Positions 1 to 29,769 of a stretch of 29,769 nucleotides of DNA are shown here, piece after piece. The position numbers and the translations under genes are program-made. Each line of letters opens with the position of its first letter. Position 1 is the first letter of the stretch. The notes beneath the pieces were generated by a model. The model made no database searches. It was given only the letters and a program-made list of their open reading frames with translations, and was not told the DNA's origin. This stretch comes from a virus: positions 1 through 29,769 of IMG/VR virus record IMGVR_UViG_3300033064_000737. One strand, written 5' to 3'.

Positions 1-28
1 ATTACGGGTGGTCTCAGGTTACTACAAG

Positions 29-95
29 CTCTGTGGGGTGTAACTTTACAACATAACGGTTCCATAAAGGGTCGAGGCAACCGTGCCCCACAGAG
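29..95 (+). promoter_or_regulatory. candidate structured RNA leader (three-way junction)
   Basis: Positions 29-38 (CTCTGTGGGG) are perfectly complementary to 86-95 (CCCCACAGAG). Inside lie a small hairpin, 39-42 with 47-50, and a second stem, ACGGTT at 56-61 with AACCGT at 79-84. Together they make a compact three-way junction ending 42 bases before the gene at 138. The fold is read from complementarity. A regulatory role (riboswitch or protein-binding leader) is inference, and I recognise no known class. Confidence 0.5.
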
Positions 96-117
96 GCTAC
101 CCCTGCTCTAGCTGGAT
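96..117 (+). repeat. intergenic repeat A, copy 1
   Basis: A 22-base element beginning GCTACCCCT and ending CTAGCTGGAT, found again at 485-506 with only two transition differences. Both copies sit just upstream of the ribosome binding site of a small gene. Function unknown. Confidence 0.6.
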
Positions 118-137
118 AAAACTTATGGGGGAATAAT

Positions 138-473
138 ATGGGATATGAATTTACCAAAGCAGAAGAATCTGAATTAAGGGAATTTCTAGATATGCCAAAG
201 GGTGAGCCAATTACTCTTGAAAACCTGTTCAAATATGGTTTAACTAAATTAGAGCCTTCTCACAGATTGTCCCTATCAGAGAAAAGACTTTCGGAATGGC
301 TAAGGGTAGAATTTCTTTATCACGGAGATGGCTGGCATCTGGATTGTTATATAAGATTTTCTGACACTGAGTTCTATAGTGGTGCAGGATGTGGTTTACA
401 CTGGCGACCTTATGAGAATATTTGCATTGCCTTATCTAGGGCAATCTTGCAAGCTAAAAGTAAATTACTCTAA
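138..473 (+). CDS. small phage protein, possible ABA-sandwich type
   Basis: A 111-residue soluble protein with no signal peptide or membrane segment. Its second half alternates aromatic and charged residues (GWHLDCYIRF) and ends in a helix, ICIALSRAILQAK. That layout recalls the small phage ABA-sandwich/BC1872-like proteins, in which a short sheet is followed by a helix of the 'AlaLeu-cys-leu-Ala' type. The resemblance is by eye only. The gene at 802 has the same general plan, so the two may be distant paralogues. A structured leader and a GGGGGAA ribosome binding site precede the start. Biochemical role unknown. Confidence 0.75.
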   Translation: MGYEFTKAEESELREFLDMPKGEPITLENLFKYGLTKLEPSHRLSLSEKRLSEWLRVEFLYHGDGWHLDCYIRFSDTEFYSGAGCGLHWRPYENICIALSRAILQAKSKLL

Positions 474-484
474 GACGACTGGTA

Positions 485-506
485 GCTACCCCTACCCTAG
501 CTGGAT
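485..506 (+). repeat. intergenic repeat A, copy 2
   Basis: Second copy of the element at 96-117, with 20 of 22 bases identical. It lies immediately before the AAAGGAGGT ribosome binding site of the 52-residue gene at 521. Confidence 0.6.
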
Positions 507-520
507 GAAAGGAGGTAGAG

Positions 521-679
521 ATGAACGAACAGCAAAAACTCAAGGAGATGACTAGGTTGTTATGTAAATGGAATCGCAAGGAAATTAGTGGAGATGACTT
601 TGCTCATGCTATTTGCAAACTATACAACAAAGAATTCCTAGAAACTTGGAATGAGTCATTAGAGAAACTTTTTGTGTAG
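521..679 (+). CDS. small hypothetical protein (52 aa)
   Basis: ATG follows AAAGGAGGT by about six bases, a near-perfect initiation site. The product is a charged, helix-rich 52-residue protein (MNEQQKLKEMTRL, ending LEKLFV) with two cysteines far apart and no recognisable motif. It sits between two predicted structured leaders in the early region. I do not recognise it. The strong ribosome binding site and the tight fit between neighbours are the evidence that it is real. Confidence 0.65.
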   Translation: MNEQQKLKEMTRLLCKWNRKEISGDDFAHAICKLYNKEFLETWNESLEKLFV

Positions 680-696
680 GTATGAAGACTAGGGCA

Positions 697-773
697 GCTC
701 GCTCACACGGAGACTCTGGGGGCTTGTTACCACCCTGAATTAGGCGGCGAGCACTCAGGGGTTAGCCCCCAGA
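697..773 (+). promoter_or_regulatory. candidate pseudoknotted RNA leader
   Basis: TCTGGGGGCT at 715-724 pairs perfectly with AGCCCCCAGA at 764-773. Inside, CCCTGA (733-738) pairs with TCAGGG (755-760). GCTCGC at 697-702, upstream of both, can pair with GCGAGC at 747-752 in the inner loop, which would form a pseudoknot. The element ends 28 bases before the gene at 802. The outer stem resembles that of the leader at 29-95 (CTCTG plus a G run, closed by a C run plus CAGA). Regulation is inferred. Confidence 0.5.
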
Positions 774-801
774 AGTCGATGTTGGATTAGAAAGGAGAAT
801 G

Positions 802-1173
802 ATGGACAAGCTAACAGATGAACAGATTAGAGAATTCTGGGAGAGGTTGGATTGCCTTGAGATTAAAAAGTTTCCTACTACACATCCACTTCTGGGAAGT
901 GGCGTAGTAATGATTGATAGCTATGTTTGGAAACCTACTGGTCAAAGATTGGGGCATCAACTGGGTTCTTGCACCTTTCCAGAGCCAGACCTCAACAATC
1001 TCTTTCGGTGGGCTATGCCGAAGTTGGAGAGTTGGGATTGCGTTATCGATTGGGCTATTGAAATGATAAACGCCTATGCTGATGGAAGAACTCTTAAAGA
1101 CCCTGCCCTAGCTCTATTCTGGGCAATCTATAAAGCATTGGAGGTAATTGATGGTAATGACACCAATGGATGA
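802..1173 (+). CDS. small phage protein, possible ABA-sandwich type (paralogue of 138 gene?)
   Basis: A 123-residue soluble protein beginning MDKLTDEQIREFWERLDCLE. The C-terminal helix (DPALALFWAIYKALEVID) is the kind seen at the end of ABA-sandwich/BC1872-like phage proteins and parallels the end of the gene at 138. I chose the second of two tandem ATGs because AAAGGAG at 791-797 is only one base from the first but four from the second. The 3' end overlaps the next gene, which implies translational coupling. Function unknown; the family link is tentative. Confidence 0.75.
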   Translation: MDKLTDEQIREFWERLDCLEIKKFPTTHPLLGSGVVMIDSYVWKPTGQRLGHQLGSCTFPEPDLNNLFRWAMPKLESWDCVIDWAIEMINAYADGRTLKDPALALFWAIYKALEVIDGNDTNG

Positions 1174-1819
1174 TAAGGAAAAAGCAGAGAATGAGGCCGC
1201 TTGCCGAAGATTAAAAATGAACGAGGCAGTGAAGAAGTTAAAATCAGGGATACTAGCATTGGCTAAAGAGTGCAAACAGTATCCTCTTAGAACAGATATG
1301 TTATATGTTGAGAGACGATTGAATGAACTCCTTGAACCTTTAGACCAAATCTACCAACTATTCCCTAAGTCTCCTGATAATCCTGACGGGTATGAGCTGC
1401 AGCCTGAGCTTAAGCATTGTTTACTGGGTTTCTCATTCCAAAAAGGCAAATGGTTAGCCCCACCAGTGCTGACAGATGAGGATATTATGGGGGCTACTGG
1501 TGCAGGGATAGTATTATCTGGACACAGAAGATTAGTTGCCAAGACAGCATCTATCAAGGATAAGAAGATAGAGTATTGGCGAGAGAAATGCTGGAACGAT
1601 ACTATGAGTGCTAAGAAATCTGGCTGGGATGATGCTGAGAAATGGTTTAAGTCTAAGTGCCAGGATAGGGTTGATAAGCTCCTCAAGGAGATTGAGAGAA
1701 AGTTTATCTATTATTTACCACCAAAGATAGGGCACAATAGTCTTGACTTCCATCCAAAGGAAAACTGTTTTAAGTGTATGTGGCAATCCCTCTTAGAGCG
1801 TGAGGGGAGGAAGCAATGA
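1151..1819 (+). CDS. hypothetical early protein (222 aa)
   Basis: The largest gene of the left early block. It is lysine- and glutamate-rich with long predicted helices at about residues 1-75 and 125-190, around a central segment LTDEDIMGATGAGIVLSGHRR. A single CFKC pair sits near the C-terminus. GGAGGT at 1140-1145 supports the ATG at 1151 over the TTG three bases before it. It overlaps the preceding gene by 23 bases. No catalytic motif is recognised and I assign no function. Confidence 0.75.
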   Translation: MVMTPMDDKEKAENEAACRRLKMNEAVKKLKSGILALAKECKQYPLRTDMLYVERRLNELLEPLDQIYQLFPKSPDNPDGYELQPELKHCLLGFSFQKGKWLAPPVLTDEDIMGATGAGIVLSGHRRLVAKTASIKDKKIEYWREKCWNDTMSAKKSGWDDAEKWFKSKCQDRVDKLLKEIERKFIYYLPPKIGHNSLDFHPKENCFKCMWQSLLEREGRKQ

Positions 1820-1860
1820 ACAGACATGACGGTAAAATAGTAAAGGATTGAGGGGGTATT

Positions 1861-2043
1861 ATGAAACTAGAAAAAGCTATCGAAATTCTGCAAATGGACA
1901 TTGACAACCCTGGTTGTATTGCCATTGAAAACGTCAACGAAGCTGAGCAGATAGGCATCGAAGCCATGAAACGCATCCATGCTGAACGCTACCTCTATCC
2001 CCCCACTATGGATAAACTACTCCCTGGCGAGACAAAGGATTAG
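1861..2043 (+). CDS. small helical phage protein (60 aa)
   Basis: A 60-residue protein: MKLEKAIEIL, then an acidic stretch, then NEAEQIGIEAMKRIHAER. This is the pattern of the very common small phage proteins made of two short helices (a 'KAIEIL' helix and an 'A-x-x-x-G-I-E-A-L-K-R-I' helix) whose role is unknown. AGGGGGT lies a few bases before the ATG. No membrane segment or metal motif. Confidence 0.75.
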   Translation: MKLEKAIEILQMDIDNPGCIAIENVNEAEQIGIEAMKRIHAERYLYPPTMDKLLPGETKD

Positions 2044-2055
2044 GGAGATTCCAGC

Positions 2056-2151
2056 ATGAAACAGACAGGGATAATATCAATGGCTTATGCTCTAGGGATT
2101 ATAACGGGTCTTGCTATTGCAGAGTTAATACTAACCCTAGTGGGACGATAA
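2056..2151 (+). CDS. tiny single-span membrane peptide (31 aa)
   Basis: After AGGGAGA and a short spacer, an ATG opens a 31-codon frame. Its product is a short polar start followed by about 22 hydrophobic residues (AYALGIITGLAIAELILTLV) and a final Gly-Arg, a classic one-pass membrane peptide. Role unknown; a membrane effector or host-takeover peptide is a guess. Its length makes chance possible, but composition and ribosome binding site favour a real gene. Confidence 0.5.
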   Translation: MKQTGIISMAYALGIITGLAIAELILTLVGR

Positions 2152-2159
2152 GGGCTACT

Positions 2160-2180
2160 GTATAAAGAGAGATAGGAGGT
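2160..2180 (+). repeat. direct repeat B, copy 1 (gene-end duplicate)
   Basis: These 21 bases are identical to 2421-2441. There they form the last codons (Tyr-Lys-Glu-Arg-stop) and downstream ribosome binding site of the HigA-like gene. This copy therefore looks like a leftover gene end just before that gene's start. Confidence 0.8.
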
Positions 2181-2184
2181 AGAG

Positions 2185-2436
2185 ATGGAAGAGAGAATAC
2201 CGGCGGAGGTCTTCCCCCCTTGTGATTTAATCAAGGAAGAGATGGAGGAAAGGGGTTGGTCTAAAGAAGTATTAGCAGAGGAAATGGGATGTAAGCTAAG
2301 GTTGTTGGAGGAAATCCTGGCTAACAAAAGACGAATAACGCTAATGACGGCGTGTATGCTAAGTAATGCTTTTGGGACAGGTGCTGCTTTCTGGTTTAAT
2401 CTACAATCAGCTTATGATAAGTATAAAGAGAGATAG
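2185..2436 (+). CDS. HigA-like helix-turn-helix regulator
   Basis: An 83-residue XRE/HigA-type protein. The N-terminus PAEVFPPCDLIKEEMEERGW and the helix-turn-helix KEVLAEEMGCKLRLLEEILANKRRIT (about residues 30-55) match the antitoxin-like 'virulence-associated protein I' layout. The downstream helix TACMLSNAFGTGAAFWFNLQ is the characteristic dimer region. It probably binds DNA as a dimer. No HigB-type toxin gene is adjacent, so a stand-alone phage regulator is more likely than a toxin-antitoxin pair. TAGGAGGT precedes the ATG, and a 21-base repeat brackets the gene. Confidence 0.85.
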   Translation: MEERIPAEVFPPCDLIKEEMEERGWSKEVLAEEMGCKLRLLEEILANKRRITLMTACMLSNAFGTGAAFWFNLQSAYDKYKER

Positions 2437-2441
2437 GAGGT
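2421..2441 (+). repeat. direct repeat B, copy 2
   Basis: Identical to 2160-2180. Here it covers the end of the HigA-like gene and the AGGAGGT that serves the next gene. Recombination between the copies would remove the regulator gene exactly. Confidence 0.8.
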
Positions 2442-2446
2442 TTAAT

Positions 2447-2683
2447 ATGAGTCCAAATTGTAGTCACTCACACATAGAGAAAATGCCATCAGGTATAGTT
2501 AAATGTTTATGCTGTAATGCTATCGACACTAGATTTTATGGACATTGGTGGCCTAGTGTGTTTCCGTGGGCAAAGGATATGAAAATTACTGGCTTAGAGA
2601 GAGGACTGGGGATACCAGATAATATAAAGAGATATGAAATTCAAAATACCAAAACGACAGTGGGCAGCAGTTATAAGCTATAA
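2447..2683 (+). CDS. small Cys/His-rich protein (78 aa)
   Basis: Start placed at the ATG eight bases after TAGGAGG; the frame stays open further upstream but without a ribosome binding site. The N-terminus (CSHSHIEKMPSGIVKCLCC) has the spacing of a small zinc-binding site, followed by a tryptophan-rich loop (HWWPSVFPWAK). Zinc binding is inferred from the cysteines and histidines only. Role unknown. The next gene starts a few bases beyond its stop. Confidence 0.65.
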   Translation: MSPNCSHSHIEKMPSGIVKCLCCNAIDTRFYGHWWPSVFPWAKDMKITGLERGLGIPDNIKRYEIQNTKTTVGSSYKL

Positions 2684-2705
2684 TTTACCTAAAATGGAGA
2701 CGGAG

Positions 2706-2897
2706 ATGACTAAGCGATGTAGACACGAACTTGAAACAAAGGTTGGTTATCCTAATGATATTATCTGTCGCAAATGCGAAACCATCTGGACAATACCAGA
2801 CTATGCAGGGTGGACAGCTAAACAAATAATGACATTGCCGTTAGAAGTTAGACGGGAAGTTTTGAAAAGACAAAACGAAGTAGCCAGTGATAGATAA
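2706..2897 (+). CDS. small zinc-ribbon protein (63 aa)
   Basis: MTKRCRHELETKVGYPNDII then CRKC followed by ETIW: one Cys-x-His and one Cys-x2-Cys half-site, the outline of a one-finger zinc ribbon. A helical tail follows (PLEVRREVLKRQNEV). GGAGA just upstream supports the ATG at 2706; an in-frame ATG at 2634 overlaps the preceding gene and is weaker. Function unknown; nucleic acid or protein binding would be typical of such ribbons. Confidence 0.65.
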   Translation: MTKRCRHELETKVGYPNDIICRKCETIWTIPDYAGWTAKQIMTLPLEVRREVLKRQNEVASDR

Positions 2898-2919
2898 AGA
2901 GGCAGTAAAGGATAGGTAA

Positions 2920-3306
2920 ATGAAACTAGACAAACTCGATATTCTGTTCTCTGAGTTTATCAGAAAAAGAGCAATCATAAGAGCCGGGGGCTGTGAGCGG
3001 TGCAAGCGACCTTACTTTGATACGCAAAAAGATAACGGAGATATATTCCCAGCTTGGAAGTATTTACAATGCGCTCACCTGATTGATAGAAGCAAACATA
3101 GCACCAGGTGGGACGAGATGGCCGCAGCTGGGCTTTGTGGCGGGTGTCATATGTTTATAGACCGAGACCACCGGGCTAAAGAGCAGTTTTGTTTAGAGTT
3201 ATTAGGCGAAGAAGAGTATGACAATTTACTAGGGAGAGCGGGTCATAAGCCAGACAAGAAATTACTTATGCTTTATTATAGAGAGAAGATAAAGGAGTTA
3301 AAGTAA
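2920..3306 (+). CDS. NinG/Rap-like recombination nuclease
   Basis: A 128-residue protein with CERC at about residues 25-28, then CAHLIDRSKHSTRWDE and GLCGGCHMFIDRD, and a C-terminal LLGEEEYDNLLGRAG. The order Cys-pair, His-containing beta hairpin with HSTRWDE, Cys-pair, and a closing 'L-G-E-E-x-Y-D' helix is that of lambda NinG/Rap. Those proteins promote recombination by cutting branched DNA and bind zinc. It is shorter than lambda NinG. The position just before the replication genes fits. Its stop shares a base with the next start. Confidence 0.75.
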   Translation: MKLDKLDILFSEFIRKRAIIRAGGCERCKRPYFDTQKDNGDIFPAWKYLQCAHLIDRSKHSTRWDEMAAAGLCGGCHMFIDRDHRAKEQFCLELLGEEEYDNLLGRAGHKPDKKLLMLYYREKIKELK

Positions 3307-3647
3307 TGAAAACAACACAGAAAAAAATGGTAAAAGTGCTAATGCTATGGGGACATCAAAGATACTGGCAGGAGGTAGAAGGGCGGAGCGTCAGTTTTTC
3401 TGGGTTTACTGAGTACCAATTTATCCTGCATCGCTCACCTTTGGGAAATAGCATGTGGCGAGTATCTGAGGCCACCACAGGGTTTTACGTTGCTGACGAG
3501 GCAACGCCCAATCAAGTATTAAAGGCAGCTAAGGCTAAACTATTAGAGGTAGGCAAGCGAGAAATCCGGGGTGCGTTCGAGAAATCGGAGAAACTTATTA
3601 GCTCCCTTGAGTTAATAGACAATCCTTACCTAGAAGGCAGTATTTAG
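3306..3647 (+). CDS. hypothetical protein (113 aa)
   Basis: Starts in the TAATG overlap with the NinG-like gene, so it is probably co-translated with it. The first 65 residues alternate beta-like (KVLMLWGHQRYWQEVEG, FTEYQFILHRSPLGN) and the rest is helical (VLKAAKAKLLEVGKREI). The middle phrase MWRVSEATTGFYVADE suggests a small alpha/beta domain. No catalytic residues can be assigned and I do not recognise the family. Confidence 0.7.
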   Translation: MKTTQKKMVKVLMLWGHQRYWQEVEGRSVSFSGFTEYQFILHRSPLGNSMWRVSEATTGFYVADEATPNQVLKAAKAKLLEVGKREIRGAFEKSEKLISSLELIDNPYLEGSI

Positions 3648-3687
3648 TAAAGAGCATGGTATAGAGGAACTAGACCAGGAGGGAAGC

Positions 3688-3879
3688 ATGAAAGTATTAA
3701 GGCTCACTCATATAACAGGTGGTGGGTCATATTGTATTTATGATGCCACCAATTGCCCTGCTTTATTAGAGGAAATAACCGAAATGCAATATAGTGAAGT
3801 AGGTGAAGAGTGGAAAATAACGGTAAAAGATATGAGCAAGAAAGCATTTAAGAAATTGCCTGAGTTTATTGGTTGGTAG
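3688..3879 (+). CDS. small hypothetical protein (63 aa)
   Basis: A 63-residue protein preceded by AGGAGGGA. It begins with MKVLRLTHITGGGSYCIYDA and ends with a lysine-rich helix and LPEFIGW. No metal-binding pair or membrane span. Not recognised. It belongs to the same tightly spaced early run as its neighbours. Confidence 0.65.
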   Translation: MKVLRLTHITGGGSYCIYDATNCPALLEEITEMQYSEVGEEWKITVKDMSKKAFKKLPEFIGW

Positions 3880-3894
3880 CTATAGGAGGGGAGT

Positions 3895-3987
3895 GTGATA
3901 AAGTTTCTAACGCTCATAGAGATAATACTCTTGAAGCTCTTTACTAAGCAATGGATTTGGCTACTTGCCAAGACTGGGAGGATATAA
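3895..3987 (+). CDS. tiny hydrophobic peptide, GTG start (30 aa)
   Basis: TAGGAGGGG at 3883-3891 precedes GTG by a few bases. The 30-residue product is MIKFLTLIEIILLKLFTKQW and a short tail: hydrophobic and basic, able to span or lie on a membrane. The stop codon directly abuts the next gene's ATG. It is short enough to be chance, but the ribosome binding site is strong. Confidence 0.45.
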   Translation: MIKFLTLIEIILLKLFTKQWIWLLAKTGRI

Positions 3988-4146
3988 ATGACTGAAGAAT
4001 ATTATTGCGATAAATGCCAGAGGTTTGTCGGAACTATACAAGGTGAATTTAAGCATCCTGATAGGGGGTACATCCCGTGCCTTATCTGTGCTGTATGTAA
4101 GAGTTTCATGGTCTATCTAAAGAAGCTGGAGGATAAGGTTGGCTAA
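3988..4146 (+). CDS. small zinc-ribbon protein (52 aa)
   Basis: A 52-residue protein with CDKC at residues 7-10 and CLIC at 31-34, then a further cysteine at 37. This is a two-knuckle zinc ribbon followed by a short helix. GGGAGGATATAA supplies the ribosome binding site. The last eight bases overlap the replication initiator gene, whose own ribosome binding site lies inside this frame, so the two are likely translated together. Confidence 0.7.
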   Translation: MTEEYYCDKCQRFVGTIQGEFKHPDRGYIPCLICAVCKSFMVYLKKLEDKVG

Positions 4147-4936
4147 TCCACAACCAACAGATGCTCATCTGAGGGTGTCTCATAGCATAAACGAAGCGAT
4201 AATGACCCGGGATTTTACAAAGCGTCAGAGAAAAATCCTTGACTTAATCCTGCGTCTGTCTTGGGGCTGTGGACAAAAGGATGCCTATATACCTCATCAG
4301 AGAGATTTCAGTGTTGTTGGTGTCCATGAGGTTGATATTAAGAGCGAGTTAGGGTGGCTAGAAGTAAGCAAGGTTATAGTAAGAGAAGGGGCATTTTACT
4401 GGTTCAATAAAAATTTTGACGATTGGGAAGTCTCTAGGGTAAAACCATTCCAACCAGAAAAACTTAGTGAATTACTAAGTATGAACCTTAATGGGAATAG
4501 ACCAAAACTTAGTGAAACATTAAGTAAAAACTTAGCAAAACACGAAGTTATAACTAAGCAAAACACTAAGTCTCCCACGCCTGCGCCTTCATTATATAAA
4601 GAAAGGTTAAATAAAGTATTAAAGAAAGATATATATATAATACCTGAATGGATTGATAAAGAACTTTGGGATGGTTTTTTAGAAGTCAGGAAACAGCGTA
4701 AGGCTGCTTCAACCGATTATGCACTTTCTTTAATAATAAAAGACCTCGAGAAGTTTAAGGCGGCAGGCGATGACCCTAATGAGATACTAAAGAAGTCTAT
4801 TATGAACAGTTGGAAAGGCGTATTCCCACTGAAAGGAGGTCAAGATGGAAAAGGTAGAGCAATTCTTGGGCAATCTAAGGCGAGCCCACGACAACTCCCG
4901 CCAAGAGATAGCTACACGAATCCGGATGAGCATTGA
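4139..4936 (+). CDS. phage replication initiator, O-like
   Basis: A 265-residue protein whose N-terminal 100 residues (ANPQPTDAHLRVSHSINEAI, then KRQRKILDLILRLSWGCG and a beta wing) match the Rep_O/lambda O-type winged-helix origin-binding domain. A low-complexity Lys/Ser/Asn linker (about 105-150) and a helical C-terminal domain follow (ELWDGFLEVRKQRKAAST). O proteins bind iterons at the origin and recruit a helicase loader. The start is TTG, backed by GGAGG at 4128-4132. Its last 92 bases overlap the helicase-loader gene. I saw no clear iteron array inside the gene, so the origin is not located. Confidence 0.8.
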   Translation: MANPQPTDAHLRVSHSINEAIMTRDFTKRQRKILDLILRLSWGCGQKDAYIPHQRDFSVVGVHEVDIKSELGWLEVSKVIVREGAFYWFNKNFDDWEVSRVKPFQPEKLSELLSMNLNGNRPKLSETLSKNLAKHEVITKQNTKSPTPAPSLYKERLNKVLKKDIYIIPEWIDKELWDGFLEVRKQRKAASTDYALSLIIKDLEKFKAAGDDPNEILKKSIMNSWKGVFPLKGGQDGKGRAILGQSKASPRQLPPRDSYTNPDEH

Positions 4937-5522
4937 AGCAGATTGCATTACGGAAGAGGAGAGGAAGGAGAGGATAAGAAGGGCATTGAATGTGTCGAGC
5001 CTTGATAATACCTTTGACAATTTCAAAACTGTACCGGACGCTGATAAATCCCTGGCCGCTTTCAAGGAACTTCTCGAAGTGGAAACCGATAAAAGGATGC
5101 TTCTTTGTTACGGTGGTGTCGGCAACGGGAAGACCCATTTATGCGAGGCTACATCCATTGAACTTTACAAGAGGGGGATATTCTGCCGGGTGTTGAATAT
5201 GGCGGTAATTATGCGGTCTCTCAAGAACTCAATGGGGAAGGACTCCATAAACTCTTATGACGAACTATTAACACGGCTTTGCACCGTATCTCATTTGATA
5301 ATTGATGACGTTGGTATGGGCGGGAGTGGGAGTGAATGGGAATGGGGGCAGCTTGAGGAAATTATTGTGGCAAGACATAGAGAGGAATTATTTACTATTA
5401 TGACCACCAACAGGGACTTACCAGAATTACCAGAGCGGGTAGTTTCACGGTTTCAGGATAATCAACTGGGGATTGTGGTGTTAAATCAAGCTGAGGATTA
5501 CCGACCAAAGAAGGAGGGATGA
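4845..5522 (+). CDS. DnaC-like helicase loader ATPase
   Basis: A 225-residue AAA+ protein of the DnaC/IstB type. Walker A is GGVGNGKT at residues 90-97 and Walker B is LIIDDVG at 151-157. Sensor 1 is TTNRDL at 187-192, and the arginine-finger region RVVSRFQD is at 198-205. In the cell it would load the host replicative helicase at the phage origin with the O-like protein encoded just upstream. AAAGGAGGTC precedes the ATG, which lies inside the end of the initiator gene. Slightly shorter than E. coli DnaC, as usual in phages. Confidence 0.9.
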   Translation: MEKVEQFLGNLRRAHDNSRQEIATRIRMSIEADCITEEERKERIRRALNVSSLDNTFDNFKTVPDADKSLAAFKELLEVETDKRMLLCYGGVGNGKTHLCEATSIELYKRGIFCRVLNMAVIMRSLKNSMGKDSINSYDELLTRLCTVSHLIIDDVGMGGSGSEWEWGQLEEIIVARHREELFTIMTTNRDLPELPERVVSRFQDNQLGIVVLNQAEDYRPKKEG

Positions 5523-5561
5523 TGACCAATCAATCTGAGGACAAGAGGGCTTTGATAAGGG
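5522..5561 (+). repeat. 40-bp direct repeat C, copy 1
   Basis: A perfect 40-base match to 5943-5982, exactly covering the first 13 codons of two neighbouring genes. Confidence 0.95.
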
Positions 5562-5728
5562 CTAAAGTAGAGAAATTTGTCAGTGAGGCGTATTGGTATG
5601 AGGGAGAAAAGAATATAGTTGTGGAGATTACCGACAAAATTATCACCTCTCTCAACTCTCAAGATGTATTTATAGCCAAGCATGGCTTCTACAGCGACTT
5701 AATGGAGCCACTGATAGGTGAGAAATGA
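5522..5728 (+). CDS. small hypothetical protein (68 aa), shares start with 5943 gene
   Basis: A 68-residue protein. Its first 13 residues (MTNQSEDKRALIR) are encoded by 40 bases identical to the start of the gene at 5943, and its end (LIGEK) also resembles that gene's end (LIGEEK). The middle sections differ. Of two tandem ATGs I take the second, which leaves a workable distance to AAGGAGGG. The stop overlaps the next start as ATGA. Function unknown. Confidence 0.65.
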   Translation: MTNQSEDKRALIRAKVEKFVSEAYWYEGEKNIVVEITDKIITSLNSQDVFIAKHGFYSDLMEPLIGEK

Positions 5729-5946
5729 TTGAATATTATTGCAAGGTGAATGAAGCACCAATTATTAGTAGGGAGATATTATCTTTAAGGCGTAGAGAGG
5801 ATGGCGTCTTTGAAATCTACGCTGATGGTGAACTGGTTGAGGAATACGAAGCCAATGCCGATACTTGGGGAGCTTTGCTACCGATTAAACTTTGGAGACA
5901 TTTTAATAATATCGTTGAGAAAAGGATAAAAGGGGGAAAGGAATGA
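5725..5946 (+). CDS. small hypothetical protein (73 aa)
   Basis: Lies between the two genes with duplicated starts and overlaps both with ATGA junctions. Beta-rich first half (MIEYYCKVNEAPIISREILS, GVFEIYADGELVEEY) and a helical end. No motif recognised. The continuous ATGA coupling suggests that 5522, 5725 and 5943 are translated as one unit. Confidence 0.65.
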   Translation: MIEYYCKVNEAPIISREILSLRRREDGVFEIYADGELVEEYEANADTWGALLPIKLWRHFNNIVEKRIKGGKE

Positions 5947-5982
5947 CCAATCAATCTGAGGACAAGAGGGCTTTGATAAGGG
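5943..5982 (+). repeat. 40-bp direct repeat C, copy 2
   Basis: Identical to 5522-5561. Both copies start at the ATG, which marks a coding-start duplication rather than random sequence. Confidence 0.95.
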
Positions 5983-6272
5983 AAGTAATTGATGCTTATA
6001 CAGACGATAGATGTCTTTTCCCTGATAGGGTTTGCAATGCTTTAGGTAGTGGTTATTGTTCCTCTGGTGAAGAGGCCTATAACTGTCTAATGGAAAAACT
6101 TACTGAGTTAGGTTTAGTGATACAGGTGGAGGAAGAGCTACCAATTTCTATCCGTTACAGCAAAGAAGCACCAGTAACTATTGAAGATGCGGTAATAACA
6201 CCAAAGATAAAGAGAATAATTAAAGCATTAAAACTTGTAAGGACTTTTCCACTGATAGGAGAGGAGAAATGA
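5943..6272 (+). CDS. hypothetical protein (109 aa), shares start with 5522 gene
   Basis: Starts with the same 13 residues as the 5522 gene and then diverges into a possible winged-helix segment (DRVCNALGSGYCSSGEEAYN, LMEKLTELGLVIQV). A C-terminal helix rich in Lys and Ile follows. The segment resembles a small DNA-binding fold only loosely. GGGGGAAAG lies just before the ATG. Function unknown. Confidence 0.65.
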   Translation: MTNQSEDKRALIREVIDAYTDDRCLFPDRVCNALGSGYCSSGEEAYNCLMEKLTELGLVIQVEEELPISIRYSKEAPVTIEDAVITPKIKRIIKALKLVRTFPLIGEEK

Positions 6273-6424
6273 AGTTACAATTAGTTTGGTGGTGGCAATT
6301 ACCGACTATTGGTTTCTGGGCATATCCACGCTCTTATAAAGAGCAGGCATCTTTACATGGCAAGCCGATATTCTACGGACTACACTTGGGCATAGTAGAG
6401 TTTAGATATTTCCCTAAAAGGTGA
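6269..6424 (+). CDS. small aromatic-rich protein (51 aa)
   Basis: GAGAGGAG just before the ATG and an ATGA overlap with the previous gene support initiation. The 51-residue product is unusually rich in aromatics (MKLQLVWWWQLPTIGFWAYP) with basic residues near the end (FRYFPKR). It could associate with a membrane surface but lacks a full span. Not recognised. Confidence 0.55.
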   Translation: MKLQLVWWWQLPTIGFWAYPRSYKEQASLHGKPIFYGLHLGIVEFRYFPKR

Positions 6425-6428
6425 AAGC

Positions 6429-6554
6429 ATGAAACTAATCTTATGGCTACGTTACAGGAAGCACCGGCGGGCCCGGCATCTACTCCCGATAATAAGGCGT
6501 GTGTCGTATAGGAGAGGTGACCGGGCTGCGCTGAAACAACTAGGGGTGATATGA
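6429..6554 (+). CDS. tiny arginine-rich peptide (41 aa)
   Basis: A 41-codon frame with about a dozen arginines (KHRRARHLLPIIRRVSYRRG), strongly basic, so nucleic acid binding is possible. The ribosome binding site is weak. Its stop overlaps the alternative ATG of the next frame at 6551. Composition is unlike its neighbours, and it could be a chance frame. Confidence 0.35.
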   Translation: MKLILWLRYRKHRRARHLLPIIRRVSYRRGDRAALKQLGVI

Positions 6555-6571
6555 ACTTTGAGGAGGTAAAA

Positions 6572-6829
6572 ATGGAGACTGATTGTCCGCCAGGCGGAAC
6601 AGGTCATTGTAATGATGAGTGCCCTTTCTGGATAAATAGTAAGTGTTGTCCTCCAGGGCATCCCCAAGGATATTCATGCTATAGATGCCAAGACGAGGGC
6701 GTGGTAAAGATTGACCTCTTTAAGGAGATGCGCCTTAATCGTGCTGAACGTAGGCGTAGGGGTAAGGATGATAGCCAAAGATTTAAGTATGTTCCATGTC
6801 CAGAATGTCATAGGGGAGGTAGTAAATGA
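6572..6829 (+). CDS. cysteine-rich zinc-binding protein (85 aa)
   Basis: Eleven cysteines in 85 residues: CPPGGTGHCNDECPF, CCPPGHPQGYSCYRC, a basic helix LNRAERRRRGKD and a last CPEC. The CYRC and CPEC pairs look like one DnaJ-type or treble-clef zinc site. The first cluster could form another site or disulphides. AGGAGGT at 6561-6567 decides the start at 6572 over an in-frame ATG at 6551. The end overlaps the next gene as ATGA. Function unknown. Confidence 0.7.
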   Translation: METDCPPGGTGHCNDECPFWINSKCCPPGHPQGYSCYRCQDEGVVKIDLFKEMRLNRAERRRRGKDDSQRFKYVPCPECHRGGSK

Positions 6830-7029
6830 GAAAAATAATGGAGTCATTACGGCAAGAACTAGGAGTTGTCTCACAGGGTAAGGTTGCTTCTACTGAAAAT
6901 TCAGTTTTGTTTCATCTGGCATTTCGCATGACAGAGGATGAGGCAAAGCGCTTTATCATTAAGGCTGCCGATATAGGGACAAGTGAATCCCTTTATGCCC
7001 GTAAAGTAATCCTTGATAGTTTGAAGTAG
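6826..7029 (+). CDS. ribbon-helix-helix-like protein
   Basis: A 67-residue protein. The second half, LAFRMTEDEAKRFIIKAADI then SESLYARKVILDSL, fits the strand-helix-helix plan of small RHH DNA-binding proteins of the MobC/CopG type: a short strand, a helix with E-E-A, a turn with Gly, and a helix with Y-x-R. Such proteins repress or organise DNA as dimers. Called from pattern only. Translation is likely coupled to the cysteine-rich gene before it. Confidence 0.6.
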   Translation: MRKIMESLRQELGVVSQGKVASTENSVLFHLAFRMTEDEAKRFIIKAADIGTSESLYARKVILDSLK

Positions 7030-7068
7030 GCATAGAGAATTATCTCAGTCGGTAATGAGGATGGACAT

Positions 7069-7503
7069 TTGAAAGAAGCTAAACCTTGGTACGCTCCTTC
7101 CGAGATATATTTTTCCAAAGTTACAGTATTATGGCTTATTCAAAACCTGGGCACTCTCAAAGAAGGCCACTGGCCACCAGAGGCATCTAACTATATAGAC
7201 CCCGGTATAATCAGCCGGAGCGGGAGTAATAGGGCGCCGTTTACTGTACCGGTAGAATACGCAGCGGAAATTGAATTAAGGTTGGAGCGAGCCGGCGTTG
7301 ATGGTTTAATCTTGCTGGCGATGGAGTGTTGGGGGAAGAGTGAGCAATCAATATCAAAGCATCTAAATATGCCGATGTGGTCGGTAAGGAAGAGGTACAA
7401 GTCAGCCCTGGCGTATGTAGCAAGCGGTCCCGCAGGGCGCTGGATTACAACGAAGAAGAGAGCGGGCATAAGCTATAAAGATTTCAAGTTGAGGAAGCGG
7501 TGA
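7069..7503 (+). CDS. putative late-gene regulator (Q/ArpU-like)
   Basis: A 144-residue protein with a TTG start behind GAGGAT. The C-terminal half, DGLILLAMECWGKSEQSISK then HLNMPMWSVRKRYKSALAYV, reads like a sigma-region-4-type helix-turn-helix. This resembles the antiterminator Q/ArpU/RinA-like regulators that end early operons and switch on late transcription. It sits at the end of the early block, as such regulators do. The assignment rests on position and the helix-turn-helix only. A plain DNA-binding protein is the alternative. Confidence 0.5.
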   Translation: MKEAKPWYAPSEIYFSKVTVLWLIQNLGTLKEGHWPPEASNYIDPGIISRSGSNRAPFTVPVEYAAEIELRLERAGVDGLILLAMECWGKSEQSISKHLNMPMWSVRKRYKSALAYVASGPAGRWITTKKRAGISYKDFKLRKR

Positions 7504-7521
7504 GAGAGTTTCTAAAAATAA

Positions 7522-7923
7522 TCTAAAATAAGCACATCCCCTTCCCTTAATTGTCAATGGAATGTAAACGTAACCGCTCCTTATTCCGTTTACAACATCT
7601 ATAAATGCCTGGAAAGAGACAACTTCACTTGTCAGAAATGCGGGGCAACTAAAGGGCTAGACATTCACCACCTAGACAATCAAGGTTGCCACATAGCCAA
7701 GGCTAATGTTAATAACGGCTTGGATAATCTACTAACGCTCTGTCATAAATGCCATTTACGACTACACTATCCTGCATCAGAACGCAATCTATCTATTATA
7801 GAACATCGGCTTAGCGGTGCTACTCTCCAAGAAATAGCTAACGCTTATAATGTATCTAGGCAACGTATTCACCAAATCCTATTGCGAAACAATTTTTACG
7901 AAATCTTTGAAAATAACTCCTAG
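7522..7923 (+). pseudogene. HNH endonuclease with C-terminal HTH, lacking a start codon
   Basis: One open frame encodes a full HNH core: NFTCQKCGATKGLDIHHLDN, then NNGLDNLLTLCHKCHLRLH. Two CxxC pairs frame the His-His-Asn-His site. A helix-turn-helix follows (GATLQEIANAYNVSRQRIHQ). From the in-frame TAA at 7519 to the catalytic His codons at 7666-7671 there is no ATG, GTG or TTG. The first TTG, at 7720, would delete the catalytic histidines. An ATG at 7557 is in another frame and stops at 7604. Likely a homing-type nuclease inactivated by a 5' indel, or one needing a rare start or frameshift. Confidence 0.65.
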
Positions 7924-7928
7924 CCCTA

Positions 7929-7957
7929 TTGACAAGTATACCTATAAGGTATATACT
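7929..7957 (+). promoter_or_regulatory. strong sigma70 promoter with palindromic operator
   Basis: TTGACA at 7929-7934, a 17-base spacer and TATACT at 7952-7957: near-consensus with optimal spacing. The spacer contains the inverted repeat TATACC-TATAA-GGTATA (7937-7953), which runs into the -10 box and is well placed for a repressor. The predicted start lies about seven bases later, on the ATG at 7964. It would drive the accessory zinc-ribbon gene run downstream. Confidence 0.85.
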
Positions 7958-7963
7958 TAGAAT

Positions 7964-8002
7964 ATGAAGAAGTATCAGATAATATACGGAGATAGGCAAT
8001 GA
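7964..8002 (+). CDS. possible leaderless leader peptide (12 aa)
   Basis: ATG lies exactly seven bases after the -10 box, so the transcript would begin on this codon. The 12-codon frame (MKKYQIIYGDRQ) ends in an ATGA overlap with the gene at 7999, allowing translational coupling. It may be a regulatory leader rather than a functional protein. Confidence 0.35.
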   Translation: MKKYQIIYGDRQ

Positions 8003-8205
8003 AATATTATGAGAGGTGCGGCGATTGTGGGGGAGATGTTAAAGAACCATCGCATCGGGGGGATATATGTGATGGTTGTTGGGATAATCGAGGCTGGTTA
8101 CTTGAAAATCGTGTGATGATAGGTATGGCAGAGTTCCAGAAAATACAAAGAGCTATGGCTTCCAAAAAGGGAACAGCTAAGAGTCAAATAGAAAAATTAA
8201 AGTAG
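7999..8205 (+). CDS. small zinc-ribbon protein (68 aa)
   Basis: A 68-residue protein with CGDCGG near residues 7-12 and CDGCWDNRGW at about 24-33: two Cys-x2-Cys knuckles, typical of a zinc ribbon. A helical, lysine-rich C-terminus follows (KIQRAMASKKGTAKSQIEKL). First full gene after the promoter at 7929. GGAGATAGG provides a ribosome binding site inside the 12-codon leader. Binding partner unknown. Confidence 0.75.
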   Translation: MKYYERCGDCGGDVKEPSHRGDICDGCWDNRGWLLENRVMIGMAEFQKIQRAMASKKGTAKSQIEKLK

Positions 8206-8221
8206 GCAGTGATATAGAGTT

Positions 8222-8374
8222 ATGATAAATATATATAAATGCTTACGATGTGGACACGAATGGGCAGGCAGACTTAAACGACCTCCAAAAGTTTGCCCTA
8301 ATCCAAAGTGCAAATCGCCTTATTGGAACACACCTCGGAGAAGCCTCCTAGACAAGCTATCAAAGAAAGAATAA
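8222..8374 (+). CDS. zinc-ribbon protein of the CxxCGHEW type (50 aa)
   Basis: A 50-residue protein: CLRCGHEWAGRL at 8-19, CPNPKCKSPYWNTPRR at 25-40. This is the widespread 'C-x2-C-G-H-x-W ... P-x3-C-P-x2-C-x-S-x2-W-N' ribbon found alone in many phages and also attached to small regulators. Four cysteines should hold one zinc. The ribosome binding site is weak, so it may rely on coupling to the gene before it. Exact role unknown. Confidence 0.75.
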   Translation: MINIYKCLRCGHEWAGRLKRPPKVCPNPKCKSPYWNTPRRSLLDKLSKKE

Positions 8375-8482
8375 CGAAAGGAACGAGTAATTAAGACAAT
8401 GTTATTCACAAATGAAACGGCTTTATCGATAATTCAGGTATTGCTGATGATGCTAGAGGCCGAGACGAAAGGAGCTAAGAAC

Positions 8483-8662
8483 ATGGAACTAACATTGGGC
8501 GAGAGAATAGATGCGGTCTATGGGCTAAGGGACATTCTGACAAAAGCGATAGAACTTGCCTCATCCCGGGGATTAACCGATGAAAATATTCAATGCGTCT
8601 GGTTATTTGTCTGCGAGCAGAAAGGCATATACCCGAAGATTGGGCAATTCTTAACGGCCTGA
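8483..8662 (+). CDS. small hypothetical protein (59 aa)
   Basis: AAAGGAG at 8468-8474 supports the ATG at 8483. An in-frame ATG at 8399 would add 28 residues but has no ribosome binding site at a usable distance. The product (MELTLGERIDAVYGLRDILT, then ASSRGLTDENIQCVWLFVCE) is helical and soluble. Not recognised. Its TGA stop lies inside the first copy of the linker repeat at 8658. Confidence 0.6.
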   Translation: MELTLGERIDAVYGLRDILTKAIELASSRGLTDENIQCVWLFVCEQKGIYPKIGQFLTA

Positions 8663-8673
8663 CTTCAGGGCTA
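8658..8673 (+). repeat. linker repeat D, copy 1
   Basis: CCTGACTTCAGGGCTA followed by TAAATAA, at the boundary between two small genes. The same linker recurs at 8860 and, slightly altered, at 9040, each time after one small gene. Confidence 0.8.
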
Positions 8674-8697
8674 TAAATAAACAGGAGGTAAAGGACA

Positions 8698-8856
8698 ATG
8701 AGCTATGTTTATATTGAAACAGAACATAATGCTAATGGGAGTCTTTATACAGTTGGCTTTTATTCACCAGACGGCCAATGGCATCCTGAATCAGACCACG
8801 ATAGCAGGGAATCAGCAGCAGCCAGAGTGCATTACCTGAATGGTAGTAATGGCTGA
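8698..8856 (+). CDS. small hypothetical protein (52 aa)
   Basis: ACAGGAGGTAA precedes the ATG. The 52-residue product (MSYVYIETEHNANGSLYTVG, then FYSPDGQWHPESDHDSRESA) looks like a three-stranded sheet closed by a short helix, a plan often seen in small phage proteins that describe 'position/attribute'-like tables but of unknown role. It lies between two copies of linker repeat D, as a one-gene unit. Confidence 0.65.
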   Translation: MSYVYIETEHNANGSLYTVGFYSPDGQWHPESDHDSRESAAARVHYLNGSNG

Positions 8857-8859
8857 TAG

Positions 8860-8875
8860 CCTGACTTCAGGGCTA
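8860..8875 (+). repeat. linker repeat D, copy 2
   Basis: Same 16 bases as 8658-8673, followed by GAGTAAATAA instead of TAAATAA. It separates the 52-residue gene from the zinc-ribbon gene at 8902. Confidence 0.8.
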
Positions 8876-8901
8876 GAGTAAATAAGAAAGGAGATAAGAG
8901 A

Positions 8902-9039
8902 ATGGCTAGACAAGGTTATTTAGAGGGAACTTGCTCAAACTGTAAGCGCAAGATGTTTCGTAAGGTATCTATTGACGAGAAAAACCCATCATTGCCAAGA
9001 TTGTGCCATCGTTGCTCAAAGAAAGACGAAACACCATAG
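8902..9039 (+). CDS. small zinc-ribbon protein (45 aa)
   Basis: AAAGGAGATAAG precedes the ATG. The 45-residue product carries CSNC at 11-14 and CHRC at 35-38 with basic residues between (KRKMFRKV), a single zinc ribbon. It stands between linker copy 2 and the hairpin form of the linker at 9042. Role unknown. Confidence 0.7.
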   Translation: MARQGYLEGTCSNCKRKMFRKVSIDEKNPSLPRLCHRCSKKDETP

Positions 9040-9041
9040 CT

Positions 9042-9086
9042 TCACTTCAGGGCTAGACTTATCCTTCCGGTCTAGCCCTGAGGTGA
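9042..9086 (+). terminator. 17-bp stem-loop built from linker repeat D
   Basis: The third linker copy (9042-9058) pairs with an inverted copy (9070-9086) in a 17-bp stem with one T-G wobble and an 11-base loop. No T run follows, so this is not a standard intrinsic terminator. It may be a processing site, a weak or Rho-assisted terminator, or a mobile-unit end. Confidence 0.6.
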
Positions 9087-9113
9087 GGTACAGCACCTTA
9101 ACAATAGAATAGC

Positions 9114-9140
9114 GTTTGACCGTTGAATAGGGGACGGGTA
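9114..9140 (+). repeat. 27-bp inverted repeat, left arm
   Basis: Pairs with 9384-9410: 15 consecutive perfect pairs on the inner side, then 12 positions with eight Watson-Crick pairs, three G-U-type pairs and one mismatch. It lies 18 bases before the start codon of the enclosed gene. Confidence 0.85.
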
Positions 9141-9158
9141 GGAAAGGAAGTATCAAAC

Positions 9159-9374
9159 ATGACTGCTACAATAATACACATGGGTTTTGATGTTCAAGGT
9201 TTTATCCGATTGCTAGAAGATATTCCCTACGAAAAGCGAGACCTCAAGTGGGCAGAGAGTCGCACACACTTTGAGGAGCTTAAAAAGCAAGGCATCATAA
9301 CGGTATCTACTTGTCCTAACCCCATAGAAAAATCGCCTGGTAGCTGGGTTTGCCCAGGGCACCCGAGAGAATAA
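9159..9374 (+). CDS. small hypothetical protein enclosed by inverted repeat (71 aa)
   Basis: AGGAAAGGAAG lies just before the ATG; a TTG further up lies inside the inverted repeat. The product starts MTATIIHMGFDVQGFIRLLE and ends with CPNPIEKSPGSWVCPGHPRE. That leaves two cysteines and a histidine near the end that could hold a metal. Middle part is charged and helical. I do not recognise it. Its message would begin and end in complementary arms, so expression may depend on that fold. Confidence 0.6.
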   Translation: MTATIIHMGFDVQGFIRLLEDIPYEKRDLKWAESRTHFEELKKQGIITVSTCPNPIEKSPGSWVCPGHPRE

Positions 9375-9383
9375 AATAAACAT

Positions 9384-9410
9384 TACCCGTCCCCTATTGA
9401 GCGGTTAAGC
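9384..9410 (+). repeat. 27-bp inverted repeat, right arm
   Basis: Partner of 9114-9140, starting ten bases after the stop codon of the enclosed gene. No target-site duplication is seen outside the arms. Confidence 0.85.
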
Positions 9411-9443
9411 ACGAGGACTCTATTAGATATAAGGGGGTATGAA

Positions 9444-9644
9444 ATGACAAGAGATGAAGCATACCAGGAATACGAGGAAGCACTAGCAAAGATAGACCAA
9501 TCTATATCAATACTGAACAAGGCAAGGGATAAGGCTAGAGCTACATTACGAGAGCGGTTGAAAGCTCTCCGTGAACAACACCACGAGGAATTGAAAGCCA
9601 TCCGTGTCCTTGACCAAAAGGCAAAGAGGAGTAAGAAATGTTAG
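9444..9644 (+). CDS. coiled-coil protein (66 aa)
   Basis: A 66-residue, almost wholly helical protein (MTRDEAYQEYEEALAKIDQS, then ARDKARATLRERLKALREQH) with heptad-like spacing of Leu, Ile and Ala, so probably a coiled coil. It ends in a basic Lys/Arg tail. AAGGGGGT precedes the ATG. The stop overlaps the next gene by seven bases. Possibly a structural or partner-binding helper; not recognised. Confidence 0.65.
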   Translation: MTRDEAYQEYEEALAKIDQSISILNKARDKARATLRERLKALREQHHEELKAIRVLDQKAKRSKKC

Positions 9645-9844
9645 ATGAAAGAATGATGCGATGCCCTTACTGCGACAAGATTTTCTGGATTACAGAAGAG
9701 GAGCAATATAACAATGAGACCTTTGAGTGCCCTCATTGCCACTTATCAAATGCCGGATGTATTGAGACCGATGACTATGGCGTCCTTATCGGAGTTAGCA
9801 TGTTAGACGAGCAACTTAAGGAAATCGAGGACTCTATTAGATAG
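9638..9844 (+). CDS. small zinc-ribbon protein (68 aa)
   Basis: CPYCDKIFW at residues 9-17 and CPHCHLSNAGC at 31-41, with an acidic linker (TEEEQYNNETFE) and a helical end. The Cys-x2-Cys pairs form a typical small zinc ribbon. AGAGGAGT before the ATG and the overlap with the coiled-coil gene suggest the two act or are made together. Confidence 0.75.
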   Translation: MLDERMMRCPYCDKIFWITEEEQYNNETFECPHCHLSNAGCIETDDYGVLIGVSMLDEQLKEIEDSIR

Positions 9845-9852
9845 GAGGTAAC

Positions 9853-9972
9853 ATGGACTATCAAGACAGACTGATACGGTTACACAACGCCAGATTATAC
9901 TTTAAGAACTTTGTAGTATATAAGCTGGACTGGATTTTACTGATGGAGTTTATCAGAGCTAATAAGAATTAG
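9853..9972 (+). CDS. tiny hypothetical protein (39 aa)
   Basis: TAGGAGGTAAC is an ideal ribosome binding site nine bases after the previous stop. The 39-residue product (MDYQDRLIRLHNARLYFKNF, then VVYKLDWILLMEFIRAN) is an amphipathic helix pair. Not recognised. Last gene before the 243-base non-coding stretch. Confidence 0.55.
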   Translation: MDYQDRLIRLHNARLYFKNFVVYKLDWILLMEFIRANKN

Positions 9973-10215
9973 AGGAGATAAGCGAGGGAATCCACGCCTA
10001 AGTGTTAGACTTAGACACAAAAAAAGATTGAGACTAAAAAGGGGGATATAGAGAATTTCAGGCACGAAGTGTAAGAACTTGACAGGGTGTGATATACTAT
10101 AATGAGCGATAGCTTATGAGAAGAGGCTCGATAGAGATGTCGGGCTTTTCCTAATGTACAGGCCGTCAGGGTTTTCATCGACCTACTTGGCGGCCTGTCT
10201 TGTTAGAGGTAATAA
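9973..10215 (+). promoter_or_regulatory. non-coding leader of the methyltransferase operon
   Basis: No gene of normal length fits here. It holds an extended -10-like TGATATACT (10090-10098), a second TATAAT (10098-10103), and TTGACA at 10079 that is too close to either -10 for normal pairing. It also contains a stem ACAGGCCG (10158-10165)/CGGCCTGT (10191-10198). Three overlapping mini-frames (10102, 10116, 10154) lead by stop/start overlaps into the TTG at 10216. A promoter and leader control are plausible, not proven. Confidence 0.45.
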
Positions 10216-11388
10216 TTGATAATAGAGACTGTTGATATTGACAGGTTAAATCCTGCTGTCTACAATCCACGTAAGGACTTAAAGCCTGGCGACCCTGATT
10301 ATGAGAAACTGAAGAAATCTATATTAGCCTTCGACATGGTAGAACCTCTAGTCTGGAATAAACAGACAGGCAATTTAGTGGGCGGCCACCAGCGGCTGAA
10401 GATACTCAAAGAACTGGGGCATGCCGAGACCGAGGTCTCCGTGGTTGACCTCAATGAGACGAAGGAAAAGGCTCTCAACCTGGCTCTAAATAAGATAAGC
10501 GGTGAATGGGACTTCCCAAAGTTAAAGGATATATTAGAGGAGCTGGATGTCGGCGACCTTGACATAGAGATAACAGGGTTTGACCTCAAAGAGATAGAAG
10601 ACTTGATGACCCAATTCCATGTACCGAGTGAGGGACTAACCGATGATGACGCTGTACCAGACGCCGTAGAATCGATTTCTAGGCGGGGTGACCTGTGGCA
10701 GCTAGGGAATCATAGGCTCTTATGCGGTGATGCGACTGTGATAACCGATGTGGATAGGCTGATGGGTGGAGAGAAGGCGGATATGGTTTTCACTGACCCG
10801 CCTTATGGGATTGACTATTCTGGTGGTAGAACGCAGACAGTCGCTAAGAAACCCTACGGCAAAATACAGGGAGACGCAAACCTAGACATACATGAGTTCG
10901 TAAATTCTATTATCGCCGCCGCAAATGGTAGCGATTATTATGTTTGCTTATCGCCCATAAACTGCAAAGAGGTCTTACCATTATTCGCTGACCTGCAAGG
11001 TATTATCGTCTGGAAGAAGCCACAGCCAGGATTAGGCTACCAGTGGATAAGGAGATATTGTGAGTTTATAATCTTCGGCACTGGAAGGGATAAGCATAAA
11101 AGTGATGCCTCAGAGTTTGACTTCTGGGATATTGACACAGACCCTAAAAACGAATACCAACACGGCACGCAGAAACCCGTAGCTTTATCATCAAGGGCAA
11201 TACGCTTTTCGAGTAGCTTCAAAGGAATAGTTCTCGACCCCTTCGGTGGCTCAGGCTCCACACTAATAGTCTGTGAGAAGCTAGGCAGACGATGCTACAT
11301 GATGGAGATAGACGAGCATTACTGTGATGTAATAATTCAGAGATGGCAGAACTTTACAGGACATGAGGCGGTGAAGATAGATGGTTAA
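10216..11388 (+). CDS. ParB-domain / DNA methyltransferase fusion
   Basis: A 390-residue two-domain protein. Residues 1-110 are a ParB/Srx-like domain with NPRKD at 17-21 and VGGHQRLKIL at 55-64. Residues 155-385 are a class-beta amino-methyltransferase with DPPYGIDY at 194-201 before DPFGGSGST at 341-349. It would transfer methyl from S-adenosylmethionine to adenine N6 or cytosine N4. ParB-methylase fusions are common in phages and usually have no cognate nuclease; none is seen here. The start is TTG after AGAGGT. The likely role is protecting phage DNA, or packaging-related marking, as it precedes terminase. Confidence 0.9.
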   Translation: MIIETVDIDRLNPAVYNPRKDLKPGDPDYEKLKKSILAFDMVEPLVWNKQTGNLVGGHQRLKILKELGHAETEVSVVDLNETKEKALNLALNKISGEWDFPKLKDILEELDVGDLDIEITGFDLKEIEDLMTQFHVPSEGLTDDDAVPDAVESISRRGDLWQLGNHRLLCGDATVITDVDRLMGGEKADMVFTDPPYGIDYSGGRTQTVAKKPYGKIQGDANLDIHEFVNSIIAAANGSDYYVCLSPINCKEVLPLFADLQGIIVWKKPQPGLGYQWIRRYCEFIIFGTGRDKHKSDASEFDFWDIDTDPKNEYQHGTQKPVALSSRAIRFSSSFKGIVLDPFGGSGSTLIVCEKLGRRCYMMEIDEHYCDVIIQRWQNFTGHEAVKIDG

Positions 11389-11575
11389 TGATACGGTGAA
11401 TAACTTGATACCTGGAGTACCTTGTTCTCTTTGTGGTGAGTGGGTTCCGTATGGTCAAGCTCATCAATGCAAAGGCTGTTGGGGAGGATGGCATCCGCCA
11501 ATAAAAACTGTGGAAACTTGCCCATATTGTGGTGGGATTATCGAAAAGTTGATTGACTTAAATCAAGAGGGATAG
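11381..11575 (+). CDS. small double zinc-ribbon protein (64 aa)
   Basis: CSLCGEWVPYGQAHQC then CKGCWGGWHPP... and CPYCGGIIEKL: three Cys pairs in 64 residues, enough for one or two zinc sites. The ATG overlaps the methyltransferase gene by eight bases and the stop directly abuts the terminase small-subunit start. This ties it to the modification/packaging junction. A DNA- or protein-contact role is likely but unspecified. Confidence 0.7.
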   Translation: MVNDTVNNLIPGVPCSLCGEWVPYGQAHQCKGCWGGWHPPIKTVETCPYCGGIIEKLIDLNQEG

Positions 11576-11998
11576 ATGGTTAGCAACGGGAACGGCAAAA
11601 ACGGTAGACCTAAAATAGAGATAGACTGGAAGCAGTTTGAAGCTCAATGTGCTCTACAATGCACGTTAAAAGAAATTGCCGATTACTTTAATTGCTCTGC
11701 AATGACCATTGAGCGGAAAGTCAAGGAGCATTACGGCTGTTGTTTTGTTGATGTATTTAAGCGTAAACGGCAAAAGGGGTTAATGAGCCTCAGAGCTAAC
11801 TTATTCAAGATGGCTGAAAAACAGGGCAATGTAGCCATATTCCTTGCTAAGAACTGGCTGGGTATGGTAGAGAAACAGGAGATAGAGCATAGTGGGAATA
11901 TCGGTAAAGGAGTTGAGGACTTATCGGATGAAGAGCTTGCCAACATTATCACAAGTAGACGCAGCCGAGGAGTTACTGAGGAGGCGGCAAGCCCGTAA
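11576..11998 (+). CDS. terS: terminase small subunit
   Basis: A 140-residue protein: GRPKIEIDWKQFEAQCALQC leads into the helix-turn-helix TLKEIADYFNCSAMTIERKV (30-49). Then come KEHYG and a helical oligomerisation region (FKRKRQKGLMSLRANLFKMA, NVAIFLAKNWLGM). This is the standard layout of environmental-phage TerS, which binds pac/cos DNA and recruits the large subunit. Its end overlaps terL by about 70 bases, the expected neighbour. Assignment from pattern and context is firm. Confidence 0.9.
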   Translation: MVSNGNGKNGRPKIEIDWKQFEAQCALQCTLKEIADYFNCSAMTIERKVKEHYGCCFVDVFKRKRQKGLMSLRANLFKMAEKQGNVAIFLAKNWLGMVEKQEIEHSGNIGKGVEDLSDEELANIITSRRSRGVTEEAASP

Positions 11999-13370
11999 AA
12001 ACTTAATCCCATTCTGCCAATATACCTCCCCTGCATATATGACGCCCCCACATATACAGGCGTTATCAGACGCCCTAGAAGCGATAGAGCGAGGCGAATT
12101 AAAGCGGTTAATAGTATTGATGCCTCCGAGACATGGTAAGTCTGAACTTGTATCTCTACGCTTTCCCTGCTGGTATCTGGCGAGGCATCCAGAGGACTAT
12201 ATAGTACAAAGCGGATATGCCGAGTCAATAGCTCTGACCCATTCACGCAAGGCCAGGGATATATTCATATCACCTAAGATGTCGAGACTCTTTCCGAATA
12301 TACACCACCGGCCAGAGAGGGCAGGACAGGAGGTAATATTACCGGAAAGACAAGCAGCCCATGAATGGGGCACTAAGCAGGGCGGCTCTTATTATGCTGT
12401 TGGCATAGGCGGCGGCTTAACAGGCCGGGGCTTTGATGTGGGGATTATAGATGACCCGGTGAAGGATGATGAAGAGGCCAGCAGCCAGACAATCAGGGAT
12501 AAGGTCTGGGAGTGGTATAAGACAGTATTCAGGACAAGGGCACAACCTGACGCCGCTATTGTGGTAGTTATGACCAGATGGCACCAGGATGACCTTGTAG
12601 GCAGAATACTAAAACAGGCGCAGGAAGACCTCGCCTCTGACCAGTGGAAAGTATTGCACTTCCCTGCCATAACCGAAGGGCAAGCATTATGGGCAGAGCG
12701 TTATACTCTCAATGTGCTAGAGCAAATCAGGTCATCCATAGGCGGTAGAGCCTTTGAGAGCTTATATCAGGGCAATCCCACCATAGCAGAAGGACAGATA
12801 ATCAAGCGGGAATGGTGGCAGTATTTCAGAGAGCCTCCAGTGTTTCAAAGACGAATACAGAGTTGGGATACGGCCTTCAAGGATAAATCACAAAACGATT
12901 ACTCGGTATGTACAACTTGGGGCGAAGCTAAAAATGGTTATTACCTCCTGGGTGTGTGGCGGGATAAGGTAGAGTTTCCGGAGTTGAAGCGGGTTGCCGT
13001 TGCCTTATATGAAAGGGATGTCCCTGATTTGGTGCTAGTAGAAGACAAGGCTAGTGGGCAATCGCTTGTTCAAGAACTACAGAGAAATACACGGATACCC
13101 GTATTGCCCGTTAAAGTGGATGCTAATAAGGTCGCCAGGGCCAACTCGGTAACGCCGTTAATAGAGGCAGGTAAAGTGCTTCTACCTGAGAATGCACCCT
13201 GGCTGTTTGATTATATCGAAGAGCTATCAGCGTTTCCTAATGCTATCCATGATGACCAGGTGGATAGCACCACACAGGCGCTGTCCTATATGCGAGGGCT
13301 AGGAGAGCCACAGGAGCAGATAATAATCTATGACTCAATGGCAGCAGTAAGGGATTTGGAGTTGAGATGA
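11928..13370 (+). CDS. terL: terminase large subunit
   Basis: A 480-residue packaging motor. The ATPase Walker A-like MPPRHGKSE is at 65-73 and Walker B IIDDP at 173-177. The RNase H-like nuclease has its first acidic motif in SWDTAFKDK, a second in VLVEDKASGQ and the third in HDDQVDS. It cuts concatemers and pumps DNA through the portal. The C-terminal domain is of the type found in archaeal/bacterial phages named for psiM2 ORF9. ATG at 11928 is preceded by GAGGA; an upstream GTG frame is less well supported. It overlaps terS and, by ATGA, the portal gene. Confidence 0.95.
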   Translation: MKSLPTLSQVDAAEELLRRRQARKNLIPFCQYTSPAYMTPPHIQALSDALEAIERGELKRLIVLMPPRHGKSELVSLRFPCWYLARHPEDYIVQSGYAESIALTHSRKARDIFISPKMSRLFPNIHHRPERAGQEVILPERQAAHEWGTKQGGSYYAVGIGGGLTGRGFDVGIIDDPVKDDEEASSQTIRDKVWEWYKTVFRTRAQPDAAIVVVMTRWHQDDLVGRILKQAQEDLASDQWKVLHFPAITEGQALWAERYTLNVLEQIRSSIGGRAFESLYQGNPTIAEGQIIKREWWQYFREPPVFQRRIQSWDTAFKDKSQNDYSVCTTWGEAKNGYYLLGVWRDKVEFPELKRVAVALYERDVPDLVLVEDKASGQSLVQELQRNTRIPVLPVKVDANKVARANSVTPLIEAGKVLLPENAPWLFDYIEELSAFPNAIHDDQVDSTTQALSYMRGLGEPQEQIIIYDSMAAVRDLELR

Positions 13371-14776
13371 CGCTAGATAAACAAGCATTAACATTAAGGG
13401 ATAATGCCCCTAGAGATGAACTAGAAATCCTGATAAGGGAAGCCTCACAAGCCGTAGAGGATGACCTTGCCTTAGAGGATGCAGGCTGGATAAATCTTAG
13501 TGGTACAACGGCTGATGTAATCACTCCACAGGATAGGGTAACAAACCTCAAGTTATCGCGGCTCTATGCCACTAAAGACCCAATGGGCAAGCAGGCTATC
13601 CGGCTATGGACTGATTATACATTCGGCTCCGGTATGACCTGGAGGGTAAAGGATGAGAAAAATGAGAAGACAAAAGAAGTGCTGGAATCCTTCTGGGATG
13701 CTCCAGCAAACAAGGCGGTATTATCAGCTAGGGGGCAGCGCAGGTCGTCTGATAAACTGTTAATAGAAGGTGACGTGTTCTTTGCTATCTTCTTGGGTAC
13801 TAAAGGCGAGGCGAAGATTAGGCTTATTGACCCACTAGAGATAACTGAGATTATCACTAACCTTGATGATATAGAGGATGTGCGTTATTATCGCCGTGAT
13901 TGGACTAACCAGCAGGCCGAACCCCATATTTCCTATTATCGCAGCGTAACTAATCTTAAAGATGAATCTACTCCTGATGCTCAAGGTACAGCCAGACAGA
14001 AGACAGATGACGCCCTGGTCTATCACTTAACCTATAATACTATCACTCAACGAGGCAATCCGTTATTGCTACCGGCCTTAATCTGGATGAAATATAACAC
14101 CAAATTCTTAGGTAGCCGTATAGCGATTATGCTGGCCCTAGCTAAGTTTGCTTGGAGGTCAAAGGTAAAGGGCGGCCAGACAGCCGTAGACGCTATCAAA
14201 GCCAAAACTGATGGCAAAGAGGTAGCCGCTGCCTCACACCTGGTTGAGAACTTAGGCGTTGATACTACACCTATTAAGACCGAGACAGGGGCAGGGGCGG
14301 CTTATCAAGATGGTAAGATGATAAAGCATATGATATTTGCAGCGGTTGGTATTCCTGAGCAATATTTCGGAGATATATCAACAGGGAATCTGGCTACAGC
14401 CAAGACGGTAGAACTACCCATGATGAAGATGTTTCAGTCCTATCAGAAGGTCTGGGCTGACACCTACAAGGATATTAACGAGATTGTGCTAGCTTATAAT
14501 AACGTACCGGATGACAAGTGGTATGTCGATATGGACTTCCCCCCGATAGCCCCGGCTGATGAAGGCCTAGTAGCTCAGGCACTATCGTTGATACTTCCAC
14601 AAATGCCACAACTTGCCGATTCCCCAGATGTCCAGCAGGTAGCATTGATGCTGTTGGGGATAGATGATACCGCTGAGGTACTAGATGCTCTGAGCAAAGC
14701 TACTGAGAGCAATCCAGAAGTGGCATTAACCAGGGTACTAAAACAAATCAGGGAGACATTAAGTAAAAAGGAGTAG
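13367..14776 (+). CDS. portal protein
   Basis: A 469-residue protein directly after terL. The N-terminal region has RLWTDYTFGSGMTWRV, then SSDKLLIEGDVFFAIFLGTK and IRLIDPLEI, the conserved wing and clip strands of phage portals. The stem region GNPLLLPALIWMKYNTKFLG and the late phrase IPEQYFGDISTGNLATAKTV are typical of the SPP1/HK97-type portal core. Twelve copies would form the DNA channel and head-tail vertex. Start by ATGA coupling to terL. Usual family length. Confidence 0.9.
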   Translation: MTLDKQALTLRDNAPRDELEILIREASQAVEDDLALEDAGWINLSGTTADVITPQDRVTNLKLSRLYATKDPMGKQAIRLWTDYTFGSGMTWRVKDEKNEKTKEVLESFWDAPANKAVLSARGQRRSSDKLLIEGDVFFAIFLGTKGEAKIRLIDPLEITEIITNLDDIEDVRYYRRDWTNQQAEPHISYYRSVTNLKDESTPDAQGTARQKTDDALVYHLTYNTITQRGNPLLLPALIWMKYNTKFLGSRIAIMLALAKFAWRSKVKGGQTAVDAIKAKTDGKEVAAASHLVENLGVDTTPIKTETGAGAAYQDGKMIKHMIFAAVGIPEQYFGDISTGNLATAKTVELPMMKMFQSYQKVWADTYKDINEIVLAYNNVPDDKWYVDMDFPPIAPADEGLVAQALSLILPQMPQLADSPDVQQVALMLLGIDDTAEVLDALSKATESNPEVALTRVLKQIRETLSKKE

Positions 14777-14779
14777 CTA

Positions 14780-14878
14780 ATGAATGATACGCAAAAAATC
14801 GGGTGTGGGCTTTTGGCTCTTGGTGCAATGCTGATGGGGCTTGCCCTGATGGTGACTTGCACTTTAGCTATATTCTAA
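14780..14878 (+). CDS. tiny single-span membrane peptide (32 aa)
   Basis: AAAAGGAG precedes the ATG. The 32-residue product has a polar start MNDTQKIGCG and then about 20 hydrophobic residues (LLALGAMLMGLALMVTCTLA). A one-pass membrane peptide of unknown role placed between portal and head genes. A holin-like role is conceivable but nothing in the sequence shows it. Confidence 0.5.
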   Translation: MNDTQKIGCGLLALGAMLMGLALMVTCTLAIF

Positions 14879-14892
14879 AAAGGAGTAGTAAA

Positions 14893-15096
14893 ATGGAAGA
14901 TGTTAAAGAAACTTGGGGGGGTGGTGTAATTGAAAGCGATACCAGAGTAATCAATTGTGGGTCTACTGGCGCTGGTGGGAATGGGGCAGTGTATTGCCCT
15001 AAGTGTGAGGCAAGATTAGACTCATCTTTTAATTATTGCCCATATGACGGCGCTAAATTAAAGACTGCCCTTTTTATAGAGGTTCAAAAGGAATAA
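14893..15096 (+). CDS. small zinc-ribbon protein (67 aa)
   Basis: Start taken at the ATG after AAAAAGGAGTAGTAA. The glycine-rich first half (TWGGGVIESD, CGSTGAGGNGAVY) is followed by CPKCEARLDSSFNYCPYDGA, a classic one-finger zinc ribbon with the 'C-P-x-C ... Y-C-P-x-D-G' signature. Function unknown; embedded in the head-gene run. Confidence 0.75.
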   Translation: MEDVKETWGGGVIESDTRVINCGSTGAGGNGAVYCPKCEARLDSSFNYCPYDGAKLKTALFIEVQKE

Positions 15097-15100
15097 ATAA

Positions 15101-15484
15101 ATGTGTGATAAGTGCCAAGATAGAGGCTTTACTGAGGAGAATCACGGGCTAACCGTAATATTGTGCGACTGTGATAAGGCTAGAGAAGTGGCTGAAAAGG
15201 AGGGTATTCCCTGGGGAGTAGTAGATGACAACAGCGATAGCGGAACTGGACAAGCTAATCAACTCCCCATAGGTGAACTTCCAAAATGGGGTGATGTAAT
15301 TGATGATGACTTTGAGGTTTTGAAGAATATCCCTACAAACTTTACCCTAAAATCAAGAGGTAATTATGACAGCGGTAATAGAACTGGACAAGTTGATAAA
15401 TCTCTTGGAAGCGCAGATACCAGCCAACCCAAACGCACCGAAAAACGTAAGGCAAAGAAAACGGCTCGAAAGGGAGTTAGCTAA
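15101..15484 (+). CDS. small protein with Cys motif and remodelled C-terminus (127 aa)
   Basis: Starts MCDKCQDRGFTEENHGLTVI with CDC soon after, a partial zinc-site pattern, then an acidic middle and a very basic end (KRTEKRKAKKTARKG). Two stretches, DDNSDSGTGQANQ and YDSGNRTGQVDK, are encoded by DNA that duplicates the start of the 15366 gene in another frame. So the second half was probably created by insertion of that repeat. It overlaps 15366-15563 by 119 bases. Possibly only the first 45 residues are ancestral. Confidence 0.6.
   Translation: MCDKCQDRGFTEENHGLTVILCDCDKAREVAEKEGIPWGVVDDNSDSGTGQANQLPIGELPKWGDVIDDDFEVLKNIPTNFTLKSRGNYDSGNRTGQVDKSLGSADTSQPKRTEKRKAKKTARKGVS
15225..15272 (+). 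pseudogene. partial duplicate of the 15366 gene start
   Basis: In the frame of the 15366 gene's start, this stretch reads MTTAIAELDKLINSP and stops. The real gene reads MTAVIELDKLINLLE. Twelve bases (GAACTGGACAAG) are identical. It is a remnant or duplicated start inside the 15101 gene. Confidence 0.7.
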
Positions 15485-15563
15485 GTATTTCGATAAGCTG
15501 GAGCAGGCGTTCCCATACAGTAAGCTACCAGGAATTTATAACAGGTATGTCGAAAAGGAGTAG
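15366..15563 (+). CDS. small helical protein (65 aa)
   Basis: AAGAGGTAATT precedes the ATG. The 65-residue product (MTAVIELDKLINLLEAQIPA, then RQRKRLERELAKYFDKLEQA) is helical with a basic central part. Such proteins are frequent next to MuF-like head genes, but the role is unknown. A truncated duplicate of its first 12 codons lies 141 bases upstream. Confidence 0.65.
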   Translation: MTAVIELDKLINLLEAQIPANPNAPKNVRQRKRLERELAKYFDKLEQAFPYSKLPGIYNRYVEKE

Positions 15564-15565
15564 TA

Positions 15566-15799
15566 ATGACAGACAAAGAACGCTTGGATTGGTTAGAGAA
15601 TGCTTGTGGAATGGGGCTTATATCGGATGATGCTGGGCGTTGGGCTGTAAGTGATGGTGGGATGCAGAATTGTCCTGATACGAAACATCCCATTGATATT
15701 AGTAGTGTATTCACTATAGAGGCTGATAAGTGGAGACCATCAATCCGTGAGGCGATTGATGTTGCTATGGCTGATGAGGAAATAAATGCCATTAACTAA
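15566..15799 (+). CDS. conserved small phage protein (77 aa)
   Basis: MTDKERLDWLENACGMGLIS, DDAGRWAVSDGGMQNCPDTK, FTIEADKWRPSIREAIDVAM. This pattern (a 'D-K-E-R-x-D-W-L-E' helix, a 'G-x-W-A-V-S-D-x-G-M-Q' strand and a closing helix) is a small family I know from many uncultured phages, of unknown function. AAAAGGAG precedes the ATG. It overlaps the MuF-like gene by 14 bases. Confidence 0.7.
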   Translation: MTDKERLDWLENACGMGLISDDAGRWAVSDGGMQNCPDTKHPIDISSVFTIEADKWRPSIREAIDVAMADEEINAIN

Positions 15800-16388
15800 A
15801 GACGCTGAGAATATCTTAGACCCTCTACTGGCTACCTTCGATGATTCATTGACCACTATGCTCAATGGGCAATTGGTAGAAGTCTACCTCTCAGGTCAAG
15901 CGGAGATGATTACCTGGGGGAAGACAAAAGCTGGTGTACCGATAGCTTATGAGGGGCCGCCAATTCAAGGGGCAATAGACTGGGCTAAGACACAAGGGGC
16001 TAGACTTGTTACCCAGATGGATGATGAAACCAAGAGGCGTCTAGCGAATGTTATCAGCCAGGGGATAAAGAGCAAGCGGGGAATACCGGGACTGTCCAGA
16101 GATTTGAGGAAGACCTTTAATGATATGAGTAAATATAGGAGTGAACTAATCGCCCGAACTGAGACGGCCAACGCTCTTAGCCAAGCAAGCCTTGATACAA
16201 TGGCTGATATGGAGATAGCCGGCAAGGAATGGGTTACAGCTGGTGATGATAGGGTAAGTGATGAATGCTTGGGTAACGAGGCAGAGGGTGTAATACCAGT
16301 TAATCAGGCTTTCAGTGGTGGGGTTATGGCGCCGCCTCAGCATCCCGATTGTAGATGTGCGATAGCCCCTGCGAGGTTGCGTAGATAA
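15786..16388 (+). CDS. MuF/SPP1 gp7-like head morphogenesis protein
   Basis: A 200-residue protein. Residues 100-200 form the phage Mu F domain: IPGLSRDLRKTFNDMSKYRS, LIARTETANALSQASLD, EWVTAGDDRVSDEC and the end APPQHPDCRCAIAP. Such proteins bind the portal and are injected or act early in head assembly. It is short, with only about 100 residues before the domain. Position four genes after the portal fits. GAGGAAATA precedes the ATG. Confidence 0.9.
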   Translation: MPLTKDAENILDPLLATFDDSLTTMLNGQLVEVYLSGQAEMITWGKTKAGVPIAYEGPPIQGAIDWAKTQGARLVTQMDDETKRRLANVISQGIKSKRGIPGLSRDLRKTFNDMSKYRSELIARTETANALSQASLDTMADMEIAGKEWVTAGDDRVSDECLGNEAEGVIPVNQAFSGGVMAPPQHPDCRCAIAPARLRR

Positions 16389-16398
16389 AAGGAGCAAT

Positions 16399-16611
16399 AT
16401 GAAAATCACCGAAGGAATCTATGAAGCAGCGCGGGCTAAAAGAAATGTGGCTACTGCTGAGTTCAAAGCTCAATTAGCAAAAGATATTGCAATAGCCCAA
16501 GCTCTACCATTGGGACAACAGAGAATAGCTGCTACAAAGGCGTGTGAGCGATATGAGGAAGCTTGTAAGCCAGCAGTGGAAGTGTGGCAGCGTGACTTGG
16601 GTATTTTATGA
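16399..16611 (+). CDS. small helical protein (70 aa)
   Basis: AAAAGGAGCAAT precedes the ATG. A fully helical, alanine-rich 70-residue protein (MKITEGIYEAARAKRNVATA, then ACERYEEACKPAVEVWQRDL). Not recognised. The stop overlaps the next ATG (ATGATG junction). Confidence 0.65.
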   Translation: MKITEGIYEAARAKRNVATAEFKAQLAKDIAIAQALPLGQQRIAATKACERYEEACKPAVEVWQRDLGIL

Positions 16612-16754
16612 TGATAGAAATCAAAGACCTAGAACTCAAGAAGGAACTTGAGAATATAGATTGGAAGAAGTATCTTGAATATGGTAGTGTTAGGATACAA
16701 GTCAGAGCAGGGAAATTAACGCTGACTGCTATTGAAAGGACATATCCAGATTAA
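16608..16754 (+). CDS. tiny hypothetical protein (48 aa)
   Basis: Begins in an ATGATGA overlap with the previous gene, so re-initiation is likely; a second ATG three bases later is equally possible. The 48-residue product (MMIEIKDLELKKELENIDWK, then VRIQVRAGKLTLTAIERTYP) has a helix followed by a beta hairpin. Not recognised. Confidence 0.55.
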   Translation: MMIEIKDLELKKELENIDWKKYLEYGSVRIQVRAGKLTLTAIERTYPD

Positions 16755-16767
16755 GGAGGAACCTTAA
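16751..16767 (+). promoter_or_regulatory. palindromic ribosome binding site, copy 1
   Basis: TTAAGG-AGGAA-CCTTAA is a perfect 6-bp hairpin whose 5' arm and loop contain the Shine-Dalgarno sequence. An identical 17-base element precedes the next gene. Confidence 0.65.
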
Positions 16768-17130
16768 ATGTTGACAGTAGGACAAGTAACAGAATATGCG
16801 GACGAATTTAAGAGGGCTGGATTTATTTATGTGGAAGATGAAAGCCCGTCCACAAAGCTCCGCCTATGCTACTTACGAGATAATAAGTTGTGTAGGTTGG
16901 CAATGATAAGTGAAGATGCGGGCTACAATCTATTTACCGATTTTGTAAACCAGCAAGAAGATTTAACTGAAGATATGCTCATCAAGTCAGATGTTGCACG
17001 GCAAGGAAAATATTTTCTTGACCTCGGAACATATCGTATAAACGAAAATGGCATAACTAGAGACATTGATGTTCAAGCCAATGTTAAAGCTATTTCTGAT
17101 ACGTTAATAGAAGCGAGCCAGGTATTTTAA
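16768..17130 (+). CDS. hypothetical protein (120 aa)
   Basis: A soluble 120-residue protein with mixed helix and strand (MLTVGQVTEYADEFKRAGFI, then KLRLCYLRDNKLCRLAMISE, and VQANVKAISDTLIEASQVF). No motif recognised. Its ribosome binding site is inside a small palindrome, identical to that of the following gene, so both may be regulated alike. Confidence 0.7.
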   Translation: MLTVGQVTEYADEFKRAGFIYVEDESPSTKLRLCYLRDNKLCRLAMISEDAGYNLFTDFVNQQEDLTEDMLIKSDVARQGKYFLDLGTYRINENGITRDIDVQANVKAISDTLIEASQVF

Positions 17131-17143
17131 GGAGGAACCTTAA
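17127..17143 (+). promoter_or_regulatory. palindromic ribosome binding site, copy 2
   Basis: Exact copy of the 16751-16767 element. Its last base is the A of the ATG of the gene at 17143. Confidence 0.65.
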
Positions 17144-17349
17144 TGAGAAAACTTACTTATGTGGCAGCGTATGAACCTGTGAACTTTACCTATCTAGTGG
17201 CTGTAATAGTTGAGGCCAAACTTAGAAGTTGCCCGATTTTTGATTTTATCGACCTTCAGCTTGACCACTCTAGGTCAGTAGAATCGTTTAATGAAATAAT
17301 CGACTGGCTTGTTAAAACAAAACCTGATGAATTTCAATTAGTAGAATAA
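17143..17349 (+). CDS. small hypothetical protein (68 aa)
   Basis: A 68-residue protein (MRKLTYVAAYEPVNFTYLVA, then SRSVESFNEIIDWLVKTKPD) with a hydrophobic first half and a helical end. Not recognised. It shares the 17-base palindromic ribosome binding site with the gene before it and is closed by the terminator at 17387. Confidence 0.65.
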   Translation: MRKLTYVAAYEPVNFTYLVAVIVEAKLRSCPIFDFIDLQLDHSRSVESFNEIIDWLVKTKPDEFQLVE

Positions 17350-17386
17350 CAAACACTTATCTAAATTAAACATTAGCCCAACGGAG

Positions 17387-17426
17387 GAACCGATAGGCTG
17401 TAAAAGGCTTGTCGGTTCTTTTTTTT
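17387..17426 (+). terminator. intrinsic terminator
   Basis: GAACCGAT (17387-17394) pairs with GTCGGTTC (17411-17418), with one G-T wobble, directly followed by eight T. A textbook Rho-independent terminator ending the packaging/head-accessory transcript before the protease-scaffold gene. Downstream genes must be reached by antitermination or another promoter. Confidence 0.9.
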
Positions 17427-17449
17427 ATTGTCTTTTTTAGGAGGTAACC

Positions 17450-19354
17450 ATGCCACTACCAAAACCAGGTACAGATGAAACAGAGAAAGATTTTATAGCT
17501 CGATGTATGGGTAATGAAACCATGATGAGTGATTATAAAGATAATGAACAGCGATTAGCTGTTTGCTATTCACAATGGGAAAACAAGGAATCCAAGGAGG
17601 CTAAAATGCTAAGTGATAAGAACAAAAGAAATCTACTTCAGACGGCGTTGGTCACAGAATACGGCCTACAAGTAGAAGACCCAATACCCAAGAAGGTATC
17701 TATCGAAGAGGTCTTTGATGATAAGATTATCTACGATGTTGACGGGCAACTTTATGAAGTGGGCAAAGAACTAGGCGAAAATGGTAAGCCTACATTCAAA
17801 GAACCCACGAAGGTTACTCAGCAAGTCACTTATAAGGCAATGGAATCCCTTAGAACTACCTACTCTGAGATTATACAGGAAGCGGGCAGGCGTAATGCGG
17901 CAAAGGACTCGAAGCGATTAAAGGCGATAATGGCTACTATTCAGGAGCTATTATCCGATGAGGAGCCAGAGGAAGAGAAGACCAAAGAGACTCTAAAGGA
18001 AGCAACCACTACGCTGACCTGGCTTAAAACACAGGAAGCCATGAAGACCGAGGAAGGACTCTCTTACCCCGCTAGTGCCTTTGCTTATGTCCCGGAGGCT
18101 GATAACCCGTCAGGCTGGAAATTGAGGCTCTGGGAAGACCTTGAGAAGAAAGTAACCAAGGCTCAGTTAGGGCGTGCTGCTGCCGCTCTTAGTCCTGGTG
18201 GGCTTAGAGGACAGAAGGTAATAATCCCTTCCGCCGATTTATCGGCTGTCAAAAGGAAGATAAGGGCGGAATATCGAAGGCTAGAGGTAGAAGAAGACGA
18301 TATACCAAAGTGGGTTAAGGAAGCCATGACACGGGAGTTGGTACAGAATTATGTCCCTCTTACTGAAGCAAAGTTAGATAAGGGGAGGGCACACGTAATA
18401 ATTATAAAGCCCGGTCACAATGCTACAGGAGAACGTTATTATCCTATTGAGATGTTGAAACGGGATTATAAGGTATTTGAAGGGCAAAAGCAATATGCTG
18501 ACCACCCAACGGAACAAGAAGACAAAGAGCGTCCTGAGAGGTCGATAAAGGACTGGGTTGCCACGCTATCTGAGGTTTCATGTGACGAGAACGGAATAGT
18601 TACTGGTATTGCCGAGATTATCGAGCCGTGGTTTATGCAGAAGTTAGCTGCACTGCGAGAGAAAGGGATGCTATCTGAAATGGGTGTCTCAATCAATGCT
18701 GTGGGCCATGCTTCAAAAGCTACTATCGATGGCAAGGAAACTCTAGTGATTGAAGAACTTACGGCTTGTAGGTCGGTGGACTTTGTGACCGAACCTGGAG
18801 CTGGCGGGATTGTCACATTCTACGAATCAGATAGAGGTCACGATATTGACCTGGTGGATTTATCAACCTTAAAGGAGTGTCGTCCTGATTTAGTCAAACT
18901 AATCGAGGCTAATGTCAGGGCAGAAATAACTAAGGAGGTTAAGCAAGCTATGGAGAACGAGGAATTAATCAAGGAAAAAGACGACCAGATTGCGACTCTA
19001 ACCACAGAGCGCAACGAACTCAAGGAAGCTGCTGAAAAGGCAATTAAGGAAAAGGCAAAGGCTGACGCACAAGCCGTCATAAAAGAGGCTGTAGAAAAGG
19101 CTGAGCTACCCGATGCTTCCAAAGAAGTCCTTATTGAGAGATTCAAAGACGCCGCGACTGCTGACGGGATTACAGAGGCGATAGAAGCTGAAAAGAATTA
19201 TGTCGCCAAGTTATCCGAGTCAGGCTTGGTAAAGGGCTTTGGGGGGACTAAACCGAATACTGAAAAGGACAGGGAAGCCCTTAAAGAGTCCGTGAAGAAA
19301 ATGCACCCAGAATATACAGATGAACAGGTAGAAACCTTTATCACTGGGCGCTAA
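17450..19354 (+). CDS. capsid maturation protease-scaffold fusion
   Basis: A 634-residue protein. Residues 10-44 (EKDFIARCMGNETMMSDYKD and AVCYSQW) are a short module common at the start of phage head proteins. Residues 205-290 (YPASAFAYVPEADNPSGWKL onward) resemble the XkdF-associated region. Residues 312-455 look like a capsid protease, with His352 in YADHPT and Ser414 in MGVSINA as catalytic candidates. From 480 to 560 a long charged coiled coil (KEKDDQIATLTTERNELKEA) is scaffold-like. It would guide capsid assembly and then cleave itself and the scaffold. AGGAGGTAACC precedes the ATG. Confidence 0.8.
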   Translation: MPLPKPGTDETEKDFIARCMGNETMMSDYKDNEQRLAVCYSQWENKESKEAKMLSDKNKRNLLQTALVTEYGLQVEDPIPKKVSIEEVFDDKIIYDVDGQLYEVGKELGENGKPTFKEPTKVTQQVTYKAMESLRTTYSEIIQEAGRRNAAKDSKRLKAIMATIQELLSDEEPEEEKTKETLKEATTTLTWLKTQEAMKTEEGLSYPASAFAYVPEADNPSGWKLRLWEDLEKKVTKAQLGRAAAALSPGGLRGQKVIIPSADLSAVKRKIRAEYRRLEVEEDDIPKWVKEAMTRELVQNYVPLTEAKLDKGRAHVIIIKPGHNATGERYYPIEMLKRDYKVFEGQKQYADHPTEQEDKERPERSIKDWVATLSEVSCDENGIVTGIAEIIEPWFMQKLAALREKGMLSEMGVSINAVGHASKATIDGKETLVIEELTACRSVDFVTEPGAGGIVTFYESDRGHDIDLVDLSTLKECRPDLVKLIEANVRAEITKEVKQAMENEELIKEKDDQIATLTTERNELKEAAEKAIKEKAKADAQAVIKEAVEKAELPDASKEVLIERFKDAATADGITEAIEAEKNYVAKLSESGLVKGFGGTKPNTEKDREALKESVKKMHPEYTDEQVETFITGR

Positions 19355-19381
19355 GCAAAAATAAACTAGGAGGTAAATACA

Positions 19382-20347
19382 ATGAGTCCAGCTTTTGGAG
19401 TTTATCCGATAGCAGATGCCCTAAATCCTGGAGACGAAATTTCGTCTACCTATGAAGGGCGACATGTCACTGTTTTAGAGAGTGACCTTATTCATCCCAC
19501 ACATGTAGGTGGAATAGTCGATAAAGGCGACCCTGTTGTGTTCGGCACTACGGGATTGCAGGCTGTAGGCGTAGCACTTGGTGGTGATGCCAATACAGTA
19601 GCAGGCGACCTGATTGCCATTGATACTGAGGGTATCTGGAATCTCGATGTTGACCCGACTGATGATGCTGGGAATAGCAATGTGGCTGGTGGTGACTTAC
19701 TTTATATCAACACCACCAATGCTGTTATCAGCAAAATCTCAAATCAAGCTACACAGATTCCATTCGGTATTGCCTACGGTATCATAACCGCACCAGGCGT
19801 GGAAGCTATCGCCGTCAAGGTTCACTTTGACCCATCACTCGACAATGCCAAGAGAACCTACATCACGGTAGCTACTGGTACCTATGTCTATGGCAAGCAC
19901 CACACTTCTATCTTTGCTGGTGGGGAATCAACTGGGCTTGAGTATTTTGACCAGCAGGTATCTGGTGCGCAGACAGGCGGCATCTACGGTTTTGGTACAT
20001 GGTTAGAACTGGCAGGTGGCGGTACGCCCTATGTCTCAATCGCTGCCCTGACCGTGGCACATGAAATCGGCATTTATGATGCAGGAGCAACCCTAACTCT
20101 GGCTCGTGTTGTTATGCAGCAGATTCAGGGCATCCTAGCTTCCGCCCCAGCGTCCCTGCACATCTGGAGGGTCAACATCGCTGCTGCTGGTGGTGCAATC
20201 ACGGCTTTGATAGCTGCGGCTAATCCCACTTCGGTTGGCTTTGTGGCTGGAGTAGGTGTAGCAAGTGCCAAAAATGGCAATATACCCATTGCTGATATAG
20301 TGGGTACTGGTGTTGTTTGGGTACGGACATACGCTGCTGCAAACTAA
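19382..20347 (+). CDS. head decoration protein (DUF2190-like N-terminus)
   Basis: A 321-residue protein. Residues 30-160 (VTVLESDLIHPTHVGGIVDK, GDPVVFGTTGLQAVGVALGG, GDLIAIDTEGIWNL, GGDLLYIN) match the small beta-barrel decoration proteins annotated as DUF2190. The second half is Gly/Ala-rich and beta-like. In HK97-type phages such proteins coat the expanded capsid and sit just before the major capsid gene, as here. Longer than the usual one-domain form, so the C-terminal part is an extra domain of unknown role. Confidence 0.75.
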   Translation: MSPAFGVYPIADALNPGDEISSTYEGRHVTVLESDLIHPTHVGGIVDKGDPVVFGTTGLQAVGVALGGDANTVAGDLIAIDTEGIWNLDVDPTDDAGNSNVAGGDLLYINTTNAVISKISNQATQIPFGIAYGIITAPGVEAIAVKVHFDPSLDNAKRTYITVATGTYVYGKHHTSIFAGGESTGLEYFDQQVSGAQTGGIYGFGTWLELAGGGTPYVSIAALTVAHEIGIYDAGATLTLARVVMQQIQGILASAPASLHIWRVNIAAAGGAITALIAAANPTSVGFVAGVGVASAKNGNIPIADIVGTGVVWVRTYAAAN

Positions 20348-20375
20348 GTAAAAACTAAAAAGGAGTAAAAAGAAA

Positions 20376-20699
20376 ATGCGGAAACTAGATTTAAGGAACT
20401 ATCAGTACACTGAGAAAGTCCAGAATCCCATGAAGGGGATAGAAGAGATTACACTACCTTATATGGTAAAGGATTCTATCCTCAACGTGATGTTCCTCCC
20501 ATCTTTAGGACTGCAAGGTGCTGCATTGGTAAAGCAGAACGTGCTAGCCATGAAGATTGAGCAGTGCGAATACGAAGTTATATTAGAGGAAGAGGAATAC
20601 CAAAGGGTTAAGGCTGCTGCTGAAAAGTATGTAGCTCAAAGCCGTGCCGATGTGGAACTGATAGACCGCATCCTAAACAAGACAATGGAAATAGAATAA
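20376..20699 (+). CDS. hypothetical head-module protein (107 aa)
   Basis: Between decoration and capsid genes, with AAAAAGGAGTAA before the ATG. The protein has a beta first half (LPYMVKDSILNVMFLPSLGL) and a helical second half (EEEYQRVKAAAEKYVAQSRA). The layout suggests a small assembly factor or a minor capsid component. Not recognised by sequence. Confidence 0.65.
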   Translation: MRKLDLRNYQYTEKVQNPMKGIEEITLPYMVKDSILNVMFLPSLGLQGAALVKQNVLAMKIEQCEYEVILEEEEYQRVKAAAEKYVAQSRADVELIDRILNKTMEIE

Positions 20700-20717
20700 A
20701 CGTAAGGAGGTTCCAAA

Positions 20718-21857
20718 ATGGAACTTATGAAGTTAATGGAGGACTGGAAGGGCTATGCGTCCCTAAAAGAAATGGGATTACAGCATACCGATGCAGATAT
20801 TACCGCTTTCAACAACCTGCTCGGTAATGCCCGTAAACTTCCAGCTCATACACACGAATGGCAACTCCGGGAAGCAATGACTACCTCAGACTTTCCCCTA
20901 TTGTTCGCCGATGTGACGGATAGGCAAATGCTGGCGGCTTACCAAGCCATTGACCCGGAATGGAAAAAGTACATGCGGGTAAAGACCGTCAATAGACTCT
21001 ACCCATGGGTTGGCGGAAAGAGATTCGCTATTTCTAATTCTGGCATGGTACTCGGCGAAGTAGTGGAAAAGGGCGAATACTTAACTGTTAAGAAAACGGA
21101 AGCCCAGTACGACCTTTATGCTCGGAAATATGGTAATCAACTGGACATTTCATGGGAGGCAATGATAGCCGACAAGCTCGGTGCGTTAAAGGATTCTCCC
21201 AACGAATTTGCCTGGTTGGCTGCTAATACGGAGCATTACCACGCTGTAAATGCCTATGCGAACAATGTAGGCACTCATGGTGCAGGCGATTTATACGAGT
21301 TGCTTCTTAATGCCAACACGCTACCTCTTACAATAGCGAATCTTGAAGCTACGGTAGCGGCTATGCAGGCTTTCAGGCATCCCAGCGGGCAGCCTATGCG
21401 CAACCGGCCTAAATTCCTGGTTATCTCGGATGGCGGGCTGGAGTTTACCGCTAGGCAAATACTGACTTCAACTCACAAGGAGCATGTCTATAGAGGCACC
21501 ACAGATGCAGGTCCAACAGCTTACCCAACTAGCAATGTGATAGCTCAGTACGGGCTTCAACTTATTATAGACCCGTGGCTGTCTATCGCGGGGACTGCTG
21601 GTTTCACTCAAAATACCTGGTATCTATTTGCAGACCCAAACAACATCGCAGCGGTTGAATGCGATTACCTAGAGGGTCATGAGAGACCTGAAATCTGCAT
21701 GAAAGCCAGCGACAAGGTAACTATCGGCGGCGGGGCACTCGGCCCGATGACCGGCGATTTCGCCACTGACAACATATTCTACAGGGTGCGACAGTGCTTC
21801 GGTGCGAACAAGCTGGACTGGAGAGCGACCTACATCAATACTGTAGCTGACGCTTAA
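20718..21857 (+). CDS. major capsid protein
   Basis: A 379-residue protein, typical length for an HK97-fold capsid subunit. The N-terminal arm (residues 1-60) leads to SDFPLLFADVTDRQMLAAYQ and YPWVGGKRFAISNSGMVLGE. Then DLYARKYGNQLDISWEAMIA marks the E-loop/P-domain region of gpT-like and related capsids. The end (DNIFYRVRQCFGANKLDWRA) is the usual closing segment. AAGGAGGTTCC precedes the ATG and a strong hairpin follows the gene. Confidence 0.9.
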   Translation: MELMKLMEDWKGYASLKEMGLQHTDADITAFNNLLGNARKLPAHTHEWQLREAMTTSDFPLLFADVTDRQMLAAYQAIDPEWKKYMRVKTVNRLYPWVGGKRFAISNSGMVLGEVVEKGEYLTVKKTEAQYDLYARKYGNQLDISWEAMIADKLGALKDSPNEFAWLAANTEHYHAVNAYANNVGTHGAGDLYELLLNANTLPLTIANLEATVAAMQAFRHPSGQPMRNRPKFLVISDGGLEFTARQILTSTHKEHVYRGTTDAGPTAYPTSNVIAQYGLQLIIDPWLSIAGTAGFTQNTWYLFADPNNIAAVECDYLEGHERPEICMKASDKVTIGGGALGPMTGDFATDNIFYRVRQCFGANKLDWRATYINTVADA

Positions 21858-21881
21858 AGGAGTAAAAAATATCAAAATCTG

Positions 21882-21928
21882 CTAGTCGGGGCGAGGGGTT
21901 CGAACTCCTTTCCTCTCGCCCTGGCTGG
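21882..21928 (+). terminator. 17-bp hairpin after the capsid gene
   Basis: 21882-21898 pairs with 21912-21928 over 17 positions, including G-T wobbles, with a 13-base loop. It is followed by ACGTTTTAAGG, only a short T run. It could partially terminate, protect the capsid message or set expression levels. The loop region contains AGGGGTTCGAACTCCTT, which resembles a tRNA T-arm. Confidence 0.6.
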
Positions 21929-21947
21929 ACGTTTTAAGGAGGGGAAT

Positions 21948-22250
21948 ATGTCTAATCCAGTGATTGATTTTCCGTGGGAGAAACTCAATGTTACAGCCGA
22001 TGCGATAGTCCGTACCGGGCCTTGTGTGCTACATTCTATAACCTTCAATGGTATGACCGTTGTGGGTAATGTTGATATTTATGACGGAATTGACGCAACC
22101 GGCACACTCATAGGGACACTTATCCTTAGAAGTGCTGTTCAAGTATCGTGTCAACCATTTACCCTAATTCTAGATTGCGAGATGGATACTGGAATCTTTT
22201 TTGATTACGATGCTACATTCGTTGGTAATTTTACGGTGACTTTTAAGTAG
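21948..22250 (+). CDS. small beta-rich structural protein (100 aa)
   Basis: A 100-residue, almost wholly beta protein (IVRTGPCVLHSITFNGMTVV, GNVDIYDGIDATGTLIGTLI, DYDATFVGNFTVTFK). Placed right after the capsid gene, it is a candidate head decoration or minor structural protein. AAGGAGGGGAAT precedes the ATG. The fold call is by pattern; no family is named. Confidence 0.7.
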   Translation: MSNPVIDFPWEKLNVTADAIVRTGPCVLHSITFNGMTVVGNVDIYDGIDATGTLIGTLILRSAVQVSCQPFTLILDCEMDTGIFFDYDATFVGNFTVTFK

Positions 22251-22260
22251 GAGGAAATAG

Positions 22261-22560
22261 ATGCCTGACCCAAGAATATATCCAGTAAATAATGTCAATG
22301 ATGGTAGTGTTACTGTTGGAGCTGCGAGCACGCTTGTATTGGCTGCTAATCCCATGAGGGTTACTCTAGAACTTGTAAATGACAGCGATACTGCTATTTA
22401 TCTTGCTCTAGGAAACGCTGCCGTTATGAATAAAGGAATCCCACTTATTGTAAAAGGGAGTTCTTATGGTATGAATAGCCTGAATCTATTTTTAGGAGCG
22501 ATTTATGCTATTGGCGCTGGGCAGCAAAATCTATGCTATAGTGAAGGGGAGCGGAGATGA
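22261..22560 (+). CDS. small beta-rich structural protein (99 aa)
   Basis: Another beta protein (GSVTVGAASTLVLAANPMRV, TLELVNDSDTAIYLALGNAA, GAIYAIGAGQQNLCYSEGER). The phrase 'T-L-V-L-A-A-N-P-x-R-V-x-L-E-L-x-N-D-S-D-x-x-I-Y-L' marks a jelly-roll-like virion protein family common in environmental phages. Stop overlaps the next start. Likely decorates the capsid or tail. Confidence 0.7.
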   Translation: MPDPRIYPVNNVNDGSVTVGAASTLVLAANPMRVTLELVNDSDTAIYLALGNAAVMNKGIPLIVKGSSYGMNSLNLFLGAIYAIGAGQQNLCYSEGERR

Positions 22561-23075
22561 GTCATGTAAATAATCCTACTGATATCTCTGTCATAGAGAC
22601 GAACATCGGCAACAATGATGACGACCATAATGGATTGACATTGCTTGGTCGGCATCAGCAACAGATAGAACATATCCACTCAACACAGAAGGTCTATCCT
22701 ACTCAAGCCGAGGAAGTAGGTGGCAATGAAGGGGATGGTATATCCCTAACAACTGCTGCTGGTAACTGGGCATTGGGAACGATAGTTGAAATAGTGCCAG
22801 CTAATAAGATAACCAAAGAGTTTGATATACATGAGCTTCTTGTAGAAGATGTGAACACACAGGACAAGACATATGAATTAATCTTATATTACGGTGCCGA
22901 TGACATCGAATGTAGCAGATGGAGATTTGCATCCACTTCAAACAAAGGGGGTATTCCTGCCCAATTTGGGATGACTGTCCTTATACCAGCCAATAGCAGG
23001 ATTAGAGGACAGTTAGCGATAGAAGATGGTGGAAGCAAAACAGCGAAAGTATCTCTCAGATATCATGAGTATTAA
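22557..23075 (+). CDS. virion structural protein (172 aa)
   Basis: A Gln/His/Asp-rich N-terminus (NNPTDISVIETNIGNNDDDH, LLGRHQQQIEHIHS) precedes a beta domain (VYPTQAEEVGGNEGDGISLT, then FDIHELLVEDVNTQDKTYEL and VSLRYHEY). It looks like a capsid-associated attachment or decoration protein with an N-terminal anchor. Coupled by ATGA to the gene before it. Function inferred from position. Confidence 0.65.
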   Translation: MSHVNNPTDISVIETNIGNNDDDHNGLTLLGRHQQQIEHIHSTQKVYPTQAEEVGGNEGDGISLTTAAGNWALGTIVEIVPANKITKEFDIHELLVEDVNTQDKTYELILYYGADDIECSRWRFASTSNKGGIPAQFGMTVLIPANSRIRGQLAIEDGGSKTAKVSLRYHEY

Positions 23076-23085
23076 GGAGTAAATT

Positions 23086-23415
23086 ATGACACCTATTCAA
23101 CAAGTAAGACTTCTCATTGCAGATACTTTATCGGTTCAATTCTCTGACCCCCAGATACAGGCGTTTCTTGATATGGCTAGTGGCTCAGTACTTACAGCCG
23201 CCGGCTATGCCTTAGAAGCGTGGGCAGCTTCAATTACTGGAGGTCTTACATCCGAAAGGATAGGGGATTACGCATACACTGCGAAGGATGCTGAAAACAA
23301 GCTAAAATTAGCCTTAGAATATAAGAAGCAAGATGCCGAAAAACCTTATCTAACATGGGCTGAGATGGACTTGTCAGGGGTAGAAGACACCACTATTGAC
23401 GAGGATATAGAATGA
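23086..23415 (+). CDS. head-tail adaptor protein
   Basis: A 109-residue helical protein: MTPIQQVRLLIADTLSVQFS, DPQIQAFLDMASGSVLTAAG, then a helix bundle and an acidic end. 'R-x-L-I-x-D ... D-x-x-I-x-x-F-L' is the signature of the gp6/gp15-type connector bound below the portal. Starts the usual adaptor, stopper, gp10-like and terminator series. Coupled by ATGA to the next gene. Confidence 0.8.
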   Translation: MTPIQQVRLLIADTLSVQFSDPQIQAFLDMASGSVLTAAGYALEAWAASITGGLTSERIGDYAYTAKDAENKLKLALEYKKQDAEKPYLTWAEMDLSGVEDTTIDEDIE

Positions 23416-23774
23416 GCTATGCTACTTTACTGATACATTTAGCAGATATTAAGCGGTTTACCCTTGATGGTGGCACAGATGCTTACGGCAACCTTACTGG
23501 AGCTTGGGGAAATATCTATGCCGATGAGCCGTGCCGATTAGTTAGCACTACAGGACGTGAAATTAGGGTAGGTGCTGAGGTAGTAATATCGGATTGGAAA
23601 CTTTTTGTAGATAACTCTGTTTATGTAACTGAGCAGGATAGACTAGACAATATCCGATTAGCTTCTACGGGGGTTGTGATAGATATTTCTACTTATGAAT
23701 TCCTGCTTGTGCAACCAAGGTCTGATAGTTTGAATAGGCATCACAGTGAATTAGCACTCCAGAAGGTAGCTTAA
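23412..23774 (+). CDS. head closure (stopper) protein
   Basis: A 120-residue beta-barrel-like protein (MSYATLLIHLADIKRFTLDG, DAYGNLTGAWGNIYADEPCR, REIRVGAEVVISDWKLFVDN). This is the SPP1 gp16-like head-completion pattern, a barrel with an 'R-L ... G-x-E-x' segment. It would close the portal channel and accept the tail. Order and length fit. Its stop shares a base with the next ATG. Confidence 0.8.
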   Translation: MSYATLLIHLADIKRFTLDGGTDAYGNLTGAWGNIYADEPCRLVSTTGREIRVGAEVVISDWKLFVDNSVYVTEQDRLDNIRLASTGVVIDISTYEFLLVQPRSDSLNRHHSELALQKVA

Positions 23775-24175
23775 TGAAACTAGATGTTAAATTTGTAACC
23801 AATCTTAAAATCAAAGAGGCTGTCAAGGAAGTTGATAAGGCTACTAAACAGGGACTCAAGAATGTGGTTGTAGATATAGCCAATGATGTCATACATGAAA
23901 GCCCTATAATAACAGGGCACAATAGGCGTTCAATAGCTTATAAGATAGGTTCAAAAGTAAAAGCACTTGGCAAACCTAAAGGTGGTGAAAAGCCTTTTAC
24001 GGATTTTGACCCTGGGGAACTTAGGGAAAATGAAGGTGCGATTTATAGCACATCAGGATATGGCGGATTTCTAGAAACTGGAACAGTCAAGATGGCGGCA
24101 CAGCCCTACTTCAAGCCTGCCTTAGATAGAAACATAAAGAACTTACCAAAGGATATTAAGGCTGAATTACAATGA
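23774..24175 (+). CDS. HK97 gp10-like tail-completion protein
   Basis: A 133-residue protein. It contains LKNVVVDIANDVIHESPIIT and GHNRRSIAYKIG, then a loop, ending with YGGFLETGTVKMAAQPYFKP. These three phrases (helix followed by 'P-x-x-T-G', the strand, and 'Y-x-x-F-x-E-x-G-T-x-x-M-x-A-x-P-Y') are the hallmark of the HK97 gp10 family, which sits at the head-tail joint. Strong match by motif order and position. Confidence 0.9.
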   Translation: MKLDVKFVTNLKIKEAVKEVDKATKQGLKNVVVDIANDVIHESPIITGHNRRSIAYKIGSKVKALGKPKGGEKPFTDFDPGELRENEGAIYSTSGYGGFLETGTVKMAAQPYFKPALDRNIKNLPKDIKAELQ

Positions 24176-24594
24176 TAGAAGACACGAATAGCATAATCAG
24201 GGCTTATCTGGTAACTCAACCGACCTTGACTAATTTGATAGGCGGGGCTACTCCCAGGTTATATTGCCCCAGACTACCTGAGAATGCGACATTACCCGCG
24301 ATTAGTTTCTTTACCAGAGGCGGTACGGCTAACCCACATATAAAGCCGATTCCTTCCCCTAGTGTTCAATTCGATTGCTGGGCTGATAACCTTATAGATG
24401 CCAGAGAGGTCTACCGAGCACTATATGATGTATTCCAGGGACTCCAAGACCAAGATGTAGTAGTCGGTGTCACGACTTATAGAATATTGAGTGCTATTGA
24501 GGAAGTGCAGGGACAGGACTTGGTTGACGAATTGGTGCCAAACTATTTTAGAACCCTTACTTTTTTCTCGGTTATGATTCGTGCCGATGTTTGA
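24172..24594 (+). CDS. tail terminator protein
   Basis: A 140-residue protein ([20 protein letters not shown], then [20 protein letters not shown] and [17 protein letters not shown]). It matches the DUF3168/gpU-like tail terminator plan and position between the gp10-like gene and the tube gene. Its last 14 codons have a diverged second copy at 25416-25457, beyond the HNH gene. The stop codon lies inside the -35 box of the next promoter. The whole gene may have been exchanged together with the HNH cassette. Confidence 0.85.
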
Positions 24595-24620
24595 CAAAAT
24601 GGTGTCAATGGTGCTATACT
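24591..24620 (+). promoter_or_regulatory. promoter of the HNH cassette
   Basis: TTGACA (24591-24596), an 18-base spacer and TATACT (24615-24620). The predicted start is at 24627, the A of the HNH gene's first ATG. It overlaps the stop codon of the tail terminator gene. A private early-type promoter within the late operon. Confidence 0.8.
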
Positions 24621-24626
24621 TATAGC

Positions 24627-25355
24627 ATGATGAATATACAATTTGGAGAAACTAAAAGGGGAAACGAAATTGGTAGAAAAGGCACCAATTATTGGATGTG
24701 GTGTGCTTGTCCTAAATGTGGTAAACAGCGTTGGGTTTATCTAAGGCATGGAGAGCCAGTTTCGAAACACTGTGTTCAATGCCGTGAGTATGTGCTAACC
24801 CCAGCAAGGGCTAGAGTCCATGAATCACGGAGAGGAATACCAAGAAAGCCAGGTATTATCAAGAAAGGCAAGGAAGCTCATTCTTATAAGAATGGTAGAT
24901 TTAGAACAGTCAAAGGGTATATTAGTGTTTTACTAACAGGCGAAGATGAATTCTATTTGCCGATGAGTACTCATGCACATAGGGTATTAGAGCATCGGCT
25001 TGTTATGGCAAAGCATCTAGGGCGATGCTTGAGTCCCTGGGAATTAGTTCACCACAAAAATGGAATTAAAGACGATAACCGAATTGAGAATCTTGGCTTA
25101 ACTACTATCGGGAGCCACAGTATTGAGCACAATAAAGGCTATCAGGATGGCTACCAAAAAGGGCTTGTCGATGGTAGGTCAAAGCTAATTATATCGCTGA
25201 TATATCTCTGGACAAGAGATGCTGAGTTGTCAATCGATAAAGAAACAGAAAACTACATAATTGACCATCTTCAAAAAATTAGAATGCATGGCAAAGTTGT
25301 ATTCAGTGACAAATCACGTCTTGACATGGCGACAAGAATACTTATAAAAACCTAA
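24627..25355 (+). CDS. HNH homing-type endonuclease
   Basis: A 242-residue protein. A zinc ribbon (CACPKCG at 26-32, CVQC at 49-52) precedes the HNH core: [20 protein letters not shown], then [14 protein letters not shown], with H142-H143, N151 and N155 in the conserved places. A C-terminal region ([14 protein letters not shown]) follows. It would nick or cut DNA and spread by homing. No Shine-Dalgarno lies before the two tandem ATGs, but the promoter puts the transcript start on the first one, so translation may be leaderless. A terminator follows, which makes this an independent expression unit. Confidence 0.9.
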
Positions 25356-25378
25356 TAATATTTCACAGCCAATCTCCT

Positions 25379-25405
25379 AAGGCGACCCTTTAAGGTCGTC
25401 TTTTT
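25379..25405 (+). terminator. intrinsic terminator of the HNH cassette
   Basis: AAGGCGACC (25379-25387) pairs with GGTCGTCTT (25394-25402, one wobble) around a 6-base loop. The T run ends at 25405. Similar in sequence to the terminator at 25523. Confidence 0.85.
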
Positions 25406-25415
25406 GTTATCCCAA

Positions 25416-25460
25416 AGAGTATTAACCTTTTTTGAGGTGATGATACGTGCTGACGTATAA
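25416..25460 (+). pseudogene. displaced, diverged 3' end of a tail terminator gene
   Basis: In frame it reads RVLTFFEVMIRADV and stop. The intact gene ends [14 protein letters not shown] and stop, so 12 of 14 residues are equal. About 15 of 45 bases differ, and most differences are at third codon positions. A homologous gene end without its gene, left downstream of the HNH cassette. Confidence 0.85.
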
Positions 25461-25522
25461 GACGCACTACAATCAACAACAGGGGGCTTAAAATGAAAAA
25501 GTAATACTATTCCCCATTCCGC

Positions 25523-25546
25523 AAGGCGGCTCAAGGTCGCCTTTTT
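25523..25546 (+). terminator. second intrinsic terminator
   Basis: AAGGCGGC (25523-25530) pairs with GTCGCCTT (25536-25543) with one wobble, a 5-base loop, and a T run to 25546. It probably belonged to the resident tail terminator gene before the HNH block arrived. Confidence 0.8.
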
Positions 25547-25572
25547 CTATATCAAATTTTAGGAGGTGAAAC

Positions 25573-25944
25573 ATGGCAGCATATACAGAATTGACGGTTT
25601 TAGCAGCAGACATTGACGGCGATGAGGTTATTGCCCTATTGACTGACGGTGACGGTGGAGGCACAAGCGGGTTTGAGTTTGCCAATGACGGTAGAGTTCT
25701 CCTTTATGTCTTCGATGAACTGGCATTAGGGGCAGGGGATACTATCACTTTCGAAGCAAATGCTGATAAGTATGGCAACACTCCATCCCCTCTAACCCGT
25801 ACTGTCACACTCAAAAAGATGTATTTCTATGGCCCATTTAACCCTGTTGAGTGGAATCAGACGGGGGGTATGGTTCGATTCGACCTGACGACCAAGAATG
25901 CCAAGACGAAAATGTTGGCCGTTAGATGTGCTAACCCACAATAA
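25573..25944 (+). CDS. beta-rich virion protein, paralogue 1 (123 aa)
   Basis: A 123-residue protein with TAGGAGGTGAAAC before the ATG. It shares with the next gene FANDGRVLLYVFDE, EANADKYGN, FYGPFNPVEWNQTGGMVRFD and LAVRCANP in the same order, a clear tandem paralogue pair. Beta-sandwich-like. Lying before the tail tube gene, it is likely a tail or virion decoration protein. First gene after the second terminator. Confidence 0.75.
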   Translation: MAAYTELTVLAADIDGDEVIALLTDGDGGGTSGFEFANDGRVLLYVFDELALGAGDTITFEANADKYGNTPSPLTRTVTLKKMYFYGPFNPVEWNQTGGMVRFDLTTKNAKTKMLAVRCANPQ

Positions 25945-25964
25945 ATAAATAGGAGGTAACAAGG

Positions 25965-26333
25965 ATGTCAACTCATGTAATGACAGTAAGACCAATGACG
26001 AAGGTAGGTGTGACGGATATAGCGGCGGATGCTTATATAGAGTTAGGAAATGTGGCTACTGACGTTTACTTTCCTAACGATGGTAGAACATTCCTAATTA
26101 TTGATGCCGTGACCGGGGATACCTGGACTTTTACAGCAGTTGCAGACAAGTATGGTCGAACAGAAACACGTACTTTCGTAATTGCTGCAGGCAAGTGGGG
26201 ATTTATCGGGCCGTTCCTACCGGAACTCTGGAATGATGCAGACGGAAATATCCACTTTTCGCCAACGGCAGCAGGGGGATTAGGTAATGTTGGCGACCTG
26301 CTGCTCGCCGTCAGAGTAGCAAATCCAACCTAA
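25965..26333 (+). CDS. beta-rich virion protein, paralogue 2 (122 aa)
   Basis: A 122-residue paralogue of the preceding protein: FPNDGRTFLIIDAVTGD, AVADKYGRTE, FIGPFLPELWNDADGNIHFS and LAVRVANP match it position by position. Two copies suggest either two rings or surface sites, or divergence after duplication. Strong AGGAGGTAAC ribosome binding site. Decoration or tube-associated role inferred from position. Confidence 0.75.
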   Translation: MSTHVMTVRPMTKVGVTDIAADAYIELGNVATDVYFPNDGRTFLIIDAVTGDTWTFTAVADKYGRTETRTFVIAAGKWGFIGPFLPELWNDADGNIHFSPTAAGGLGNVGDLLLAVRVANPT

Positions 26334-26357
26334 GAAATAATCTGAGGAGGTAGAAAA

Positions 26358-26846
26358 ATGGCAAATACAGCAGCAAATGTTTTAGTAGGGGTAGCTAAAA
26401 TAGAAATCAAATATCCCATAGGTGGCTCTTATGTAGAGGCTGGCTATACCGAGGATGGCGTTTCTATCGAGCACGTGACAGATGAAGCCGATATTGAAGT
26501 CGAGGAGGAAACCTATCCGCTTGCTAGTGTGATAATCAAAGAGGCGACTACTGTAACCTTGAATATGGCAGAGGCATCGCTTTATAACATTGATAAGGCA
26601 ATCCCCGGCAGCGTGCTTGCTGGAAGCGTTATCACTATCGGTAGTGGTGTGAATAAGGAAATGTCAATCAAGGTTACTGGTAAGAATCCAGCTGGATTTA
26701 ATCGTACTTACGAATTCCCTCTTTGTGTAGCCAGTGGAACTGTGATGTTGGCTCACCGTAAAGGGGAGAAGACGATAGTTGCTGCCAGCTTCAAGGTGCT
26801 TAAACCAGGTGGCGACCCATTCACGGTAACTGATTCAACATCCTAA
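26358..26846 (+). CDS. major tail (tube) protein
   Basis: A 162-residue protein (VLVGVAKIEIKYPIGGSYVE, AGYTEDGVSIEHVTDEADIE, VIIKEATTVTLNMAEASLYN, ending GTVMLAHRKGEKTIVAASFK). The 'G-x-T-x-x-G-V ... E-x-x ... T-V-x-L-N-M-A-E' pattern and position directly before the tail chaperones identify the tube subunit, which stacks in hexameric rings around the tape measure. GGAGGT precedes the ATG. Confidence 0.85.
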   Translation: MANTAANVLVGVAKIEIKYPIGGSYVEAGYTEDGVSIEHVTDEADIEVEEETYPLASVIIKEATTVTLNMAEASLYNIDKAIPGSVLAGSVITIGSGVNKEMSIKVTGKNPAGFNRTYEFPLCVASGTVMLAHRKGEKTIVAASFKVLKPGGDPFTVTDSTS

Positions 26847-26869
26847 GTAAAATAAAAAAGGAGTAAGAA

Positions 26870-27259
26870 ATGGCTGAGAGAACGGAAGAGGATAAAATCC
26901 TCCAAACTGGTGTGACGGTGATACTAGGGGGTAAGGATTATGAAATCCGCCCCCTGGTTATCAAAGAATCGAGGGAATGGCGGAAGAAGGTTATCGCACT
27001 AATGGCTCCTTTGCCTCAATATGTCAAGGTTGACACGGATTCCCCAGAGGAATTTGAGAAAGTATTGTCTAAATTATTGGTGGCTATGCCCGATGAGGTA
27101 TTAGCTCTCTTCTTTGACTATGCCAAAGATTTGAATAGGGAAGAGATTGAAGGTATAGCTACTGATGCCGAAATAGCAAAGGCTTTTGAAGAGGTGACAA
27201 AAATAGCCTTCCCTTTAGCAGAGAGCCTGCCGAAAGTACTGACGAGACTTTGTCAATAG
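26870..27259 (+). CDS. tail assembly chaperone, short form (G-like)
   Basis: A 129-residue helical protein (VTVILGGKDYEIRPLVIKES, then PEEFEKVLSKLLVAMPDEVL and FEEVTKIAFPLAESLPKVLT). Place and fold match the lambda gpG-type chaperone that holds the tape measure during tail assembly. Near its end the message has CCCTTTA in the zero frame, so part of translation should shift -1 and make a longer product. AAAGGAGTAAG precedes the ATG. Confidence 0.85.
   Translation: MAERTEEDKILQTGVTVILGGKDYEIRPLVIKESREWRKKVIALMAPLPQYVKVDTDSPEEFEKVLSKLLVAMPDEVLALFFDYAKDLNREEIEGIATDAEIAKAFEEVTKIAFPLAESLPKVLTRLCQ
27211..27217 (+). other. -1 ribosomal frameshift site CCCTTTA
   Basis: Read as C CCT TTA in the zero frame, codons 115-116 of the chaperone, this is a perfect X XXY YYZ slippery heptamer. 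AGAGGTG, a Shine-Dalgarno-like stimulator, ends 14 bases before it. The shifted frame is open from 27190 to the stop at 27474. Confidence 0.8.
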
Positions 27260-27474
27260 GAGGGGCTTTTGAGTTTCTCCTAGCAGAGTGGCATATAACC
27301 CCAGACTATATCGTAAATAATTGGACTGATGAATTATTGAACTTGATGATTGAGAAGCTAACAGAGCGGAAAGGTAAGGAATCTAAGGCAATGAAATCAA
27401 CATCGAGTGATTCGGGAAAAGTATCCGATGATGAATTATTGGCAAAAATGGGTATTAAGGTGGTGAAAAAGTAA
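27217..27474 (+). CDS. tail assembly chaperone, frameshift extension (T-like)
   Basis: No start codon with a ribosome binding site serves this frame: the only upstream candidate is a bare TTG at 27250. Shifting at CCCTTTA gives a product of about 201 residues, 116 from the G-like gene plus 85 new ones. The new part includes FEFLLAEWHITPDYIVNNWT, NLMIEKLTERKGKES and an acidic/lysine end. This is the standard G-GT arrangement of long-tailed phages. The stop overlaps the tape measure ATG. Confidence 0.8.
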   Translation, partial: SREPAESTDETLSIGGAFEFLLAEWHITPDYIVNNWTDELLNLMIEKLTERKGKESKAMKSTSSDSGKVSDDELLAKMGIKVVKK

Positions 27475-29186
27475 TGGCTATCTCAATTGGGGACGCCGTA
27501 CTCAAGCTAGGTGTAGATACCAAAAGTTTCGATAAAGGGATGACTGGGCTAACTGGACGAATTAAGCAGCATCGTAAAGCTATCGGTCTGGCAATGGTAG
27601 GCATAGGTGCTTCTATTATAGCCGTTGGGGTATCTTCTATTAAGACGTGGGCTGCAATGGGTGATGAAATCGGTAAAATGTCCCGTAAGATAGGTTTCTC
27701 TACCGTGACTCTTTCTGAACTTAAACATGCTGCTGAACTTTCAGGGGGTAGTTTAACAGGTGTAGAAAAAGCAGTTAAAAAGATGGCTATGTCTATCAGT
27801 GATGCCAAAGATGGTCTAGCTACTTATATCCGTGAATTTGAAAAGTTAGGCGTAAATGTGATAGAACTTGAAAACTTATCCCCTGAAGAGCAATTCTTGA
27901 AGATTGCCTATGCCATTGCCGCGGTAGAAGACCCTATGCAACGCTTGTCAAGCGCACAGAAGATATTTGGGAGAGCTGGGGCTGATTTATTGCCGATGCT
28001 TGACCAAGGGGCTGAGGGTTTAGACAAAATGCGCCAAGCGGCGCATGACTTAAACGTTGTTTTCGAGGACACTACAGCCGCTGAGGAATTCACCGATGCT
28101 ATGTTAGAACTGGAGAAATCCATAACGGGTATTAAAAAGACCATAGCTGAAGAATTGGCGCCTCAATTAAAGGAAACCATTGATAGCATCACAGGTATGG
28201 TTGTTGCTGTCAGTAAACTGGCCAGAGAATACCCAGGGCTTACCAGTATTATTGTCAAGGGGTCTATGGTATTTGCAGGTCTGTTAATTGCTATCGGCGG
28301 AGTGATGGTAGCAGGGAAACTATTATTGCCAGTTATTTCGCTTATAGGATTAGCAATATCTGCCTTAATGGGCCCGATAGGATTACTTATTGCTGGTCTC
28401 GGTATGATAGCTTGGGGCATATTCCAAATATTCCAAAATAAAGCAAAAACAAAAAAATATCAAGATGCCTATATGAAAGCGTTAGAGGGTGAGCATGAGG
28501 CATATGTCAAATTATTAGAAGACAAAGAGAACCTTACTGAAGTTGAACAAATCTATCTTGATGCTGTTAAAGCTAGTACAGAAGCCACGGAAACTAATAC
28601 AGCAGCCGTAGAAGAAAATGATGCGGCAACCGCTCAATTAGGGGATACACTCGAAGATGTATCCGACACAACCAAGTATATGACCGAATTACAGAGGAAA
28701 TTAGAACAGGCTTATTACGGAAGTGCTGGTGCTGTGGAAACGCTAACAGCTGCTCAAACCTATAACGCAATGCGGGCAAGGGAACTTGGCATAGGTTTTG
28801 GTGATGGTGGGCCTGGCGGTGCAGGATGGGAATCATGGCGGGGATTTCAACGTGGAAGGAAAGAAGAAGAACTAGGTCTTCCCCCAGGCTCACTTCCGCC
28901 ATCCTGGGTGCCCGAAATGACACCTGAAGGATTGGGGTGGAATATAGTAGAACCCCCTGGTGGATGGGAAGAATTCCAGCATGGAGGCATAATCAGTAAA
29001 CCAACTCTGGCTTTAATGGGTGAACAGGCTCCTCGTATCAAAGAAGCTGTCATCCCTGAATCAATGTGGGGAAAGATTGGCGGTTCACCAAATGTAATTG
29101 TCCATGTTTATCTCGGTGGGGATGAGTTTACGGACTTAATAGTAGACCAGGTAACTGAAAAGGTTAAACTGCAAGGAGGCTTGTAA
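27474..29186 (+). CDS. tail tape measure protein
   Basis: A 570-residue protein. The start MAISIGDAVLKLGVDTKSFD, then KGMTGLTGRIKQHRKAIGLA, is the usual tape-measure N-terminus. Hydrophobic segments lie at about 37-53 and 258-320 (GSMVFAGLLIAIGGVMVAGK onward). Helical stretches fill the middle, and a Gly/Pro-rich region precedes FQHGGIISKPTLALMGEQAP and EAVIPESMWGKI, typical late motifs. It sets tail length. At roughly 1.5 angstrom per residue this predicts a tail near 85 nm. ATG shares a base with the chaperone stop. Confidence 0.95.
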   Translation: MAISIGDAVLKLGVDTKSFDKGMTGLTGRIKQHRKAIGLAMVGIGASIIAVGVSSIKTWAAMGDEIGKMSRKIGFSTVTLSELKHAAELSGGSLTGVEKAVKKMAMSISDAKDGLATYIREFEKLGVNVIELENLSPEEQFLKIAYAIAAVEDPMQRLSSAQKIFGRAGADLLPMLDQGAEGLDKMRQAAHDLNVVFEDTTAAEEFTDAMLELEKSITGIKKTIAEELAPQLKETIDSITGMVVAVSKLAREYPGLTSIIVKGSMVFAGLLIAIGGVMVAGKLLLPVISLIGLAISALMGPIGLLIAGLGMIAWGIFQIFQNKAKTKKYQDAYMKALEGEHEAYVKLLEDKENLTEVEQIYLDAVKASTEATETNTAAVEENDAATAQLGDTLEDVSDTTKYMTELQRKLEQAYYGSAGAVETLTAAQTYNAMRARELGIGFGDGGPGGAGWESWRGFQRGRKEEELGLPPGSLPPSWVPEMTPEGLGWNIVEPPGGWEEFQHGGIISKPTLALMGEQAPRIKEAVIPESMWGKIGGSPNVIVHVYLGGDEFTDLIVDQVTEKVKLQGGL

Positions 29187-29769
29187 TGGCTGTAGGGCAA
29201 GTAAATGGCGTATTTATCTTTAATGGCGCTCCACAGAATGGGGCTGTAGCTAAATTATGGGAACGAGCAGGATTCTATACTGCTGTCGATAGCGGTGATA
29301 CTGTGCAAGATAATCCTCTGTCGGCGGGGGCTGTTATAGTTAATGTCGTAGCTGGTGGCACATTCGCAGCAGGTGAACTAATAGAGATTGAAACCGAGCA
29401 TATGTATATTATCTCAATCGCTGTAAATGCCTTGACAGTTCAAAGAGGTTATGATAACACAGACCCGGTACAGCACGTTCAGACTACCGCTATATATGAT
29501 TTAACTCAGGATGACCCAGTTCAGGATGATGCTGAGCCAGCGGCTGGGTATCAGCAGGGAGCAACTATAACTACCGCGGTCGCTTACGGCGGGGATGGTG
29601 CTTACAGGTGGATTGATGTTCCCGATGGTGAATATTTCGTATCATGTTTTTATGATTCGCACAGAGCTTGGCTACATCATCAGGTAGAATCCAGATTTAC
29701 AGCCTCTCAGGTTTTGAAGATAGCTGGTGATATGATGTATCGGGGAACTGATGCAATTGAGAGGTTGCC
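29186..29769 (+). CDS. tail protein, cut by the window edge
   Basis: GGAGG a few bases before the ATG and a TAATG overlap with the tape measure gene. The frame is open for 194 codons to the edge. The visible protein is beta-rich (MAVGQVNGVFIFNGAPQNGA, GELIEIETEHMYIISIAVNA, LTVQRGYDNTDPVQHVQTTA, GDGAYRWIDVPDGEYFVSCF). The 'L-T-V-x-R-G-Y-x-x-T' phrase is common in tail and baseplate-like virion proteins. Likely distal tail or tip component. Full length and domains unknown. Confidence 0.75.
   Translation, partial: MAVGQVNGVFIFNGAPQNGAVAKLWERAGFYTAVDSGDTVQDNPLSAGAVIVNVVAGGTFAAGELIEIETEHMYIISIAVNALTVQRGYDNTDPVQHVQTTAIYDLTQDDPVQDDAEPAAGYQQGATITTAVAYGGDGAYRWIDVPDGEYFVSCFYDSHRAWLHHQVESRFTASQVLKIAGDMMYRGTDAIERL

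Follow-up and report, generated by a model that had tools for sequence, protein, structure and literature searches.

Long inverted repeats in phage DNA can be read either as the ends of mobile DNA or as the two strands of an RNA structure, and the locus described here raises the question of which of these applies and, if RNA is the relevant molecule, what kind of RNA device it encodes. The locus resides in a 29,769-base virus record (hereafter ‘the window’, meaning the whole stretch at its full length) that represents a tailed phage; the window proteins that were scanned include a terminase, a capsid protein, a DnaC-like loader, replication protein O and a DNA methyltransferase. Many of the scanned proteins had no family match.

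A long-range stem encloses a small gene

An earlier note on this DNA had described pairing between positions 9114-9140 and 9384-9410 at 26 of 27 positions, with 15 perfect inner pairs, imperfect positions that are mostly G-U compatible, and a complete small gene of 71 codons (9159-9374) lying between the arms. Our recount agrees on every point, giving 23 Watson-Crick pairs, three G-U pairs and one G-G mismatch. What had been overlooked is a boxA element at 9092-9112, only one base outside the 5ʹ arm. The presence of boxA directly upstream makes the stem a recognisable module rather than a curiosity. The parts of the module, preceded by a neighbouring hairpin that may or may not belong to it, are as follows, all on the plus strand.

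9042-9086 (+): 17-bp hairpin directly 5ʹ of boxA, belonging to an intergenic repeat (CTGACTTCAGGGCTA) found after the small genes that come before
9092-9112 (+): boxA, AGCACCTTAACAATAGAATAG, identical or near-identical to the Dehalococcoidia boxA found before 16S and 23S rRNA genes
9114-9140 (+): 5ʹ (leader) arm of the long-range stem; one further G-U pair extends the pairing to 9141
9115-9130 (+): second, degenerate boxA copy, TTTGACCGTTGAATAG, within the 5ʹ arm; in host pre-16S rRNA and type I phage units (see below), boxA itself occupies this place in the stem
9141-9150 (+): Shine-Dalgarno sequence, GGAAAGGAAG, directly inside the stem and unpaired except for its first bases
9159-9374 (+): enclosed ORF of 71 amino acids (the cargo gene), without known relatives
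9384-9410 (+): 3ʹ (trailer) arm, containing CTATTGAGCGGTTAAG, which matches the host 16S trailer motif CTATCCAGAGGTTAAG
9419-9424 (+): TCTATT, predicted by both the minimum free energy (MFE) and centroid folds to pair with AATAGA at 9103-9108 in the boxA tail, forming a weak outermost helix

The plus-strand RNA from 9100 to 9425 has a predicted folding energy of -96 kcal/mol (z = -3.3), which none of 100 shuffled sequences equalled, and the stem is present in both the MFE and the centroid fold. The stem scores 56.8. Across the same contigs, 4,000 randomly chosen positions gave 54.4 at best, and shuffled versions of the downstream sequence all scored far lower. A mobile element or REP-like end was considered for this feature and rejected: AATAGGGGACGGGTA occurs in 12 other viral contigs that lack the arms, and the feature is therefore not a dispersed repeat.

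Codon usage of the enclosed ORF fits that of the phage in frame 0 only (+1.4, versus -24 and -32 for the other two frames). Its product has no relatives in viral contigs, INPHARED phages, Pfam or PHROGs. The protein is mostly polar, without a transmembrane-like stretch by eye, and on the same inspection does not resemble the short hydrophobic membrane peptides of hok/Sok-type (type I) toxin-antitoxin systems. A search of the window with Rfam yielded no match, and the cargo is a 71-codon ORF rather than rRNA. Among the phage units described below, likewise, no known RNA family was found; only rRNA and tRNA were matched, in host or flanking DNA.

The CTGACTTCAGGGCTA repeat occurs in the window at 8654-8675, 8856-8877, 9036-9057 and 9071-9088, after successive small genes. 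Its last copy is followed by an inverted copy, and together these form the 17-bp hairpin just 5ʹ of boxA. Another short sequence, GAGGACTCTATTAGATA, is located directly past the 3ʹ arm (9412-9429) and again at 9826-9843, at the end of the gene spanning 9638-9844.

The element preceding the stem resembles the boxA of host rRNA operons

The left arm is part of an intergenic leader that recurs in other phages sharing the terminase (L016/L017, L018 and L037). This leader consists of AGCACCTTAACAATWGAATAG, a variable stretch and, except in L037, GGGCGGGTAGGAAAGGA with a start codon; known phages yielded only 17-nt chance matches to it. When one genome per species of bacteria and archaea was scanned, the 21-mer AGCACCTTAACAATWGAATAG was found at only six places, all in Chloroflexota MAGs, and two of these directly precede 23S rRNA. 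More boxA copies are located in Dehalococcoidia before 23S (L152) and before 16S rRNA (L155, L180, L181, L182 and L184). The window boxA differs from the commonest host form at one of 21 positions. The corresponding E. coli rrn element is TGCTCTTTAACAAT. Because of both its position and its likeness to the E. coli element, the AGCACCTTAACAATAGAATAG-type sequence is, on comparative grounds, the boxA of host rRNA operons. Since it precedes the rRNA genes of Dehalococcoidia, we infer that the host of the window phage is a member of this class. A class-wide count of boxA elements is uninformative, because boxA varies and many MAGs may lack their rRNA regions.

Seven of eight phage records carry one boxA each, and in several phages this boxA lies near a strand switch, that is, close to the start of an operon. 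A stem is undetectable at roughly half of the boxA sites, some of which precede the antisense strand of tRNA genes or long noncoding stretches. One locus (L140) has boxA and the 5ʹ arm motif, yet the 3ʹ arm is absent within 2.5 kb.

Two further settings of boxA were observed. In one, boxA faces a tRNA or tRNA-like gene on the opposite strand and lies only a few nucleotides from the 3ʹ end of that gene (L115, 10788-10886; the same arrangement is seen in the viral contigs L117, L118, L123, L125, L126, L131 and L137); such sites are possibly prophage junctions at tRNA genes. In the other, boxA or a variant lies upstream of a gene for a protein of ~158 amino acids that looks by eye like a sigma-factor relative (L097, L108, L150 and L154; L161-L163; L185). 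This gene occurs in Dehalococcoidia islands and in viral contigs, and in L097, L108, L150 and L154 it is surrounded by weaker complementary arms that are 626-699 nt apart.

Stem-enclosed genes recur directly after boxA

In many viral contigs with a boxA, the element is immediately followed by a 5ʹ arm, with the matching 3ʹ arm ~80-830 nt further on. When every ORF of 40 or more codons in the gathered loci was evaluated without selection, 17 of the 35 ORFs just after boxA (start 20-110 nt after the element) were enclosed by a strong stem, versus 8 of 6,607 other ORFs (p = 1.8e-35). Counted as distinct leaders, at least 15 viral contigs carry a stem-enclosed ORF (the window, L136, L124, L111, L102, L130, L016/L017, L120, L116/L119/L134, L113/L139, L114, L129, L142, L098, L128 and L100). 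Start codons are located 10-36 nt past the 5ʹ arm, and stop codons mostly 7-18 nt ahead of the 3ʹ arm, with longer distances in L098 (23 nt) and in the second unit of L102 (46 nt). Units can also be arranged in tandem, with two in L102 and four in L172 (phage record G202).

The enclosed ORFs are mostly unrelated to each other, and only one of ten tested has a family in Pfam and PHROGs (the L114 ORF; DUF4241, phrog_5209). L124 and L114 share boxA and nearly identical arms around unrelated ORFs. Conversely, L102 and L017 encode homologous ORFs within arms that have diverged with pairing retained. This is the only cargo family with two distinct members, and arms are present in both; a search for further homologues returned only those same loci.

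Some boxA-associated stems enclose no ORF at all. Examples on the minus strand are L037 (3318-3628), which encloses 267 nt, L095 (2470-2640), which encloses 81 nt (z = -4.85), and L122 (near 276). The enclosed RNAs of L037 and L095 look like structured noncoding RNAs.

The stems are maintained at the level of RNA

Nine arms could be placed in register (A1, 26 pairs), whereupon 91% of the cells were paired and 17 of the 26 pairs had changed on both sides, where cells represent sequences and not independent events. None of 500 shuffles reached any of five covariation measures, and sliding the partner by one to three columns reduced pairing to 35-47%. The two arms of the window pair at 26 of 27 positions, a helix longer than 17 bp, and covariation across the nine units backs this structure. 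Most of this signal stems from the inner arm and from diverged units, as the boxA part alone covaries weakly because boxA hardly varies. In L136, a 2-bp insertion is found in both arms at the same place.

The imperfect pairs carry strand information. Read in the sense strand, the wobbles comprise 63 G-U and 31 A-C combinations under a scoring scheme that treats the two alike (p = 0.0013; the units are few, and p-values are best taken as guides). Such an excess is expected if the sense-strand RNA is the folding molecule. The earlier note had favoured selection on RNA folding over a DNA transposon end, and this preference is supported by covarying stems, the G-U bias and the occurrence of the same structure around unrelated genes. 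These stems are RNA structures under selection at the RNA level.

The units follow the plan of the host pre-16S rRNA helix

The combination of boxA with a long leader-trailer helix is known as a hallmark of rRNA operons. In two Dehalococcoides-like genomes (1.4-1.5 Mb; genus inferred from size and class), the 16S leader and trailer are GCACCTTAACAACTGGATAGCGGAAAGAAAAGT and GCTTTTCTTTCCGCTATCCAGAGGTTAAGGTGT, respectively, and in each genome the 5ʹ strand of this helix includes boxA. A Dehalococcoidales MAG (G003) has a 16S leader and trailer whose pairing spans 32 positions, interrupted by one internal loop of 2 nt; this helix is based on two ends only, of a 16S gene split between two assembly places. 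The two pieces lie on contig 1 at 670128-670424 and 1049193-1049667 (L183 and L182), and the split is probably an assembly or rearrangement artefact.

A group of phage units that we call type I (L116, L142, L129, L138, L037, L120 and L113) has the same plan as this host helix. Their arms read CTTAAC-aac-TGAATAG on the 5ʹ side and CTATTcAG-n-GGTTAAG on the 3ʹ side, with the same small internal loop as in the host. Type I leaders agree with the host 16S leader of L155 at as many as 24 of 24 positions, and this full agreement is seen in L116, L129 and L120. The window and L136 constitute a variant type, in which a second, degenerate copy (TTTGACCGTTGAATAG in the window) comes after boxA and forms pairs with CTATTGAGCGGTTAAG of the 3ʹ arm. 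Compared with type I units, the unit in the window resembles the host helix less directly, as it is this diverged second boxA that is paired. RNase III is encoded in all six related host genomes, and NusB in five of the six. Taken together, these likenesses make it probable that the feature is a phage copy of the host pre-16S leader-trailer module in which a small protein gene replaces the rRNA.

Three other explanations of the units deserve consideration. The stem might serve mainly as a device for translation or message stability, by hok-like fold-back or by protection of the 3ʹ end, with boxA acting only to suppress termination within the operon. The location of start codons just 10-36 nt inside the 5ʹ arm and of a Shine-Dalgarno sequence adjoining the stem would suit such a role, and there is precedent in the repression of suhB by a boxA near its Shine-Dalgarno sequence, and of lambda N by nutL, via a loop to RNA polymerase (PMC5725501). 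However, the Shine-Dalgarno sequence of the window is unpaired except at its edge in the predicted fold, some units enclose RNA without an ORF (L037 and L095), and such a device alone leaves unexplained both the co-occurrence of boxA with the stem and the likeness to the rRNA helix. We therefore regard this explanation as unlikely. The analogy to hok proposed in the earlier note is weak, given that Rfam yields no match, that an antisense partner was looked for in vain and that the stem leaves the Shine-Dalgarno sequence outside; this comparison should be replaced by that with the pre-rRNA leader-trailer module.

A DNA-level function is considerably less plausible. Conserved arms could provide homology for the exchange of accessory genes, such that each unit is a gene-swapping cassette, and this is what the pair L124/L114 brings to mind, with its shared boxA, near-identical arms and unrelated ORFs, as does the variety of cargo among the window, L136, L116 and other units. 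Elsewhere the arms differ between phages yet stay complementary, and their wobbles are biased to the sense strand; complementarity is therefore maintained as RNA. The mobile cassette and invertible segment that had been entertained previously find no backing in the window, where neither inversion nor target duplication was found, and the cassette aspect survives only in L124/L114. The earlier observation that recombinases and target duplications are missing still stands, with none flanking the unit and no recombinase among the subset of window proteins scanned. Gene exchange at the arms may occur as a by-product. It is also very improbable that each unit is a lambda-type nut antitermination site, at which a phage protein reads boxA together with an RNA structure and the long stem takes the place of boxB. 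A single boxA in seven of eight phage records, several near a strand switch, is what such a site would look like, but neither the MFE nor the centroid fold of the window RNA places a local boxB-like hairpin between boxA and the gene. Moreover, the structure closes only past the gene, which is too late to nucleate a boxB-type complex, and one phage (L172) carries four stem-enclosed ORFs in tandem.

A possible route for phage messages through rRNA synthesis and processing

In E. coli, boxA is located upstream of the rRNA helix and not within it, and a transfer of the mechanism to Dehalococcoidia is therefore by analogy. For E. coli rRNA, it has been established or proposed that NusB-S10 binds boxA and helps to make RNA polymerase antiterminating, that boxA remains anchored to the polymerase while the rRNA loops out, and that the emerging trailer then pairs with the leader to form a helix that is cut by RNase III (PMC10250234). 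Of the cis-elements involved, a phage unit lacks only the rRNA itself and any recognisable boxB or boxC. By analogy, once the phage leader is transcribed, its boxA would be bound by NusB-S10 and the Nus complex would be recruited, which would make the RNA polymerase antiterminating in the rrn manner and keep the leader close to its RNA exit. The phage ORF would loop out, and the emerging trailer would anneal to the leader. The stem formed in this way, longer than 17 bp, would be an RNase III substrate, and therefore the cistron would probably be excised from the polycistronic transcript. The product would be a short mRNA that has a ribosome site of its own, left unpaired immediately within the stem.

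The two types of unit might differ in the fate of boxA. In type I units, closure of the stem would bury boxA, and the Nus complex could thereby be released. In the window, the second, degenerate boxA would be paired instead, leaving the first boxA mostly free. The enclosed gene might also be repressed temporarily while boxA is tethered, a form of control reported for suhB and for lambda N (PMC5725501). What the sequences show is the structure and its selection as RNA; Nus binding, antitermination, cleavage by RNase III, effects on translation and any benefit of the module are presumed. On balance, we lean towards the reading that Dehalococcoidia phages make certain messages as pseudo-pre-rRNA, combining an rRNA-type antiterminating polymerase with excision by an rRNA processing enzyme, and that some units carry noncoding RNAs in the same manner.

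Relation to known systems

The bacterial rRNA operon leader-trailer system (rrnTAC; PMC10250234) is the closest parallel, as phage units carry the host rrn boxA, a long helix and the trailer motif, and, in the Dehalococcoidia examined, host 16S and type I phage units alike have boxA within the 5ʹ helix strand. In contrast to rRNA operons, the phage units enclose ~80-830 nt that comprise a small protein gene or sometimes a noncoding RNA, they are located in phage operons, and boxA is duplicated in the window. Lambda nut sites (boxA, boxB, N and Nus factors) similarly place a boxA, usually one per record, in the untranslated leader of a phage operon, whereas the units described here have a host rrn-type boxA, no visible boxB-like hairpin and a long-range stem around the cistron. 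In boxA-regulated mRNAs such as E. coli suhB (PMC5725501), boxA likewise lies a few tens of nucleotides 5ʹ of the Shine-Dalgarno sequence, but a leader-trailer stem is not described there and control is exerted via Rho and translational repression. The hok/Sok fold-back mRNA also pairs the 5ʹ and 3ʹ ends of a small-gene message. Unlike the present units, hok/Sok has no boxA, and neither an antisense RNA, an overlapping reading frame nor a toxin-like peptide was found in the window.

In the full-text literature, whose coverage leaves out most subscription journals, no description was found of an mRNA inside rRNA-type leader-trailer helices. The parts of the module are known, and their use around phage protein genes is, provisionally and to our knowledge, new; we know of no earlier case of phage protein genes within a boxA and leader-trailer module. 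If the pseudo-pre-rRNA reading is true, then phages can route messages through the host line for rRNA synthesis and processing, and a polycistronic phage mRNA organised in this way represents an undescribed mode of expression. Many orphan phage genes from a poorly cultured phylum would become tied to one expression mechanism. The units also are natural minimal constructs, with loops of 200-800 nt compared with 1.5 kb of rRNA, and are suited to the open question of whether the tethering of boxA to polymerase drives leader-trailer pairing in rRNA.

Other features of the window

Two additional features of the window were recorded. A perfect 40-nt repeat (5522-5561 and 5943-5982) gives two adjacent genes the same N-terminus. 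The segment at 10105-10149, located 3ʹ of a promoter-like TTGACA-TATACT at ~10080, is conserved in L017 (4417-4461) and is a possible structured leader RNA ahead of the methyltransferase gene.
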